Source: Mesorhizobium sp. M00.F.Ca.ET.216.01.1.1
GTDB taxonomy: Bacteria > Pseudomonadota > Alphaproteobacteria > Rhizobiales > Rhizobiaceae
Assembly (NCBI RefSeq): GCF_004010325.2
Contig: NZ_SADR02000006.1
Span: forward strand, 186,001 to 250,000
DNA length: 64,000 nt
Direction of reading: 5' to 3'
Position 1 is the stretch's first letter, and every line of letters starts with the position of its first letter. Both the position numbers and the translations under genes were made by a program. Positions 1 to 64,000 of this stretch are shown here, one piece after another. Under the pieces are notes generated by a model, which did not search any database, had not been told where the DNA came from, and saw only the letters and a list, made by a program, of their open reading frames with translations.

Positions 1-1820
1 GAGCGCAGCGATTCGTACTCCTCCATGGAGCGGATCAGTTCCTTCAAATTCTCCAGCCGTCCCGGTGCTTCCGCCGAGCGGTCGTTCTTCCACATGTCGG
101 TGTAACCGCTCTCCTCCAGAATGGTCTCGGCGAGCTCGGTGTGCGGCGTGGTTTCCAGTGCCTTTTGCCAGCGCTCGAAATTGGCGGCGACCTCGCGCAG
201 TGCGGCGCGCGGCTTCGGCTTCAACTCGTCGCTCTCGGCGAGTTTGGCGGCGGCCTCCAGCATCGGGATGCGGAGCGCGCGCGCGGTATCGTGGATCTGG
301 CGGATGGTGGCTTCGCCAAGGCCGCGCTTCGGCACGTTGACGATACGCTCGAAAGCGAGGTCGTCGGCGCCTTGCGCAACGACGCGGAAGAAGGCCAGCG
401 CGTCGCGAATTTCGAGGCGCTCATAGAAGCGCGGGCCGCCGATGACACGGTAGTTGAGGCCGAGCGTGACGAAACGGTCCTCGAACTCGCGCATCTGGAA
501 GGAGGCACGCACCAGGATCGCCATGTCGTTGAGATTGTGCTTTTGCCGCTGATAGGCCTCGATGGTCTCGCCGACGGCGCGAGCCTCCTCCTCGGAATCC
601 CAGGCGGCATGGACGTGCACCTTGTCGTCCTCGGGCTCGTCGCGGTCGGTGAACAGCGTCTTGCCGAAGCGGCCCTCATTGTGGGCGATGAGGTGGGAGG
701 CAGCACCCAGGATGTGCGCGGTGGAGCGGTAGTTGCGCTCCAGCCGGATGATGGTGGCGCCGGGAAAATCCTTGTCGAAGCGCAGGATGTTGTCGACCTC
801 GGCGCCGCGCCAGCCATAGATCGACTGGTCGTCATCGCCGACGCAGCAAATATTCACTTTGCTTTCGCTCACGGCCGCGCGCTCGCTTCGCTCGCTGGCC
901 TCCGCGAGGGCGGCCTGACCGGCCGACGCCCGGTCGGGCTTGCGGCCTTCGGCCGATCGCAGATCTGTCGATGAAGTGCGTCCGGCGTCCGACCGCTGCG
1001 CCAGCAGGCGCAGCCACATGTACTGAGCGGTGTTGGTGTCCTGATACTCGTCGACGAGGATGTACCTGAATTTGCGATGGTATTCCTTCAGCACGTCCGG
1101 ACTAGCGCGGAAGATGTTGATCGGGTGGCACAGGAGATCGCCGAAGTCGCAGGCGTTCAGCGTCTTCAGCCGCTCCTGATAGGCCTTGTAGAGCTCGCGG
1201 CCCTTGCCGTTGGCGAAGCTGCGGGCATCGCCTTCGGGAATGTCGGCGGGGCCAAGCCCCTTGTTCTTCCAGCCGTCGATCATCTGGGAGAACTGCTTGG
1301 CCGGCCAACGCTTGTCGTCCAGCCCTTCGGCCTGGATGAGCTGCTTGATCAGGCGCACGACGTCGTCCGTGTCGAGGATGGTGAAGTCGGATTTGAGCCC
1401 GGCAAGCTCGGCATGCCTGCGAAGCAGCTTCACTCCAATGGAATGGAAGGTGCCGAGCCACGGCATGCCTTCGACATTGCCATCGCCGATCAAAAGGCCA
1501 ATGCGCTGCTTCATCTCGCGCGCGGCCTTGTTGGTGAAAGTGACGGCAAGGATCTGCGAGGGGAAGGCCTTGCCGGTGGCGAGGATGTGGGCGATGCGAG
1601 TGGTCAGCACGCGCGTCTTGCCGGTGCCGGCGCCGGCCAGCACCAGAACCGGCCCTTCGGTGGTTTCCACCGCCAGCCGCTGCTCGGGGTTGAGACCCTT
1701 CAGATAGTCGGGCGCATTGTTGTGGCCGCTGCGGGCAGCCATGGCGCGCGCAGCAATGCCGGACGCGGGCCGCGCGTTCGGTTCGTCAAAAAAGGGCATG
1801 TCTTCCGAAAAGCCGGACAT
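1..1820 (-). CDS. uvrD: UvrD/PcrA-type ATP-dependent DNA helicase (3' end outside window)
   Basis: Superfamily 1 3'-5' helicase used in excision and mismatch repair. Reading from ATG 1820 gives an N-terminal tail, then Walker A AGAGTGKT, motif Ia TFTNKAA, motif II VDEYQDTN, motif III VGDDDQSIYGWRG and motif IV LERNYRST. The frame runs off the left edge, so the C-terminal third is missing. Between LLAQ, just after motif II, and NICCVGDDDQ lie about 48 residues, where E. coli UvrD has about six. The extra stretch (about 855-1005) is in frame, charged and Ala-rich, and its DNA is strongly palindromic. The start is the first ATG of the open frame and has only a weak ribosome site. It is divergent from the glucose dehydrogenase. 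Helicase identity is secure; uvrD versus pcrA naming is convention. Confidence 0.93.
   Translation of the reverse strand, partial: MSGFSEDMPFFDEPNARPASGIAARAMAARSGHNNAPDYLKGLNPEQRLAVETTEGPVLVLAGAGTGKTRVLTTRIAHILATGKAFPSQILAVTFTNKAAREMKQRIGLLIGDGNVEGMPWLGTFHSIGVKLLRRHAELAGLKSDFTILDTDDVVRLIKQLIQAEGLDDKRWPAKQFSQMIDGWKNKGLGPADIPEGDARSFANGKGRELYKAYQERLKTLNACDFGDLLCHPINIFRASPDVLKEYHRKFRYILVDEYQDTNTAQYMWLRLLAQRSDAGRTSSTDLRSAEGRKPDRASAGQAALAEASERSERAAVSESKVNICCVGDDDQSIYGWRGAEVDNILRFDKDFPGATIIRLERNYRSTAHILGAASHLIAHNEGRFGKTLFTDRDEPEDDKVHVHAAWDSEEEARAVGETIEAYQRQKHNLNDMAILVRASFQMREFEDRFVTLGLNYRVIGGPRFYERLEIRDALAFFRVVAQGADDLAFERIVNVPKRGLGEATIRQIHDTARALRIPMLEAAAKLAESDELKPKPRAALREVAANFERWQKALETTPHTELAETILEESGYTDMWKNDRSAEAPGRLENLKELIRSMEEYESLR
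855..1005 (-). repeat. In-frame palindromic insert inside the helicase gene
   Basis: This segment of the helicase frame has no counterpart in standard UvrD and contains stacked short inverted repeats, for example GCTCGCTTCGCTCGC near 870-890 and GCGGCCTTCGGCCG near 942-955. Translated, it is a low-complexity Ala/Glu/Arg/Ser stretch including ASERSERAA. The boundaries are inferred from where helicase homology stops and resumes, so they are good to about 10 bases. It resembles the protein-tolerated palindromic elements known from Rickettsia and from some rhizobia, but I cannot assign it to a named family. Confidence 0.55.
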
Positions 1821-2049
1821 CTGCCCCGAATGTAGTGATTCGGCAGCGAAAGGCCAGAAGTGTCTCCGTTTTGTTCTCGATCCGGGCAGTGGACTCCCAA
1901 ATCCGGTCGAACATCGGTCCACGACCTATTGCACCGCACTTGCTTGACAGCCACGGCGGCCCGGAGAAAGTTGCGTCCGGGGCAGGAACGCAATGCCGGG
2001 TTGCCCATGGCCGCGTCCCGGAGCGCGCACCAGTCGAAGGAGTATCATC

Positions 2050-4362
2050 TTGGCTGTCGTCATCACCTCCCTCATCCTTTTCCTTGTCGGCCTGGCGCTT
2101 GGCGGCGGCGGCATCTGGCTCGCGATACTGGGCGGCAGCTGGTATTATGTCGTCGCCGCTCTCGCCTTCGTCGTCGCCGCCTGGCTGCTCTACAGGCGCA
2201 AGTCCACGGCGCTGTGGCTCTACGCGGCGATCGTGCTCGGCACGCTCGTCTGGGCGGTCTGGGAAACCGGCTTTGACTGGTGGGAGCTTGGCCCGCGCGG
2301 CGGTGTCATCGTGCTGCTGGCGCTGTGGCTGCTTACGCCGTGGGCAAGGCGAGGGCTCACCGGCCCCGACGGGCGGGCGCCGCTCATCCTGGCCGTGCTC
2401 GCCTCGCTCGCAGTGGCCGGCTACTCGATGACAGTTGACCCGAAGGACATTGCGGGCGAGCTCAACGCCGACAAGATCACCCCGACGGCCGACCTCGGCG
2501 GCAATGTGCCTACCGGCGAGTGGCACTATTACGGCCGCACGCCATATGGCCAGCGCTATTCGCCGCTTGGTCAGATCACCACCGAAAACGTCGCCACGCT
2601 GCAGCCGGCCTGGACCTACCGCAGCGGTGACGTGAAGGGGCCGGACGACATCGGCGAAACCACCTACCAGGTGACGCCGCTGAAAATCGGCGATTCGCTT
2701 TTTATCTGCACGCCGCACAATTTCGCCATCGCCATCGATGCTGCGACAGGCGAGGAGAAATGGCGCTACGACCCCAAGGTCAAGCTGGACAAGGACCGCC
2801 AGCACCAGACCTGCCGCGGCGTGTCCTATTACGCTGACGCCAAGATCACCGCCGGCCAGCCCTGCGCGACGCGCGTCTATCTGCCGACATCCGACGCGCG
2901 GCTGATCGCGCTCGACGCCGCCAACGGGCGGGTCTGTCCGTCATTCGCCGAAGGCGGCACGCTGAACCTGCTTGCCAACATGCCCTATCCCAAGTCGGGT
3001 TATTATTATTCGACCTCGGCGCCGCTGATCGTCGGCGGCAAGATCATCGTCGGCGGCGCGGTCAACGACAATTATTCGACACAGGAGCCATCCGGCGTCA
3101 TCCGCGCCTTCGACGTCGACACCGGCGCCCTGCTGTGGAACTGGGATTCCGGCAATCCGGACCAGACGAAACCGCTGGCGCCGGGCCAGATCTATACCAA
3201 CAACTCGCCCAACATGTGGTCGACGGCGAGCGCCGACGAAAAGCTCGGCCTACTCTACGTGCCGCTCGGCAACCAGACGCCGGACCAGCTCGGTATGGGC
3301 CGCAGCGCCAATGTCGAGAAGTTTTCCTCGTCGATCACCGCGCTCGGTATCAACACCGGGCAATTGCGATGGGTGCGGCAGACCGTGCATCACGACCTGT
3401 GGGACATGGACGTGCCGGCGCAGCCGACGCTGGTCGACATCACCACGGCCAGCGGCGTCGTGCCGGCGCTTGTCGGACCGACCAAGCAGGGCGACCTCTA
3501 TGTGCTCGACCGGCGCAGCGGCGAGCCGATCATCCCGGTCAAGGAAGTGCCGGCACCGGGCGGTGCGATCGAGGGCGACCATGCATCGCCGACGCAGCCG
3601 GCATCGGATTTGAGCTTCAATCCGAAGCCGCTGACCGGCGCCGACATGTGGGGCGTCACCATGTTCGACCAGTTGGCCTGCCGCATCGAATTCCTGAAGC
3701 TGCGCTACGAGGGGCGCTACACGCCGCCTTCGCTGCAGGGCTCGCTGATCTATCCCGGCAATTTCGGCATCTTCAACTGGGGCGGTGTGGCGGTCGATCC
3801 GGTCAGGCAGGTGATGTTCGGCATGCCGACCTATCTCGCCTTCACTTCCAGGCTTGTGCCTCGCGCCGACGTGCCGCCGCCAGGCGATGCCAAAGGCAGC
3901 GAGCAGGGGCTCAACCGCAACGAGGGTGCGCCTTACGCGGTGGTGATGGGACCGTTCCTGTCGCCGCTCGGCATCCCCTGCCAGTCGCCGCCCTGGGGCT
4001 ATGTGGCGGGCGTCGATCTCAGGACCGGCAGGATCGTCTACAAGCACCGCAACGGCACCGTCCACGACATGACGCCGCTGCCGTTGCCGTTCAAGGTCGG
4101 CGTGCCGGGCATTGGTGGGCCAATGATCACGGCTGGCGGCGTCGCCTTCCTTGGTGCTGCGGTCGATGATTACTTGCGCGCCTATGATGTGACAACCGGC
4201 AGGCAGCTCTGGCAGACGCGGCTGCCGGCCGGCGGGCAGTCGACGCCGATGACCTATACGGTCGCAGACGGACGCCAGTTCGTGGTCATCGTCGCCGGCG
4301 GCCACGGCTCGGTCGGGACCAAGCCGGGGGACTATGTGATGGCCTACACGCTGCCGAAATAG
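2050..4362 (+). CDS. gcd: Membrane-bound PQQ-dependent glucose dehydrogenase
   Basis: Quinoprotein that oxidises D-glucose to gluconolactone on the periplasmic side and passes electrons to ubiquinone. The N-terminus (about residues 1-125) has about five hydrophobic helices; the rest is an eight-bladed PQQ propeller. Family signatures include GEWHYYGRTPYGQRYSP, VHHDLWDMDVPAQPTL, MWGVTMFDQLACR, TPPSLQGSLIYPGN and PAGGQSTPMTY, in the same order as E. coli Gcd. At 770 residues it is close to the family size of about 790. I chose TTG 2050 because AAGGAG lies 7 bases upstream; ATG 1993 in the same frame is the alternative. Quinate or other polyol dehydrogenases of the same family cannot be fully excluded. 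It converges with the gene at 4370-4804, 7 bases away. Confidence 0.88.
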   Translation: MAVVITSLILFLVGLALGGGGIWLAILGGSWYYVVAALAFVVAAWLLYRRKSTALWLYAAIVLGTLVWAVWETGFDWWELGPRGGVIVLLALWLLTPWARRGLTGPDGRAPLILAVLASLAVAGYSMTVDPKDIAGELNADKITPTADLGGNVPTGEWHYYGRTPYGQRYSPLGQITTENVATLQPAWTYRSGDVKGPDDIGETTYQVTPLKIGDSLFICTPHNFAIAIDAATGEEKWRYDPKVKLDKDRQHQTCRGVSYYADAKITAGQPCATRVYLPTSDARLIALDAANGRVCPSFAEGGTLNLLANMPYPKSGYYYSTSAPLIVGGKIIVGGAVNDNYSTQEPSGVIRAFDVDTGALLWNWDSGNPDQTKPLAPGQIYTNNSPNMWSTASADEKLGLLYVPLGNQTPDQLGMGRSANVEKFSSSITALGINTGQLRWVRQTVHHDLWDMDVPAQPTLVDITTASGVVPALVGPTKQGDLYVLDRRSGEPIIPVKEVPAPGGAIEGDHASPTQPASDLSFNPKPLTGADMWGVTMFDQLACRIEFLKLRYEGRYTPPSLQGSLIYPGNFGIFNWGGVAVDPVRQVMFGMPTYLAFTSRLVPRADVPPPGDAKGSEQGLNRNEGAPYAVVMGPFLSPLGIPCQSPPWGYVAGVDLRTGRIVYKHRNGTVHDMTPLPLPFKVGVPGIGGPMITAGGVAFLGAAVDDYLRAYDVTTGRQLWQTRLPAGGQSTPMTYTVADGRQFVVIVAGGHGSVGTKPGDYVMAYTLPK

Positions 4363-4369
4363 GGCAGTT

Positions 4370-4804
4370 TTAAAGCCCAAGATGGGCCTTCAGGCTGGGT
4401 ACCGAGCCGAGCACCTCGTTTGTCAGTTCGGGGCCGGCGGCAACCTCGGCCTGCTGGATCAGCGTCGTGCCGGCCTGGCGGATCTGCGCCATGTCGAGGC
4501 CCGACGCCTTGAGCACGGCGACGCCGTTAATCAGCGCGCCGGTCTTTTCGCCGAGAGCACCGCCAAGCACGCCCTCCAGCGACGACAGCAGGCCGCCACC
4601 GGAGCCGGCCGCGCCGGCAGCCATGACGTCATATTTCTGGGCGAGGCCGTCGGCGCCGGGAATCCTGGCGAAGAAGCCGGAGACGCTTGTGCCTTCCGCC
4701 TCGTGCTCAAGTACCGAGAAGATGGTGCCGACGACCTTTTCCGTCACGGCCTGGTCGAGGCCGGCCTTCTGCGAAACGGTATTCACGATGTCCTGGACAT
4801 CCAT
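4370..4804 (-). CDS. DUF2780-like hypothetical protein
   Basis: A 144-residue soluble protein beginning MDVQDIVNTVSQKAGLDQ. It has amphipathic helices, a glycine-rich centre (GAAGSGGGLLSSLEGVLGG) and a helical C-terminus. The pattern of a short helical repeat followed by a Gly/Leu-rich hinge resembles the DUF2780/VcgC-type families, but that is recognition by style rather than by a diagnostic motif. There is no signal peptide or membrane segment. Its stop codon lies in an imperfect hairpin (4372-4390) between it and the convergent gcd gene. Function unknown. Confidence 0.7.
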   Translation of the reverse strand: MDVQDIVNTVSQKAGLDQAVTEKVVGTIFSVLEHEAEGTSVSGFFARIPGADGLAQKYDVMAAGAAGSGGGLLSSLEGVLGGALGEKTGALINGVAVLKASGLDMAQIRQAGTTLIQQAEVAAGPELTNEVLGSVPSLKAHLGL

Positions 4805-4842
4805 GGTCCCTGCCCCCCGGTTTGGGTTTCGTGGTTGGTTTT

Positions 4843-4989
4843 CTAACGGCTGCCAGCAGGCCGGCGCCGGTCGCTGCGCACCTTGACCATCGATCGCCGG
4901 GTGGCAGTGAAAGCGGCGGACCGCAGTGCCACCAGGGCTGCGCCGGCAAGCACGAACGCGCTTGCCAGAATCGGGGTGGGCAGGGTCAT
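4843..4989 (-). CDS. Small single-helix hypothetical protein
   Basis: A 48-codon frame starting MTLPTPILASAFVLAGAALV: one hydrophobic helix (residues 5-22) followed by an Arg-rich tail, the layout of a small inner-membrane protein with a cytoplasmic basic end. An AAGGA sequence lies 9 bases upstream of ATG 4989; another in-frame ATG at 4995 is too close to it. The frame lies upstream of and in the same direction as the DUF2780-like gene (38 bases away), so it may lead that transcript. I do not recognise the protein. Confidence 0.35.
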   Translation of the reverse strand: MTLPTPILASAFVLAGAALVALRSAAFTATRRSMVKVRSDRRRPAGSR

Positions 4990-5276
4990 CAGCATTGTTC
5001 CTTCTTGGTCGGGATGATGGAGGCGTCAGCGAAGGCTCGCATCAAGCAGTTTTTCTTCATATGGGGGCAAGACCATCAAGACTGCTAGAAATGACCAAAA
5101 TGTGATGAAGACACTATGCAGAAGGCACTGTGTATTTCAGTCATCGCCTCACGCTGAGGCGAGCAAATAGGCTTTGGCGATCGGCCGACGCTTTCACTCA
5201 CTATTGACTGGACCTTACAGGCTTGAACCCTATCTTGCCCCCCGGCGGGGAAATTCCCGAAGTCGAGGAGCGTGCC
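4990..5276. other. Intergenic region with a 7-bp hairpin
   Basis: Divergent spacer between the small membrane frame and the hydrolase gene. It holds a perfect hairpin CGCCTCA-CGC-TGAGGCG at 5145-5161 and a TTGACT-like element near 5204, but no convincing matching -10 at normal spacing. No other gene-like signal is visible. Confidence 0.4.
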
Positions 5277-6203
5277 ATGACAACACCTGCCGGACCCGCC
5301 AACAGCCATGAAATCGCCGAGCCTGCCATTGCGAAGCCTGTGATTACCCAAGCGATGATCGATGCCTATGACGAATACACGCATCTGACGCTCGATCGCC
5401 GCCGCTTCATGGAACAGCTGAGCAGGCTCGCCGGATCGGGCGCCGCCGCGGCGGCGATCGCGCCGCTGCTTGCCGCTGATACCGCCCAGGCGGCAATCGT
5501 CGCCGAGGATGATCCGCGTGTGAAAGCCGAGAACGTCACATATCCCGGCAGCGGCGGCGAGATGAAGGGCTATCTGGTCAAGCCGGCCGACGGGACAGGC
5601 AAGCTTGGCCCGGTCATCGTCGTACATGAGAACAGGGGGCTCAACCAGCATATCCGAGATGTGGCAAGGCGCGTGGCGCTGGAGGGTTTCATTGCGCTGG
5701 CGCCGGACTTCATGTCGCCGCTTGGCGGCACGCCCAGCGACGAGGACAAGGTGCGCGAGCTGTTTGCGACGCTCGATCCGGCGCAGGTCGCCGCCAACGC
5801 GGTTGCGACAGTCGCCTACCTGAAGGGTTATACGGACGGCAATGGCAAGGTCGGCGCGGTCGGCTTCTGCTGGGGCGGCGGCACGGTGAACACGCTGGCC
5901 GTCAATGCACCGGATCTCACCGCTGCTGTCGCCTACTACGGCATGCAACCGAAAGCCGACGATGTACCCAAGATCAAGGCAGCGTTGCTGCTGCACTATG
6001 CCGGTCTCGACACCCGCATCAATGCCGGCATCGATGCCTTCAAGAAAGAACTCGATGCTGCCGGCAAGGAATACACGGTCTATATCTATGAGGGCGCCAA
6101 TCATGCCTTCAACAACGACACGTCGGCGGCGCGGTACGACAAGAAGGCGGCCGATCTCGCCTGGGGCCGTACGATCGCCTTCCTCAAGGAGAAACTGGCT
6201 TGA
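5277..6203 (+). CDS. Dienelactone hydrolase family protein with Tat-like leader
   Basis: An alpha/beta hydrolase of 308 residues. The catalytic triad of the family is visible: nucleophile Cys in GFCWGGG, Asp in YAGLDTRIN and His in GANHAF. Unusually, the N-terminus has about 40 extra residues followed by DRRRFMEQLSRLAGSG and an Ala-rich stretch ending TAQAA, which looks like a twin-arginine leader with a cleavage site. The enzyme is therefore probably exported. GAGGAG six bases before ATG 5277 fixes the start over the upstream ATG at 5223. Similar rhizobial proteins are annotated as carboxymethylenebutenolidase, but the true substrate is unknown. Confidence 0.85.
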   Translation: MTTPAGPANSHEIAEPAIAKPVITQAMIDAYDEYTHLTLDRRRFMEQLSRLAGSGAAAAAIAPLLAADTAQAAIVAEDDPRVKAENVTYPGSGGEMKGYLVKPADGTGKLGPVIVVHENRGLNQHIRDVARRVALEGFIALAPDFMSPLGGTPSDEDKVRELFATLDPAQVAANAVATVAYLKGYTDGNGKVGAVGFCWGGGTVNTLAVNAPDLTAAVAYYGMQPKADDVPKIKAALLLHYAGLDTRINAGIDAFKKELDAAGKEYTVYIYEGANHAFNNDTSAARYDKKAADLAWGRTIAFLKEKLA

Positions 6204-6244
6204 AGAAGAGGCTGGTGTAGCCGATCTGTCGTAGGTGCAGCAGA

Positions 6245-7150
6245 TCAGCCCGGCGCCGGCTTGTGGAAGGCAACGCCGGCGACCACCAGCGTGATGCCGA
6301 GGCAGTCGGTGAGGCTAGGGATCTGCTGCAGCACAACAACGCCGATCAGCGTCGCCGTGACCGGCAGCAGCGACAGCATCAGGGCGAAGCTCGAGCGCGG
6401 CAGGCGCGACATGGCAAGCTGGTCGCAGATATAGGGGATGACCGACGAGCAGATGCCGACGCCGATGGCCGCGAGCAGCAACTGCGGTGCCGAAAAAGCC
6501 GGCAGCGCTTCGGTGAAGCCGACGGGCAGCACGACGAGGAAGGCGATCGTCATGGCCGCACCCAGGCCGGCGATGCCATCGCCTGCGCCGGCGCGGGCGA
6601 CGCGGTGGCCGAGCACGATGTAGCCGACGAACAGCGCGCCATTGAGGAAAGCCCAGGACAGCCCCACAGGGTCGCTCGACCATTTGATGTCGATCAAAAG
6701 CAAGGTGCCGGCGACGGCTACAGCAAGGGCGACCAGATTGCGCGGGCTTCTGAGGCCGACGAGCGCGACACCGATGGTGCCAACGAACTCGATCGCCGCG
6801 ACCAGCGAGATCGGCAGCCGGTCGAGCGCCAGATAGAACGAACAGTTCATCACTGCCAAGCAGGCACCGAAGGCCAGGAGCAGCAGTCGTGTCGAACGGT
6901 CGGCGCGGGCGAAGACTGTCCACGGCCGGGTCAGCGGCGCAAAGATGAGAGCGGCAGTGGCGATGCGCAGCCACGCCATGCCGAGCACGCCGACATGCGG
7001 GAAGAGCAGCACGGCGAAAGCCGGGCCGAGATAATGAAACACGGCGCTGACGCAGAACCAGACATGCGGCGGCAGCGAAGTTGCCAGATTTGCGAAGGCC
7101 GGGCCGGCGAGGGCAGGGCTTGCGGTAGGTGCTTGCGTTCGATCATCCAT
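6245..7150 (-). CDS. EamA/RhtA-family drug/metabolite exporter
   Basis: A 301-residue membrane protein with ten hydrophobic helices arranged as two EamA repeats; the second begins near GLSWAFLNGALFVGYIVLG. The closest family by pattern is the RhtA-like group that exports threonine, homoserine or purines (for example FYLALDRLPISLVAAIEFVG in repeat 1 and IPYICDQLAMSRLPRSSFAL in repeat 2). It is transcribed away from an Lrp/AsnC regulator 89 bases upstream, the common arrangement for amino-acid-induced exporters. Substrate is inferred from context only. Confidence 0.85.
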   Translation of the reverse strand: MDDRTQAPTASPALAGPAFANLATSLPPHVWFCVSAVFHYLGPAFAVLLFPHVGVLGMAWLRIATAALIFAPLTRPWTVFARADRSTRLLLLAFGACLAVMNCSFYLALDRLPISLVAAIEFVGTIGVALVGLRSPRNLVALAVAVAGTLLLIDIKWSSDPVGLSWAFLNGALFVGYIVLGHRVARAGAGDGIAGLGAAMTIAFLVVLPVGFTEALPAFSAPQLLLAAIGVGICSSVIPYICDQLAMSRLPRSSFALMLSLLPVTATLIGVVVLQQIPSLTDCLGITLVVAGVAFHKPAPG

Positions 7151-7239
7151 AGGGCCGTTGTCGCAGGCAGTTTCGCCGATTTATATGGTTGATGATCGGC
7201 CGAACCAGTCATTGTTTTTCCAAAACCCAGGAGTTTCCT

Positions 7240-7722
7240 GTGAAACGCCTTCGAAACGAAAATTCCGATCTGGATGCGGCGGACCTGAAGATCCTGCGCC
7301 TGCTGGAAAAGGATGCGCGCACCAGCACGGCAGAACTTGCGCGCTCGGTCGGCCTGTCGGCACCAAGCGTGGCAGAGCGCATCAAACGGCTGCAGGAAAA
7401 CGGTGTGATAGAGGCCTATACGGTGCGACTCAATCCGGCCGCACTCGGCATGAAGCTGTCGGCATGGCTGCGGATCAGGCCGGTGCCGGGGCAATTGGCA
7501 ACGGTCGCCGAGATCATCCGCGACCTGCCGGAGATCGCGCAATGTGACCGGGTGACCGGCGAGGATTGTTTCATCGCACTGGCGCATGTCGGCTCGGTGG
7601 CCGAGCTAGAGCGGACGATCGACCGCATCATCCCCTATGCGATGACCAATACCGCGATCATCCAGTCGTCACCGGTGGTGGCGCGCTCGCCGCTTGCGGC
7701 TGCGATCAAAGGCCGGCAGTGA
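7240..7722 (+). CDS. Lrp/AsnC family transcriptional regulator
   Basis: A 160-residue regulator with an N-terminal winged helix-turn-helix (DLKILRLLEKDARTSTAELA, then SVAERIKRLQENGVIEAY) and a C-terminal RAM/ACT effector domain (about residues 65-145). GTG 7240 is chosen because AGGAG sits 6 bases upstream; the open frame extends to 7189 without a better signal. Divergent from the EamA exporter, which it most likely controls in response to an amino acid. Confidence 0.9.
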   Translation: MKRLRNENSDLDAADLKILRLLEKDARTSTAELARSVGLSAPSVAERIKRLQENGVIEAYTVRLNPAALGMKLSAWLRIRPVPGQLATVAEIIRDLPEIAQCDRVTGEDCFIALAHVGSVAELERTIDRIIPYAMTNTAIIQSSPVVARSPLAAAIKGRQ

Positions 7723-7740
7723 TTCTCATTCTTCTTGTTT

Positions 7741-7789
7741 GGCCATGATCTTTTCCGAAAACCGGTTCCCACTTTTCGGGATCATGGCC
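7741..7789. repeat. Rhizobial palindromic intergenic element, copy 1
   Basis: The element is bounded by a perfect 10-bp inverted repeat, GGCCATGATC (7741-7750) and GATCATGGCC (7780-7789). Its core GAAAACCGGTTCCCACTTTT recurs at 42641-42664 and, in degraded form, at 50794-50835 and 30306-30345. This arrangement matches the mosaic repeats (RIME-like) of rhizobial genomes. The right end forms the stop codon region of the next gene. Confidence 0.75.
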
Positions 7790-7986
7790 TAGGCGTGGCC
7801 GCGCTTCGAGCGCGCCTGTTTCAGGATGGCGCGCCAGCGGATCATGGCGAAAGGGATCGGCTCGTTGTTGTTGGCGATGTGAAAGATCTCGTTGTTGAGG
7901 TTCTTCAGTGAGCGCCAGAAATCATAGTCGGTGATGCGTGGGTCGGCTGCTAGCCTGTCCGCCTCGACCTTGATGTCGGTTTTCAT
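7789..7986 (-). CDS. Small hypothetical protein
   Basis: A 65-residue acidic-then-basic protein, MKTDIKVEADRLAADPR..., with aromatic and hydrophobic residues (DYDFWRSLKNLNNEIFHI) suggesting a compact helical fold. GAGGAAAG precedes ATG 7986 at good spacing, better than the upstream ATG at 8052. Its TAG stop is contributed by the edge of the palindromic element, so the original C-terminus may have been changed by the repeat. No recognised family. Confidence 0.6.
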   Translation of the reverse strand: MKTDIKVEADRLAADPRITDYDFWRSLKNLNNEIFHIANNNEPIPFAMIRWRAILKQARSKRGHA

Positions 7987-8134
7987 GCACTTTCCTCGAA
8001 CCGGCTTTCCGCCCGCCGCCCCTATCGCAACGCGATGCAGACAGTTTTCCAACGCCCCACTGAGTCGTTCAACGCCTCAATTCGGCTTGTTCACGGTTAG
8101 ATTTGGTTAAGGTTAACGGCTGCCGGGTCCGGGT

Positions 8135-8620
8135 TCAAGCCGTCTTGCGGCGTATGCCGATCGAGCGGCCGGCGCGCTCCGGCATCGGCAGGGCGGCATG
8201 GGCGGCGCGCATCGCCTCCACCCTGGCAAGCACATCGGCGGGGAAGGGCGCCACCTTCGGCCCGGACATGTCGACATGCAAGGACAGCGTTTCGGACGTG
8301 GCGGCGAGCCAGCCGTCGAGATGGCGGATTTCCTGGTAGGCCCTCAGCCGCTTGTCGTCATGATCGATGAGCTGGAAAGAGACCGTGACCTTGTGGTCGA
8401 GATGCAGTTCCTTGACGTAGCAGACATGGACTTCCGCCGTGTAGATGGTGAGCCGCCGCTCCTTCACGTAGTCCAGTCCCATCCCCATCATTTCGAAGGC
8501 TTCGTCGGAGCAGCGGTCGAACAGCACGTTGTAATAGGCCATGTTGAGATGGCCGTTGTAGTCGATCCAATCCTTCTCGATGTCCATGATGCGAGAGACG
8601 AAAGGGGCAGGGATCGGCAT
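8135..8620 (-). CDS. Acyl-CoA thioesterase (hotdog fold)
   Basis: A 161-residue single-domain hotdog protein of the 4-hydroxybenzoyl-CoA thioesterase/YbgC type. The family signature is the YNGHLNMAYYNVLFD stretch, where an Asp or equivalent beside the helix is catalytic, followed by AEVHVCYVKELHLDHKVTV. GAAGGAAG lies 6 bases upstream of ATG 8620, so the long upstream extension of the open frame is rejected. The acyl substrate is unknown. Confidence 0.85.
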   Translation of the reverse strand: MPIPAPFVSRIMDIEKDWIDYNGHLNMAYYNVLFDRCSDEAFEMMGMGLDYVKERRLTIYTAEVHVCYVKELHLDHKVTVSFQLIDHDDKRLRAYQEIRHLDGWLAATSETLSLHVDMSGPKVAPFPADVLARVEAMRAAHAALPMPERAGRSIGIRRKTA

Positions 8621-8642
8621 CGAGAACTTCCTTCTCGTCATT

Positions 8643-8686
8643 GCTGGACAGAGCTTCGGCTGGACAGAGCGTGGGCTGGACAGAGC
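8643..8686. repeat. Triplicate GCTGGACAGAGC direct repeat
   Basis: Three exact copies of GCTGGACAGAGC start at 8643, 8659 and 8675, a 16-base period, in the divergent spacer between the thioesterase and the FAD-linked oxidase. Regular spacing could mean a helically phased binding site or simple slippage. Confidence 0.6.
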
Positions 8687-8756
8687 GTGGCTGGTAAGAC
8701 TACGCATCCTTAGATGCATAACAAGGGTGGACGCTGGTCCATTCGCGGAGGAAAAC

Positions 8757-10169
8757 ATGGCTCTAAGCGACCTCAATCCGGTCGAGCGCAATGAAGAGGG
8801 CATCGCCGCCGTGCTCGGTATCCTCAAGCAGCAGCTTGGCGAGCGATTCCAAACCGGCCAGGCGATCCGTTCCCAGCATGCGCACACCACCACCTATATC
8901 CCGACGCAGGCGCCGGACGGCGTTGCCTTCCCCGAGACGACGGCCGAGGTGCAGGAGATCGTGCGTGCCTGCGCCACGCACCGCGTGCCGGTGATCGCCT
9001 TCGGTGTCGGGTCCTCGCTGGAGGGCCACACCAACGCGCCGGGCGGCGGCATCTCCCTTGATACGTCGCGAATGAACCGCATTATCGCGGTCAATCCGCA
9101 GGATCTCGACTGCACCGTCGAGCCGGGCGTGACGCGCGAGGACCTCAACTGGCATCTGCGCGACACCGGCCTGTTCTTCCCGATCGATCCCGGAGCGAAC
9201 GCGTCGCTTGGCGGCATGGCGGCGACGCGAGCTTCCGGAACCAATGCTGTGCGCTACGGCACTATGCGCGAGAATGTGCTGTCGCTGACGGCGGTGATGG
9301 CTGACGGCGAGGCGGTGACAACCGGCAAGCGCGCGAAAAAGAGCTCGGCCGGCTACGACCTGACGCGGTTGCTGATTGGTTCGGAAGGCACGCTCGGCAT
9401 CATAACCCAGCTGACGTTGAAGTTGCAGGGCATTCCGCAGGCGATTTCCGGCGGCGTCTGCCCGTTTCCCAGCGTCGAGGCGGCCTGCAATGCGGTGATC
9501 GCGACGATCCAGATGGGCATTCCGGTGGCGCGCATAGAACTGGTCAACGCGCTGCAGATGCGGGCAATGAAGAATTATTCGAAGCTCGATTATCCGGAGA
9601 GCCCGTGCCTGTTCGTCGAGTTCCATGGCAGCGATGCGGGCGTGGCCGAGCAGGCCGAGACTTTTGGTATGATCGCGGAAGAGAATGCCGGCGGGCCGTT
9701 CCTGTGGACCAGCGTGGCCGAGGAGCGGACGAAGCTATGGAAGGCCAGGCATGATGCCTACTGGTCATCGCTGACGCTGCGGCCGGGCGCCAAGGGGCTG
9801 TCGACCGATGTCTGTGTGCCGATTTCGCGTTTTGCCGAATGCGTCACCGAGACCGAAGCCGACATTGCCGAGATGGGCTTGATCGCGCCGATCGTCGGTC
9901 ATGCCGGCGACGGCAATTTCCATGTGCTGGTGTTGATGGATGTCGACGATCCGAAGGAGATCGCGCTGTCGGAGGAATTCGTGACGCGGCTGAACATGCG
10001 GGCGATCGCCATGGAGGGAACCTGCACCGGTGAACATGGCATTGGCCAGGGCAAGATCGGCTTCCTGCGTCACGAACTCGGCCATGGCGTCGACATCATG
10101 CGCACGATCAAGCAGGCGCTCGATCCGCTGAATATCATGAATCCGGGCAAGATCCTGCCTCGTCATTAG
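8757..10169 (+). CDS. FAD-linked oxidase, D-lactate dehydrogenase/GlcD type
   Basis: A 470-residue flavoprotein of the FAD-binding type 4 family. The PCMH FAD domain covers about residues 45-225 (VPVIAFGVGSSLEGHTNAPGGG, DPGANASLGGMAATRASGTNAVRYG as conserved FAD contacts) and the C-terminal cap carries GHAGDGNFH and the final GTCTGEHGIGQGK. This pattern is that of cytochrome-linked D-lactate dehydrogenases (DLD1-like); the GlcD subunit of glycolate oxidase is the main alternative, but no glcE/glcF genes follow. GGAGGA lies just upstream of ATG 8757. Confidence 0.88.
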   Translation: MALSDLNPVERNEEGIAAVLGILKQQLGERFQTGQAIRSQHAHTTTYIPTQAPDGVAFPETTAEVQEIVRACATHRVPVIAFGVGSSLEGHTNAPGGGISLDTSRMNRIIAVNPQDLDCTVEPGVTREDLNWHLRDTGLFFPIDPGANASLGGMAATRASGTNAVRYGTMRENVLSLTAVMADGEAVTTGKRAKKSSAGYDLTRLLIGSEGTLGIITQLTLKLQGIPQAISGGVCPFPSVEAACNAVIATIQMGIPVARIELVNALQMRAMKNYSKLDYPESPCLFVEFHGSDAGVAEQAETFGMIAEENAGGPFLWTSVAEERTKLWKARHDAYWSSLTLRPGAKGLSTDVCVPISRFAECVTETEADIAEMGLIAPIVGHAGDGNFHVLVLMDVDDPKEIALSEEFVTRLNMRAIAMEGTCTGEHGIGQGKIGFLRHELGHGVDIMRTIKQALDPLNIMNPGKILPRH

Positions 10170-10259
10170 TCAGCGGGTGGCGGCAATCGAATTGCCTCTT
10201 TATCGACACGCTATTGCGGGTAGAGTGCGACTGATTTTCACTCAACCGTTTCGGAGCTG

Positions 10260-13200
10260 ATGCTCGCACGCCTGTTCGTGATCTTCGGTGGCCTTTTGGT
10301 GCTGGTGCTGTGCGCGGCGCTGGTGGTGCCGTATTTTGTCGACTGGGCAGGCTACCGCGCCGATTTCGAACGCGAGGCGAGTGCCATCCTGGGCCGCAAG
10401 GTGACTGTTCAGGGAGATGCGACGGCAAGGTTGCTGCCGTTCCCCTCGGTGACCTTCTCGAATGTCGCCGTTGCCGGCGGGCCTGAGGGCCAGCCGGCCA
10501 TGACCGTCGAGACCTTTTCGATGGACGCCGAACTGGCGCCGTTCCTGCGCGGCGAAGTGCTGATCTTCGACATGCGGCTGGTGCGGCCGAAGGCGACGAT
10601 CGACATCGCCACCGACGGCACGGTCGACTGGGCGATACGGCCGTCCTCGCCCTTCGATCCCAGCCAGATCTCGATCGAGAAGCTGACGGTGACGGAGGGA
10701 GAGATCACCTTGCGACACGCCGTCGGCGGCCGCAGCCACGTCATTTCCGAGATCAACTCGACCATCTCGGCCAAATCGCTGGCCGGGCCGTGGCGGATGG
10801 ATGGTTCGCTGTTGCTGGACGGATTGCGTACAGCGGTCGCCGCCTCCACCGGCAGGGCCGGCGGCGACGGGCAGATGCGGCTTCGGTTCAAGGCCGATCC
10901 GGACGCCTATCCGCTAATCATCGAGACCGATGGTAATGCCGGCATCGTCAACGGTGCCGTGGTCTATTCGGGCCAGTTCAAGATCGCAGGCTCCGACAAG
11001 AATGGCGCCGACAAGGATGCTGCGCAGTTGCCCGGCGATGCTGCGCAGTTGCCCGGCGCCGATGGCGAGACGGTTAAGGTCAGCGCCGGTAAGCCGGATC
11101 CGGGGTTCAGGCTGAACGGCAAGTTCTCGCTCGATCACCAGAAGCTTGGCGTCGACGAATTCCGCTTCGAGACCGGGCCGCTCGACAATCCCTACACCGC
11201 CGACGGCAAGGCTTCCATCGACCTTGGGCTCGCCCCGCGCTTTTCGGTCGAGGCCAGTGGCGCACAGGTGCAATTCGACGAAGCTGTGGGCGCTGCTGCA
11301 GGCGCCGGGCTGACGCTGTCGCAGCGTACCGCTGCGCTGGAACGGGCGTTGCTCGGTCTGCCGAAGCCGACCATACCCGGCACCGTCGAGGTCAGGCTGC
11401 CGGCGGTGGTCGCCGGCGACACGACGGTTCGCGACGTGCATCTTTCCGCCGAGCCGGCGGCAGGCGGCTGGTCGGTGAAGTCGCTCGCTGCGACGCTGCC
11501 CGGTCGCGCCACGCTAGAGGCAAACGGGATGCTCAGCGTCGAGGATCATTTCGGCTTTGCCGGCTCGCTGCTGCTGGCCGTCGCCCAGCCTTCCGGCTTT
11601 GCCGCCTGGTTGTCGAACGATGTCGACGAGGCGATCCGCCGGCTGCCCGCCGCCGGCTTCAAGGCCAAGGTCGACCTCAGCGAAAAGCGCCAGGCGTTCA
11701 GCGAACTCGAGCTCATCCTCGGCAAGGCGAAGTTTTCCGGCCGCATCGATTCCAGCCAGCCAGACGATGCCAAACCGTCGGTGCTGATGCGCCTGGAAGG
11801 CGGCGAACTCGACGTAGACGGGCTGGCGGCGTTCGCCTCGATCTTCGTCAGCGACAAGGGCGCTAGCCGTTTTTCCGACCGTGACCTCGACTTCCAGATC
11901 AAGGCCGGGCCGGTCAGTGCCGGTGGGCTGACCGCCGACACGGTCGATACGGCGCTCAGGCTGCGCGACGGGCTGCTTGAAATCGACCGGCTGTCGGTCG
12001 GCGGGCTTGCCGGCGCTTCGATCAGCGCTACCGGCCGGATCAAGGATTTTCCTGCAAGCCCGACCGGCAAGCTCGACGCATCCGTGGTCTCCGTCGACCT
12101 CAAGCCGCTGATCGACGTCGCCGCGCAGCACTATCCGGACAACGCAGTGCTCAAGGGGCTGGCGACGCGTGCGGCCGCCTATCCCGAGCTGTTCCAGGAC
12201 GCCCGCATCGATATGGTGACGAGCGCGGCCGACAATGGCGATGGCACGACAGGGCTGGCGGTGAGCGCACGAGGCGACGCCGGCGGCTCGGCCTTTTCGG
12301 CGTCGCTGTCCGGCAAGGGGGCGGCCGACCGGCTTTTGGAGGCGCCGGTGACGATGACCTTCACCGCCAGGAACTCCGACGCTGCCAAGCTGCTCGCGCT
12401 CTATGGGCTGCCAGCGCTGCCGCTTGGCATGCTCGGCGAGGCAACCACCGATGTCTCGGCGAAAGGCACGCTTGGCGGCGGTCTTGCGACAAGCTTCAGC
12501 CTTGCTGCCGACGACTTCAAGGCAGCGTTCGACGGCACGGTTGCCGACACCTCGCAAGGGGCTGCCGCCAAGGGCAAGGTCAGCCTCGATGCCGCCGATA
12601 TCGAGCCATGGCTGATGACGACCGGCGTCGGGCTGCCAGGCATGGGGACGGGCACCTCGGCCTCGCTCGCCGCAGATGCCGATTTCGGCAGCGGCCTATT
12701 GGTGCTGAACGGCCTTAGCGGCGCCGTCAACGAAGCGGCGGTTTCCGGCGACGTCAATATCGATGTGAAGGACGGGCTGCCGCACCTGGCCGGGGCGCTG
12801 GCACTTGACGAACTAGACCTCGACCCGATGGCGGTGGCGCTGCTCGGCGACCAGTCCTTCCTTGCAACCAACAAGAACTGGCCGACAGCACCTTTCAGCC
12901 AGAAATCCAGCCTTCCGTTCACCGCCGACCTCGATTTGACCACGGCTGCCCTTGCCGCCGGTCCGTTCGCGACGGCCTATGACGCAATGCTGACGCTGAA
13001 GCTCGACCAGGAAGGCATCCATGTCTCGGATATCAAGGCAAAGCTTCTCGGCGGCGCGCTGTCCGGTCTGTTCGAGTTGAAGAACAACGAGGGCACCGGG
13101 CTTTTCTCCGGCCAGATGAAACTTTCAGGCGCCGATCTCGCGACCGTGCTGCCCGGCCCCGGCATGAGCGGAAGCGGCGATTTCTCGATGGCGCTGTCGA

Positions 13201-14222
13201 CAAGCGGCAAATCGGTCGATGCGATGGTTGCGGCGTTGTCCGGCTCTGGCACGGCGGCGCTGAAAGGCCTGACCATTGCTGGCGTCAATCCCGATGCCTT
13301 CGGCGCCCTCATCGTCAAGGCCGATGCGATCGGACGCGACATCGACGCGGCGAAGACCGCCGGCTTCGCACCGCAGATTGCCGCGAACGGCAGTTTTTCG
13401 ACGCAGGACACGGATCTCGCCTTTACCGTTGCCGGCGGCACGCTGCGGGCCCCGCCGATCACCCTCGAAAATCCGGCAGCGACGCTGTCCGCCGACATTT
13501 CAGCGGATCTTAACGCCAGCACCGTTGCTGCGAAGGGGTCGATTACCTATCGGCCCGGCGATGAAGCACTGGTCGGCTCGGAACCGACGGTGAATTTCAG
13601 CGTCGACGGACCTTTCGGCGCCACGAAGAGGGAGTTCGACAGCGAACCGCTGGCGCAGTTCCTGACCCAGCGGGCGCTGGAGAAAGAGCAGCAGCGGGTC
13701 GAGGCAATGCAGGCGGCGCTGCTTGAAAAACAGCGGTTGCGACGCGAGGTGCGCTACTACGCAGCCCTGCAAACCGAACGCGACAAGGCGGCCGAGGAAT
13801 TGCGCAGGCAGGAGGAAGAGGCGCGGCTGAAAGCCGAGGCAGAAGCCCGGGCGAAAGCCGAAGCCGAGGCGCAGGCCGAAGCGGAAGCAGCAGCGAAAGC
13901 CAAGGCGGAAGCTGATGCCAAGGCTCAAGCCGAGGCTGACGCACGGGCCAGGGCTGATGCCGAAGCGAAGGCCAGAGCCGCGCAAGAGGCCGCCGACGCG
14001 GTGGCAAAAGCCGAAGAGCAGGAACGCCTGAAGGCGGAAGAGGCGATGCGGATCGCGTCGGAAGGGAAGGCAAAGTTCGACGCTGAACGCAAGGCTGCTG
14101 AGCAGGCGCCAAAGGTCGACCGGCCGCCAGCGCCTTCCGCCAACGACAATTCGCCGCCAGCGCCGTCGAATCCCAATCCGTTCTCGATCGACAATCTGTT
14201 GAAGTCGCTGGGTGGCGGCTAG
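10260..14222 (+). CDS. AsmA family protein with long coiled-coil tail
   Basis: A 1320-residue envelope protein. Residues 4-25 form a membrane anchor followed by an AsmA N-terminal domain (DWAGYRADFEREASAILGRKV, then VTFSNVAVAG). A repetitive beta-rich middle follows, and the AsmA C-terminal domain lies near residues 950-1110. AsmA-like proteins are inner-membrane-anchored bridges implicated in lipid transport to the outer membrane. The last 200 residues are unusual: from about 1135 to 1280 the protein is an Ala/Glu/Lys-rich predicted coiled coil (KAEAEARAKAEAEAQAEAEA), ending in a Pro/Asn-rich tail. A perfect 21-bp tandem duplication at 11016-11057 repeats DAAQLPG inside the protein. Confidence 0.88.
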   Translation: MLARLFVIFGGLLVLVLCAALVVPYFVDWAGYRADFEREASAILGRKVTVQGDATARLLPFPSVTFSNVAVAGGPEGQPAMTVETFSMDAELAPFLRGEVLIFDMRLVRPKATIDIATDGTVDWAIRPSSPFDPSQISIEKLTVTEGEITLRHAVGGRSHVISEINSTISAKSLAGPWRMDGSLLLDGLRTAVAASTGRAGGDGQMRLRFKADPDAYPLIIETDGNAGIVNGAVVYSGQFKIAGSDKNGADKDAAQLPGDAAQLPGADGETVKVSAGKPDPGFRLNGKFSLDHQKLGVDEFRFETGPLDNPYTADGKASIDLGLAPRFSVEASGAQVQFDEAVGAAAGAGLTLSQRTAALERALLGLPKPTIPGTVEVRLPAVVAGDTTVRDVHLSAEPAAGGWSVKSLAATLPGRATLEANGMLSVEDHFGFAGSLLLAVAQPSGFAAWLSNDVDEAIRRLPAAGFKAKVDLSEKRQAFSELELILGKAKFSGRIDSSQPDDAKPSVLMRLEGGELDVDGLAAFASIFVSDKGASRFSDRDLDFQIKAGPVSAGGLTADTVDTALRLRDGLLEIDRLSVGGLAGASISATGRIKDFPASPTGKLDASVVSVDLKPLIDVAAQHYPDNAVLKGLATRAAAYPELFQDARIDMVTSAADNGDGTTGLAVSARGDAGGSAFSASLSGKGAADRLLEAPVTMTFTARNSDAAKLLALYGLPALPLGMLGEATTDVSAKGTLGGGLATSFSLAADDFKAAFDGTVADTSQGAAAKGKVSLDAADIEPWLMTTGVGLPGMGTGTSASLAADADFGSGLLVLNGLSGAVNEAAVSGDVNIDVKDGLPHLAGALALDELDLDPMAVALLGDQSFLATNKNWPTAPFSQKSSLPFTADLDLTTAALAAGPFATAYDAMLTLKLDQEGIHVSDIKAKLLGGALSGLFELKNNEGTGLFSGQMKLSGADLATVLPGPGMSGSGDFSMALSTSGKSVDAMVAALSGSGTAALKGLTIAGVNPDAFGALIVKADAIGRDIDAAKTAGFAPQIAANGSFSTQDTDLAFTVAGGTLRAPPITLENPAATLSADISADLNASTVAAKGSITYRPGDEALVGSEPTVNFSVDGPFGATKREFDSEPLAQFLTQRALEKEQQRVEAMQAALLEKQRLRREVRYYAALQTERDKAAEELRRQEEEARLKAEAEARAKAEAEAQAEAEAAAKAKAEADAKAQAEADARARADAEAKARAAQEAADAVAKAEEQERLKAEEAMRIASEGKAKFDAERKAAEQAPKVDRPPAPSANDNSPPAPSNPNPFSIDNLLKSLGGG
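11016..11057 (+). repeat. Perfect 21-bp tandem duplication within the AsmA gene
   Basis: The 21-base unit starting GATGCTGCGCAG occurs at 11016-11036 and again at 11037-11057 without mismatch, duplicating the peptide DAAQLPG in frame. Being in frame, it does not break the protein. It is one of several recent-looking tandem duplications in the window. Confidence 0.85.
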
Positions 14223-14253
14223 TCTTGGTGGCCGAGGCTATTTCGGATCGTTC

Positions 14254-15183
14254 TCACTTTCTTCGGGTAATGACGGATAGCTCCGCGCCGTCGATGGCGT
14301 AGCGGGCATAGCGGAAATCACGGATGGCCAGAAGCTTGCCACCCCTCCATTCCAGCAGGACGAAGTAAGACGGCACGCCTGTCGAGCGGTCGCAGGCAAT
14401 TGCAGCGGGGCGGCCTTCGACAAAGCCGATGACGAAGCGCCAATCCTGCGTCTGGGCATAGTTGTGGAAATAAGTGCCCACTTCCTTGCGCCCATTCATC
14501 CGGGTTTTAGCCACGAGCTCCAGCCTTACCTCGTCGGCCAGCATGTCGCGTATTGCGTCGAAATCGCGAGCGTTGAAGCGATCGACATAGGAGTCGAGCA
14601 GCGAACGTTGCGGCTCGCTCAAGGCGGGAACTGGACGATCGTCGGGTTCGTCGGCAAGTTCGCGCGGGCGGGTGCGGCCACGATGCAGCGCGGCCTTGAT
14701 CGTCGGAATGCTGGTATCCAGAACGCTGCCGATTTCCTGCAACGAATAGCCCAGTACATCCATCAAAATGACGCTGCTTCGCTGTGCAACGGGAAGGCGC
14801 ATGAAGGTATGCAGGCCTGCGGCAACAATCTGCCGATCGCCGGTCACGTTCACGGGGTCGGCAACCATGTTCATATCCTCATCGGAAAGCGTCGTTTGAC
14901 TGCGCGCGCGGCGGCGCAGGAAATCGAGCGCCGTGTTGTGCGCTATGCGAAACAGCCAGCCCTCCGGATTGGCGATCGGGCCGGCGCCAGGCAAGGCCGC
15001 GAATGCCTTGGCGAGCGCGTCCTGAAGCACATCCTCGCCGTCGATGACCGAACCGGTCATGCGCGCGCAATAGCGGTGCAGTTTCGGGCGCAACGCGGCC
15101 AAAAGACGGTTGAAGCGTTCGCGAGTTTCCGCCTCTTCGGCAATCGGTGCGTTCACGCTGCCCACCACCTGATGATGTCCCAT
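14254..15183 (-). CDS. ECF sigma factor with SnoaL-like C-terminal domain
   Basis: A 309-residue sigma-70 family protein. Region 2 includes DGEDVLQDALAKAFAAL and region 4 has PVAQRSSVILMDVLGYSLQEIGSVLD. After these comes a C-terminal extension (about residues 185-305) with the NTF2/SnoaL-like pattern found in the ECF41/SigJ-like groups, where the extension replaces a conventional anti-sigma factor. It lies 5 bases downstream of the 101-residue gene at 15189-15494, so the two form an operon, and faces an SDR gene across a 198-bp spacer. That neighbour is a likely target, by analogy with ECF41 loci that control a linked oxidoreductase or similar enzyme. Confidence 0.85.
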   Translation of the reverse strand: MGHHQVVGSVNAPIAEEAETRERFNRLLAALRPKLHRYCARMTGSVIDGEDVLQDALAKAFAALPGAGPIANPEGWLFRIAHNTALDFLRRRARSQTTLSDEDMNMVADPVNVTGDRQIVAAGLHTFMRLPVAQRSSVILMDVLGYSLQEIGSVLDTSIPTIKAALHRGRTRPRELADEPDDRPVPALSEPQRSLLDSYVDRFNARDFDAIRDMLADEVRLELVAKTRMNGRKEVGTYFHNYAQTQDWRFVIGFVEGRPAAIACDRSTGVPSYFVLLEWRGGKLLAIRDFRYARYAIDGAELSVITRRK

Positions 15184-15188
15184 TTGCT

Positions 15189-15494
15189 CTATTCGCCCAG
15201 CATCCGGTAATTCCCGACGATGGTCACGTCATTCACTACAGGAAGCTCAGCGCACCGATCCTTGATGCCGCTTTGGAAGGAGCGGAATGCCTTGAGCTCC
15301 GGTAGGGTATTCCCGTGCTCCTTGGCCTCAACCTCAACGAAGTGGACGAAAGTACCGTCGCCGAGCCTCAATGACAGGTAACGAACGCCGTCTGGCGATT
15401 TCGCGTGCAATTCCTGGAAAACATCCTTGACCAATCGCTCGTTCTCGTCAGCCGTTTCCGGTTTCGTCTTGTAGCGTATCAGGTTCCGTTTCAT
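15189..15494 (-). CDS. Antibiotic-biosynthesis-monooxygenase-like small protein
   Basis: A 101-residue protein with alternating beta and helix pattern (MKRNLIRYKTKPETADENE..., RLGDGTFVHFVEVEAKEH), typical of the dimeric alpha-beta-barrel (ABM) superfamily. It is the first gene of the transcript that continues into the ECF sigma gene. ABM-like or DoxX/SnoaL-type proteins are regular companions of such sigma factors. Substrate unknown. Confidence 0.7.
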   Translation of the reverse strand: MKRNLIRYKTKPETADENERLVKDVFQELHAKSPDGVRYLSLRLGDGTFVHFVEVEAKEHGNTLPELKAFRSFQSGIKDRCAELPVVNDVTIVGNYRMLGE

Positions 15495-15692
15495 CTCGAA
15501 TGCTCCTTTGTCGAGCGTCGGCCCGCCACAGGCCGCTCATGCCCAAGACGCAATCGGACAGCCAAAGGATTCGGCTTCCGGGAAAAATAAACTTCGAATC
15601 CTTTCCAGCATCCGGCTCGTCTCGGTTGCGTGGGCCAGCATGGAGCCTCGAGAGGCCGATGGCTGGCATATGAGACAAACAGGAGAACAAAG

Positions 15693-16484
15693 ATGCTGCT
15701 TCAGAACAAAACGGCCGTCGTCTACGGAGCCGGCGGCGCGGTCGGCAGCGCGGTGGCTCGCGCTTTTGCCAGCGAAGGCGCCACGGTTTTTTTGACCGGA
15801 CGAAACGTCGCTCTGCTGGATAAGGTGGCGGCGGATATCATCGCCGAAGGTGGAAAAGCCGAGACCGCGACGGTCGACGCGCTTGACGAGGACGAGGTGG
15901 AGAAACACCTCGACGAGACGGTCGAGAAAACCGGAGGCATCGATGTTTCCTTCAATGCGATAGGCATTCCGCAGCAAGACATCCAGGGAACACGCTTGGC
16001 TGAACTTAACGCCGACAACTTCATGCTGCCGATCGCGACCTACGCCAAGGCCAATTTCCTGACAGCCCGGGGAGCCGGGCGACGCATGGCCGAAAGGCGT
16101 TCGGGGGTGATCCTGATGCACACGCCATCGCCTGCGCGCCTCGGAAATGCCTTGGTCGGTGGCATGGGGCCTGCCTGGGCAGCGATGGAGGCACTGTCGC
16201 GTGCACTCTCCTCCGAATTCGGCCCACAAGGCATCCGAGCCGTCTGCCTGCGTTCGACCGGAATTCCCGAAACGAAGACGATCGATGTCGTCTTTGGACT
16301 GCATGCAAAGGCGTTGGATATCAGTCGCCAGCAATTCCAGTCCTTCATTGAAGGCATGAGCCACAGGCGTCGCTCCACCACGCTGGCGGAACTGGCAAAT
16401 GTGGCGACCTTCCTGGCTTCAGACCGAGCCGCAGCGATGACCGGGGCGGTCGCCAATCTGACAGGCGGGCTGATCGTCGACTAG
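15693..16484 (+). CDS. SDR-family protein lacking the catalytic Tyr/Lys pair
   Basis: A 263-residue Rossmann protein. The nucleotide-binding glycine motif is YGAGGAVGSAVA, and the structural NNAG equivalent is FNAIG. At the position of the SDR YxxxK active site the sequence reads MGPAW, so both the proton donor Tyr and the Lys are missing; the following AAMEALSRALSSEFGPQGIR aligns well with the normal helix. The protein probably binds NAD(P) but either does different chemistry or has a binding role. AGGAG lies 7 bases before ATG 15693. It is divergent from the ABM/ECF sigma operon. Confidence 0.82.
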   Translation: MLLQNKTAVVYGAGGAVGSAVARAFASEGATVFLTGRNVALLDKVAADIIAEGGKAETATVDALDEDEVEKHLDETVEKTGGIDVSFNAIGIPQQDIQGTRLAELNADNFMLPIATYAKANFLTARGAGRRMAERRSGVILMHTPSPARLGNALVGGMGPAWAAMEALSRALSSEFGPQGIRAVCLRSTGIPETKTIDVVFGLHAKALDISRQQFQSFIEGMSHRRRSTTLAELANVATFLASDRAAAMTGAVANLTGGLIVD

Positions 16485-16531
16485 GTCTGGGATATTCCTC
16501 AAAAACAGCGCGCTTGTCCGGCGCGCCGGCA

Positions 16532-16756
16532 TCAAGCGCCACCTCTCCGCTTCGCCCACTCCAGCACATGGAGCCTGAGCGCGGAGGAGAGGTTGGCGTC
16601 GCGGGGGCGGGTTTCATCGATTTCCGCGACCAGCGCCGCCAGCGTCAGTTTTCGCGCCGCGGCAATGGTGACGAGATCGTCATAGAATGGCTTTTCGAGC
16701 GAATAGCTGGTGCGATGGCCGCGGATGGTCACCGAGCGTTTTTCGACCGGGCTCAT
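16532..16756 (-). CDS. Ribbon-helix-helix domain protein
   Basis: A 74-residue protein (MSPVEKRSVTIRGHRTSYSL...) of the COG4321 type: a beta strand (KRSVTIRGHRTSYSLE) followed by two helices (FYDDLVTIAAARKLTLAALVAEID), consistent with an Arc/MetJ-like DNA-binding fold. It is the last gene of the sspB operon, 6 bases after the DUF4169 gene. Its target is unknown. Confidence 0.8.
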   Translation of the reverse strand: MSPVEKRSVTIRGHRTSYSLEKPFYDDLVTIAAARKLTLAALVAEIDETRPRDANLSSALRLHVLEWAKRRGGA

Positions 16757-16762
16757 CGCGTT

Positions 16763-16957
16763 TTAGGTTTCCGGATCGCCGGGCTTTTCGCGACGATGGC
16801 CGGTGACGAACTTTTCAGCCTTGTCCGCCGTCAAGCGGTCATGGTCACGATCGGCCTTGGAGCGGCCATGCAGCGCCTGGTTCTGGTTGGCCAGGCGTTC
16901 TTTCTCCACCCGCGCCTTTTGCTTGCGAGCCTGGCGGAGATTGACGACGTCGCCCAT
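16763..16957 (-). CDS. DUF4169 small protein
   Basis: A 64-residue, strongly charged protein starting MGDVVNLRQARKQKARVEKE. This N-terminal signature (NLRQARKQKAR) defines DUF4169, found across Hyphomicrobiales between sspB and the RHH gene. It is predicted to be a mostly helical, possibly nucleic-acid-binding protein. Function unknown. Confidence 0.85.
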   Translation of the reverse strand: MGDVVNLRQARKQKARVEKERLANQNQALHGRSKADRDHDRLTADKAEKFVTGHRREKPGDPET

Positions 16958-16973
16958 TTCGCAGCTCGCAAAA

Positions 16974-17510
16974 TTACTTCTTGCGGAAAGCGTCGAGAGA
17001 CACCACGTCGGCGCCCTTGCCGGCGGCGTCGGCCACCGCAGGTTTCTTCTCGGCCTCGGCGGCGGCCCTCTTCTTCGTCTCTGGCTTCTTCTCGGGGACG
17101 ATGGCCAGCGGTTCGGGAGCAGGCTGGGTCGCCGGCTCGTCTTCTGCAGAGTCCGTCTTCACGTCGAACTCGAGTTCGAAATTGACGGACGGGTCATAGA
17201 AGCCGCGCACTGCAGAGAACGGGATCTCCAGCTTTTCCGGCACGTCGGAGAAAGACAGCCCGACCTCGAAGCCGGTATCGGTGACTTTCAGGTCCCAGTA
17301 CTGGAACTGGATGACGATGGTCATCTGTTCAGGGTAGCGCTCGCGCAGCCGCGAAGACACGCGCACGCCGGGCGCGCCGGTGAGGAAGGTGATGAAGAAA
17401 TGATGGTTGCCGGGAAGGCCAGTGCGCGCGACCTCGGCCAGGACCTTGCGCATGACGCCGCGCAACGCCTCCTGGGCCAGAATGTCGTAGCGGATGTGGT
17501 CGTCGGCCAT
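16974..17510 (-). CDS. sspB: Alpha-type SspB, ClpXP specificity adaptor
   Basis: A 178-residue adaptor that delivers substrates, including ssrA-tagged peptides, to ClpXP. The N-terminal domain starts MADDHIRYDILAQEALRGVM and has the SspB fold (HHFFITFLTGAPGVRVS). A flexible Ala/Pro/Lys linker of about 45 residues follows, and the C-terminal VVSLDAFRKK is the ClpX-binding tail seen in alphaproteobacterial SspB. Start ATG 17510 is set by homology; no strong ribosome site precedes it. Functionally it pairs with the tmRNA gene at about 20.4-20.7 kb. Confidence 0.9.
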   Translation of the reverse strand: MADDHIRYDILAQEALRGVMRKVLAEVARTGLPGNHHFFITFLTGAPGVRVSSRLRERYPEQMTIVIQFQYWDLKVTDTGFEVGLSFSDVPEKLEIPFSAVRGFYDPSVNFELEFDVKTDSAEDEPATQPAPEPLAIVPEKKPETKKRAAAEAEKKPAVADAAGKGADVVSLDAFRKK

Positions 17511-17628
17511 GTGACGGTCAGGTTCCGTTGAATCGTCCGCATAGCTGTAATCAAGCTTGAGCGCGGCGTAAACCGGATATAGGAGCCGACCGTATCGATG
17601 CGAGAGGGGATGCCAGCGTTTTGATTGC

Positions 17629-18318
17629 TCAGGCGCTGGCGAGGGCGCCCTGTTTGGTCGCGTGAGGCGCAGGCTTTTGCCTGCCGAAGGCGCGCAGGAA
17701 GGTACGCACGCCGCTTGTAGCGGACTGCAGCACCTCATCGTCCTGCGGCGTGCCGCCGAGCATGAAGGTTGTCTGCAATTCGGCATTGGCAAGGGCGAGG
17801 AACTGACGCGCAGCCACATCGGGATCCTCGATCGACAGGAACCCGGCATAGGCGAGACGGGCGAAACGGGCGGCGAGAGCCGGCCATGTCCTGCCCGGCC
17901 CTTGTTCTCGCCATTCGGCGAAAAGTTCGGGATAGCGCTCGCCCTCGGTCTGGATCAGCTTGCGCAGGAACCTCCCGTCGCGATTGCAGATGCAATTGCG
18001 ATTCATGCGCACGGCGAAGCCAATCAGGTCTGCCTCGAGATCCTTCGGCTGGTCGGGGAAGGTCGCAATGGTTGCAAAGATTCCAGCGTTGCAACGCTCG
18101 GTAAGATCGCGCACGATAGCGACGAAAAGTTTCTCCTTGTCGCCATGGTGGTTGTAGATGGTCTGGCGCGAAACGCCGGCTTCGGCGGCGATCAGGTCGA
18201 TGTTGGCGCCGGAGAAGCCTTCGCGGCAGAAGACCGAGGCAGCGGCGTCAACGATCGATATGCGCTTGGCCTCGTGGCCGCGTGGCGGGAAAGTGTCAGG
18301 AGAAACGCGCAGCTTCAT
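17629..18318 (-). CDS. TetR/AcrR family transcriptional repressor
   Basis: A 229-residue regulator with an N-terminal helix-turn-helix (AASVFCREGFSGANIDLIAAEAGVSRQTIYNHHGDKEKLF at residues 27-66) and a divergent ligand domain with a TetR_C-type aromatic pattern. It is divergent from a Bcr/CflA exporter. The intergenic space contains a perfect 7-4-7 palindrome positioned between promoter hexamers of the exporter, so repression of that exporter and of itself is likely. Confidence 0.9.
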   Translation of the reverse strand: MKLRVSPDTFPPRGHEAKRISIVDAAASVFCREGFSGANIDLIAAEAGVSRQTIYNHHGDKEKLFVAIVRDLTERCNAGIFATIATFPDQPKDLEADLIGFAVRMNRNCICNRDGRFLRKLIQTEGERYPELFAEWREQGPGRTWPALAARFARLAYAGFLSIEDPDVAARQFLALANAELQTTFMLGGTPQDDEVLQSATSGVRTFLRAFGRQKPAPHATKQGALASA

Positions 18319-18337
18319 AAAATCTATATAGAGGTGA

Positions 18338-18366
18338 TTGACGAATTAGACAAGACTGTCTAAATT
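18338..18366 (+). promoter_or_regulatory. Exporter promoter with embedded TetR operator
   Basis: A TTGACG -35 (18338-18343) and a TAAATT -10 (18361-18366) are separated by exactly 17 bases. The palindrome TTAGACA-AGAC-TGTCTAA (18346-18363) fills the spacer and enters the -10. Bound repressor would physically exclude RNA polymerase. The palindrome lies between a TetR gene and its divergent exporter gene. Confidence 0.65.
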
Positions 18367-18486
18367 TGTGGACATAACACAAAGAGATTTCACTCCGAAG
18401 CGGAGTCGGAATTTCGCGGGATGGAACGTCCTAGGGTTACACGCCGCTTGGCGGCGGCAACCAGATTGTGAAAGAAGCCTGCTATC

Positions 18487-19692
18487 ATGAGTCCCAAATT
18501 CCTCCGCATCGCGGTCGTGCTCGGCTTGTTGTCTGCCATCGGTCCGTTCGCCATCGACATGTATCTTCCCGCGCTGCCTTCGATCGGCGAGGACCTGCAG
18601 GCTGGCACCGCCGCCGTGCAGATGAGCCTGTTGATCTTCTTCCTGTCCATGGGCTTCGGCCAGATCGTCGTCGGGCCGATCTCCGACATGGTCGGCCGCA
18701 AGCTGCCGCTCTATGGCGGCCTCGTGCTGTTCATGATCGGCGGCATCGGTTCGGCGCTGGCGCCGAGCATCGAGTGGCTAATCGCCTTCCGCTTCCTGCA
18801 AGGGCTCGGCGCCAGCGCCGGCATGGCGGTGCCGCGCGCCATCGTGCGCGACCTGCACACCGGCACCGAGGCCGCGAAGCTGATGTCGCTCCTGATGCTG
18901 GTGTTTTCCGTGTCGCCGATCCTGGCGCCGCTGACCGGCAGCCAGATCATCGAGAACTTCGGCTGGCGCGCCGTGTTCTGGACGGTGACGGGTGCGGCGC
19001 TTCTGGCGACGGTGCTGCTCGCAACCTCGCTCAAGGAGACGCGGCCGGTCGAAGAGCGCGCCGGCTCCTCCTTCGGCACTGCGCTTTCGGGCTACCGCTT
19101 CCTGATGGGCGATCGCAACTTCCTTGGCCTGACGGCGATCGCCGGCTTCGGCATTGCGAGCTTCTTCGTCTATCTGTCGAGCTCGTCCTTCATCCTGATC
19201 GACCATTACGGGCTGTCGCCTTCGGTCTACAGCGTGTTCTTCTCGATCAATGCGGTTGCCTTCATCGGCATGTCGCAGCTGACGGGGATGCTGGCGGAGC
19301 GGTTCGGGCTGAGGCGCGTGGTGCGTGTCGCGGTGACCGGCTATGCGACGACGATGGTGCTGCTGTTCGCAGTAATGGCATCAGGCGTCGACCGGCTCGA
19401 CGTGATGGCGGCATTGCTGTTCGTTGGCTACGGCTTCCTCGGCCTGGTCATCCCGACCACTTCGGTGCTGGCTATGGAAGAGCACGGCGAGATCGCCGGC
19501 ACGGCCTCAGCGCTGATGGGCACGCTGCACTTCGCCATCGGTGCACTCGCCATGGGTGTCGCTGGCGTGTTCTTCGACGGTACGCCGCTGCCGATGGTGG
19601 CCGGCATCACCCTTTGCGCGGTGATCTCCTTCACCCTGGCCAAGGTGACGCTCGGTCGCGGGCGGGAAGTCATCGAAGCGCCGGCCGAGTAG
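18487..19692 (+). CDS. Bcr/CflA family drug-resistance MFS transporter
   Basis: A 401-residue major facilitator protein with twelve hydrophobic helices. The first helix signature GPFAIDMYLPALP is the Bcr/CflA hallmark, and the loop 2-3 motif is GPISDMVGRKLPLYGG. It should export a small toxic compound such as bicyclomycin-like or phenicol-like molecules in exchange for protons. Expression is probably induced by a TetR ligand. A strong terminator follows 23 bases after the stop. Confidence 0.9.
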   Translation: MSPKFLRIAVVLGLLSAIGPFAIDMYLPALPSIGEDLQAGTAAVQMSLLIFFLSMGFGQIVVGPISDMVGRKLPLYGGLVLFMIGGIGSALAPSIEWLIAFRFLQGLGASAGMAVPRAIVRDLHTGTEAAKLMSLLMLVFSVSPILAPLTGSQIIENFGWRAVFWTVTGAALLATVLLATSLKETRPVEERAGSSFGTALSGYRFLMGDRNFLGLTAIAGFGIASFFVYLSSSSFILIDHYGLSPSVYSVFFSINAVAFIGMSQLTGMLAERFGLRRVVRVAVTGYATTMVLLFAVMASGVDRLDVMAALLFVGYGFLGLVIPTTSVLAMEEHGEIAGTASALMGTLHFAIGALAMGVAGVFFDGTPLPMVAGITLCAVISFTLAKVTLGRGREVIEAPAE

Positions 19693-19713
19693 ACGATATC
19701 CATTGAGTGCAAG

Positions 19714-19740
19714 AAGGCCGGGTCACATCCCGGCCTTTTC
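19714..19740 (+). terminator. Rho-independent terminator after the Bcr/CflA gene
   Basis: Stem GGCCGGG (19716-19722) pairs with CCCGGCC (19729-19735) over a six-base loop, followed by TTTT. Flanking AA before the stem allows two more pairs. Confidence 0.85.
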
Positions 19741-19763
19741 ATATCTGAACTTCATATCTGAAC
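19738..19763. repeat. 13-bp perfect tandem duplication
   Basis: TTCATATCTGAAC occurs at 19738-19750 and again immediately at 19751-19763, between the terminator and the end of the ATPase pseudogene. Confidence 0.8.
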
Positions 19764-19767
19764 CCGG

Positions 19768-20267
19768 TTACAATCCTGTCTCGGCCAGGATGAACCGCAA
19801 TCGCGCTTCGACCGGCACCTGTGGCAGCGGGACCAATTCATAGCCCAACTCCGTGTAGACACCGGTCAGTGCATAATAGGTGCGTTCAGCTTCATCGAGC
19901 ATCTGTTTCCGTTCGCTGTCCTGGCGAAAGATTTCCGGCCAGGGGGTGCGATGGAGACGTAACGAAAGCGTTCGGCGGCATTGCTGACGTGGTCGGACAC
20001 CGGCAGGCCGGTCAGCCTAAGATAGCCAAGCGTGTCCGGAACGCCGCGACCGAAGAAGACGGGACCGGGCTGTTCGAGAGCAGCGTGATACGAGCGCAAC
20101 TCCCAGGGCAGGGCCCGCCCGGCGATCGCCGACTGGTCGCGGATGATGCCGCGTCCAGCTTCGACCGAGGTGGCAAAGCCCGCCGATCTCAGCGCCTCTA
20201 TCAGCGTGGTCTTGCCGGAACCCGGGCCGCCGGTCAGCACGAAGAACCGATCGGAATCGTTTTGCAT
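19768..20267 (-). pseudogene. AAA-type nucleotide-binding protein, frameshifted
   Basis: Frame 1 from ATG 20267 encodes MQNDSDRFFVLTGGPGSGKTT (P-loop) through LPVSDHVSNAAERFRYVSIAPP. It then shifts out of frame at a run of five C on the coding strand (G-run 19942-19946 on the plus strand) and ends early at 19866. The second frame resumes the same protein as WPEIFRQDSERKQMLDEAE and continues to VEARLRFILAETGL with stop at 19768. One extra C would restore a protein of about 165 residues similar to the small P-loop ATPases (COG3911-like) of rhizobia. Either a real pseudogene, a slippage-prone switch or a sequence error. Confidence 0.8.
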
Positions 20268-20376
20268 TTTTTGCCTATGGAGTGAGTGCGTTGGGCGTGC
20301 GCAGCAACTCCTGGCCGCCGGAGCGTCAGGGGCCGAGCGCGTGAAAACCCGGCCGGCGAAGCCTGCTGCTGCTTAT

Positions 20377-20414
20377 ATTGGTAAAGGGGGGAAGTATTGG
20401 TAAAGGGGGGAAGT
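20377..20414. repeat. 19-bp perfect tandem duplication next to ssrA
   Basis: ATTGGTAAAGGGGGGAAGT is present at 20377-20395 and 20396-20414 without mismatch. It abuts the downstream end of the tmRNA coding segment and contains two G6 runs. Confidence 0.85.
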
Positions 20415-20731
20415 GGAGGTTTCTGTTGCCAGGTACCTCCGAACCCCGCCTAGAAGTGCGAACCACTAGGGCTTGAATTGAAGCTATCGCACCGCTTACG
20501 CGGCGAGACGTGCTTCCGCATAGTTGTCGTTGGCAACTATAAGTTTAGCCCGATAACGGTGGTACAATGCCGGGCAAAAGTACGATCTTTACACCTTCGT
20601 CGATCCTATTTCGCCCCCAGCAAAAGCCGCTCATCATCCAGAGCGGTTTTTGGTGGAGGCGCCGGGTACCGCCCCCGGGTCCGAACGGCTTATTTCATCG
20701 CCTGTTTATCGCCATAGTCGGTCAAGCCGAC
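20413..20731 (-). ncRNA. ssrA: tmRNA, circularly permuted two-piece form
   Basis: Transfer-messenger RNA that rescues stalled ribosomes. On the minus strand the acceptor piece comes first (about 20731-20651) and ends CGCCTCCACCA at 20651. A short spacer hairpin (CCGCTC...GAGCGG) is removed in maturation. The coding piece begins GGGGGCGAAATAGGATCGACG at 20618, whose first seven bases pair with CGCCTCC of the acceptor end to form the tRNA-like stem. The tag frame at 20534-20496 reads ANDNYAEARLAA then TAA. The 3' part has the expected pseudoknot-like GGAGGTACC...AACCTCC. Outer ends are approximate. This permuted layout is characteristic of alphaproteobacteria. Confidence 0.93.
20496..20534 (-). 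other. tmRNA proteolysis-tag reading frame
   Basis: Thirteen codons inside ssrA: GCC resume codon, then the peptide ANDNYAEARLAA, ending at TAA (20496-20498). The C-terminal LAA is the ClpXP/ClpAP recognition end used together with the SspB adaptor encoded at 16974-17510. It has no start codon because translation resumes here. Confidence 0.93.
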
Positions 20732-20737
20732 AGCCTG

Positions 20738-20743
20738 TATATA
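20738..20743 (-). promoter_or_regulatory. Candidate ssrA -10 element
   Basis: TATATA lies about 7 bases upstream of the presumed 5' end of the acceptor segment. The -35 at matching distance (TTCATT-like) is weak. Confidence 0.4.
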
Positions 20744-20938
20744 GGCGGCGGTGATGGAAAATGAAAGGCCGCAATGACGGTTTCTGGCTGTGTCAGACAG
20801 CATCGTAAAGGGTTGACTTGTGAGCGGTCTCAACCGAAGCTTTGCCTCGGTGAGGAGTTACCGACATAGCGCACAAGTTGCGTCAGCGCGCCACAACCCT
20901 CATCGATTGGAGCCGGTGGCGCCACGAGGGAAAATCTG

Positions 20939-21250
20939 ATGGCCGACTATCTTGCGGATGTGAAGAAATACGACGCCGCGGCAAACGCCGACGCGGTCGA
21001 AAAGATCGTGAAGCATTTGGGCATTGCATTGCGCAACCGCGATTCCTCGCTGGTATCCTGCACGGACCCGAAGGAACTTGATCGTGTCAAGGCGAACTGG
21101 GTTGCCAAGAAGCTCGGCATCGCCGACGGCAGCAAGGCGGACGCGGCCATCGAAAAGGCCTGCAAGGCGATGGCGGCCGACAATACCAAGAGCCGGGTGA
21201 CCTTCTACTATCTGGTAGCCAAGGACCTGGGCAAGCTCGGCTCTCTCTGA
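20939..21250 (+). CDS. DUF2853 family protein
   Basis: A 103-residue helical protein starting MADYLADVKKYDAAANADAVE. The conserved pattern (YLADVKKY, HLGIAL, CTDPKELDRVKANWVAKKLG) defines DUF2853, a family with a solved all-helical fold but no known function. GAGGGAAA precedes ATG 20939. It is a stand-alone gene between ssrA and thyA. Confidence 0.9.
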   Translation: MADYLADVKKYDAAANADAVEKIVKHLGIALRNRDSSLVSCTDPKELDRVKANWVAKKLGIADGSKADAAIEKACKAMAADNTKSRVTFYYLVAKDLGKLGSL

Positions 21251-21406
21251 CGACCACGTTCGATCACGCAGGAGCAGGGCATGATTTTCGCGCCTTCTCA
21301 TGCTGCCGGATCGGCGCGATGAATCGAGAAGCCTTGTCGCTTTGGTGTGTTCGACCGACGGCCCGTCAGCTATCATCGGCCGACAACCCGAATCAAGGCG
21401 AAGCCG

Positions 21407-22201
21407 ATGCGCCAGTATCTCGACCTGTTGAAGCATGTACTTGAAAACGGCGCCGACCGCGGCGACCGCACCGGCACCGGAACGCGCTCGGTGTTCGGCT
21501 ACCAGATGCGCTTCGATCTGGCGCGCGGCTTTCCGGTCATCACCACCAAGAAGCTGCACCTGAGGTCGATCGTGCACGAGCTTTTGTGGTTCCTGGCCGG
21601 TGACACCAACATCAAATATCTCAACGACCACGGCGTCTCGATCTGGGACGAATGGGCCGACGAGAATGGCGATCTCGGCCCGGTCTATGGCAAACAATGG
21701 CGCTCGTGGCCGGACGGCCATGGTGGTGAGATCGACCAGATCGCAAATCTTCTTAAGGAGATACGCAGGAATCCTAACTCGCGCCGGCTGATCGTTTCGG
21801 CATGGAATCCGGCCGAGGTGGAGGCGATGACCCTGCCGCCCTGCCACTGTCTGTTCCAGTTCTACGTTTCGGAGGGCAGGCTATCCTGCCAACTCTACCA
21901 ACGCTCCGGCGACATCTTTCTCGGCGTGCCGTTCAATATCGCCTCCTATGCGCTGCTGACCTTGATGGTGGCGCAGGTGACCGGGCTGAAGCCGGGCGAT
22001 TTCATCCATACGCTCGGCGATGCGCATCTTTATTCGAACCATTTCGAGCAGGCGCGCGAGCAGCTGCGGCGCACGCCCAAGGCGTTGCCGACGATGTGGA
22101 TCAATCCGGAGGTGAAGGATCTCTTTGCCTTCCGCTTCGAGGATTTCCGGCTCGAGAACTACCTCGCCGACGCGACTATCAAGGCGCCGATCGCGGTGTA
22201 G
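21407..22201 (+). CDS. thyA: Thymidylate synthase
   Basis: Converts dUMP to dTMP using 5,10-methylene-tetrahydrofolate, yielding dihydrofolate that FolA (27569-28087) recycles. The 264-residue protein starts [15 protein letters not shown], with [21 protein letters not shown], the catalytic Cys in [14 protein letters not shown], and the dUMP-binding [20 protein letters not shown] 21407 gives the exact family length (E. coli ThyA 264); the upstream ATG at 21347 is rejected. Confidence 0.97.
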
Positions 22202-22279
22202 GCCGCAATACCGGCCTCTACCTATCCCAAATCGCCAGGCTGTGGCGGCGCGATCGGGTTCGAGTGGTTTGTCGTCCGC

Positions 22280-22375
22280 TCAGTCGACACCGACCATGAC
22301 GTCCGACGCCTTGACCAGGGCATAAGCCTGCAAGGTCGCGCTGTATCTGACGAAGTCCAGCGTAGGCCACGATAA
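22280..22375 (-). pseudogene. Molbindin/TOBE domain remnant
   Basis: On the minus strand a short frame ends YALVKASDVMVGVD and stop, matching the C-terminal strand of Mop/TOBE molybdate-binding domains (consensus near YALIKASSVMLGVD). Upstream of TLQAYALVKASDV the resemblance fades and no start or complete domain can be read, so this is a fragment. Its position immediately before the modABC genes supports it as the remains of a molbindin gene or of the TOBE part of an older ModE. Short match; moderate confidence. Confidence 0.45.
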
Positions 22376-22416
22376 TATCGAGGTACAAAGCTGGTACTGG
22401 GCAAACAGCCTTTCCT

Positions 22417-22440
22417 TGTTATGTCCATACGGATATATCG
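22417..22440 (+). promoter_or_regulatory. Candidate ModE box upstream of modA
   Basis: TGTTATGT-N8-ATATATCG resembles the ModE operator consensus (CGTTATAT...ATATAACG type inverted halves) and sits 46 bases before the modA start. A better match occurs before the modE-like gene at 25127-25149. Confidence 0.45.
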
Positions 22441-22486
22441 ATGGGTGACTTTCGAGCTGAGCGAATTTCAAACCCGGGAGAGCTTC

Positions 22487-23281
22487 ATGCTGACGCGCAG
22501 AGGTTTTGGATTGGCGAGTGCGATCGGCGGATTTGCGGCAATGCTGTTGGCTGTGGCTCCGGCCGCTCATGCGGGAGACAGAGTGGTGGTGTTTGCCGCC
22601 GCGAGCCTCAAGGATGGGCTCGACGCCGTGAACAAGGCCTGCGAGGCCGATGTCGGTGAAGCGGTGACCATTTCCTACGCTGCAAGCTCCGCATTGGCCA
22701 GGCAGATCGAAAGCGGCGCTCCAGCCGATGTCTTCATCTCGGCCGATCTCGACTGGATGAAATACCTCTCCGACAAGAAGCTGACCAAGCCGGACACCGA
22801 AGTGAAATTGCTCGGCAACGAAATCGTGCTCGTGGCGCCTAGGGATTCGAAGGCCGAGACCAAGATCGAAAAAGGGTTCGACCTCGCCGGGCTGCTCGGT
22901 GACGGCAGGCTTGCCATGGGCGATTTCAAGGCCGTTCCGGCCGGCAAGTATGGCAAGGCCGCACTTCAATCGCTCGGCGTCTGGCCGTCGGTCGAGGGCA
23001 AGGTAGCACAGGCCGAGAATGTGCGTGCGGCGCTCAAGCTGGTCTCGACCGGCGAAGCAGCACTCGGCATCGTCTATGCCACCGACGCGCACGCCGAGCC
23101 CGGCGTCAAGGTGGTCGGCACCTTCCCAGAGGATTCGCACCCGCCGATCATCTACCCCGTTGCCCAGACGGCGGATTCGAAGGACAAGGATACGCCGGCA
23201 TTCCTGAAATGCCTGCAGTCTGCCAAGGCAGGCGAGCTCTTCAAGGCGCAGGGTTTTACGGTTCTCGCACCCACCAACTAA
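22487..23281 (+). CDS. modA: Molybdate ABC transporter, periplasmic binding protein
   Basis: Captures molybdate (or tungstate) in the periplasm. The 264-residue protein starts MLTRRGFGLASAIGG with a signal peptide ending APAAHAG, then VVVFAAASLKDGLDAV and the ligand loop ISYAASSALARQIESGAPADVFISAD that is diagnostic of ModA. ATG 22487 is the signal-peptide start. It is followed 16 bases later by modB. The gene encodes the first component of the modABC operon. Confidence 0.95.
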   Translation: MLTRRGFGLASAIGGFAAMLLAVAPAAHAGDRVVVFAAASLKDGLDAVNKACEADVGEAVTISYAASSALARQIESGAPADVFISADLDWMKYLSDKKLTKPDTEVKLLGNEIVLVAPRDSKAETKIEKGFDLAGLLGDGRLAMGDFKAVPAGKYGKAALQSLGVWPSVEGKVAQAENVRAALKLVSTGEAALGIVYATDAHAEPGVKVVGTFPEDSHPPIIYPVAQTADSKDKDTPAFLKCLQSAKAGELFKAQGFTVLAPTN

Positions 23282-23297
23282 GGCAGTGCCCTGACGC

Positions 23298-24002
23298 ATG
23301 AACTGGCTGCTGGATCTCACTCCCGACGAATGGAATGCGGTCCGGCTGTCGATCAAGGTGGCGACAGTAGCGATGATCGTCAGTCTGCCGCCGGGCATAT
23401 TGATCGCGCTCGTGCTCGCCCGTGGCCAGTTTTGGGGCAAGACGCTGCTCAACGGGCTGGTGCATCTGCCGCTGATCCTGCCGCCCGTGGTGACCGGCTA
23501 TCTGCTGCTGCTGACCTTCGGCAGGCGTGGACCGGCCGGCGCTTTCCTGGCCGAGCAGTTCGGCATTGTTTTCTCGTTTCGCTGGACTGGCGCTGCACTC
23601 GCTTGTGGCGTCATGGGCTTTCCCTTGATGGTGCGGGCGATCCGGCTGTCGATTGAGGCGGTCGACCGCAAGATGGAGGCGGCGGCCGGCACGCTCGGCG
23701 CCAATCCACTATGGGTGTTCGGCACAATCACGCTGCCGCTGATCCTGCCCGGGCTGATCGCCGGCGCGATCCTGTCCTTCGCCAAGGCGATGGGCGAATT
23801 CGGCGCGACGATCACCTTCGTCTCGAATATCCCGAACGAGACGCAGACGCTGCCGTCGGCGATCTACACGTTCACGCAAGTGCCGGGCGGCGACGCCGGT
23901 GCGCTCCGGCTGACGCTGATCTCGATCGTCGTCTCGATGGCTGCGCTGGTGGCTTCGGAAGTTTTGGCGCGGCACGTCGGCCGGCGGATGGATATAGAAT
24001 GA
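23298..24002 (+). CDS. modB: Molybdate ABC transporter, permease
   Basis: A 234-residue inner-membrane permease with five to six helices and the EAA loop for ATPase docking (EAAAGTLGANPLWVFGTITLP), which here reads KMEAAAGTLGANPL. The C-terminal AKAMGEFGATITFVSNIPNETQTLP is typical of ModB. Its stop overlaps the modC start by four bases (ATGA), indicating translational coupling. Confidence 0.95.
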   Translation: MNWLLDLTPDEWNAVRLSIKVATVAMIVSLPPGILIALVLARGQFWGKTLLNGLVHLPLILPPVVTGYLLLLTFGRRGPAGAFLAEQFGIVFSFRWTGAALACGVMGFPLMVRAIRLSIEAVDRKMEAAAGTLGANPLWVFGTITLPLILPGLIAGAILSFAKAMGEFGATITFVSNIPNETQTLPSAIYTFTQVPGGDAGALRLTLISIVVSMAALVASEVLARHVGRRMDIE

Positions 24003-25111
24003 CGGTTTTCGTCGACATCGGCCATCGGCTTGGCGATTTCGGCATCGACGCTCGCTTCGAGAGCGCCGGGCGGCTGACCGCGTTGTTCGGGCCTTCGGGA
24101 TCCGGCAAGACGACGCTGATCAATCTGATCGCCGGCCTCATCCGCCCTGACAGGGGGCGGATCGCAGTCGACGGCCGCGTGCTGGTCGACACCGATGCGG
24201 GTCTATTCGTGCCGAAGCACAAACGGCGGATCGGCATGGTGTTCCAGGACGCGCGACTGTTTCCGCATATGAGCGTGGCCGCCAATCTGCGCTACGGCCG
24301 CTGGTTCACGCCGGCAGCGGAACGCTATGCGGATATCAATGCCGTGGTCGACCTGCTGGGCATCGGTGCGCTGCTGGAGCGCCGGCCGGCGAAGCTCTCC
24401 GGCGGCGAGAAACAGCGCGTGGCGATCGGCCGGGCGCTGCTTGCCAGCCCGAAATTGCTGCTCATGGACGAGCCGCTGGCATCGCTCGACGAGGCGCGCA
24501 AGGCCGAAATCCTGCCCTATATCGAGCGGTTGCGCGACGAAACGAAAATCCCGATCGTCTATGTCAGCCATTCGATCGCCGAGGTGGCGCGGCTGGCAAG
24601 CGACGTGGTGGTGCTGGCGCAAGGCAAGGTTGCCGCTTCCGGGCCGACCGGGGCGATCATGCAACGGCTCGACCTTCTGCCGGCGGAAGAGCGCGGCGAG
24701 GGTGGTGGCGTGCTGGATACCGTCGTGCTGCGCCATGACGAAGCCTTTGGCATGACCGTGCTTGGCTCGGCGGCGGGCGAGATTCGTGTGCCGCGGCTGG
24801 TGATGCCGGCCGGTGCGCCGGTGCGCGTGCGTATTCGCGCCCGCGACGTGATGATCGCCACCGAACGGCCGATTGGCCTTAGCGCGCTCAACATATTGCC
24901 TGGCACGATTGTGGCGATGGAGCCGGGCGAAGGGGCCGTGGTCGAAGTGGGGATCGACTGCAACGGCGCAACCGTGCTTGCACGCATCACCGGACAGTCG
25001 CGGCAGGCGCTGAAGCTGCGGCTGGGTCGAAAGGTCTTCGCGGTTGTCAAGACGGTGAGCTTCGACAGCGCCAATACCGGCGTCGGCCTGCCGATCGAGG
25101 CAGATGGATGA
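23999..25111 (+). CDS. modC: Molybdate ABC transporter, ATPase with TOBE domain
   Basis: A 370-residue ATP-binding subunit. Walker A is GPSGSGKTT, the signature is KLSGGEKQRVAIGRALL, Walker B is LLLMDEPLASLD, and the switch His is in YVSHSIAEV. The C-terminal TOBE/Mop domain (about residues 290-365, NILPGTIVAMEPGEGAVVEVG) senses molybdate and allows inhibition of the transporter. The start ATG overlaps modB. The long upstream open frame starting at 23711 is a shadow through modB. Confidence 0.95.
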   Translation: MTVFVDIGHRLGDFGIDARFESAGRLTALFGPSGSGKTTLINLIAGLIRPDRGRIAVDGRVLVDTDAGLFVPKHKRRIGMVFQDARLFPHMSVAANLRYGRWFTPAAERYADINAVVDLLGIGALLERRPAKLSGGEKQRVAIGRALLASPKLLLMDEPLASLDEARKAEILPYIERLRDETKIPIVYVSHSIAEVARLASDVVVLAQGKVAASGPTGAIMQRLDLLPAEERGEGGGVLDTVVLRHDEAFGMTVLGSAAGEIRVPRLVMPAGAPVRVRIRARDVMIATERPIGLSALNILPGTIVAMEPGEGAVVEVGIDCNGATVLARITGQSRQALKLRLGRKVFAVVKTVSFDSANTGVGLPIEADG

Positions 25112-25126
25112 CGCGCTGATGCCCGT

Positions 25127-25149
25127 CGTTATATCATTTTGAAATAGCG
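25127..25149 (+). promoter_or_regulatory. Candidate ModE box upstream of modE
   Basis: CGTTATAT (25127-25134), seven bases, AAATAGCG (25142-25149): two near-inverted halves of the ModE operator, 57 bases before the modE start. It suggests autoregulation and possibly an internal promoter after modC. Confidence 0.55.
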
Positions 25150-25205
25150 CCATTGCAGGAGAGCTTCTACTATGGGCATGGGTGCTACTGCGGGGAGGAA
25201 AGGGA

Positions 25206-25547
25206 ATGCCGTCGCTGAGTTTGCGGATAAACCTCGATCCTGATGGGCGTATCGGACCGGGCAAGATCGAGCTTCTGGAGCAGATTGCTGCCTTTGGTTC
25301 GATCTCGGCCGCGGCGCGCGGCATGGAAATGTCCTACAAGCACGCCTGGGACCTGGTCGAGGACATGAACCGGGTGTTCGGCAAGCCGCTGGTCGCGGCA
25401 CAGACGGGCGGCAAGAAGGGCGGCGGCGCGCAATTGACCTCGGTGGGGCTTGCCGTGGTTAGCCGCTTTCGTGCCATCGAACGAGCGGCGACCTCTGCAG
25501 CGGCAACGCATATTGAGGCATTGCAAGCGGAAATCGACGCTGGCTGA
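25206..25547 (+). CDS. modE: ModE-type regulator, DNA-binding domain only
   Basis: A 113-residue winged-helix regulator of the ModE/LysR-N class: PGKIELLEQIAAFGSISAAARGMEMSYKHAWDLVEDMN with the typical SISAAAR...SYKHAW motif, then GGKKGGGAQLTSVG. E. coli ModE (262 residues) has two additional molybdate-binding Mop domains; here they are absent, and the nearby molbindin fragment at 22280-22375 may be their remains or those of a partner. How molybdate is sensed is unclear. It is the last gene of the cluster and has its own candidate ModE box. ATG 25206 is preferred over 25182. Confidence 0.85.
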   Translation: MPSLSLRINLDPDGRIGPGKIELLEQIAAFGSISAAARGMEMSYKHAWDLVEDMNRVFGKPLVAAQTGGKKGGGAQLTSVGLAVVSRFRAIERAATSAAATHIEALQAEIDAG

Positions 25548-25596
25548 ATGCGGGGGAATCCCTGCAAACTGCGATCAACCGAGGAGCTGAAAGAAA

Positions 25597-26370
25597 CTAT
25601 TCCTCCGGCTCGCCGGGCTTGCGCAGCAGATAGGTGTCCATGATCCAGCCCTTTTTCCGGCGGGCCTCTTCGCGGGTCTTCACGATCTCGTCGCCGACAT
25701 CGCCGAGACGGCCTGAAATGAGGACCTCGTCAGGCGTGCCGAGATAGGCGCCCCAGTAGATAACGGCGTCCTTGTCCTCAAGCGTCTTAAAAGCGCATTT
25801 GCCGTCGAGCATGACGACCGTGCTGCCGGCATTTCCGGGCAGACCTTCCTCGGCGAGGCGGCGACCGGTGGTGATCAGGACAGAATCGCCGATGCGATTG
25901 AGCGCCATCGTGTGGCTGGCGGCGAGCGCCTGGACAGCGGTTATGCCGGGAATGACCTCCAGCTCGAACTCGACATTGCCCCTCGATAACACGCGCTCCA
26001 GGATGCGCAGCGCACTGTCGTAGAGCGAGGGATCACCCCAGATCAGGAAAGCGCCGCAGCCGTCTGGCGAAAGCTCGTCGCGGATCAGGCCTTCATAGAT
26101 TGCGGCGATTGCCTCGTGCCAGTCGTCGACGGTCGAGCGGTAGGACGGCGCCGGCTCGGCCCGAACCGGCACGTCGAATTCAACACGGCGCGAGTTCGGG
26201 TTGGAGACGAAACGATCGCAGATGTGGCGGCGCAGTTCGGCGAGATCGCTCTTTGTCGCGCCCTTGTCGGGAATGAACAGCACGTCGGCGCGGTTCAAGC
26301 CATCAATGGCCTGGACCGTCATGTGGTCGGGATTGCCGGCGCCGATGCCGATGACGAGAAGCTTGCGCAT
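25597..26370 (-). CDS. cobF: Precorrin-6A synthase (deacetylating)
   Basis: Cobalamin biosynthesis methyltransferase of the aerobic route: transfers a methyl group to C-1 of precorrin-5 with loss of acetate. The 257-residue protein has the tetrapyrrole methylase fold, with the N-terminal MRKLLVIGIGAGNPDHMTVQAIDGLNRADVLFI, the GDPSLYDS loop and the C-terminal GWIMDTYLLRK. CAGGAG precedes ATG 26370. It is alone here, without other cob genes, which often happens for cobF in rhizobia (inference). Convergent with modE. Confidence 0.93.
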   Translation of the reverse strand: MRKLLVIGIGAGNPDHMTVQAIDGLNRADVLFIPDKGATKSDLAELRRHICDRFVSNPNSRRVEFDVPVRAEPAPSYRSTVDDWHEAIAAIYEGLIRDELSPDGCGAFLIWGDPSLYDSALRILERVLSRGNVEFELEVIPGITAVQALAASHTMALNRIGDSVLITTGRRLAEEGLPGNAGSTVVMLDGKCAFKTLEDKDAVIYWGAYLGTPDEVLISGRLGDVGDEIVKTREEARRKKGWIMDTYLLRKPGEPEE

Positions 26371-26513
26371 GAGCGAACTCCTGCCCGATCGGAAGGCCGG
26401 TGTCCAGACAACCAAGATCATGCATGCCAGCGTCAGCGAGCCCGCGGAAGGGCTTTGAAACGCCACATTGAAACGGCTAGAGTCATGCTGGCGTTTTCGC
26501 CGAAGGGGGGTCA

Positions 26514-27569
26514 ATGTTCCGTTATGTCCTGACCGCAGCACTGGCGTTTTCGGCCGCGCCGGCATTTGCCAATGATTCGATCGCGGAATTAGGCACGGGC
26601 GGCCTGATCCTGTCGCGCAGCGATGCGGTCGCCATGGAGAGCGAAGATCTCTACATCTCGCCGGAGAAAGTGACGGTCGACTATGTCTTCCGCAACAACA
26701 CCGACAAGGCTGTCGACACGATCGTCGCCTTTCCGATGCCTGACATCGAAGGCAATCCCGAAGAGATGCCGGCAATCCCCGAAGGGCAGAGCGACAATTT
26801 CCTCGGCTTCGAGGTGACGATCGACGGCGTCGCCGTAAAACCGCAGCTGCAGCAGAAGGTCTTCGCACTCGGCATCGACATCAGCGCCGACCTGACGGCC
26901 CAGAACGTGCCGTTCTATCCATTCGGCGACGCTGCGAAGGCGGCGCTGGCGAAGCTACCACAGGCGGTTGCGAAGGATTGGGAGAATCGCGGCATCATCA
27001 TCGAAGACACCAGCGACGATGGCTCGGGCATGAAAACTGTCTATACGCCGTTCTGGCAGTTGCGCTCGACCTATTGGTGGCGCTCGACCTTCCCTGCCAA
27101 CAAGGCGGTCCATGTCTCCCATCGCTACAAGCCCAGTGTCGGCGGCACGTCCTCGGTCAGCTTCTTCTACGACGGCCAGTTCCAGGGCCAATATGCCAGC
27201 TACAAGGGCCGATACTGCATGGACAATGCGTTCGAGAACGCAGTGCGCAAGGCGGCCAAGGACGATCCGGACGGCTACCCGAGATATTTCGAGAACAGAA
27301 TCGCCTATATCCTGACCACCGGGGGCAACTGGGCTTCGGGCAGCATCGGCAAGTTCAAGCTGACCATCGACAAGGGCAATCCCAAGAGCCTGGTCTCGTT
27401 CTGCGGCGACAATGTCAGGAAGGTCGGGCCGACGACATTCGAGATGACGGCTCAAGATTTTTATCCCGAGCATGACATCGACATCCTGCTGCTGGAGCCG
27501 TCGGATGACATCGATGGTGACGGCGGGGACGGTGAAGGTGGCGGCAGTGAAGGCGGGAACGGCGGCTGA
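26514..27569 (+). CDS. DUF4424 family exported protein
   Basis: A 351-residue protein with an N-terminal signal peptide (MFRYVLTAALAFSAAPAFAND, cleavage after AFA). The body has conserved DUF4424 features: NDSIAELGTGGLILSRSDAVAMESEDLYIS and VDYVFRNNTDKAVDTIVAFPMPD. It ends in an Asp/Gly-rich repetitive tail (DGDGGDGEGGGSEGGNGG). Its stop overlaps the folA start (TGATG), so both are co-translated. Role unknown; periplasmic location inferred. Confidence 0.85.
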   Translation: MFRYVLTAALAFSAAPAFANDSIAELGTGGLILSRSDAVAMESEDLYISPEKVTVDYVFRNNTDKAVDTIVAFPMPDIEGNPEEMPAIPEGQSDNFLGFEVTIDGVAVKPQLQQKVFALGIDISADLTAQNVPFYPFGDAAKAALAKLPQAVAKDWENRGIIIEDTSDDGSGMKTVYTPFWQLRSTYWWRSTFPANKAVHVSHRYKPSVGGTSSVSFFYDGQFQGQYASYKGRYCMDNAFENAVRKAAKDDPDGYPRYFENRIAYILTTGGNWASGSIGKFKLTIDKGNPKSLVSFCGDNVRKVGPTTFEMTAQDFYPEHDIDILLLEPSDDIDGDGGDGEGGGSEGGNGG

Positions 27570-28087
27570 TGGACATCGCAATCTACGTCGCCATCGCCGA
27601 GAACGGCGTGATCGGGCGCGACGGCGGCCTGCCATGGCGGCTTTCCTCCGATCTCAAGCGGTTCAAGGCCGACACGATGGGCAAGCCCATCATCATGGGC
27701 CGCAAGACCTATGAAGGCATCGGCCGGCCGCTGCCGGGCAGGCTCAACATCGTAGTGACCCGCGACAAGACCTGGCGCGCCGAGGGCATCGAAATCACGC
27801 ATTCGCTCGATGAGGCGATCAAGCTTGCCAATGTGCGCGGGCGCTGCATGGCCGGCGCGAACGAAATCTGCGTGGTCGGTGGCAGTGAGATCTATGCCCA
27901 GGCGCTGCCGCTGGCCGATCGCCTGCATGTCACGCATGTCCTGGCCGCGGTCGATGGCGACGCGCGTTTTCCGCCGATCGATCCCGATTCATGGCGCATG
28001 GTCAGCTCGCAGGACGTTCCGGCCGGTGAAAAGGACAGCCACGCGACGCGCTATTCGGTTTACGAGCGACGCCGCCACGTGCATTGA
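27569..28087 (+). CDS. folA: Dihydrofolate reductase
   Basis: Reduces dihydrofolate produced by ThyA to tetrahydrofolate using NADPH; the target of trimethoprim. The 172-residue protein begins MDIAIYVAIAENGVIGRDGGLPW and has the catalytic acid in LPWRLSSDLKRFKADTMG, the GRKTYEGIGRPLPGR NADPH loop and GGSEIYAQAL. It overlaps the DUF4424 gene by one base. Spacing to thyA is 5.4 kb, filled by the molybdate and cobF genes. Confidence 0.96.
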   Translation: MDIAIYVAIAENGVIGRDGGLPWRLSSDLKRFKADTMGKPIIMGRKTYEGIGRPLPGRLNIVVTRDKTWRAEGIEITHSLDEAIKLANVRGRCMAGANEICVVGGSEIYAQALPLADRLHVTHVLAAVDGDARFPPIDPDSWRMVSSQDVPAGEKDSHATRYSVYERRRHVH

Positions 28088-28232
28088 AGACGACAAACGG
28101 TCGCGAACGGTCCAAAATAGAGATGCCGTCAGCGGATCGCGTTGAAAGCGAGCCGTCGCGTCCCTATAGAAGAGCTACGTGGGATTTGCGCCGTAGGCCG
28201 GTGCTGAGGGAATTCCAAGCGAAAGGACATTT

Positions 28233-29339
28233 ATGCCCTGGAATGACAAGAGCGGTGGCGGCGGCCCATGGGGCGGCGGCGGCAATCAGGGGCCCTGGGG
28301 GCAGGGACCCAAGGGGCCTAGCGGCCCGCAAGGCTCGCCTCCCGATCTCGAAGATATCATCCGGCGCGGCCAGGACAGACTGCGGCGCGCCCTGCCAGGT
28401 GGTGGTGGCGCCAGCCCCGCGGTCCTCGGACTGATCGCCGCGGCACTTGTCGTGCTGTGGGCATTCAAGGCGGTCTACACCGTGCAGCCCGACGAAGTTG
28501 CGGTCGAACTGCGGTTCGGCATACCGAAGGCCGAACTCTCGCAGCCCGGTCTGCATTTCCATTGGTGGCCCGTCGAAACGGTCGAGACGGCCAACATCGC
28601 CGAGCAGCTCGTCGACATCGGCGGCGGCGCGACCAGCAGCAGTAGCAGCTCCGGGCTGATGCTTTCCGGCGACCAGAACATCGTCAACGTCCAGTTCTCG
28701 GTGGCCTATCAGGTTTCCGACCCGAGGGCCTATCTGTTCGACGTGTCCGATCCCGACGGCATGCTGCGGCAGGTTGCCGAAAGCGCCATGCGCGAAGCTG
28801 TTGGCCGGCGACCGGCCCAGGACATCTTCCGCGACGACCGCCAGGGCATTGCGGCATCGGTGCGTGAGATCATCCAGACGACGCTGGACGGCTACAAGGC
28901 CGGCCTCACCGTCAACGCCATCTCGATCGAGGATGCCGCGCCGCCGCGCGAAGTCGCCGATGCCTTCGACGAGGTGCAGCGCGCCGAACAGGACGAGGAC
29001 AAGTTCGTCGAGCAGGCCAATCAGTATTCCAACCAGAAGCTCGGCCAGGCGCGTGGCGAAGCCGCACAGATCCGCGAGGATGCGGCCGCCTATAAGAACC
29101 GTGTCGTGCAGGAGGCCGAAGGCGAGGCGCAGCGCTTCATCTCGGTCTATGACGAATACGCCAAGGCGCCCGAGGTGACGCGCAGGCGGCTTTATCTTGA
29201 AACGATGGAGAGGGTTCTGAAGGATTCGAACAAGGTCATTGTCGAGCAAGGCAACGGGCAAGGGGTCGTTCCCTACCTGCCGCTGCCAGCGCTGCAGCAG
29301 AAGACGCCGCCAGCGCCGGTGCTGGGAGGAAACCAGTGA
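28233..29339 (+). CDS. hflK: HflK, SPFH regulator of FtsH protease
   Basis: A 368-residue inner-membrane SPFH protein that forms a large periplasmic cage around FtsH with HflC. A Gly/Pro/Trp-rich N-terminus (PWGGGGNQGPWGQGP) is followed by one transmembrane helix (about residues 65-85), the SPFH/band-7 domain and a C-terminal coiled coil with QRFISVYDEYAKAPEVTRRRLYLETME, the HflK hallmark. The AAAGGA site precedes ATG 28233. It overlaps hflC by four bases. Confidence 0.96.
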   Translation: MPWNDKSGGGGPWGGGGNQGPWGQGPKGPSGPQGSPPDLEDIIRRGQDRLRRALPGGGGASPAVLGLIAAALVVLWAFKAVYTVQPDEVAVELRFGIPKAELSQPGLHFHWWPVETVETANIAEQLVDIGGGATSSSSSSGLMLSGDQNIVNVQFSVAYQVSDPRAYLFDVSDPDGMLRQVAESAMREAVGRRPAQDIFRDDRQGIAASVREIIQTTLDGYKAGLTVNAISIEDAAPPREVADAFDEVQRAEQDEDKFVEQANQYSNQKLGQARGEAAQIREDAAAYKNRVVQEAEGEAQRFISVYDEYAKAPEVTRRRLYLETMERVLKDSNKVIVEQGNGQGVVPYLPLPALQQKTPPAPVLGGNQ

Positions 29340-30280
29340 TGACCAATCGTCTGCCCATCATCGCCGTCATCGCAGCAATCATCCTGTTCCTGCTCTATTC
29401 GTCGGTCTTCGTTGTCAATGCGCGCCAGCAGGCGCTCGTGCTTCGGTTCGGCGAGATCGTCGACGTCAAGAACCAGCCGGGCATCTATTTCAAGGCGCCG
29501 TTCGCGTTCTTCGATGCCGACAGCGTGCAATTGATCGAGAATCGGGTGCTGCGCTTCGACCTCGACAACATCCGCGTCCAGGTCTCGGGCGGCAAGTTCT
29601 ACGAGGTCGATGCCTTTATCGCCTATCGCATCTCGGATCCGCGCATCTTCCGCGCCGCCGTCTCCGGTCAGATCGAGCTCGCCGAGGCACGGCTGAGGAC
29701 GCGTCTCGATGCGGCGCTGCGCCGTGTCTACGGTTTGCGCGACTTCGAAGCGGCGCTCTCGGAAGAGCGGGCCGTGATGATGCGGGAAGTGCGCGACCAG
29801 CTCAGGCCCGACGCTACGTCGCTCGGCCTGCAGATCGAGGATGTGCGCATCCGCCGGACCGACCTGACGGCGGAGGTCTCGCAGCAGACCTTCGACCGCA
29901 TGAAGGCCGAACGCCTGGCCGAAGCCGAGCGGCTGCGGGCGCGAGGCAACGAGGCGGCACAGCGCATCAAGGCCCGCGCCGACCGCGAAGTGGTGGAGAT
30001 CGTCGCCGAAGCGCAGAAGGAATCGGAGATCCTGCGCGGCGAGGGCGAAGCCCAGCGCAGCGCCACCTTCGCGGCGGCCTACCAGCGCGATCCGGCCTTC
30101 TTCGATTTCTACCGCTCGATGAATGCCTACGGCACTGCGCTGGACAGCACCGGGACGACGATGGTGCTGTCGCCGAATTCCCAGTTCTTCCGCTTCTTCC
30201 GCGATCCGGACAGCAAGGAAACGCCGACGGCGCCGCAGGCACCGGCTGCGCCGGCAGCGCAGTCAGGCACCGGACAGTAA
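29336..30280 (+). CDS. hflC: HflC, SPFH regulator of FtsH protease
   Basis: A 314-residue partner of HflK. It has an N-terminal membrane helix (LPIIAVIAAIILFLLYSSVFVV), a band-7 domain (QALVLRFGEIVDVKNQPGIYFKAP) and the C-terminal coiled coil (REVVEIVAEAQKESEILRGEGEAQRSATFA), then FFDFYRSMNAYG. It ends in an Ala/Pro tail. The start overlaps hflK. The complex restrains FtsH degradation of membrane proteins. Confidence 0.96.
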   Translation: MMTNRLPIIAVIAAIILFLLYSSVFVVNARQQALVLRFGEIVDVKNQPGIYFKAPFAFFDADSVQLIENRVLRFDLDNIRVQVSGGKFYEVDAFIAYRISDPRIFRAAVSGQIELAEARLRTRLDAALRRVYGLRDFEAALSEERAVMMREVRDQLRPDATSLGLQIEDVRIRRTDLTAEVSQQTFDRMKAERLAEAERLRARGNEAAQRIKARADREVVEIVAEAQKESEILRGEGEAQRSATFAAAYQRDPAFFDFYRSMNAYGTALDSTGTTMVLSPNSQFFRFFRDPDSKETPTAPQAPAAPAAQSGTGQ

Positions 30281-30305
30281 CGGACCGGCGATCGGCCTGG
30301 TTCAG

Positions 30306-30402
30306 GCGCATGACCCGAACCAAAGGTTCGGAAAGGATCATGCGCAAGATCAAAGTGCTACAGCGCCGTTTGCGCGTCCAAAAGGACGCGCGGGCGCTGT
30401 AG
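30306..30402. repeat. Two-palindrome mosaic element interrupting the DUF2065 gene
   Basis: Unit A (30306-30345) is bounded by GCGCATGA and ATCATGCGC and has a degraded inner palindrome. Unit B (30358-30402) is a near-perfect long hairpin: CTACAGCGCC / GGCGCTGTAG outside and GCGCGTCC / GGACGCGC inside around AAAA. The composition, a mobile-looking pair of large palindromes just over 90 bp long, matches the RIME-like intergenic mosaic elements of rhizobia. The right edge joins directly to the coding remnant of DUF2065. Confidence 0.8.
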
Positions 30403-30533
30403 ACGTCGAGGGCCTGGTCTATGGCCAAGAGCTTGCCGAGCAAGTCTTGTCGATGCCGGCAAACGCGTTGCGGATCGCCGGGTTGGTGGCGATTGCCATC
30501 GGCGTCGGCAGCATCTGGCCGGTGAGCAGCTGA
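30403..30533 (+). pseudogene. DUF2065 family protein, 5' end lost to a mosaic repeat
   Basis: The frame reads VEGLVYGQELAEQVLSMPANALRIAGLVAIAIGVGSIWPVSS and stops at 30533. DUF2065 is a roughly 60-residue membrane protein normally encoded between hflC and degP, beginning near MSDFLAALGLVFVIEGLLY. Here the first helix (about 15 codons) is replaced by the palindromic element ending at 30402, no start codon is in frame, and the loop after VYG also looks short. It is therefore a remnant; the second helix is intact. Confidence 0.75.
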
Positions 30534-30685
30534 CGACGGCGTTGACGACTATGGTGTTGGTGTAACGGAGGATTTATCCTCTGCCGATAGCCACAGCCGC
30601 AAACGTGCCTTATTTCTTGCCAACATGGCTCGGAGCGATGCTTTTGCCGAAGCAGCTTTTTTTCACAAACACCGGGAGACCCTCG

Positions 30686-32203
30686 ATGACATCCAACACC
30701 CTTCTGCGCGCAGCGAGGCGGACGTTCATCGCCGGTGCGGCAGCGCTTGTCGTCGGCGGCCTTGCTGTTCCGTCTTTTGTAACGCCAACGGTGGCTGCGG
30801 ATGGACCGCCTTCGGTCGCCGACCTCGCCGCAGGCCTGCTCGGCGCTGTGGTCAACATATCGACGTCGCAGACGGTGAAGGGCACGGAAGGTCCAGGCGC
30901 CGTGCCTATGCCACAGCTTCCTGAGGGCTCGCCCTTCCAGGATTTCTTCGACGATTTCTTCAAGAACCGCGGTGGCGACAAGGACAATGGCGCGCAGAAA
31001 GTGCAGTCGCTGGGCTCCGGCTTCGTTGTCGATGCCGAACAGGGCATCGTGGTGACCAACAACCACGTCATTGCCGATGCAGACGACATCGAGGTGAATT
31101 TCTCCGATGGCGTGACGCTCAAGGCGACGCTGGTCGGCACCGACACCAAGACCGATGTTGCGCTGCTGAAGGTCGATCCGAAGGGACACAAGCTAACGGC
31201 GGTGAAATTCGGCGATTCCAACAAGATGCGTGTCGGCGACTGGGTGATGGCGATCGGCAATCCGTTCGGCCTTGGCGGCACGGTGACAGTCGGCATCGTC
31301 TCGGCGCGCAACCGCGACATCAATTCCGGCCCCTACGACGATTTCATCCAGACCGACGCCGCGATCAACCGCGGCAATTCCGGCGGACCGCTGTTCAACA
31401 GCATCGGCGAGGTTATCGGCATCAACACGGCGATCATATCGCCGTCGGGCGGTTCGATCGGCATCGGCTTCTCCATTCCCTCGCAACTCGCTGCCGGGGT
31501 CGTCGACCAGCTTCGCCAGTTCGGCGAAACGCGGCGCGGCTGGCTTGGCGTGCGCATCCAGCCGGTGACCGACGACATCGCCGAAAGCCTCGGCATGGCA
31601 ACCGCCAAGGGCGCGCTGGTCGCCGGCGTCATCAAGGGCGGACCGGTCGACAACGGCACCGTCCAGGCAGGCGATGTCATCATCAAGTTCGACGGCAAGG
31701 ACATCCACGAAATGCGCGACCTGCCGCGCGTTGTCGCGGAAAGCCCGGTCGGCAAGGCGGTGGATGTGCTCATCGTGCGCAAGGGTGTCGAGCAGACCGT
31801 GAAAGTGACGCTCGGCCGGCTCGAAGACGGCGAAAAGCTCGCCAAGGGCGAAGACGGCAGCAGCACCGACCAGGACAAAGGCGACAAGGCGCCCCCGGTT
31901 TCGACGGCTTCCGTGCTTGGCATGACCATCGGCGAACTCAACGATGAGACGCGGAAAAAATTCAGCATCGCCGCCGATGTCTCCGGCGTCGTCGTTACCG
32001 ACGTCACCAAGGATTCGGCGGCCGCCGAACGCGGCATCCAGCCCGGCGAAGTGATAACCGAGATCGCACAGGAATCGGTTGCCTCACCCAAGGACGTCAT
32101 GGACCGGATCGGTGCGCTGAAGGAACAGGGGCGCAAGAACGCACTGTTGATGCTGGCGTCGAAGACCGGTGAGTTGCGGTTCGTGACGATCCGCATGGAT
32201 TGA
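30686..32203 (+). CDS. degP: DegP-type periplasmic serine protease/chaperone
   Basis: HtrA family protease that degrades or refolds damaged periplasmic proteins. The 505-residue protein has a signal peptide ending PTVAAD, the catalytic triad His in VVTNNHVIADA, Asp in KTDVALLKV and Ser in INRGNSGGPLFN, then two PDZ domains (RRGWLGVRIQPVTDDIAES and the C-terminal SAAAERGIQPGEVITEI). ATG 30686 follows GGGAGA. It sits after hflKC, a common membrane-quality-control cluster in this order. A terminator follows. Confidence 0.95.
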   Translation: MTSNTLLRAARRTFIAGAAALVVGGLAVPSFVTPTVAADGPPSVADLAAGLLGAVVNISTSQTVKGTEGPGAVPMPQLPEGSPFQDFFDDFFKNRGGDKDNGAQKVQSLGSGFVVDAEQGIVVTNNHVIADADDIEVNFSDGVTLKATLVGTDTKTDVALLKVDPKGHKLTAVKFGDSNKMRVGDWVMAIGNPFGLGGTVTVGIVSARNRDINSGPYDDFIQTDAAINRGNSGGPLFNSIGEVIGINTAIISPSGGSIGIGFSIPSQLAAGVVDQLRQFGETRRGWLGVRIQPVTDDIAESLGMATAKGALVAGVIKGGPVDNGTVQAGDVIIKFDGKDIHEMRDLPRVVAESPVGKAVDVLIVRKGVEQTVKVTLGRLEDGEKLAKGEDGSSTDQDKGDKAPPVSTASVLGMTIGELNDETRKKFSIAADVSGVVVTDVTKDSAAAERGIQPGEVITEIAQESVASPKDVMDRIGALKEQGRKNALLMLASKTGELRFVTIRMD

Positions 32204-32241
32204 GTTCGGAAGAACCTGCAGTACTCTGATTTTGAAAGAGA

Positions 32242-32265
32242 AAGGGCGGCTAGCGGGCCGCCCTT
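32242..32265. terminator. Hairpin terminator between degP and the convergent GNAT gene
   Basis: Stem AAGGGCGGC (32242-32250) and GCCGCCCTT (32257-32265) with a six-base loop TAGCGG. T-rich sequence follows for the plus strand and A-rich sequence precedes it, so it can act in both directions. The GNAT stop codon lies in the loop side. Confidence 0.8.
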
Positions 32266-32822
32266 GTTCTTTGCTCCCAATCACCGTGCGAAAGCCGGTA
32301 AAGAACATGCCGCCTGAGCGCTGTGTGGCTGTCCGGAATGCCGGGATGGTCGAAGTCGCTGGCCGGGTCGGCGATCATGCCTAGGCGTTCCATGACGGCG
32401 GTGGAGCGGCGATTGCTCTCGACCGCGAAGGACACTACCTCGTCAAGGCCCAGCGTTTCGAAGCCATAGACGAGCCACGCTTCCGCGGCCTCGGTGACAT
32501 AGCCTTTGCCCCAGTATTCGGGCGCCAGTCGCCAGCCTATCTCAACGGCACCGGCCGGCAAGAAGGGCAGATAATCGGTTCTGGTTATGCCGACAAAGCC
32601 GATGCATTCGCCGGTTGCCGCGAGCTCGGCTGCGGCGAAGCCGAAGCCATCGCGGTCAATGGCGTCCCGCAATTCGTCCATCTTGGCGTCGGACTGGGCG
32701 CGGTCACGGCGGAACGGAAAGAATTCCATGACGCGCTCGTCGGAATTGATCCGGTGGAAGAGCTCGCGGTCGCGGTCCTGCCAGTTGCGCAGGATGAGAC
32801 GTTCGGTGCGGATCGGCGTCAT
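32250..32822 (-). CDS. GNAT family N-acetyltransferase
   Basis: A 190-residue RimJ/RimL-type acetyltransferase: TERLILRNWQDRDRELFHRIN at the start, EIGWRLAPEYWGKGYVTEAAEAWL for acetyl-CoA binding, and SNRRSTAVMERLGM. These proteins acetylate protein N-termini or small amines. Its start overlaps the serB stop by four bases, so it is translated with serB. The substrate is not predictable. Confidence 0.88.
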   Translation of the reverse strand: MTPIRTERLILRNWQDRDRELFHRINSDERVMEFFPFRRDRAQSDAKMDELRDAIDRDGFGFAAAELAATGECIGFVGITRTDYLPFLPAGAVEIGWRLAPEYWGKGYVTEAAEAWLVYGFETLGLDEVVSFAVESNRRSTAVMERLGMIADPASDFDHPGIPDSHTALRRHVLYRLSHGDWEQRTRAAR

Positions 32823-33706
32823 TCGACAAATTCTTCCCGGCGGTAGCCCTGCAGATAGAGCAGCGCGGTAAGGTCGGAATGGTCGATGCGCACCTTGGCC
32901 CCGGCCGCGACGGACGGCTTGGCGTGCAGGGCGACGCCGGTGCCGGCAAGGCGGATCATGTCGAGGTCGTTGGCGCCGTCGCCGACTGCGATGGCGTCGG
33001 CGAGTGTCAGGCCGAGGCGAGCCGAAATCTCGATCAGCGCTTCGGCCTTGGCGGCGCGGCCAAGGATGGGCTCGGCGACAAGCCCGGTGAAGCGGCCATC
33101 CTGCTCTATCAGGCGGTTGGCGCGGTTCTCCTGGAAGCCGAGCATCGCCGCGATGCGTGTGGTGAAAACGTCAAAGCCACCGGACACAAGTGCTGTCCAG
33201 GCGCCATGGGCCCGCATGGTCTGGACAAGCGCGCGGCCGCCGGAGGCCAGCGTCAGGCGTTTGGCGATGATGCGGTCGACCACGGCGGTATCGAGACCCT
33301 TCAGCAATGCCACACGCTCACGCAGGGCCGGTTCGAAAGCGATCTCGCCGTTCATCGATCGCGCCGTGATGACCGCGACACGATCCTTGACGCCGATCTC
33401 GTCGGCAAGCTCGTCGATGCACTCCTGGTCGATCATCGTCGAATCCATATCGGCGAGAAGGATCTTCTTGCGCCTTGCGTCAGCCTGCTGGACGATCACG
33501 TCGACCGGTTCGCAAGCCAGGGCAGCGCGCAGGCCCGCGGCGATTTCAGCGGCTTCGGCTGCCTCGGGCAAAGCAAGGTCGCAGGCGATGCCTTCGGCCA
33601 GCCAGCGAACAGCGCTTGCGCCGACCGACCGTGACGCCATATTCGCAAGCGACGCCGACAATGCGCGGCGGGCAGGGTGGGATACAAGCGTGGCGATCAG
33701 CGGCAT
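32819..33706 (-). CDS. serB: Phosphoserine phosphatase
   Basis: Last step of serine biosynthesis, hydrolysing phosphoserine. The 295-residue HAD enzyme has an N-terminal ACT-like region (about 1-85), motif 1 LADMDSTMI (nucleophile and general acid Asp), motif 2 ALVSGGFDVFT and motif 4 AVGDGANDLDM. ATG 33706 (MPLIATLVSHP) is chosen over the upstream ATG at 33784, which would run into the miaA promoter. Divergent from miaA. Confidence 0.95.
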   Translation of the reverse strand: MPLIATLVSHPARRALSASLANMASRSVGASAVRWLAEGIACDLALPEAAEAAEIAAGLRAALACEPVDVIVQQADARRKKILLADMDSTMIDQECIDELADEIGVKDRVAVITARSMNGEIAFEPALRERVALLKGLDTAVVDRIIAKRLTLASGGRALVQTMRAHGAWTALVSGGFDVFTTRIAAMLGFQENRANRLIEQDGRFTGLVAEPILGRAAKAEALIEISARLGLTLADAIAVGDGANDLDMIRLAGTGVALHAKPSVAAGAKVRIDHSDLTALLYLQGYRREEFVE

Positions 33707-33740
33707 CGAAAATTCCGGTGGGCAGGCGGGCGAGGGCCGC

Positions 33741-34664
33741 GTGAAAAATGCGATCCTGATAGCCGGGCCGACCGCCAGCGGCAAGTCGGCGCTTGCGCTC
33801 GATCTCGCTCAGCGCAGGGGCGGCGTCATCGTCAACACCGATTCCATGCAGGGCTATTCGGTGCTCGACGTGCTGACGGCGCGGCCGACCGCTGCCGAGC
33901 TCGCCCGCGCGCCGCACTTTCTCTACGGCCACGTCCATCCTTCCACTGCCTATTCCACCGGCGCCTGGCTGCGCGACGTGACGAAGCTGATCGACGAGGG
34001 CTTGCTTTCGACGCAACCGGACGGCACGCTTTCGCGGCGGCCGGCGATCTTCGTTGGCGGCACCGGCCTCTATTTCCGCGCGCTTGCCGAAGGCATTTCG
34101 CAAATGCCCGATATTCCCCAGCCGATCCGCGACCGCTGGCGCTATGAGCTCAAGGAGCAAGGGGCGGCCAAGCTGCACCGCATCCTGCTGCGCGAGGATT
34201 CGGCGGTCGCCACGATGCTGAAGCCAACCGACGGCCAGCGCATCGTGCGGGCGCTGGAAGTGCTCGACGCCTCGGGCCGCTCCATCCTGGAATGGCAGGC
34301 CGAACGCGGCCGACCGCTTATCGACCGGACCAGCACGCGTTTCCTGGTGATCGAGCCGGATCGAGCGGAGCTGGTGAGCCGCATCGAGGCGCGATTCGAC
34401 AGCATGCTGGACAAGGGTGCCCTCGATGAAGTCAAGCAGCTTACGGCCCTTAACCTCGACCCGGGTCTTCCGGCGATGAAGGCGATTGGCGTTCGCGAAC
34501 TACGGGCCGCGATGGCCGGAGACATGAGCTTCCCCGAGGCAATAGAGCGCGCCAAGATCGCGACGCGGCAATACGCCAAGCGGCAAGCGACATGGTTCCG
34601 GCACCAATTGGGTCCGGAATGGCAGAGATTGCATCCTGGCGACGACGTAGTGTCCTCGATCTGA
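33741..34664 (+). CDS. miaA: tRNA dimethylallyltransferase
   Basis: Adds the isopentenyl group to A37 of tRNAs reading UNN codons. The 307-residue protein starts at GTG 33741 (VKNAILIAGPTASGKSALALDLAQ, P-loop), with VNTDSMQGYSVLDVLTARP, GGTGLYFRAL and the QRIVRALEVLDASGRS motif, and ends with RQYAKRQATWFRHQ. GAGGG lies upstream of GTG. The long open frame that begins at 32886 upstream is antisense to serB and is rejected. Nearly divergent with serB (34-base spacer). Confidence 0.95.
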   Translation: MKNAILIAGPTASGKSALALDLAQRRGGVIVNTDSMQGYSVLDVLTARPTAAELARAPHFLYGHVHPSTAYSTGAWLRDVTKLIDEGLLSTQPDGTLSRRPAIFVGGTGLYFRALAEGISQMPDIPQPIRDRWRYELKEQGAAKLHRILLREDSAVATMLKPTDGQRIVRALEVLDASGRSILEWQAERGRPLIDRTSTRFLVIEPDRAELVSRIEARFDSMLDKGALDEVKQLTALNLDPGLPAMKAIGVRELRAAMAGDMSFPEAIERAKIATRQYAKRQATWFRHQLGPEWQRLHPGDDVVSSI

Positions 34665-34795
34665 TCTCCTGCATCAGATGCAACCAGGGAAACAAGATGC
34701 AGAAGTTGAATTTCCCGCTCAGGTTGTCCGGATTAACCCTCCGTAAGGCCCCGGCATGCCATAAAGTCGTCGGGCAGTTTTCCCGCGGGGAGCAG

Positions 34796-35587
34796 ATGCG
34801 TTTCCATAAGGCGGAATCCGCATTTTTCGTCTTTATTTTCGTGATCCTGGCCGCCGGCCTGGTGACGCTCCACGCCTATGGGCTTCTGCAAGCCATCGCG
34901 GCGGAGATCGACACGTCCTCGGGGATCGAGGAGATCGTCTATCTCAATAAGCTGCTGTTCGCGACCGGCGTGCTTCTGGCGACGGCGCTGTTCTTCGGCG
35001 TTTTCTTCATCTATCCGCTGATCCGCAAGCAGGCGACGGAAGAGGGCAAGCTGCGCGCCATGACGGTTTCGCTCAGCGCTCGCTCGGAAACGCTGGAGCA
35101 TGCAGCCCTGACCGACGGCCTGACGGGCATGCAGAACCGGCGCTATTTCGACGATGCACTGAAGGAATATCTCGAGGAGTTCCGCCGCATCGAGAAGCCC
35201 GTCGGGCTGATGATCCTGGATCTCGACCACTTCAAGCAGGTCAACGACACCCATGGCCACGATGTCGGCGACGAGGTGCTGAGGGCGGTCGCCAATTGCC
35301 TGAAGGGCATGACACGCTATCACGACGTGGTGGCGCGGCTAGGCGGCGAGGAGTTCGCCGTGGTCACGCCCAACATGGACGCCGAGCTTCTGTCCAAGTT
35401 CGCGGAGCGCATTCGCAAGGCCATCGCCAACATGTCGGTGCTATCGGGCAATGTCCGCCTGAAGATCACCACCAGCGTCGGCCTTGCCGTTTGGGATCGC
35501 AAGGAGACGGCCGAGGATTTCTACCGCCGCGCCGACCGCCAGCTCTACGAGGCCAAGCGGCAGGGGCGCAATCGCGTCTGCGCCTAA
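34796..35587 (+). CDS. Membrane diguanylate cyclase (GGDEF)
   Basis: A 263-residue enzyme making c-di-GMP. Two membrane helices (ESAFFVFIFVILAAGLVTLH and LLFATGVLLATALFFGVFFIYP) flank a short periplasmic loop of about 30 residues. The C-terminal GGDEF domain has DGLTGMQNRRYFD, ILDLDHFKQVNDTHGHDVGD and an intact GGEEF active site. The inhibitory RxxD site (RYHD) lies five residues before it. The short loop leaves little room for a large sensor, so input is unclear. GGGGAG precedes ATG 34796; earlier ATGs overlap miaA. Confidence 0.93.
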   Translation: MRFHKAESAFFVFIFVILAAGLVTLHAYGLLQAIAAEIDTSSGIEEIVYLNKLLFATGVLLATALFFGVFFIYPLIRKQATEEGKLRAMTVSLSARSETLEHAALTDGLTGMQNRRYFDDALKEYLEEFRRIEKPVGLMILDLDHFKQVNDTHGHDVGDEVLRAVANCLKGMTRYHDVVARLGGEEFAVVTPNMDAELLSKFAERIRKAIANMSVLSGNVRLKITTSVGLAVWDRKETAEDFYRRADRQLYEAKRQGRNRVCA

Positions 35588-35654
35588 AAACCCCATCATC
35601 AAATTCGTGATGCTGGCCGTCTGATGGGCCCAGCAACAAGAGGTTAGCTTTAGC

Positions 35655-37484
35655 TCAGTCGTTCTGCGGGCGCAGGCCGAAGGTTGCGGGTTTCAGCCCG
35701 TAGCGCATGTCGAAATCGTCGTCCGGTTGAATGCGCGGAACGGGGGGCTTGCGGTAATCCGGATCGCCGGCCTGGCGGCCGGTATCGACGACCTCGGCGA
35801 AGGCCATCGCCTGCTGCGGCTTCGGCACATTGCGCAGCCGCTCGACAATTGCAGCAAGATCGACATCGTCGCCGGTTTCGGACGACAAGGCCTGCTCACG
35901 CTTACCCGTGCCGGGGATCAGTTCTTCGGACAGTTTCTCGAATTTCAGCCGCATGGTCGTCGCCACGCCCTCACCGAAGGCGATAGCTTCGCGCTGGCCC
36001 ATGGAAGACAGGAAAGCCAGCGTCGACGCCGAGGAATCGGCGATCGCCGAGCGGATGATCGCCTGGTCCTGCTCGTTGGCCAGCCGCATGGCGAAGAAGG
36101 TCGAGCACTGTGACAGGATGGTCGGATCGAGCTCGCCCGGGCGCTGCGTGACGACGCCGAGATAGCATCCGTATTTGCGGCCTTCCTTGGCGATGCGCGA
36201 CAGCGCGTGCCTGGTTGGCGCGAAGCCGAGGCGCGCATCGGCCGGCATGTAGCGGTGCGCCTCTTCGCACAGCAAGAGCAGCCGCAACCGTCCCTCGCTC
36301 CACAGCGCCAGGTCGAAGGCCAGACGCGCGAGCACCGAACAGACGGAATTGACGACCTCGGACGGCATGCCAGCCATTTCGAAGCAGGTCACCGGGCGGC
36401 CGTGGTGCGGCACCCGGAAAATATTGCCGATCGTCTCGTGGATTGTGTCCTCGATCAGGCGCGAGTTGAACATGAAGCGGTAGCGCGGATCCGAGGCCGC
36501 CGATTCGATGCGCGTCTTCAGCGATTTGAGCGTTGGGCGGTCGTTCTTGCTTTCCAGCAGGCCCATGCGTTCATCGATCTGCTTGATAAGGTCGACCATA
36601 CGATAGGGCACCGGCGTGTCAGCGGTCAGTGCATCGCTGCCACGCCGCAGATAGGTGCCGGAGTTCGGGTTGCGATAAAGGTTCTTGGCGGCGGGGATGA
36701 GATCGCGCAACACGTCGACTTCTTCCGGCACGGTCTCGCGCCCACGAAACAGTACTTCGGCAAATTCCTCGAGCTTGAACATCCAGAAGGGCAGGTCCAG
36801 CGTCGTCGAATCGACTCGGACGCAGTGTTCGGGGAGTGATGCCGCGAACTCATTGTGCGGGTCGAGGATGAGGATGCGCAGGTCGGGCCGGGCGGCGATC
36901 GACTTGCGCAACAGCAGCGAGACGGCAGTGGATTTGCCGACGCCGGTGGTACCGACAATAGCGAAGTGGCGCGCCAGCGTGTCGTCGATGGCGATGTTGG
37001 CGTCGATCGCCTCATCCTGCGACAGCGTGCCGATGGTGATCGAATGACGCCCGGCGAGATCGTAGACCGCCTGCAGGTCGCGGCTTCGGATGCGATGGGC
37101 GATGGCACCGATGTGCGGATATGTGGTGATGCCGCGGTCGAAGACCGGCTTGGCACCTGGCTCGGCGCCGTCACGGACCTCGCCGATCAACTCGACGCTG
37201 ACTTCTATCGGGTTCTGGCCCTCATTGCTCCAGGCGCGATCCGATTTGCCGATCTCATAGACGAGGCCAACGGTTCGCGTGGTACCGAGATTGATGGAGA
37301 TCATCTTGCCGACGGTCCACAGGCCGGTGACCGTGCCTTCGACATCGTCGGCGTAGGCGCTGATGGTGGCGCGCGCGCCGTCGCACTGCACGACATTGCC
37401 CAGAATGCGTTTGTCGTTCTGCTCGGCGTTGCGGCGCTCCTGTGATGTCGGTTCTCCGACGGAGGCTTCGCGTTCGACAAACAT
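35655..37484 (-). CDS. HerA/VirB4-like ATPase
   Basis: A 609-residue ATPase of the HerA-like group (DUF87 and P-loop). The N-terminal HAS-barrel-like beta region (ILGNVVQCDGARATISAYAD) precedes Walker A AIVGTTGVGKSTAVS, ILILDPHNEFAASLP, and Walker B LLLLCEEAHRYMPAD; the C-terminal half carries the ARKYGCYLGVVTQRPGEL-type motif, here KYGCYLGVVTQRPGELDPTI. HerA proteins form hexameric DNA translocases, often with NurA nuclease, but no NurA is adjacent, and many proteobacterial forms are stand-alone with unknown role. ATG 37484 has AGG at better spacing than ATG 37502. Confidence 0.85.
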   Translation of the reverse strand: MFVEREASVGEPTSQERRNAEQNDKRILGNVVQCDGARATISAYADDVEGTVTGLWTVGKMISINLGTTRTVGLVYEIGKSDRAWSNEGQNPIEVSVELIGEVRDGAEPGAKPVFDRGITTYPHIGAIAHRIRSRDLQAVYDLAGRHSITIGTLSQDEAIDANIAIDDTLARHFAIVGTTGVGKSTAVSLLLRKSIAARPDLRILILDPHNEFAASLPEHCVRVDSTTLDLPFWMFKLEEFAEVLFRGRETVPEEVDVLRDLIPAAKNLYRNPNSGTYLRRGSDALTADTPVPYRMVDLIKQIDERMGLLESKNDRPTLKSLKTRIESAASDPRYRFMFNSRLIEDTIHETIGNIFRVPHHGRPVTCFEMAGMPSEVVNSVCSVLARLAFDLALWSEGRLRLLLLCEEAHRYMPADARLGFAPTRHALSRIAKEGRKYGCYLGVVTQRPGELDPTILSQCSTFFAMRLANEQDQAIIRSAIADSSASTLAFLSSMGQREAIAFGEGVATTMRLKFEKLSEELIPGTGKREQALSSETGDDVDLAAIVERLRNVPKPQQAMAFAEVVDTGRQAGDPDYRKPPVPRIQPDDDFDMRYGLKPATFGLRPQND

Positions 37485-37636
37485 GGATAGCCTGATCCCC
37501 ATTCCCTGGAGGATCGAACCTACACAAATGGGGTTAAGGCGGCGTGAGGTCGGATGGTGTAGGGGGCGTTAAGACAACAGCGAAAATTGACTCGGCCGGC
37601 CCTTTCCCTGATGCGAGGATTCGATATATTGGACAA

Positions 37637-38209
37637 ATGACTGATATAGCGAATGACATCTCGTCGACCATCGGCAGAAGAATACGTTCCGAACGGGCTT
37701 TGAGGGACTGGTCGCTGGCGGAGCTTGCGGACCGATCCGACGTGTCGAAAGCCATGCTCAGTACCATCGAGCGCGGCAAGACGAGCCCGACGGCAGCCCT
37801 TTTGGTGCGCATCGCCGCGGCCTTTGGCATGACGCTCTCCACGCTGATCGCCCGGGCGGAATTGCAAGGCGGCAGCCTGCTTCGCGAGAGCGATCAACCG
37901 CAGTGGCGTGATCCCGGCACGGGCTATGTGCGGCGGCATCTTTCGCCGGTTTCGGCCGACATGCCGCTCGAACTGATCAGGGTTCAACTGCCGGCGGGAA
38001 CCAGGGTGAGCTTTCCTGCAGCGTCCTACGCCTTCATCAAACAGCAGATATGGCTGATTGGCGGGCAACTTCAATTCACCGAGGGCGATGTTGTGCACAG
38101 TCTAGGGCCCGGTGACTGCCTGGCGCTTGGCGCCCCTTGCGACTGTACATTCCACGCGCCGGGGCCGGACGCCGCCGACTATCTGGTCGCACTGGTCAGA
38201 GCGAGATGA
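37637..38209 (+). CDS. XRE-family regulator with cupin domain
   Basis: A 190-residue regulator: N-terminal helix-turn-helix (IGRRIRSERALRDWSLAELADRSDVSKAMLSTIERGKTSPT, residues 11-51) followed by a single small cupin domain (about residues 100-185) that likely binds a small ligand. This architecture is common in regulators of amino-acid and polyamine metabolism. Its stop is one base before the next gene. Target unknown. Confidence 0.9.
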   Translation: MTDIANDISSTIGRRIRSERALRDWSLAELADRSDVSKAMLSTIERGKTSPTAALLVRIAAAFGMTLSTLIARAELQGGSLLRESDQPQWRDPGTGYVRRHLSPVSADMPLELIRVQLPAGTRVSFPAASYAFIKQQIWLIGGQLQFTEGDVVHSLGPGDCLALGAPCDCTFHAPGPDAADYLVALVRAR

Positions 38210-38210
38210 C

Positions 38211-38519
38211 ATGGCACGCCGTCCGAAACGCACCGACAACGGCGGACCGCCGCTCGACGACTATGACGGCCCGCCATGGGGTGAGGGCGACGCCTACGTC
38301 TTCCTTGCCTGGCAGGCTGCCCATGCCAAGGCCTGGAAAGCGCCGAGCCACGAGGTCATGCTGATGCGGCTGGACAAGGCCGAGCGGCTGGGCCTGACCT
38401 ATGAGGAGTACACACTCGAACTTCTGGAACGCGGGCGGCATCTTCAGGAAGAAGACACCGAACGCATCGCGGAAATCCACCGGGCCAGGAAGCGAAGGAG
38501 ATTCAGTCATTTCGACTGA
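38211..38519 (+). CDS. Hypothetical protein in the XRE-cupin operon
   Basis: A 102-residue protein with a Pro/Gly-rich acidic N-terminus (NGGPPLDDYDGPPWGEGDAY), then helical segments rich in Lys/Glu/Arg and a strongly basic C-terminus (RARKRRRFSHFD). Likely soluble. The one-base gap to the regulator shows co-transcription. No family recognised with confidence. Confidence 0.75.
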   Translation: MARRPKRTDNGGPPLDDYDGPPWGEGDAYVFLAWQAAHAKAWKAPSHEVMLMRLDKAERLGLTYEEYTLELLERGRHLQEEDTERIAEIHRARKRRRFSHFD

Positions 38520-38598
38520 CAACGGCATCGCATTTGCGGCCTTCGACCGGTGCTCACCGTTTCATAGACATTTTGCTTCGACAAAGGGCATCGCACGC

Positions 38599-39151
38599 AT
38601 GGGATCCATCGAAATCAACGTTCTGAACCAGTCTGCTGAAACGCATGCAATGTTGGTCGACATGCTGATCGCGACGGTTGCGGCCGGTGGATCCGTCAGT
38701 TTTATGCATCCGCTGTCGCTGGAAGCGGCGAGAGACTTCTGGGACAAGTCGCTCACGGCGGCGGCGAGAGGCGAACGAGCGGTGCTCGGCGCATGGGATG
38801 GCGAGGTTCTGGTCGGCACCGTCACCTTGCTGCTCGACTGTCCTCCCAACCAGCCGCATCGCGCCGAGATTGCTAACTCATGACCCGCATCGATCATCGG
38901 GGCAAAGGCGTTGCGACCCGCCTGATGCGAGCGGCCGAGGACCTTGCCGTGCAGAAAGGCCGCAGCCTGCTGTCTTGGACACTGCGACGGAGGAAGGCGC
39001 TTCCGGTCTCTACGAGAGACTGGGCTTCACGCTCGCCGGCGAAATACCGGACTATGCGTTGAAACCTCATGGCGGGCTGACCGGCACGCTCATCTACTGG
39101 AAGCGCATCGGCCAGTCCCAGCCCGAGCCGGCCGCGCAGATTGGCCGTTGA
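38599..39151 (+). pseudogene. GNAT acetyltransferase gene with two frameshifts
   Basis: Frame 1 from ATG 38599 encodes MGSIEINVLNQSAETH through NQPHRAEIA, then ends at TGA 38881-38883 soon after. A different frame continues as LMTRIDHRGKGVATRLMRAAEDLAVQKGRSLL, the conserved acetyl-CoA loop. A third resumes as LDTATEEGASGLYERLGFTLAGEIPDYALKPHGG and stops at 39151. Each junction (about 38873 and about 38970) is explained by one missing G. Joined, they give a normal-size GNAT enzyme of about 180 residues. Confidence 0.85.
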
Positions 39152-39185
39152 CAGCGGTGCAAAACCAATCCTATTGTCCGCCACC

Positions 39186-39239
39186 ATGAAAACGGCACTC
39201 ATTCTCGTAGTAGGAAAGCGCGTGGGCAAGGCGGTGTAA
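39186..39239 (+). CDS. ilv leader peptide
   Basis: A 17-codon frame: MKTALILVVGKRVGKAV, stop TAA at 39237-39239. Five branched-chain codons are clustered (Leu-Ile-Leu-Val-Val), as in attenuator leaders of ilv operons. It lies 33 bases before a Rho-independent terminator and 120 bases before ilvI. The interpretation is that ribosome stalling at scarce charged tRNA(Leu/Ile/Val) changes RNA folding so that the terminator is not formed. The frame is too short for most gene finders. Confidence 0.75.
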   Translation: MKTALILVVGKRVGKAV

Positions 39240-39271
39240 CCGCCGGGCGGAAACCTCCCATGCGCAAGACA

Positions 39272-39295
39272 CAGGCTCCCTCGGGGGCCTTTTTT
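39272..39295 (+). terminator. ilvI attenuator terminator
   Basis: Stem GGCTCC / GGGGCC (39274-39279 and 39284-39289, one G-U pair), loop CTCG, then six T (39290-39295). It lies between the leader peptide stop and the ilvI start, so it must be read through for expression. Confidence 0.78.
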
Positions 39296-39359
39296 ATTGC
39301 CCAAAACACGTCTAAACGACCAGCAATCGCCCGATGGCGGACAGTACGGGACCAGACCG

Positions 39360-41141
39360 ATGAGCAACAGACAGAACGAGCGGCGCGAAATGACGGGCGC
39401 CGAAATGGTGGTGCAGGCGCTGAAGGACAACGGCGTCAAGCATGTTTTCGGCTATCCGGGCGGCGCAGTACTTCCGATCTATGACGAGATCTTCCAGCAG
39501 GATGAGGTCGAGCACATCCTCGTTCGCCATGAGCAGGGCGCTGGCCATGCAGCGGAAGGCTATGCGCGCTCGACCGGTAAGGCCGGCGTCATGCTAGTGA
39601 CTTCGGGACCTGGCGCCACCAATGCGGTGACGCCGCTGCAGGATGCGCTGATGGATTCAATCCCGCTGGTCTGCCTGACCGGGCAGGTGCCGACCTCGCT
39701 GATCGGCTCCGACGCTTTCCAGGAGTGCGACACCGTCGGCATCACACGCCCCTGCACCAAGCACAACTGGCTGGTGAAGGACGTCAACCAGCTGGCGGCG
39801 ACCATCCATGAGGCCTTCCATGTCGCGACCACAGGGCGTCCCGGCCCGGTCGTTGTCGACATCCCGAAGGACGTGCAGTTCGCCAAGGGCATCTATGTGC
39901 CGCCGCAGACGGCGCCGCGCACCAGCTACCAGCCGAAGGTCCAGGGCGACCTGGACAAGATCAAGGCGGCGGTCGAACTGATGGCGAGCGCCAAAAAGCC
40001 GATCATCTATAGCGGCGGCGGTGTCATCAATTCCGGCTCGGAAGCGAGTCATTTGCTGCGCGAACTGGTCGATCTCACCGGCTTTCCGATCACCTCGACG
40101 CTGATGGGGCTCGGCGCCTATCCGGCATCGGGCAAGAACTGGATGGGCATGCTCGGCATGCACGGCACCTATGAAGCCAACATGGCCATGCATGATTGCG
40201 ACGTGATGATCTGCATCGGCGCGCGTTTCGACGACCGCATCACCGGGCGGCTCACCGCGTTCTCGCCGAACTCGAAAAAGATCCACATCGACATCGATCC
40301 GTCGTCGATCAACAAGAACGTCCACACCGACGTGCCGATCATCGGCGATGTCGGCCGGGTGCTGGAGGATCTGGTGCGGCTGTGGCGGGCGACCGCCAAG
40401 GCCGACAAGAAGGCGCTCTATCCCTGGTGGGAGCAGATCGCCAAATGGCGGGCGCGGGATTCGCTCGCCTACAAGATGAACGACGACGTGATCATGCCGC
40501 AATACGCCATCCAGCGGCTCTACGCGCTGACCAAGGACATGGATACCTACATCACCACCGAGGTCGGCCAGCACCAGATGTGGGCGGCACAGCATTACCA
40601 TTTCGAGAAGCCGAACCGCTGGATGACGTCAGGCGGGCTGGGCACGATGGGCTACGGCCTGCCGGCGGCGCTCGGCGTGCAGATCGCACATCCGGATGCG
40701 CTGGTCATCGACATTGCGGGCGATGCTTCGGTGCAGATGACGATGCAGGAAATGAGCGCGGCGGTTCAACACGAAGCGCCGATCAAGATCTTCATCCTCA
40801 ACAACCAGTATATGGGCATGGTGCGGCAGTGGCAGCAGCTCCTGCACGGCAACCGGCTGTCGCATTCCTACACCGAAGCGATGCCGGATTTTGTCAAGCT
40901 GGCCGAGGCCTATGGCGGCCACGGCATCCGCTGCGAGAAGCCGGACGAGCTGGACGATGCGATCAAGGAGATGATTGCGGTGAAGAAGCCGGTGATCTTC
41001 GACTGCCGCGTGGCAACGCTCGCCAACTGTTTTCCGATGATCCCGTCGGGCAAGGCGCATAATGAGATGCTCCTGCCGGACGAGGCGACCGACGAGGCGG
41101 TGGCCAACGCCATCGACGCCAAGGGCAGGGAACTGGTGTGA
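39360..41141 (+). CDS. ilvI: Acetolactate synthase III large subunit
   Basis: First common enzyme of isoleucine, valine and leucine biosynthesis; condenses pyruvate with pyruvate or 2-oxobutyrate. The 593-residue catalytic subunit has the ThDP domain with the catalytic Glu in LVRHEQGAGHAAEGYA, the FAD-contact region and the ThDP/Mg motif GDASVQMTMQEMSAAV...ILNNQYMGM. ATG 39360 follows the attenuator; an in-frame start at 39297 would lie at the terminator. The regulatory subunit gene follows after 79 bases. Confidence 0.95.
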   Translation: MSNRQNERREMTGAEMVVQALKDNGVKHVFGYPGGAVLPIYDEIFQQDEVEHILVRHEQGAGHAAEGYARSTGKAGVMLVTSGPGATNAVTPLQDALMDSIPLVCLTGQVPTSLIGSDAFQECDTVGITRPCTKHNWLVKDVNQLAATIHEAFHVATTGRPGPVVVDIPKDVQFAKGIYVPPQTAPRTSYQPKVQGDLDKIKAAVELMASAKKPIIYSGGGVINSGSEASHLLRELVDLTGFPITSTLMGLGAYPASGKNWMGMLGMHGTYEANMAMHDCDVMICIGARFDDRITGRLTAFSPNSKKIHIDIDPSSINKNVHTDVPIIGDVGRVLEDLVRLWRATAKADKKALYPWWEQIAKWRARDSLAYKMNDDVIMPQYAIQRLYALTKDMDTYITTEVGQHQMWAAQHYHFEKPNRWMTSGGLGTMGYGLPAALGVQIAHPDALVIDIAGDASVQMTMQEMSAAVQHEAPIKIFILNNQYMGMVRQWQQLLHGNRLSHSYTEAMPDFVKLAEAYGGHGIRCEKPDELDDAIKEMIAVKKPVIFDCRVATLANCFPMIPSGKAHNEMLLPDEATDEAVANAIDAKGRELV

Positions 41142-41220
41142 TTGCAGGGGCAGGGCTTGTCGGAAGAAGCCGTGCGGAAACAGAGAATTAGCGCCAAGAG
41201 TTGAAATCGAGATTCATGTC

Positions 41221-41793
41221 ATGAACGCACAGCTACAACCGACCGGCTCCGCCTATTTCATCGCCAAGGAAACGGAAAAGCCTGAAAATCACACGTTGTC
41301 GGTGCTGGTCGACAACGAGCCCGGCGTGCTTGCCCGGGTCATCGGCCTGTTTTCCGGCCGCGGCTATAACATCGAGAGCCTGACGGTCTCCGAGACCGAG
41401 CATGAGAAGCATCTGTCGCGCATCACCATCGTGACGCGCGGCACGCCGCATGTGCTGGAGCAGATCAAGCACCAGCTCGAGCGCATCGTGCCGGTGCACC
41501 GCGTCGTCGATCTCACCGTGCGCTCGCACGAATTTGGGCAGGAACGGCCATTGGAGCGGGAACTGGCGCTGGTCAAGGTCGCCGGCACCGGCGAGGCCCG
41601 CGTTGAGGCGCTGAGGCTAGCCGATGCCTTCCGCGCCAGCGTCATCGACGCCAACACCGAACACTTCATCTTCGAGATTACCGGCAAGGGCTCCAAGCTC
41701 GATCAGTTCATCGCCATCATGAAGCCGCTCGGCCTGGTCGAAATCTGCCGCACCGGCGTGGCGGCGATGAACAGAGGACCGCAGGGAATGTAG
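41221..41793 (+). CDS. ilvN: Acetolactate synthase small (regulatory) subunit
   Basis: A 190-residue subunit giving activation and valine feedback inhibition. The N-terminal ACT domain is NHTLSVLVDNEPGVLARVIGLFSGRGYNIESLTVSETE, and the C-terminal domain ends EICRTGVAAMNRG. ATG 41221 is the accepted start by homology. Also called ilvH. Co-transcribed with ilvI; ilvC lies about 17.5 kb away as a separate unit. Confidence 0.95.
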   Translation: MNAQLQPTGSAYFIAKETEKPENHTLSVLVDNEPGVLARVIGLFSGRGYNIESLTVSETEHEKHLSRITIVTRGTPHVLEQIKHQLERIVPVHRVVDLTVRSHEFGQERPLERELALVKVAGTGEARVEALRLADAFRASVIDANTEHFIFEITGKGSKLDQFIAIMKPLGLVEICRTGVAAMNRGPQGM

Positions 41794-41881
41794 CATCCGA
41801 CGCTGTCGAAGCCATTGGATCTTCCCAAAGCCGGTTTCTGCTTTGTGTCCGAGGCCCCGGCGCCACCCACATCCGATACCT

Positions 41882-41917
41882 GGTAATCCTGAGTGTCTGG
41901 GTAATCCTGACTGTCTG
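41882..41917. repeat. 18-bp tandem duplication before the LysE gene
   Basis: The unit starting GGTAATCCTGA (18 bases) occurs at 41882-41899 and 41900-41917 with one mismatch (G to C), in the spacer after ilvN. Confidence 0.8.
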
Positions 41918-41997
41918 GCCCGGCGGCCGCCTTCGGCTGGCCTTTGCGCATCGGTCGAAAAAGGACAATGATACTGACCTACTTGGGAGGAAAAACC

Positions 41998-42594
41998 ATG
42001 TCACTCGACGCATTCCTTGCCCTGCTGGTCTACGCTTTCGTCACCTCGATCACGCCGGGGCCGAATAACTTCATGCTTCTGGCATCGGGCGTGAATTTCG
42101 GCTTCGTGAGAACCGTTCCGCACATGCTGGGCATTGGCATCGGGTTCCTGCTGCTGCTGCTTGCCGTCGGCTTCGGGCTCGGCACGGTACTGACGGCGTT
42201 TCCGGTGCTGCACACCGGATTGAAAATCGCCGGCGGCACCTACCTGCTTTATCTTGCCTGGAAGATCGCCATGTCGCGCTCGCTCGGCGCCAAAAGCGAG
42301 GTGGAGGCGCGGCCAATGCGCTTCATCAATGCGGCGGCATTCCAGTGGGTCAATCCCAAGGCGTGGGTGATGGCGATCACCGGCATAGCCGTCTACACCG
42401 ATCCAGGGCGTCCGTTCCTGTCGGTGATGCTGATCTCAGCCGCTTTCGCCTTCATAATGCTGCCGAGCATTTCGACCTGGGCCGGTTTTGGCATGGCACT
42501 GCGCGGTTTTCTGTCGGATCCGCTGCGGCTGAAATGGTTCAACGTCGCCATGGGCGTATTGCTTGCGGCAACGCTGTGGCCGATGCTGCGCTAA
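41998..42594 (+). CDS. LysE family amino-acid exporter
   Basis: A 198-residue membrane protein with six helices: MSLDAFLALLVYAFVTSITPGPNNFMLLASGVNFGF carries the LysE/RhtB signature (SITPGPNN). It exports an amino acid or derivative by proton exchange. ATG 41998 is chosen over 41944 because the latter adds a charged stretch before the first helix. Substrate not predictable. Confidence 0.92.
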   Translation: MSLDAFLALLVYAFVTSITPGPNNFMLLASGVNFGFVRTVPHMLGIGIGFLLLLLAVGFGLGTVLTAFPVLHTGLKIAGGTYLLYLAWKIAMSRSLGAKSEVEARPMRFINAAAFQWVNPKAWVMAITGIAVYTDPGRPFLSVMLISAAFAFIMLPSISTWAGFGMALRGFLSDPLRLKWFNVAMGVLLAATLWPMLR

Positions 42595-42640
42595 GGTAGG
42601 TCGGTATTCCGATGATGCCGGCGTGCAAACGGCGGTTTTT

Positions 42641-42664
42641 CCCAAAACCGGTTCCCACTTTTGG
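42641..42664. repeat. Mosaic element core, copy 2
   Basis: CCCAAAACCGGTTCCCACTT and the following bases share the core of the palindromic element at 7741-7789 (AAAACCGGTTCCCACTTTT) in the spacer after the LysE gene. The terminal inverted repeats are lost or degraded. Confidence 0.6.
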
Positions 42665-42677
42665 ACCCAATGCTCTG

Positions 42678-42696
42678 GTGCACAGCTATTGTGCAC
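42678..42696. promoter_or_regulatory. Perfect hairpin/inverted repeat upstream of the RND genes
   Basis: GTGCACA-GCTAT-TGTGCAC, 7-bp arms and 5-base centre, lies 105 bases before the RND fusion-protein gene. It could be an operator or a hairpin ending the lysE transcript; no T-run follows, which favours an operator. Confidence 0.35.
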
Positions 42697-42800
42697 TGCA
42701 CATTAAATCTTCGTAATGACCGGTTTTGGCACTTTTTCGCCTTCGGCATCCTCTATGTAACGGCGAAATCGCGGCAAAAGGCCGCGAGTTGAGCTAGACT

Positions 42801-44090
42801 ATGACCACCGATCCACGGCGTGTCGATGGAGAGGGTCTTTTGGCGATGCCTGGAAAAGTCATACTTGCGGTGATTGCAGTGGCCTGCCTCGTCGTAGCCG
42901 GGCTCTATCTTTCGCCCACGGCGATGAGCGCCATTCAGCAGTTGCTGTCGGCGAAGCAGACTGCAGCGGACAGACCCGCCGGAGCCGCAAATGGCGCGCG
43001 TTCGACCTCCGTGGTTGCTGCCACCGCTTCGACGGCCGACTTTCCGATCCGGCGCTATGCGATCGGCTTCGTGTCCTCTCCCGCCGTGGTCAGCGTCAAC
43101 GCGCGGATCTCGAGCCAGATCGTGTCGATCGCCGTCAAGGACGGGCAGATGGTGAAGGCCGGCGACCTTCTGTTCTCGCTGGACGATCGCTCGCTGAAGG
43201 CACAACTGGCCCGCGACCGTGCGACGCTCGCCAAAGACGAGGCCATGCTTGCCAGTGCCACGGCGGATCTTGAGCGCGCCAAGAACCTTGTCGCCAAGCA
43301 GGCGGGCACGCAGCAGACTTACGATCAGGCGATCGCGGCGCAGAAGTCCGCTGTGGCCACGGTCGATGCCGACAAGGCGACGATCGAAGCCGATACCGTC
43401 GAGCTCGGTTTTGCCACCATCACGGCGCCGATATCCGGCAGGCTTGGCGCGATCAGCGTCGCGATGGGCGACCTTGTCACCACCAGCAACGGCAGCAGCA
43501 CCACGACGCCGCTGGTGACCATCACGCAGATGGACCCTCTGCGGGTGAGCTTCAACCTTCCGGAAGGCGATCTTGCCCTGCTGCACAAGGCGCTGGCGGC
43601 GCCGCAGGAAGGAGCAGTGACGCTGACCAATGACGGCGACACGACGCCGATCGGCAAGGGAACCCTCGATTTCGTCGATTCCAGTGTCGATACCGCCTCG
43701 GGCACGATCACGGCGAGGGCGCGCGTGCCAAATGCCGATCTTTCGCTGTGGCCGGGCCAATATGTGAATGTCGTGCTCAATGCCGGCATGATGCCGCAGA
43801 TGACATCCGTCCCCACGGTTGCAGTCCAGCCCAGCCAGAGGGGGCCATTCGTCTATGTGATCAAGCCGGACAACACAGTGGAGATGCGGCCCGTGCAGGT
43901 CGCGCTGACCGAAGGCGAAAACACCGCCATCAGCGAGGGACTGAAAAGCGGCGAACGTGTCGTCGTCGAGGGCCAGAGGAGGTTGAAGAACGGCGCCCCG
44001 GTCCGCGAAGGCAAGGCCTCGGCCGGTTCCGGTGACCAGGCGTTGCCCAAGGTTGCCGAAGACGAGAAAGCCGGTGAGGTGCGCCGATGA
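42801..44090 (+). CDS. RND efflux periplasmic adaptor subunit
   Basis: A 429-residue membrane-fusion protein (AcrA/MdtA type). An N-terminal hydrophobic anchor (PGKVILAVIAVACLVVAGLYL) is followed by barrel-sandwich and alpha-hairpin domains (VKDGQMVKAGDLLFSLDDRSLKAQLARDRATLAKDEAML) and the HlyD signature ITAPISGRLGAISVAMGDLV. It links the pump to an outer-membrane channel. It overlaps the pump gene by four bases. No TolC or regulator gene lies next to it. A later in-frame ATG at 42846 is the alternative start. Confidence 0.92.
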   Translation: MTTDPRRVDGEGLLAMPGKVILAVIAVACLVVAGLYLSPTAMSAIQQLLSAKQTAADRPAGAANGARSTSVVAATASTADFPIRRYAIGFVSSPAVVSVNARISSQIVSIAVKDGQMVKAGDLLFSLDDRSLKAQLARDRATLAKDEAMLASATADLERAKNLVAKQAGTQQTYDQAIAAQKSAVATVDADKATIEADTVELGFATITAPISGRLGAISVAMGDLVTTSNGSSTTTPLVTITQMDPLRVSFNLPEGDLALLHKALAAPQEGAVTLTNDGDTTPIGKGTLDFVDSSVDTASGTITARARVPNADLSLWPGQYVNVVLNAGMMPQMTSVPTVAVQPSQRGPFVYVIKPDNTVEMRPVQVALTEGENTAISEGLKSGERVVVEGQRRLKNGAPVREGKASAGSGDQALPKVAEDEKAGEVRR

Positions 44091-47000
44091 TTTCCGAATT
44101 CTGCATCCGCAGGCCTGTCGCCACTCTGCTCATGTCCTTCGCGCTCGTGCTGGGCGGGTTGTTTGCCTACAAGTTCCTGCCGGTTGCCGCATTGCCGAGC
44201 GCGGAGTTCCCGGTCGTCAACGTTTCGGCGTCGCTACCCGGCGCCTCGCCGGAAACCATGGCGACCTCGGTGGCAACGCCGCTGATCAAGCAGTTTTCCA
44301 CCATTGCCGGCATTGATTCGATCACCACCACCAACTCGCTCGGCTCGACCTCGATCGCCATCCAGTTCGTGCTCAACCGTGACATCGACGCCGCGGCCGC
44401 CGACGTGCAGGCGGCGATCGCCCGCACACAGCGGCAATTACCGCCGGAGATGACCAGCCCACCAAGCTACCGCAAGGTCAATCCGGCCGACGCGCCCATC
44501 CTGCTGATGTCGTTGGTCAGCGACTCGGTTCCGCTGACCGATCTCGACGCCTTCGCCGAGAATGTCATTTCGCCGTCGCTATCGACGATCGACGGCGTGG
44601 CGCAGGTTTCGATCTTCGGCCAGCAGAAATATGCCGTGCGCGTCCAGATCGATCCGACCGCGCTCGCTGCGCGTGGCATCTCGATCGACCAGCTGCAGAC
44701 GGCCATCGCTTCGGCCAACAGCAGCACGCCGCTCGGCGTGCTGCGCAACAACGAGCAGCAGCTGACGATCACCGCCAATACACAGCTGACCGACGCCGCG
44801 AGGTTTTCCAATATCATCATCGCCACCAAGAACGGTCATCCTGTGCGGCTCGGCGAGGTGACCCGCGTCATCGATTCGGTCGAGACCACGACGACGGCAA
44901 GCTGGTATGACGGCACCCGCGCCATCATCATGGCCGTACAGCGCCAGCCCGATGCCAACACCGTCGACGTGGTCGACCGCGTCAAGGCGATGCTGCCTTC
45001 CTTCGAGAGCCAGATGCCGGCGGCGGCCAACATCCAGTTGCTCAACGACCGCTCGACCTCGATCCGCCACGCCGTCGACGACGTGCAGTTCACGCTGCTG
45101 CTCACCATAGCCCTGGTGGTCATGGTGATCTTCCTGTTCCTGCGTCGGGCGACGGCAACGATCATCCCGGCGGTGGCGGTGCCGATCTCGCTCATCGCCA
45201 CGCTCGGCGTCATGTTCCTGTGCGGTTTTTCCATCGACAACATCTCGCTGATGGGACTGACACTGGCCGTCGGCCTCGTCGTCGACGACGCCATCGTCAT
45301 GCTGGAGAACATCTTTCGCCACATGGAGGAGGACGGGTTTTCGCCCCTCGATGCCTCGCTCAAGGGTGCCCGCGAAATCGGCTTCACCATCATCTCGATC
45401 TCGCTCTCGCTCGTGGCGGTGTTCATTCCCGTGCTGCTGATGGGCGGGGTCATCGGACGCGTCTTCAATGAGTTCGCGGTGGTGGTTACGGTCGCCATCC
45501 TGGCATCGATGTTCGTGTCGCTAACGCTGACCCCGATGCTGTGCTCGCGGCTGTTGTCGGTGTCCAAAGCCGAGCGGGGAGCATATGGCGAGGGCTCCAG
45601 GCACAATGTCTTCATGAGAGGCTATGACTGGTTGCTGACGTTCTGCCTGCGCCACAATTTCCTGGTCTTGCTTGTCTTCCTCGGGACGGCCGCACTGTCG
45701 GTCTGGCTGATCCAGATCTCGCCGAAGGGCTTCTTCCCGCAGGAGGATATCGGCCAGATTTCGGTGACGACCATCGCGCGCCAGGACATTTCGTTCGATG
45801 CCATGGTGAAGCTGCAAGGCCAGGTGGCAAATGTCTTTTCCCGTTCGCCCTATGTGTCGCATGTCGGGTGGTCCGCAGGCAGTGGTAACAATGCGCTCAA
45901 CCAGGGCCAGCTCTATGTGCAATTGAAGGACAAGGACCAGCGTCCCAATATCGAGAAGGTGCTTTCGGATCTGAGACGGCAGCTAGGCGGCGTGCCTGGC
46001 ATCGAAGCCTTTATGCAACCGGTGCAGAACCTGCGCCTCGGCACCCGTGCTTCCGCGAGCGCCTACCAGCTTGTCGTGCAGGGTCTCGATACCACGGGGA
46101 CGAACAGTTGGGCGCAGAAGCTGACGGACGCGATGGCCGCCGATCACAGCGCCTTCACCGATGTCACCAATGATTTGCAGAACAACGCCCTGCAGGCGAC
46201 GCTGGTGGTTGACCGCGACAAGGCAGCGCAACTCGGCATCGATACCGATACGCTGCGCTCCAGCCTCTATGGCGGTTTCGGTACCCAGCAGGTCTCGACC
46301 ATCTTCGGCTCGGTCGACAGCTACGAGGTCATCATGGAGCTGGATCCGAAGATCGCGTGGTCACCCGAACGAATGCTGGCCATCCAAGTGAGAACGGCCA
46401 GCGGCAGCCTGGTGCCGCTCGGCGCCTTCGCTCGTGTCGAGCGGACGGCGGGGGCGCTGACCGTCAACCAGCTCGGCCAGCTTCCCGCCGTGACCATCTC
46501 CTATAACCTGCCGCAGGGCGTCGCGCTCGGCGACAGCGTGACCCACATCAATGCGCTGAAGGAAAAGATCGGCATGCCGACGGCGATCTCGACGACCTTC
46601 TCGGGCACGGCGAAAACCTTCCAGGATTCGCTTGCCAATCAGGGCCTGCTGATCGGCGGCGCAGTCCTCACCATCTATATCGTTCTGGGCATACTCTACG
46701 AGAGCTTCATCCACCCGCTCACCATCCTTACCGGTCTTCCGTCGGCCGTGCTCGGCGCGCTGATCGCGTTGCGGGTTGCGGGGATGGACCTTTCGGTGAT
46801 CGCGGTCATCGGCATCCTGATGCTGATCGGCATTGTCAAGAAGAACGGCATCATGATGATCGACGTCGCGCTGGAACTCAGGCGCGAGGGGATGTCGCCG
46901 CTCGAATCCATCCACAAGGCCTGCCTGATGCGCTTCCGCCCTATCATGATGACGACGCTGGCGGCGCTGATGGGCACCATCCCGATCGCGCTCGGCACCG

Positions 47001-47248
47001 GCGCCAGCGCCGAACTGCGCCAACCGCTCGGCGTGGCGGTGGTCGGCGGCCTGGTCGCCTCACAGGCGCTGACACTGTTCGTCACGCCCGTGATCTACGT
47101 CTACATGGAGCACTTCTCCAGCTGGCTTCTCAGACTTTCGCCAAAGCGCCGGGCAGAACCGCGGCCGGTCGAGGCCGTCGACCAGCCTTCATTGTTCGGC
47201 CCGGAGGAAGAACCACAGGTCGAGCCGCAGAAGGAGGCCGCCGAATAG
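44087..47248 (+). CDS. RND efflux pump, inner-membrane transporter
   Basis: A 1053-residue AcrB/MdtB-type proton-driven pump. It has twelve membrane helices and two large periplasmic loops. The proton-relay Asp pair of helix 4 is present in [17 protein letters not shown], and the second half has the [16 protein letters not shown] motif. It begins [24 protein letters not shown], typical of the MuxB/MdtB-C group. Probable substrates are hydrophobic drugs, bile-like or plant compounds; this cannot be read from sequence. Confidence 0.94.
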
Positions 47249-47322
47249 CGGCGAGCGGCTGCGAATGCGCTGGCCCAAACCGTCGCGCTTGCGGCCGGCA
47301 GTTCGCGATCGTAACTTGGGCC

Positions 47323-47928
47323 ATGCCCCATGATCATGACCACGACAATGAGCTCGATCCCTTTGCCGCGCGCGTGCGCGCACTGGAGACGATCCTGACC
47401 CAGAAGGGTCTGATCGATCCGGCCGCAATCGACGTAATCGTCGACACTTACGAAACAAAAATCGGTCCGCGCAACGGCGCCAAGGTAGTGGCTAAAGCTT
47501 GGGTCGACGCGGAATTCGCAGCCTGGCTGAAACGTGATGCGACGGCGGCGATCGGCTCGCTCGGCTATGCCGGCCGGCAGGGTGAGCACATGCAAGCCGT
47601 GTTCAACACCGATGAGGTCCACAACCTCGTCGTCTGCACCTTGTGTTCCTGTTACCCATGGTCGGTGCTCGGCCTGCCGCCGGTCTGGTACAAGGCGCCG
47701 CCCTATAGGTCGCGGGCGGTCATCGATCCGCGCGGGGTGTTGGAGGAATTCGGGCTGACCTTGCCAGCTGGGAAAAAGATCCGGGTCTGGGATTCGACCG
47801 CCGAGCTCCGCTATCTGGTGGTGCCGATGCGCCCCGAAGGCACCGATGGCTGGGATGAGGAGCCGCTGGCCGGGCTGGTGACGCGCGATTCGATGATCGG
47901 CACCGGACTGGCGCGGGAGCCGGCATGA
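47323..47928 (+). CDS. nthA: Cobalt-type nitrile hydratase alpha subunit
   Basis: Hydrates nitriles to amides. The 201-residue subunit carries the metal claw motif [10 protein letters not shown]: a Thr at the second position (CTLCSC) marks the cobalt form, as against Ser in iron enzymes. His/Asp-rich N-terminus ([12 protein letters not shown]) is notable. The gene overlaps nthB by four bases. Preceding gene is the RND pump, 74 bases away, which is unrelated. Confidence 0.94.
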
Positions 47929-48584
47929 ACGGGCCGCAGGATCTCGGCGGGCAGATGGGGTTCGGGCCTGTCGCGCCCGAAAAGGACGAGCCGTATTTCC
48001 ATGCCGAATGGGAAAGACGGGCACTTGGCGTGACGCTGTGTTCCGGCGCCATGGGCGCCTGGACCATCGATGAGAGCCGGCATGCGCGGGAATCGCTGCA
48101 TCCGGCAGACTATTACGCCTCGAGCTATTACCAGATCTGGATCAAGGCGCTGGAGGTGCTGCTCAAGCGCGATGGCTTCGTCAGCGACCGCGATCTGGCA
48201 GCGGGCAAGGCGGTCGATCCTGCCGCGACGCCCAAAAGGGTGCTGAAGGCCGAAAACGTGCCGGCGGCCCTGGCCAAAGGTGGGCCTTGCGATCGCCCGG
48301 TTGCCACGCCGGCGCGGTTTAGGGCGGGCGATCCTGTGCGGACCAAAAATTTCCATCCGACCGGCCATACGCGGCTGCCACGCTATGCGCGCGGCAAGCG
48401 AGGCGTCGTCGAGGCGGTGCGCGACGGCTTTGTCTTTCCCGACACCAACGCGCACGGGCAAGGCGAAAACCCGCAATGGGTCTATACGGTGGTTTTCGAC
48501 GGACCGGAGATCTGGGGCGAGGGCGCCGACCCGACGCTGACCGTATCGATCGACGCCTGGGAGAGCTATCTTGAGCCGGCGTGA
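47925..48584 (+). CDS. nthB: Nitrile hydratase beta subunit
   Basis: A 219-residue partner of NthA. It starts [19 protein letters not shown], has [25 protein letters not shown], and the SH3-like C-terminal domain [27 protein letters not shown] that is a family hallmark. The overlap with nthA and with the accessory gene makes a three-gene coupled operon. Confidence 0.94.
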
Positions 48585-48936
48585 GGCGAAGCCGGTCGCT
48601 GCCGCGTTGTCGGCGGGTGGCGACCCGCCGGTCTTCGATGAGCCTTGGCAAGCGGAAGCTTTCGCCATGACGGTGGCACTGCACGACAAGGGCCTGTTCT
48701 CCTGGAGCGAATGGGCGAATGCATTGTCTGCCGAGGTCAAGCAGCCGGGTGCCGCAAGCGACGGCCACGACTATTACGAGCACTGGCTGGCGGCACTGGA
48801 AAAGTTGCTGTCAGCCAAGGGCGTTGCCGGCAAGAACGATGTCGATACGCTTGCTGCCGCCTGGGAACGCGCCGCGCATGCAACCCCGCACGGCAAGCCG
48901 ATCCTGCTGGAGAACGATCCTGGACCGGCCGAGTAA
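48571..48936 (+). CDS. Nitrile hydratase accessory (activator) protein
   Basis: A 121-residue protein of the P14K/NthE-type activator family that helps load cobalt by subunit exchange in cobalt nitrile hydratases. It has PPVFDEPWQAEAFAMTVALHDKGLFSWSEWA and DYYEHWLAALEKLL, resembling the N-terminal half of the beta subunit. TTG 48571 follows GGGAGAG and overlaps the end of nthB by 14 bases. Its presence agrees with the cobalt motif of NthA. Confidence 0.88.
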   Translation: MSRREAKPVAAALSAGGDPPVFDEPWQAEAFAMTVALHDKGLFSWSEWANALSAEVKQPGAASDGHDYYEHWLAALEKLLSAKGVAGKNDVDTLAAAWERAAHATPHGKPILLENDPGPAE

Positions 48937-49086
48937 TTCGTCGCCGCCCGGGGACGGTCGTTCCCTTTATGTTCCAATCCTCTCCTGATAGCCTGCACTG
49001 GTCGGTGGCGGAACGATCGCTACCGGTATCGGGAGATGGCGGCAGTCGACCTTGTCTTTCCCTCGCGAATCCGGTCTCTCGCGCTG

Positions 49087-50214
49087 ATGGAATTCTCTCC
49101 TCAACAGGATGAAGCGCTGCAGGCGGTCGCCCGCTGGCTCAAAGCCGGCCGGCCGCAGCTGTTCCGGTTGTTCGGCTATGCCGGCACCGGCAAGACGACG
49201 CTGGCGCGCTATTTCGCCGAGCATGTCGACGGCCAGGTGCAGTTTGCCGCTTTCACCGGCAAGGCCGCGCAGGTGCTGCGTTCGAAGGGCGCGGTCAACG
49301 CCCGCACCATCCATTCGCTGATTTACCGGCCGAAGGGCGAGGAATCGGTGGCGGACCAAGTGACCGGCAAGACCTCGATGTCGCCGACTTTTTCGCTCAA
49401 CCGGCAAAGCCCGATCTCGCGCGCCAAGCTCGTCGTCATCGACGAATGCTCGATGGTCGACGAACAGCTTGGCCGCGACCTGATGAGCTTCGGCAGGCCG
49501 ATCCTCGTTCTCGGCGATCCCGGCCAGTTGCCACCGATTTCGGGCGGCGGTTTCTTCACCGATCACGAGCCTGACATCCTGCTCACCGAAATCCACCGGC
49601 AGGCGCGCGACAACCCGATCATCCGTTTGGCGCTCGACGTACGCGAGGGCCGCGAATTCATGCGCGGCGACTATGGCACGGCAAAGGTGATCGGTAAGGA
49701 AGATGTCACCCAGGAGCTGGTGCTGAAAGCGGACCAAGTGCTGGTCGGCACCAACCGCACGCGCCGCCGCTATAACCAGCGGCTGCGCGAGCTGAAGGGG
49801 TTCAATGCCGACTATCCACAGGCTGGCGACAAACTGGTCTGCCTGCGCAATGATCCCGCCAAGGGGCTGCTCAACGGCTCGCTGTGGAAGGTGATGACTT
49901 CGTCGCGCGAGACGGTGAAGCCGGGGATAAATCTGCTGGTCTCGCCGGAAGAGGACGATCCGGACCGCGGCGTCGCCAAGATCAAGCTGCTCAAGGCGGC
50001 GTTCGAGGACCCGGACGCCGATATCCCCTGGCAGCAGAAGAAGCGCTTCGACGATTTCGACTATGGCTATGCGCTGACCGTGCACAAGGCGCAAGGCTCG
50101 CAGTGGAACGAGATCGTGCTTTTCGATGAAAGCTGGGCTTTCAAGGAAACCCGCCAGCGCTGGCTCTACACCGCGATCACGCGCGCGGCCGAACGGCTGA
50201 CCCTCGTCAGATAG
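49087..50214 (+). CDS. RecD-like ATP-dependent DNA helicase
   Basis: A 375-residue superfamily 1B helicase core without the RecD N-terminal extension: Walker A LFGYAGTGKTTLARY, KAAQVLRSKGAVNARTIHSLIY, Walker B VVIDECSMVD, GDPGQLPPISGGGFF and the C-terminal VHKAQGSQWNEIVLFDE and YTAITRAAERLTLV. Similar compact proteins are widespread in rhizobia and in phages. The start is ATG 49087; ATG 49036 in the same frame has its Shine-Dalgarno too close. Confidence 0.9.
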   Translation: MEFSPQQDEALQAVARWLKAGRPQLFRLFGYAGTGKTTLARYFAEHVDGQVQFAAFTGKAAQVLRSKGAVNARTIHSLIYRPKGEESVADQVTGKTSMSPTFSLNRQSPISRAKLVVIDECSMVDEQLGRDLMSFGRPILVLGDPGQLPPISGGGFFTDHEPDILLTEIHRQARDNPIIRLALDVREGREFMRGDYGTAKVIGKEDVTQELVLKADQVLVGTNRTRRRYNQRLRELKGFNADYPQAGDKLVCLRNDPAKGLLNGSLWKVMTSSRETVKPGINLLVSPEEDDPDRGVAKIKLLKAAFEDPDADIPWQQKKRFDDFDYGYALTVHKAQGSQWNEIVLFDESWAFKETRQRWLYTAITRAAERLTLVR

Positions 50215-50244
50215 GCCAGGAAATGGAACTGCTTCCCGGCAGCC

Positions 50245-50649
50245 TCACGGCCGGACGATTGGTCTGGCGCCGAGCCATTCCCAGGCGGCGGCTTCGTCTT
50301 CGGCCCTGAAATGCCTGAGTTCGACGGGCAGGGAAGCAGTGAAGAGGCCCTGCACCTCCGGTATCCAGTTCGGTTCGCCGACGGCAGCGCAGCGGCCGAC
50401 ATGTTCCAAGGCATGAGCCGTGCCCTGTGTGACCGTCTCACCTGACACCTTGGCCCAGTCGACGCCGTCATGGTCGATCAGGCGCACTAGCACGTCGATT
50501 CTCGGATGGAGAGCATAAGCCGCCTCCAGCAGCCCGAACAGGTTTTCCGCGTCGGACGCCAGGACATGGCCGACGATGTCGACGGCGAAAAGATCGTCAC
50601 GGTCAGTGGGGATGCGGCGAACCGCCGGCACGGATTCGAGCGAATTCAC
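50245..50649 (-). CDS. SpoIIAA-like STAS/DUF3478 domain protein
   Basis: A 134-residue protein with the SpoIIAA-like pattern: a strand (DDLFAVDIVGHVLASDAENLFGLLEAAYALHPRIDVLVRL) and VELRHFRAEDEAAAWEWL at the end. GTG 50649 has AAGGAAG 4 bases upstream, so the longer open frame is rejected. Related proteins bind small lipids or act as stress proteins; role here unknown. Convergent with the helicase gene. Confidence 0.8.
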   Translation of the reverse strand: MNSLESVPAVRRIPTDRDDLFAVDIVGHVLASDAENLFGLLEAAYALHPRIDVLVRLIDHDGVDWAKVSGETVTQGTAHALEHVGRCAAVGEPNWIPEVQGLFTASLPVELRHFRAEDEAAAWEWLGARPIVRP

Positions 50650-50793
50650 GGTTCTTCCTTTCGCAGAACATCGTTTGTGTTTGTGGAACACCGGAAACCC
50701 TCTGTCTGTTCCCGCCAAAGGCGCTATAGATGCGCGCCAATAAAGCGCGTCGCGTTCAATGGACGATGTGGCGCGCCCCAAGGTCTTTGTTTT

Positions 50794-50835
50794 ACGCATG
50801 TCCCAAAACCGCTGCGCACTTTCAGCGACATGCGT
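50794..50835. repeat. Palindromic element, copy 4
   Basis: Bounded by perfect 9-bp inverted repeats ACGCATGTC (50794-50802) and GACATGCGT (50827-50835), with inner sequence CCAAAACCGCTGCGCACTTT. It is the 'CATGTC' version of the same rhizobial mosaic element family, in the spacer before pdxJ. Confidence 0.7.
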
Positions 50836-50855
50836 TGGAGCCGGAACCCGAAACC

Positions 50856-51596
50856 ATGCCTGCAAAGCTTTCCGTCAATCTCAACGCCATCGCCATGCTG
50901 CGCAACCGGCGCGACTTGCCATGGCCGAGCGTGACCGGGCTCGGGCGGATTGCCCTTGCTGCGGGGGCACATGGGCTGACCGTGCATCCACGACCCGACG
51001 AGCGGCATACGCGCCATTCCGACCTGCCCGAGATCAGGGCGCTGATCGACGACGAGTTCCCCAATGCGGAGTTCAACATCGAGGGTTATCCGACCGAGGA
51101 TTTTCTGGCGCTTGTCGAAAAGCATCAGCCGGAGCAAGTGACGCTGGTTCCCGACGATCCGGACCAGGCGACCTCCGACCATGGCTGGAACTTCGTCGCC
51201 GAGGCCGCGTTCCTGGTACCGATCGTCAAACGGCTGAAGAAGAGCGGCTTTCGGGTGTCGCTGTTTTCCGATCCTGATCCCCAAGGGGTGAGGGCAGCGC
51301 GCGACACGGGTGCCGACCGGATCGAGCTCTATACCGGTCCTTATGGAAGCTGCCATTCCGATTCCGCCAGGGCGGCGAAAGAGTTGGAAAGATTGGGAAA
51401 AACTGCGGACGCCGCGATTGCTGCCGGGCTTCAGGTCAATGCCGGGCACGACCTTGTGGTGACCAATCTGCCGGCGCTGGCGAAGCGCATCCCGGCATTG
51501 GCCGAAGTGTCTATCGGACACGGGTTGACAGCCGATGCGTTGGAGTATGGCATGGCCGGCACGATTAGGCGGTTTCTGAAGGCTTGCGGGTGGTAG
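50856..51596 (+). CDS. pdxJ: Pyridoxine 5'-phosphate synthase
   Basis: Condenses aminoacetone phosphate derivative and deoxyxylulose 5-phosphate to make pyridoxine phosphate (DXP-dependent vitamin B6 route). The 246-residue TIM barrel begins [26 protein letters not shown], with [32 protein letters not shown] and [11 protein letters not shown] as conserved phosphate and substrate sites. ATG 50856 is chosen; a shared extension upstream of it crosses the palindromic element. Confidence 0.95.
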
Positions 51597-51699
51597 AGAT
51601 GCGAGCCTCGCGTTGCCGGCATGGGAGCCATTACGTGGCGGCACTTGATATTGCACCGCAGCAAGCGTAGAGCACCGCCCGCTTATCGGAGTGTCGCCT

Positions 51700-53613
51700 A
51701 TGGCCCTTACCAATTCTGGTAGTGAGGCAGAAGCCGTCGATCAATCCAGCCATTCTGAGGTCGAAAAGCACAGCACCAAGGTTCTGATGCTCGGCGCTCT
51801 CGGCGTGGTTTACGGCGACATCGGCACGAGCCCGATCTATGCGTTTCGCGAAGCATTGCATGCTGCGCCCGGTATCGATTCGCGCAGTGCGGTTCTTGGC
51901 GTTCTGTCGCTGATCGTCTGGGCGCTGACGATCATCGTGACCATAAAGTACGTCGCGTTCGTGCTTCGGGCTGACAATAAGGGTGAAGGTGGTACTCTGT
52001 CGCTTATGGCGCTGGCTCGGAGCGCTTACCCGGCTGGCTCCGGTATCATTCTCGGCATTGGCCTCTGCGGCGCTGCGCTGTTTTTCGGCGACGCGATCAT
52101 AACGCCAGCCATCTCGGTGCTTTCAGCGGTGGAAGGCCTCAGGGTAGCGACCCCGGCATTCGATCCGTATGTGGTTCCCATTACATTGGTGATTCTGGCG
52201 GGTTTGTTTGCCGTACAACGCTTCGGAACCGGTAAGGTGGCCTCGGTTTTTGGGCCGGTGACGGCGCTTTGGTTTCTGGCGATCGGCGTTGGCGGATTGG
52301 TGCACATCCTTGACGATCCCTCGGTGCTTTTGGCCATCAATCCATACTATGCAATCAGCTATCTTGCCGAAGCCAACGCAGGTGCGTTTGTAACTGTCGG
52401 CGCGGTTTTTCTGGCGGTGACCGGCGCTGAAGCACTTTATGTCGATCTTGGCCACTTCGGGCGCCGTCCAATCGTGCTGGCCTGGTTTTCGATTGTGTTC
52501 CCCTGCCTGCTGCTCAACTACTTCGGGCAGGGGGCATTCGTCCTTGCTCACGGTGGCCTGCCCGACAACCCGTTTTTCCAAATGCTGCCGGATTGGGCAT
52601 TGATGCCGATGGTCGGGCTCGCAACAGCCGCGACAGTCATCGCCAGTCAAGCCGTTATCTCTGGTGCCTTTTCGCTGACCCGACAGGCGGTGCAGCTCAA
52701 TCTTCTACCCAGAATCGAGGTCCAGCATACATCCGAGATGCAGCTTGGCCAGATTTACATGCCGCGGGTTAATTTGCTCATTTCACTCGGCGTGATGTTG
52801 CTGGTCGTCGGCTTTGGCAGTTCGAGTTCGCTGGCTTCTGCCTATGGAATTTCGGTGACGGGCGAAATGCTGATGACGACTATTTTGTTGTTCGTGGTGA
52901 TGCGGTGGCTGTGGAAATGGCAGGTCGCCCTCGCTGCGGCGCTGGCGCTGCTCTTTGGCACGATAGATTCCGGGTTCTTCCTAGCGAATGTCGTGAAGAT
53001 CGTGGAAGGCGGATGGGTTTCAATCACCGTTGCCTGCGTCATGGGACTAATCATGTATACTTGGATCCGCGGCAGCCGCTACCTGTTCGACAAGACGCGC
53101 CGGAACGAGATTCCGCTCGATTTCCTTGCCGGCAATCTGGTGAAAAAGAAACCGCAGCTGGTGTCCGGCACGGCCGTGTTCCTGACCAGCGACCCGCAAA
53201 GCGCGCCGACTGCGCTGATGCACAGCCTGAAGCACTACAAGGTGCTGCACGAGCAGAACGTCGTCCTTTCGGTGGTGACGGCGCAGCAGCCGCTGGTGCC
53301 CGACAGCGACCGTGTCAAGATGGAAACGATCAATGACCTGTTCATGCGGGTGACGCTGACCTTCGGCTATATGGAACAGCCGAATATTCCGCGTGCGCTG
53401 GCGATCTGCCGCAAGCAGGGCTGGAAGTTCGACATCATGACAACGTCCTTCTTCCTGTCGCGGCGTTCGCTCAAGGCCTCGCCCAATTCCGGCATGCCGG
53501 TGTGGCAGGACAAGCTGTTCATCGGCCTGGCGCGCACCGCTGCGGATGCGACGGAGTATTTCCAGATCCCGACCGGACGCGTGGTGGAGATCGGGACACA
53601 GGTGGCGATCTAG
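51700..53613 (+). CDS. kup: Low-affinity potassium transporter Kup
   Basis: A 637-residue potassium uptake system with twelve helices and a hydrophilic C-terminal domain. The family motif is [19 protein letters not shown], followed by [13 protein letters not shown] and the [20 protein letters not shown] helix. ATG 51700 has GGAG at spacing 8. Base composition changes within the gene: the first about 1350 bases have many A/T-ending codons while the last about 550 bases (from about 53060) are clearly higher in GC, suggesting a recombined gene. Rhizobia carry several kup copies. Confidence 0.95.
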
Positions 53614-53619
53614 ACATAG

Positions 53620-53638
53620 GCCGTGCCTGGGGCACGGC
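53620..53638. terminator. Hairpin after kup
   Basis: GCCGTGCC (53620-53627), loop TGG, GGCACGGC (53631-53638). No T-run follows, so either a weak terminator or a transcript-stability hairpin between convergent kup and the NmrA-type gene. Confidence 0.5.
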
Positions 53639-53665
53639 ATATGTCGCAGCGCCTGAACGGAGCCT

Positions 53666-54559
53666 TCAGCCTACCAAGGCAGCCTTGTTCGCCTCAAGGA
53701 ACTGCTTCAGCGGTTGCGGCTTCCTGCCTGAAAGCGTTTCAACTGCGTCCGTCACCATGGCAATGCGGCCCGAGCGCGTGTTGGTATCGAAGGAAACAAC
53801 GATGGGAGCGAACCCTTCGGGAACGCCTGCGGCTTTCAGCCCCTCGGTCAACGCTTCGTCCGGAAGCTGGACAACCTCGATGGGCTTGCCGGTGACCTCG
53901 GTGACCAGCGCCGCGATCTCGGCCACGGTATAGGCCTGCGGGCCCGTCAGCGTGTATGTCGTGCTTGCGGTCGCGCCCGAAGCGAGGCCGGCGGCGATTG
54001 CCGCGGCCATGTCGTCGCGGGCGCCATGGGCAATGCGCCCGTCGGCGGCGGATGTATACCAGTGCCCCGAGGCAATGGCGTGCGGCAGCGCCATGAACAG
54101 GTTCTCCTGGTACCAGCCGTTGCGGAAAATCGTGTAAGAGATGCCGCTCGCCTTGATCGCCTGCTCGGTACCGTAGTGGTCACCGGCGAACAGGATTGGC
54201 GATCCCGGTTCCGGGTTGGGCATCGACGTGTAGAGAAGGTGCGAAACGCCAGCCTTCCTGGCCGCAGCGACGGCGGTCTCATGCTGCTTCAGGCGCTTGC
54301 CACCATGAACGTCGAGCTCGCTGGTCGAGATGATCAGCACCCTGTCGGCACCCTTGAATGCACTGGCCAGCGATGCCGCGTCGTCGAAGTCGGCGGCCCT
54401 GATGGCGACGCCCCGCGCTGCCAGATCGGCAAGGTTTGCCGGATTGCGGGTGGCGGCGATGATCCGCTGAGGCGCAACCTTGAGCGTGTCCAGCAGATGA
54501 TGGATGACGCCGCGGCCAAGTTGGCCGGAAGCGCCGGTGACGAGAAGGGTTTCGGTCAT
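53666..54559 (-). CDS. NmrA/QOR2-type NAD(P)-binding oxidoreductase
   Basis: A 297-residue atypical SDR: TLLVTGASGQLGRGVIHHLL at the N-terminus, ATRNPANLADLAARGVAIRAADFDD, and AYTVAEIAALVTEVTGKPI near the end. It matches E. coli QorB/QOR2 (NAD(P)H:quinone oxidoreductase 2) in length and order, including the missing YxxxK of NmrA-type members. ATG 54559 is the first with homology. Divergent from an HxlR regulator, the typical arrangement of redox-induced qorB-like genes. Confidence 0.88.
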   Translation of the reverse strand: MTETLLVTGASGQLGRGVIHHLLDTLKVAPQRIIAATRNPANLADLAARGVAIRAADFDDAASLASAFKGADRVLIISTSELDVHGGKRLKQHETAVAAARKAGVSHLLYTSMPNPEPGSPILFAGDHYGTEQAIKASGISYTIFRNGWYQENLFMALPHAIASGHWYTSAADGRIAHGARDDMAAAIAAGLASGATASTTYTLTGPQAYTVAEIAALVTEVTGKPIEVVQLPDEALTEGLKAAGVPEGFAPIVVSFDTNTRSGRIAMVTDAVETLSGRKPQPLKQFLEANKAALVG

Positions 54560-54601
54560 GAGGGGTCCTGAGGTTGCGCCAAAAGCGGCGTGCATGAATA
54601 A

Positions 54602-54616
54602 GTCTCAAAAAGAGAC
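54602..54616. promoter_or_regulatory. Candidate HxlR operator
   Basis: Perfect inverted repeat GTCTC-AAAAA-GAGAC in the 135-base divergent spacer between the NmrA-type gene and the HxlR gene. HxlR-family proteins bind such short inverted repeats near the promoter of their divergent target. Confidence 0.45.
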
Positions 54617-54694
54617 CAGCACTAAAATAGGAATTGACCGACCCTCGTAAAGAAGGCAGTTTTGCGGGAGGTAGGCACCCGCAGGGAACCAGCG

Positions 54695-55105
54695 ATGGAC
54701 AGCAAGATCGTCAATCTGAGAACGAAGCTCGAGATCTATAAAGCGGGCAGCGGTGGCGGAAATCTTGCGGATTGTCCGGTTCGCGATGTGATCCAGGGCA
54801 TCAGCGGCAAATGGAGTTCGCTGCTGATGATGGCGCTGGCGGAAAAGCCCTATCGCTTCGGTGAATTGCGGCGCCTTGTGCCTGATATCTCACAGCGCAT
54901 GCTGACCCAGACGCTGCACGACCTGCAGCGCGACGGCTACGTCCATCGCCAGGTGTTTGCGACCAAGCCGCCGAGCGTCGAATACAGTCTGACCGATCTT
55001 GGGCGTTCGATGTTCGGCCCCTTGCATCAACTGATCCAGTGGGCCGAGCTCAATCATGGCGCGGTGCGCACCGCGCGCGCCGCCTTCGACAACGCCGACG
55101 GCTGA
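54695..55105 (+). CDS. HxlR family transcriptional regulator
   Basis: A 136-residue winged-helix protein: CPVRDVIQGISGKWSSLLMMALAEKPYRFGELRRLVPDISQRMLTQTLHDLQRDGYVHR with Cys 30 just before it (DCPVRDV), which in HxlR proteins can sense electrophiles or redox state. ATG 54695 is the in-frame start by homology. Probably controls the neighbouring QorB-like gene. Confidence 0.92.
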   Translation: MDSKIVNLRTKLEIYKAGSGGGNLADCPVRDVIQGISGKWSSLLMMALAEKPYRFGELRRLVPDISQRMLTQTLHDLQRDGYVHRQVFATKPPSVEYSLTDLGRSMFGPLHQLIQWAELNHGAVRTARAAFDNADG

Positions 55106-55153
55106 GACCATCAATGCCAGGAGGCGGCTTGATTTGGCAAGATCGCTGAAGGA

Positions 55154-56477
55154 TTGTCCGGCTTGGGCAGCATTCGGCGGGCAACGGGCATTTCTCTCGA
55201 CATCGCGATTGCCGGGGCAGGCCCGGCCGGACTGGCCACCGCGCTCTATCTCAAGCGGGCCGGGCACCGGGTCACCGTCTTCGATCGTTTCGACGAGCCG
55301 AAGCCGGTCGGTTCCGGGCTGATCCTGCAGCCGACCGGGCTGACAGTGCTCGCCGATCTCGGCTTGCTTGACGACATTCTGGTGCTGGGCAGCCGCATCG
55401 ACCGCCTGCATGGTGCAGACGCCAAGACCGGCCGCACCGTGCTCGGCGTCCGCTATGATGCCCCGCGCGGCCGCCGGTTCGGGCTGGCAGTGCACCGGTC
55501 GGCCCTGTTCGGCGTGCTCTTCCGTGCCGCCAAGCGCGAAGCGATCACCATGGAAACCAGCATCGAGATCGAGACGCTGGAGACCGGCGAACGAGCGATA
55601 CTGGTCTGCCAAAACGGGCGAAGGCTGGGGCCGTTCGATCTGGTCGTCGATGCCAGCGGCTCACGCTCCAAGCTGCGGCGACACTTGAGAAATCCGGGCG
55701 AAGTGCTGCCGCTTGCCTATGGCGCGTTCTGGGCGTCGCTCGGCTGGCGCGGCGACGGTTTCGACGAGAAGGCATTGCTGCAGCGTTATGACAGAGCAAG
55801 CGTAATGGTCGGTGTGCTGCCGATCGGCCGGCCGGAATCCGGCGCTGAAAAGATGGCGGCATTCTTCTGGAGCCGATCTCGAACGCGTGCGGGCGACAGG
55901 TCTGAATGCATGGAAGGCGAGGGTGGTCGAGCTGTGGCCCGAATGCCAGGCATTCACCGAGCAGATCGACAGTTTCGACCAACTTTCGCTGGCGCGTTAC
56001 GGCCATCACACGATGAAGCTGCCGGCCGGCCGGCGGTTGGCTGTTATCGGCGACGCGGCGCATTCGACCAGCCCGCAACTCGGGCAAGGGGCGAACATGG
56101 CGCTGCTCGATGCGGCGGCGCTCAACTACTCGCTTGCGCGGGCCGACACCGTCGACGCAGCGCTGGAGGCCTATGCCTGGGCGCGGCGATGGCACGTGCG
56201 GGTGTTCCAGGCGCTGTCGCTGATGCTGACGCCGTTCTACAAGTCGGATTCGATCGTAATGCCGTTCGTCCGCGACAGGCTGGTGGCGACGGCGCCGAAA
56301 ATTCCGCCGGCGCCGCAGTTTCTCGCCGCGATGGTGGCCGGAACCGTGATCGATCCGTTCACGCGGATCGGGCTTGCGGAAGCGCTGTGGCCGGAGCGTT
56401 CCGCTGGATTATTGTCGAAAGATGCGAGCCCTTCGCCTGCAGAAAGGCATGGAGGCGTCGCGGATAGTCGGGGGTGA
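55154..56477 (+). pseudogene. FAD-dependent monooxygenase, frameshifted
   Basis: The first frame (TTG 55154) has the dinucleotide motif IAGAGPAGLATALYLKRAGHRVTVFDR and the VVDASGSRSKLRRHL region, ending after AAFFWS at about 55871. A second frame takes over as ADLERVRATGLNAWKARVV and includes the GDAAHSTSPQLGQGANMALLDAAAL flavin/active-site motif, running to 56477. Neither frame alone holds both halves. The second frame's end overlaps the convergent GST gene by 119 bases, so the true C-terminus may also be altered. Confidence 0.82.
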
Positions 56478-57090
56478 CCGCGTCCATCACCGACCGGCGT
56501 TCACGCAATGCCTTGCGCCAGGCCTGTACAAGCGGCTTTCCGTTCAGGATGCCGAAATCGCCGATCTCGTCGAAGACGTCGAAGTAGCGGAAGATCGGCC
56601 CGTAGACCGCGTCGACCAGCGAAAAGCGCTCGCCGGCGAACCACGGCCCATGCCGGCCGGCATCCTGCGCCAGTTCCACTTCGACACGATCGAACATCGC
56701 TGCCAGGGCATTGCTTTCAGCGAGGAAGGCGCCTCCCGTCGGCGCGGAATAGAACCGGCTGATGGCGTTGAGAATGGCCGAGCCGAATTCGATCCAGGCG
56801 CGATGCCGGGCGCGGGCGAGCGGATCAGCGGGATGCAGCGGGTGGGCCTGCGTCTCCTCGAGGAATTCGAGGATGACAGCGGATTCGAAGATCACCGTTT
56901 CCTCGTCGTTTTGCTGGACGCGCAACAACGGCACCTTGCCAAGCGGCGATATCGCCTTGAACCAGGACGGCTTGTTGGCGAGGTCGATGGTGAGGCGTTC
57001 AAACGGCACGGCCTTTTCGCGCAGTGAAATCGCCGCGCGCTGCACGTAGGGACAAAGATGATGGCTGACGAGGATGAGCTTGCCGGACAT
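56359..57090 (-). CDS. Glutathione S-transferase family protein
   Basis: A 243-residue soluble GST: N-terminal thioredoxin domain KLILVSHHLCPYVQRAAISLREKAVPFERL with the SHHLCPYVQR start as the active-site region, and the KVPLLRVQQ...TVIFESAVILEFLE glutathione site; C-terminal all-helical domain. ATG 57090 follows GGGGAGAG at 4-5 bases. The Rieske gene ends one base upstream, so both are one operon. Confidence 0.92.
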   Translation of the reverse strand: MSGKLILVSHHLCPYVQRAAISLREKAVPFERLTIDLANKPSWFKAISPLGKVPLLRVQQNDEETVIFESAVILEFLEETQAHPLHPADPLARARHRAWIEFGSAILNAISRFYSAPTGGAFLAESNALAAMFDRVEVELAQDAGRHGPWFAGERFSLVDAVYGPIFRYFDVFDEIGDFGILNGKPLVQAWRKALRERRSVMDAVTPDYPRRLHAFLQAKGSHLSTIIQRNAPATALPQARSA

Positions 57091-57091
57091 T

Positions 57092-57397
57092 TCACTCTCC
57101 CCAGACATAGTTCAAGGCGCCGTCCTCGACGCGGGTGGAGAGGAACATGAGGCGGGAGCCTTTGGACGCCGGGCCTTCGAGGCGGTCGCCGCTCGCCATG
57201 TCGAACGAGGCGCCATGCCACTGACAGACTAGCTTGCCGTCCTTGCAATCGAGCGGCCCGCCGAAATGCAAGCAGACATTGGCAGCAGCGCGGATACGAT
57301 CGCCGCTGCGATAGACATGGACCTCGCGGCCGAAGAACGGCGCGATCAGGCTGCCCGTTTCGGGAATGTCGGCGGCCTTGCAGATTTCATGCTTCAT
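57092..57397 (-). CDS. Rieske-type [2Fe-2S] ferredoxin-like protein
   Basis: A 101-residue small Rieske protein: iron-sulfur ligands in CLHFGGPL (Cys-x-His) and CQWHGASFD (Cys-x2-His). It would transfer electrons to an oxygenase or serve in a redox step with the GST (for example in the breakdown of aromatic or haloaromatic compounds). ATG 57397 is preferred because the in-frame ATGs further upstream lie among the operator palindromes. First gene of the operon. Confidence 0.92.
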   Translation of the reverse strand: MKHEICKAADIPETGSLIAPFFGREVHVYRSGDRIRAAANVCLHFGGPLDCKDGKLVCQWHGASFDMASGDRLEGPASKGSRLMFLSTRVEDGALNYVWGE

Positions 57398-57416
57398 CGG
57401 TTTACCTTCCAAGATT

Positions 57417-57478
57417 GATGCAACCGCATCCATGTAGATGCATATGCATCGATCTGTCAAGCTTGATGCAATTGCATC
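57417..57478. promoter_or_regulatory. Three palindromic operator sites between the Rieske and MarR genes
   Basis: GATGCAACCGCATC (57417-57430), GATGCATATGCATC (57437-57450) and GATGCAATTGCATC (57465-57478) all follow GATGCA-NN-TGCATC, the first imperfectly. Start-to-start distances are 20 and 28 bases, roughly two and under three helical turns. They fill the 100-base divergent spacer and so could control both promoters. Confidence 0.7.
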
Positions 57479-57497
57479 TATCACCTATGCTGCAGCC

Positions 57498-57956
57498 ATG
57501 ACGGAGAAAGCCACCCCTTCGCCCGAAGCCATCAAGGCGTGGGCCCGCCTGATGCGGGTTTCGCGCCAGCTCGTGGAAAGTGCCGAAGACGCGCTGAAGG
57601 ACGGCGGCCTGCCGCCGCTTGCCTGGTACGACGTGCTGCACGAGCTTGCCGAGACGGGCGAGGGTGGATTGCGACCGTTCCAGCTGACCGAGCGTACCTT
57701 GTTCGCGCAATACAACATCTCGCGGCTGCTGGCGCGGCTCGAAGCCGACGGCCTGGTCGAGAAGCTCAGGGTTGCCGATGACGGCCGCGGACAAACCATC
57801 CGCATCACCGGCAAGGGGCGCGAAACCCGCCGTCGCATGTGGGCCGTTTACGGCCCGTCGATCGCGGAACTGGTCGGCGTCAGGCTTTCGGCAAGCGAAC
57901 TCGAAACCTTGTCGGGTCTGCTTGGGCGACTGCGCCATCCAGCCATCGTGGAATGA
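57498..57956 (+). CDS. MarR family transcriptional regulator
   Basis: A 152-residue winged-helix regulator: MTEKATPSPEAIKAWARLMRV then LAWYDVLHELAETGEGGLRPFQLTERTLFAQYNISRLLARLEADGLVEKLRVADDGRGQTIRITGKG (residues 44-110). ATG 57498 gives the usual MarR length. Divergent from the Rieske-GST operon, whose spacer holds three palindromes that suit a MarR dimer. Ligand probably a phenolic compound (inference). Confidence 0.93.
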   Translation: MTEKATPSPEAIKAWARLMRVSRQLVESAEDALKDGGLPPLAWYDVLHELAETGEGGLRPFQLTERTLFAQYNISRLLARLEADGLVEKLRVADDGRGQTIRITGKGRETRRRMWAVYGPSIAELVGVRLSASELETLSGLLGRLRHPAIVE

Positions 57957-58010
57957 CTTCTCCCGCTAAGCAGCCGATGCGGGGAAGCGGGTTGGCAAGA
58001 TGGCGCGAGC

Positions 58011-58445
58011 TCAGACCGGGTGGCTGCCCCAAAGGAATGCCAGGGCTGCCAGCACACCAAGCGCTGCGCGAACCAGGTGCAGATTGCCCCATTTGACGAT
58101 CAAGGCCCTGGCTTGCGGATTGGCGGCGGCCGCATCCATCGCCTCCAGCGATCTGTTTGTCGGCATCATCACTATCAGCGTCCACGGCCAGGGCAGGATA
58201 ATCAGCACCGCCCCGACCAGATAGGCGAGACCGCCGGTCTGCCACCAGGCAATGACACCGAAAACACAGGCGACAACGGCGATCGACGCCTGCATGGCGG
58301 CGCCGCGCTTGTAGGCGGGCTGCCATTCCTGCAGCAACGCCCGGTCATCGAGCTGAAGCCGGGCTGGCTGCTCGGCGACGCTGACATAGATGGCGGCGCC
58401 CGCAAACGCGGCGGCAACGGTCAAGGCAAGCAATCCGACGAGCAT
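58011..58445 (-). CDS. DUF1772 (anthrone oxygenase-like) membrane protein
   Basis: A 144-residue protein with four hydrophobic helices (LVGLLALTVAAAFAGAAIYV, AMQASIAVVACVFGVIAWW, LAYLVGAVLIILPWPWTLIVMM, LVRAALGVLAALAFLWG) and the conserved MMPTNRSLEAMD that is characteristic of DUF1772. ATG 58445 follows GGAAGAG. Divergent from a TetR repressor. Biochemical role uncertain; some members resemble anthrone oxygenases. Confidence 0.88.
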   Translation of the reverse strand: MLVGLLALTVAAAFAGAAIYVSVAEQPARLQLDDRALLQEWQPAYKRGAAMQASIAVVACVFGVIAWWQTGGLAYLVGAVLIILPWPWTLIVMMPTNRSLEAMDAAAANPQARALIVKWGNLHLVRAALGVLAALAFLWGSHPV

Positions 58446-58538
58446 CGTCTCTTCCACGACAAGCCGCCCACCACAGCGCGGCCTCAACACGAAATAAGGC
58501 TTGCACAGGTTTGGACAATACGCCATAGAAGCACAGAA

Positions 58539-58555
58539 CCGTAACGTACGGTACG
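58539..58555. promoter_or_regulatory. Candidate TetR operator
   Basis: CCGTA-ACG-TACGG (58539-58551) and the overlapping CGTAC-G-GTACG (58545-58555) in the 153-base spacer between DUF1772 and the TetR gene. Confidence 0.5.
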
Positions 58556-58598
58556 CTTTGGCTGAAACCCAAACCATCATCGGGGCAGGAAAAGAACT

Positions 58599-59267
58599 TT
58601 GTTGCAGGCAAGCGCCGACATCGACACCAGCGAGACGCTGACGGAACGGCAAAAGGCCGTGCTGGACGCCGCCCTTCGCCTGCTGGTCGAGGAAGGCGAC
58701 CACCTGACCATGACCGCCGTGGCGCGGCGGGCGAGCTGTTCCAAGGAAACGCTCTACAAATGGTTCGGCGACCGCGACGGGCTGTTGACGGCGACGGTGC
58801 AGTGGCAGGCTTCCAAGGTGCGCGTGGCCCCCGTCGACCGCAAGGGGCTCGACCTTGCGTCGCTGACGGCGAGCCTCGAACGCTTTGCCTCGGACTGGCT
58901 CAAGGTGATTTCGAGCGACACCTCGATTGCACTGAACCGCGTCGCGGTCGGCCATGCCGGCCCCGTCAAGCGCAAAGACGGCAAGGACGATCTTGGCGCC
59001 ATCGTGCTGGAGAATGGCCGCTTTGCGCTGGCGAGGCGCCTGAAGCCGGTGCTGGAAGCCGGCAGGCAGGCCGGGCTTCTCCAGTTTTCGGACGCCGAAG
59101 CGGCGTTCCGCACCTTCTTCGGGCTGGTCGCCCGCGACGTGCAGATCCGCCTTTTGCTCGGCGACCGGCTGGAATTGACTGATGCGGCGATCGGCGGCGA
59201 TGCCGCCCGGGCGACACAACAGTTCCTCGCTCTCCACGGAGCAAAAACCGGGCCGCAAGGCCTCTGA
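58599..59267 (+). CDS. TetR/AcrR family transcriptional regulator
   Basis: A 222-residue regulator: RQKAVLDAALRLLVEEGDHLTMTAVARRASCSKETLYKWFGDRDGLLTA (residues 18-66) as the DNA-binding domain, with a TetR_C-type aromatic C-terminal half. The start is TTG 58599. Likely target is the divergent DUF1772 gene. It ends 24 bases before ilvC but on a separate unit. Confidence 0.9.
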   Translation: MLQASADIDTSETLTERQKAVLDAALRLLVEEGDHLTMTAVARRASCSKETLYKWFGDRDGLLTATVQWQASKVRVAPVDRKGLDLASLTASLERFASDWLKVISSDTSIALNRVAVGHAGPVKRKDGKDDLGAIVLENGRFALARRLKPVLEAGRQAGLLQFSDAEAAFRTFFGLVARDVQIRLLLGDRLELTDAAIGGDAARATQQFLALHGAKTGPQGL

Positions 59268-60311
<1,044 letters not shown>

Positions 60312-60326
60312 GATTTAATCGCGAGA

Positions 60327-60349
60327 GGGCGGCGTGATGATCGCCGCCC
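60327..60349 (+). terminator. Terminator after ilvC
   Basis: GGGCGGCG (60327-60334), seven-base loop, CGCCGCCC (60342-60349), then TATTCG. The T-run is weak, but the stem is perfect. Confidence 0.75.
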
Positions 60350-60383
60350 TATTCGTATAGCTCATGCACGAGCGCCGCTGAGC

Positions 60384-60668
60384 CTAGCCATAGTGCCAAT
60401 GCGGCTTGGGCTCGGTGCCGGTGAACATAACGCCGATGCGGTCCTCGCGGCGCCAGCGGACCACGGCCTTGTAGGCGATGCCATCGGTCGGCACATAGAG
60501 CAGAAATTCATCCGGCACCCGCGCGTCGATCGACACTTTCAGCTCCGCACCGCCGGCATGCATGTTGCGCAGCGTGCATTTGACCTCGGAATTGGTCACG
60601 CCGGTCAGGATCGTCGCGCCCTTGAGGACGCGCTGCCTGTGCTTGTCTCTGTTTTCGTCCTGGGCCAT
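60384..60668 (-). CDS. PilZ domain protein
   Basis: A 94-residue single-domain PilZ-like protein: basic DKHRQRVLKGATILTGV at the N-terminus, the NMHAGGAELKV strand (family N-x-S-x-x-G-x-x-like site), and the VVRWRREDRIGVMFTG C-terminal signature. The c-di-GMP-binding RxxxR motif is HRQRVLKG, so arginine spacing is altered, and binding is uncertain. ATG 60668 starts MAQDENRDK. A c-di-GMP cyclase is encoded at 34796-35587. Confidence 0.85.
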   Translation of the reverse strand: MAQDENRDKHRQRVLKGATILTGVTNSEVKCTLRNMHAGGAELKVSIDARVPDEFLLYVPTDGIAYKAVVRWRREDRIGVMFTGTEPKPHWHYG

Positions 60669-60850
60669 CACACAATCCCGGGCGATCGTCGCATAGGGAG
60701 CGGTCTGATCAGCACGTTCGATAGACCTGCCTGATAAACATAGCGTTAGCATCGATGGCTACGGGCGAACTTTGCGGCCCAGAGAAAAGCTCAGAGACAA
60801 AAATGGCGCCGCGATACGCGGCGCCACAACCATTCGTCAGCCGGTGTTGC

Positions 60851-61474
60851 TCAACTATAGGGCGAAATGCACTGCTGGCGCGGACCATAATAGGGCTGGA
60901 ACGTGTTGTCCGCAGCCCGGTAAGACCTGTAGCGGTTGTAGCACCAGCGGACATGGGCGCTCGAAAGGGTGCGATAGTAACGGCGCGGCGCATAGTAACC
61001 GTTGTTGTAGTAGCCCCGGTTGTAGTAGCCCTGGTACAGGCTGCCAAGGCCGAACCCAAGGCCCAAACCGAGAAGCGCGGCGGCGCCGTTGTCGTTGTCG
61101 TGGTAACCGCCGTAATAGCCGCCACCGTAGTACCGGCGATGGTGATGGCGCCGCCAGCGCCAGTCGTCATTCCAATTGCCGTTGTCCCAATTGCGGGAAA
61201 AATGGTGCTCGCGGAAATTGTTGTGGCGCCATCTCCAATCGTCGCCGTGCCATTGCCGGACGCCATGCCTGCGCCAACGCCAATTGTACATCTGTCTGTC
61301 ATTGCCGCCGGCCCACTCGGCGCGGACCGGCGTAATTTGCGGCGCTGCGGCATTGGCCGGCACCGACAGGTCTGGTTGCAGGATCGGGCCGGCGAAAGAC
61401 GGAGCCGTCAGGCCCGCCACAAGGCCGAGCGTCATCAGCCCGGATCCGAGCGAAGACAAAAAGAGCGGTTTCAT
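60851..61474 (-). CDS. BA14K family exported protein
   Basis: A 207-residue periplasmic or surface protein. Signal peptide [29 protein letters not shown]. The middle is extraordinarily rich in Trp, Arg, His, Asn, Gly and Tyr ([24 protein letters not shown]), and the C-terminal BA14K signature is [30 protein letters not shown]14K is an immunoreactive lectin-like protein of Brucella; role in rhizobia unknown. GGAGAG precedes ATG 61474. Confidence 0.88.
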
Positions 61475-61640
61475 TGCACTCTCCGAAGGTTCAGGCCCCA
61501 CGCCCACCACTCCGAGGAAGAAACTCGACAGTGGAACTTTCCGTCTGAACGGAAGATGAACAAAAAGGTTCCGTCAACCATAACTGGCGTTAGCGCTATG
61601 CCCTTGTTTTCGGACGCGCTTGCGGGCAAAGCTCATCGCC

Positions 61641-62753
61641 ATGTCGCTGCGCCTCGCCACCTTCAACGTCGAAAACCTGATGAACAGGTTCGATTTTTCC
61701 GGCTACCGCAACCAGCTCAACGAAGATCGCACGCTGGCGCTGTTCGACATCCGGAGCGAGGCTGAATACAGGATGCTGGAGCAGGCGCGCGCGATCGCAC
61801 AGTCTGACGATACGCGCCAGCTGACGGCGCTGGCGATCGCGGCCACCCGCGCTGACATCATCTGCATGCAGGAGGTCGACAATATCGAGGCGCTGAAGGC
61901 CTTCGAATATGGCTATCTGTTCAAGATGGTCGGGCAGGGCTACCGGCAAAAATACACCACATCAGGCAATGATTCGCGCGGCATCGACGTCGCTGTGATG
62001 ATGCGCAACGAGACCGCGCAGGGCCAGCCGATAGAATTCGTGCGCATGACCAGCCACGCCTATGTCACTTTCGAGCAGTTCGGCCTGCACACGCCGGAAC
62101 TGGCGGCGCTTGGGCATCTGGCCAACGAGCGCGTCTTCCGGCGCGACTGCCTGGAAATCGACGTGACCGTAGGAGGCGTGCCGCTGACGCTCTACCTCGT
62201 GCATTTCAAGTCGATGGGCTCCCCCCGCAACGGTCTGGACGGGCGCGAGGCGACGATGCCGCTGCGCATTGCCGAGGCGCTGGCAGTGCGCTGCATCATC
62301 GAGGAGCGCTTCGGCAAGGATCACGCCGCCGACAAACGCTGGGCGATCTGCGGCGACATGAACGATTACCGGCAGCGCGTGAAAGTCACCGGCGATGCCG
62401 TCGACGGCTACCGCTTCGAGGTGGTCAACGAGAGCCAGTCCTGTCTCAACGTGCTTACCGCCGGCGGCTTTTGCGAAAACGCCGTCGAGCGGCGCCCGGA
62501 GATGGACCGCTGGACCTTCTACCATACGCGCGGGCCGGAAGAGCGGCATCTCTGCCAGCTCGACTACATCCTGCTGTCGAAGGCGCTGGCCAGCAAGAAC
62601 GCCACAGCCGTTCCCGACATCATCCGAAACGGCCAGCCCTGGCGCACCATATTTCCGGCAGGTCAGGAAGTGGACCGCTTTCCGCGCGCCGGCTGGGACC
62701 GGCCGAAGGCGTCCGACCATTGTCCGGTGGCGGTCACTTTGGACATGGCCTGA
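61641..62753 (+). CDS. Endonuclease/exonuclease/phosphatase family protein
   Basis: A 370-residue EEP-fold protein: SLRLATFNVENLMNRF at the N-terminus (metal-binding Asn), ADIICMQEVDN with the catalytic Glu, LVHFKSMGSPRNG, CGDMNDYR with catalytic Asp-x-Asn, and the final KASDHCPVAVTL (Ser-Asp-His). All four active-site motifs are intact. It could cleave DNA, RNA or phosphate esters; it has no signal peptide. Start ATG 61641 is the most plausible although the ribosome site is weak (TTG 61620 is an alternative). Confidence 0.87.
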   Translation: MSLRLATFNVENLMNRFDFSGYRNQLNEDRTLALFDIRSEAEYRMLEQARAIAQSDDTRQLTALAIAATRADIICMQEVDNIEALKAFEYGYLFKMVGQGYRQKYTTSGNDSRGIDVAVMMRNETAQGQPIEFVRMTSHAYVTFEQFGLHTPELAALGHLANERVFRRDCLEIDVTVGGVPLTLYLVHFKSMGSPRNGLDGREATMPLRIAEALAVRCIIEERFGKDHAADKRWAICGDMNDYRQRVKVTGDAVDGYRFEVVNESQSCLNVLTAGGFCENAVERRPEMDRWTFYHTRGPEERHLCQLDYILLSKALASKNATAVPDIIRNGQPWRTIFPAGQEVDRFPRAGWDRPKASDHCPVAVTLDMA

Positions 62754-62763
62754 GGACGGTCTG

Positions 62764-63483
62764 TTGAGTTTTGACCTGCCGCGCAACATCATCCTGCCGG
62801 TCGATGCGGTCGACGTCAGGCTCGACCCTGGTCCGCATCCGTTCGAGCGCGACAATGCGCAGGCGATCGCCGACAACTGGCAGCGCGAGACGGCGGCCAA
62901 CCCCGCGCTGTTCGACGGCACCGTGGTGCTGCTTTCGGCGCTCAGCTACCGCGACAACAGCCTCGTCGGCCGCTGCCATGCGGTGCGCTACTCGACCTTC
63001 ATGCTTTGGCGCGGCAACAGGCAGGTGGCCGGCGCCGAACACGCCTATGCCCATGCCATGCTGGTCGCCGGCGACAATGCGCTGGTGGCGATCCGCATGG
63101 CGTCGCACACCGTCAATCCCGGCCGCGTCTATTTCGCCGCCGGCTCGTTGGAGCCGGTCGATTTTCGCGACGGTCTTGTCGATGTCGACTTCAACATGAT
63201 GCGTGAGGTGCGTGAGGAAACCGGCCTCGACCTATCAGGCGCGGCACGCGGCAAGCGCTATTACGCGATGTCGACCGCAAGCGGCACGGTGATCTTTCGC
63301 CGCTACCATGAGCCGGCATCCGCCGACGAGGTCGCGCAGCGCATCAGCGCCTTCGTCGCCACCGAGGCGGAGCCGGAAATCGAGGGACCTGTCATCATCC
63401 GCCATGCCGCCGACCTGCCGGACGGGCTGATGCCGCACATGAAGCCGCTGATCGAGTGGCATTTTTCTGGCGATCACGCCTGA
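62764..63483 (+). CDS. NUDIX hydrolase-like protein
   Basis: A 239-residue protein with a C-terminal NUDIX-type segment: GSLEPVDFRDGLVDVDFNMMREVREETGLDL, where REVREETGL is the core (the G-x5-E part is present in modified form). The N-terminal half has no recognised domain. It starts at TTG 62764 after GAGGA, 10 bases beyond the previous gene, so it is co-transcribed. Similar rhizobial proteins are annotated as NUDIX hydrolases of unknown substrate. A 33-base gap separates it from the MacB-type gene. Confidence 0.85.
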   Translation: MSFDLPRNIILPVDAVDVRLDPGPHPFERDNAQAIADNWQRETAANPALFDGTVVLLSALSYRDNSLVGRCHAVRYSTFMLWRGNRQVAGAEHAYAHAMLVAGDNALVAIRMASHTVNPGRVYFAAGSLEPVDFRDGLVDVDFNMMREVREETGLDLSGAARGKRYYAMSTASGTVIFRRYHEPASADEVAQRISAFVATEAEPEIEGPVIIRHAADLPDGLMPHMKPLIEWHFSGDHA

Positions 63484-63515
63484 GTTTGCCGTCAGACCGT
63501 TTTCGTCAGACCGGC

Positions 63516-64000
63516 TCACTCGTGCCGCAGCGCGTCGATCGGATCGAGCCTTGCGCCACGCAGTGCCGGGAAGAAGCCGAACACCATGCCGATCAGCGCG
63601 GAAAAGCCGACAGCGAGCAGGATGATCGCCGGGCTGGGTGCAAACGGTATTGTCAGCGTCAGCGAGGCGAGGCCGGCCAGCGCCAGGCCGATCAGGATGC
63701 CGATGATGCCGCCGAGCAGCGACAGCACCGTCGCCTCGACCAGGAACTGGATGAGGATATGCTTTTCATGCGCGCCGATGGCGAGCCTGATGCCGATTTC
63801 GCGCGTGCGCTCGGTGACTGAGACCAGCATGATGTTCATGATGCCGATGCCGCCGACCAGCAGGCTGACGCCGGCGACGGCGCCGAGCATGCCGGTCATG
63901 GCGGTTGTGGCGCTGGCCATGGCGGCGGCGATCTGGGTCATGTCGCGGATCGAAAAATCGTCCTCGCGGTCGGGCGTGATGCGTCGCGTGTCGCGCAATA
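63516..64000 (-). CDS. MacB-type ABC transporter permease (5' end outside window)
   Basis: The visible C-terminal 161 residues of a FtsX-like/MacB permease: AVAGVSLLVGGIGIMNIMLVSVTERTREIGIRLAIGA, the hallmark of the MacB/FtsX superfamily, then three membrane helices and the ending ALRGARLDPIDALRHE. The gene continues to the right. Related systems export macrolides, lipoproteins or peptides. Frame is clear, start is not in the window. Confidence 0.93.
   Translation of the reverse strand, partial: LRDTRRITPDREDDFSIRDMTQIAAAMASATTAMTGMLGAVAGVSLLVGGIGIMNIMLVSVTERTREIGIRLAIGAHEKHILIQFLVEATVLSLLGGIIGILIGLALAGLASLTLTIPFAPSPAIILLAVGFSALIGMVFGFFPALRGARLDPIDALRHE

Follow-up and report, generated by a model that had tools for sequence, protein, structure and literature searches.

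Between a gene for a small Rieske protein and a divergently oriented gene for a MarR-type regulator, the stretch of DNA analysed here (the window, 64 kb in full) holds three copies of one palindrome, raising the question of whether these are operators and, if so, for which regulator and which genes. The spacer measures exactly 100 bp (57398–57497), from the Rieske ATG (57397, minus strand) to the MarR ATG (57498, plus strand). Genes and sites are located as follows:

56359–57090, minus strand: glutathione S-transferase (GST) of cysteine type, with LCPYVQR; alternative ATG at 57108
57092–57397, minus strand: small protein of 101 aa with a Rieske [2Fe-2S] domain, containing CLH and CQWH
57417–57430: candidate operator O1, GATGCAACCGCATC, one mismatch; directly 3' of the predicted Rieske/gst -10 element, over the likely transcription start
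57437–57450: candidate operator O2, GATGCATATGCATC, perfect; between the predicted -35 and -10 elements of the Rieske/gst promoter
57465–57478: candidate operator O3, GATGCAATTGCATC, perfect; overlaps the predicted marR -35 element
57498–57956, plus strand: marR, encoding a winged-helix regulator of MarR type (152 aa, cysteine-free)

All three sites are 14-bp palindromes of the type GATGCA-N2-TGCATC, with start-to-start spacings of 20 bp (O1–O2) and 28 bp (O2–O3). The earlier note had described three near-identical 14-bp palindromes in a divergent 100-bp spacer, two of them perfect, at spacings of 20 and 28 bases, and was accurate in each respect.

The regulator is a member of the MarR family, as indicated by its domain score (PF12802, MarR_2, 53.4 bits at a cut-off of 27; PF01047 stayed under its cut-off of 24.6 with 21.5 bits), by its fold matches and by the palindromes lying on both predicted promoters. 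Its model is a winged helix (pLDDT 92.3), and the solved chains closest to it belong to MarR proteins, in part complexed with DNA. With 32.6 bits against the HpaR equivalog TIGR02337 (curated cut-off 121.2), it does not qualify as HpaR. No clear ribosome-binding site was seen by eye before the marR ATG. The Rieske protein was assigned by PF00355 (46 bits, cut-off 20.3) and by the CxH and CxxH ligand motifs, read as CLH and CQWH; its score for the MocE subfamily (19.6) fell below the cut-off of 136.15. In the GST, both the GST_N and GST_C domains (PF13409 and PF13410) scored above cut-off, and LCPYVQR corresponds to the CPxxQR motif, which we take to be the mark of cysteine-type (omega/DHAR-like) enzymes. 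The solved relatives include omega-class GST (1eem, E 2.6e-17), and by motif and relatives the protein is provisionally classed as cysteine-type (omega/DHAR-like); domains and relatives were searched with the start at ATG 57108. The GST ATG at 57090 lies one base past the Rieske stop codon, and therefore both genes are probably carried on one transcript.

At up to two mismatches, O1, O2 and O3 are the sole matches to the palindrome in the 64-kb window. A count of three is not unusual for a sequence of this size, shuffled windows yielding 4.7 on average and at least three in 86 of 100 cases; it is the clustering and the quality of the sites, not their number, that is unusual. Accordingly, when the spacer was shuffled 20,000 times with its dinucleotides preserved, 19,800 of the shuffles had no site at up to one mismatch, 199 had one, a single shuffle had two and none had three. 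In the own genome (7.24 Mbp), exact sites occur three times, namely O2, O3 and one (C22:84304) within an open frame of 716 codons, and 28 sites were found at up to one mismatch, compared to one for a reversed-pattern control. A wider regulon was considered and set aside. For this check 15 of the 28 sites were fetched, two of which are candidate operators of the present locus, while the 13 left out include O1. The 13 fetched sites from elsewhere all lie under stop-to-stop frames of 142–974 codons, such a frame being only a rough sign of coding; one frame of 279 codons has the site near its start, and the shortest one has 142 codons.

Promoter-like elements for both genes were found in the spacer:

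57431–57436, minus strand: TACATG, predicted as the -10 element for Rieske/gst (TATATA in the genus consensus)
57455–57460, minus strand: TTGACA, predicted as the -35 element for Rieske/gst (TTGACG in the genus consensus) and separated from its -10 by 18 bp (17 in the genus consensus)
57463–57468, plus strand: TTGATG, predicted as the -35 element for marR and identical in 92 of 92 profiled genus loci
57486–57491, plus strand: TATGCT, predicted as the -10 element for marR; 17 bp separate it from the -35 and 6 bp from the ATG

A strict sigma-70-like consensus scan of 56300–58000 reported no promoter, and hence none of these four elements. They emerge from a profile of 92 of the 94 distinct loci of the genus Mesorhizobium, the window and one further locus (L032) being set aside on account of other site spacings. 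The rightward set in this profile consists of TTGATG overlapping O3, 17 bp and TA...T, whose last T is kept in 85 of 92, and the leftward set of TTGACG, 17 bp containing O2, then TATATA with O1 immediately after. In the window itself the leftward -10 is a poor one (TACATG), and one additional base between O2 and O3 stretches the leftward -35/-10 spacer to 18 bp. How far O3 lies from the marR start differs between genus loci; since the predicted marR -10 ends only 6 bp before the ATG, the marR mRNA may be leaderless. In a survey of 56 site-bearing loci, mostly from outside the genus (three are genus rows), 34 had a predicted leftward promoter to the left of their last site, compared to 27 % of shuffled segments; among these 34, a site follows the -10 in 25 and lies inside the -35/-10 spacer in 18. 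The leftward-promoter signal, as read from sequence, is an excess over shuffles, not a universal feature.

We consider it highly probable (roughly 0.88) that the MarR-type repressor encoded next to the three palindromes uses them as its operators; it would repress both Rieske-gst and marR and be released by a ligand. One MarR dimer would bind per palindrome. Dimers on O2, inside the -35/-10 spacer, and on O1, over the start site, would block the leftward Rieske-gst promoter, and a dimer on O3 would cover the -35 of the repressor's own rightward promoter, resulting in autorepression. A small ligand, perhaps electrophilic or aromatic, would then bind the dimer and free the DNA, upon which the GST (and the Rieske protein) would be induced for detoxification. 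The observations underlying this reading are the sites themselves, their conservation, their overlap with promoter-like elements, the co-occurrence with MarR and a residue correlation described below; from these, binding, repression and co-transcription are presumed, and the ligand class and the GST substrate are guesses.

Within the genus, the MarR protein was matched in 117 of 146 genomes, and the O1–O2 tandem (up to three mismatches) was detected in 113 of the 146, once in each, while a reversed-pattern control gave none. Matched up by eye, the two lists comprise 113 genomes with both, four with MarR only (G201, G207, G216 and G261), 29 with neither and none with the tandem alone. MarR and GST accompanied the tandem in all of the 30 loci (out of 113) inspected. 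Of the 94 distinct genus loci, 92 share a spacing of 20/27, the window having 20/28 and L032 having 22/28. O3 is the most uniform site, without mismatch in 92 loci and with one in two; O1 has zero, one or two mismatches in 37, 48 and 9 loci, and O2 zero, one, two or three in 34, 46, 12 and 2. In the profile, the arms of O1, O2 and O3 carry on average 1.77, 1.71 and 1.99 bits of information, and the two bases at their centres 1.01, 0.30 and 0.81 bits. Such fixed arms around a freer centre are as predicted for contact with a dimer. The gaps between the sites (1.61 and 1.72 bits) are nearly as conserved as the arms, the flanks reaching 0.60 and 0.97 bits; this conservation of the gaps is ascribed to the putative promoter elements, and part of it may reflect recent shared descent.

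The GST is present in all 94 genus loci and an intact-looking Rieske gene in 60, absence being defined as no opposite-strand hit at E <1e-10 within 600 bp, so that short remnants persist in some loci counted as lacking it. In several Rieske-less genus loci (e.g., L034, L039, L045, L081, L083 and L102), the GST start is fused to the first codons of the Rieske gene (MKHEIC etc.), a sign of repeated internal deletion.

Homologues from outside the genus were sampled in 121 genomes of the family (23 matched), 297 of the order (54 matched) and 385 of the class (28 matched), and in three further families (13 of 81, 2 of 8 and 27 of 81 genomes matched). The MarR row set comprised 174 rows that differ in upstream region and protein, loci L135–L149 and L210–L239 being excluded from such sets; filtering at <80 % identity retained 63 of 80 rows as outside representatives. 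GATGCA-N2-TGCATC is present in 39 of these 63 at up to one mismatch and in 53 at up to two; 24 have no site at up to one mismatch. Among all 4096 half-sites GATGCA ranks first, followed by its neighbours CATGCA and AATGCA, and permuted-palindrome controls hit on average 0.03 loci at up to one mismatch (highest value, 2 of 63) and 0.45 at up to two. A later set of 74 loci was reduced to 48 by removal of 17 duplicates and nine loci below 100 bits; NATGCA-type sites were found in 44 of the 48, and four received no label. Of nine low-scoring MarR paralogues, eight had no core-matching palindrome and the ninth two irregular ones.

On the opposite strand within 1.5 kb, the 128 distinct outside loci have a GST in 100 cases, DoxX in 19, YceI in 7 and a Rieske protein in 4; nothing was recognised there in 17, one of which has almost no upstream sequence. 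A subgroup of four loci (L024, L187, L191 and L193) faces a YceI-like gene, an assignment read from sequence and not from a domain search, and has GATGAA-type letters in one half-site. Judged from gene neighbourhoods, the constant partner of this MarR/operator pair is the GST, and the Rieske protein is optional. The proposal that MarR operators are clustered where a Rieske-GST operon diverges from marR is thus supported in its core, the tandem accompanying MarR and never occurring without it in 146 genomes, and the motif following MarR into other families; as to the controlled operon, its GST was present in every genus locus, while an intact-looking Rieske gene was not.

Some relatives have GTTGCA or ATTGCA half-sites, and the MarR column most informative on the second half-site base is residue 71, located just before the presumed recognition helix (74–83) in the model. 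Residues 60, 61, 64 and 99 follow close behind, and therefore descent plays a part. In the main count, 68 of 77 rows could be labelled and all 68 agree, 55 rows with Q having A and 13 rows with K or R having T. An earlier, looser count labelled 61 of 66 rows and contained two Q rows labelled T, each from single weak sites. In the later set, all 44 labelled loci combine Q with A (the labels of L251, L305 and L308 each resting on one weak site), and widening the sampling to class genomes and the three further families brought no new K/R rows, so that this set re-tests the Q/A half of the rule only. On the best tree, the distribution of Q versus K/R demands four changes, of which only one is forced by well-supported branches, and common descent may therefore account for the link. 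Residue 71 (Q or K/R) thus correlates with whether the half-site has A or T as its second base, possibly by descent.

Two genomes harbour two of these MarR proteins each (L179 and L184 in G304; L180 and L181 in G343), and in both pairs one is K-type with GTTGCA sites and the other Q-type with mostly A-type and some mixed sites. It seems to us an even bet that the proteins form an unnamed, class-wide family of GST-controlling MarR regulators with a specificity code, in which residue 71 sets the second base pair of the half-site, Q71 reading GATGCA and K/R71 GTTGCA or ATTGCA, and which would separate paralogues in the same genome such as those of G304 and G343. If the link holds, residue 71 would offer a ready specificity switch for the design of orthogonal MarR repressors.

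The spacing of the sites could also mean that the same repressor binds with strong cooperativity, dimer-dimer contacts setting the distances. We regard this as possible, if rather unlikely. It would suit the O1–O2 distance of 20 bp, about two helical turns, in 93 of the 94 genus loci, and the recurrence of spacings of 20 and 27–28 bp in several loci of other families. However, 27 bp corresponds to about 2.6 turns, and at a distance of 27–28 bp O2 and O3 do not face the same side of the helix; moreover, five loci (L006, L010, L013, L020 and L160) have just two sites 47 bp apart and no O2, and the promoter-like elements suffice to account for the spacing. The suggestion of the earlier note that the spacing may allow cooperative binding therefore finds some backing in the two-turn distance between O1 and O2, but cooperativity is not required, as promoter geometry fits the spacing.

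A TetR-type gene (58599) and an HxlR-type gene (54662) are both less than 3 kb away and accompany the locus in 76 of 76 and 62 of 76 long genus-type loci, respectively, so that either product could own the sites with MarR as a mere neighbour. This is highly improbable, as across families the motif sits upstream of this MarR and matches its residue 71, and as none of the 146 genus genomes has the tandem without a MarR match.

HucR, MftR and PecS are urate-responsive MarR proteins, and MhqR-type quinone sensors control DoxX-type targets. Both kinds resemble the window's MarR: the former three were close fold matches at up to 28 % identity (HucR profile E 1e-12), and the Staphylococcus aureus MhqR structure 9qdr was also among the fold matches, with DoxX being divergent in 19 of the 128 outside loci. 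The usual target of the present MarR is, in contrast to the MhqR type, a GST, and the likeness to HucR, which binds urate according to PDB titles, is one of fold only. The best profile matches were Streptomyces Sco3205 (3zpl, with DNA; E 4.7e-19) and AbsC (3zmd; E 5e-20), which have close folds and about 24 % identity in the fold alignment.

Closest in layout is EstR/estC of Agrobacterium tumefaciens, whose operators have been footprinted, one over the target's -10 and one overlapping the repressor's own -35 (PMC5201249). This system also combines a MarR-type repressor, a divergent target, 14-bp palindromic operators and autoregulation (PMC5201249), the latter being proposed for the present locus. 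By analogy, the arrangement in the window would fit repression of both genes. The EstR operator is given there as GTTATCGCGATAAC and occurs at two sites, whereas the window has three sites of the GATGCA type; furthermore, EstR senses organic hydroperoxide via Cys16 and controls an esterase (PMC5201249), whereas the window's MarR is cysteine-free and its divergent operon includes a GST. The shared layout is what could speak for a thiol-based redox sensor like OhrR or EstR, released from DNA by cysteine oxidation, but this is extremely unlikely: the reactive cysteine (Cys16 in EstR) has no counterpart in the window's MarR, which lacks cysteine altogether, and of the 94 genus rows 88 are free of cysteine over the first 150 residues, as are 114 of all 174 rows. 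A bound ligand is therefore more likely than thiol oxidation as the releasing signal.

That the palindromes are products of chance, or RNA hairpins or terminators, has a negligible likelihood even if perfect inverted repeats are able to fold and two perfect 6+6 repeats arose in 8 of 5,000 spacer shuffles, since the arm letters are kept while the centres vary, the sites lie over promoter-like elements of both genes, and the same letters recur in other families.

Since the same kind of site is recurrent in many relatives, that of the window very probably serves as a genuine repressor operator of an ordinary sort. The site cluster is real and conserved, and very likely functional; new are the wide GST-linked MarR/operator pair and the residue-71 correlation. 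Among the matches listed in a search of open-access literature, titles and abstract openings contained none on this MarR/GST pair, on the motif as an operator or on the residue-71 correlation. Together, motif and regulator would indicate which GST can be induced, across many rhizobia and other Alphaproteobacteria, and the triple-site layout would constitute a clean case of one repressor placed to shut two back-to-back promoters.

Two further genes flank the locus. Adjoining the GST, a gene for an FAD-dependent monooxygenase (55154–56477) is split over two frames (from 55154 on, and 55812–56477); its halves share one frame in 56 of the 59 relatives having both, and the copy in the window is therefore frameshifted or misassembled. 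Beyond marR, an Anthrone_oxy (PF08592) protein is encoded on the minus strand (58011–58448), and is present in 31 of 76 long genus-type loci.
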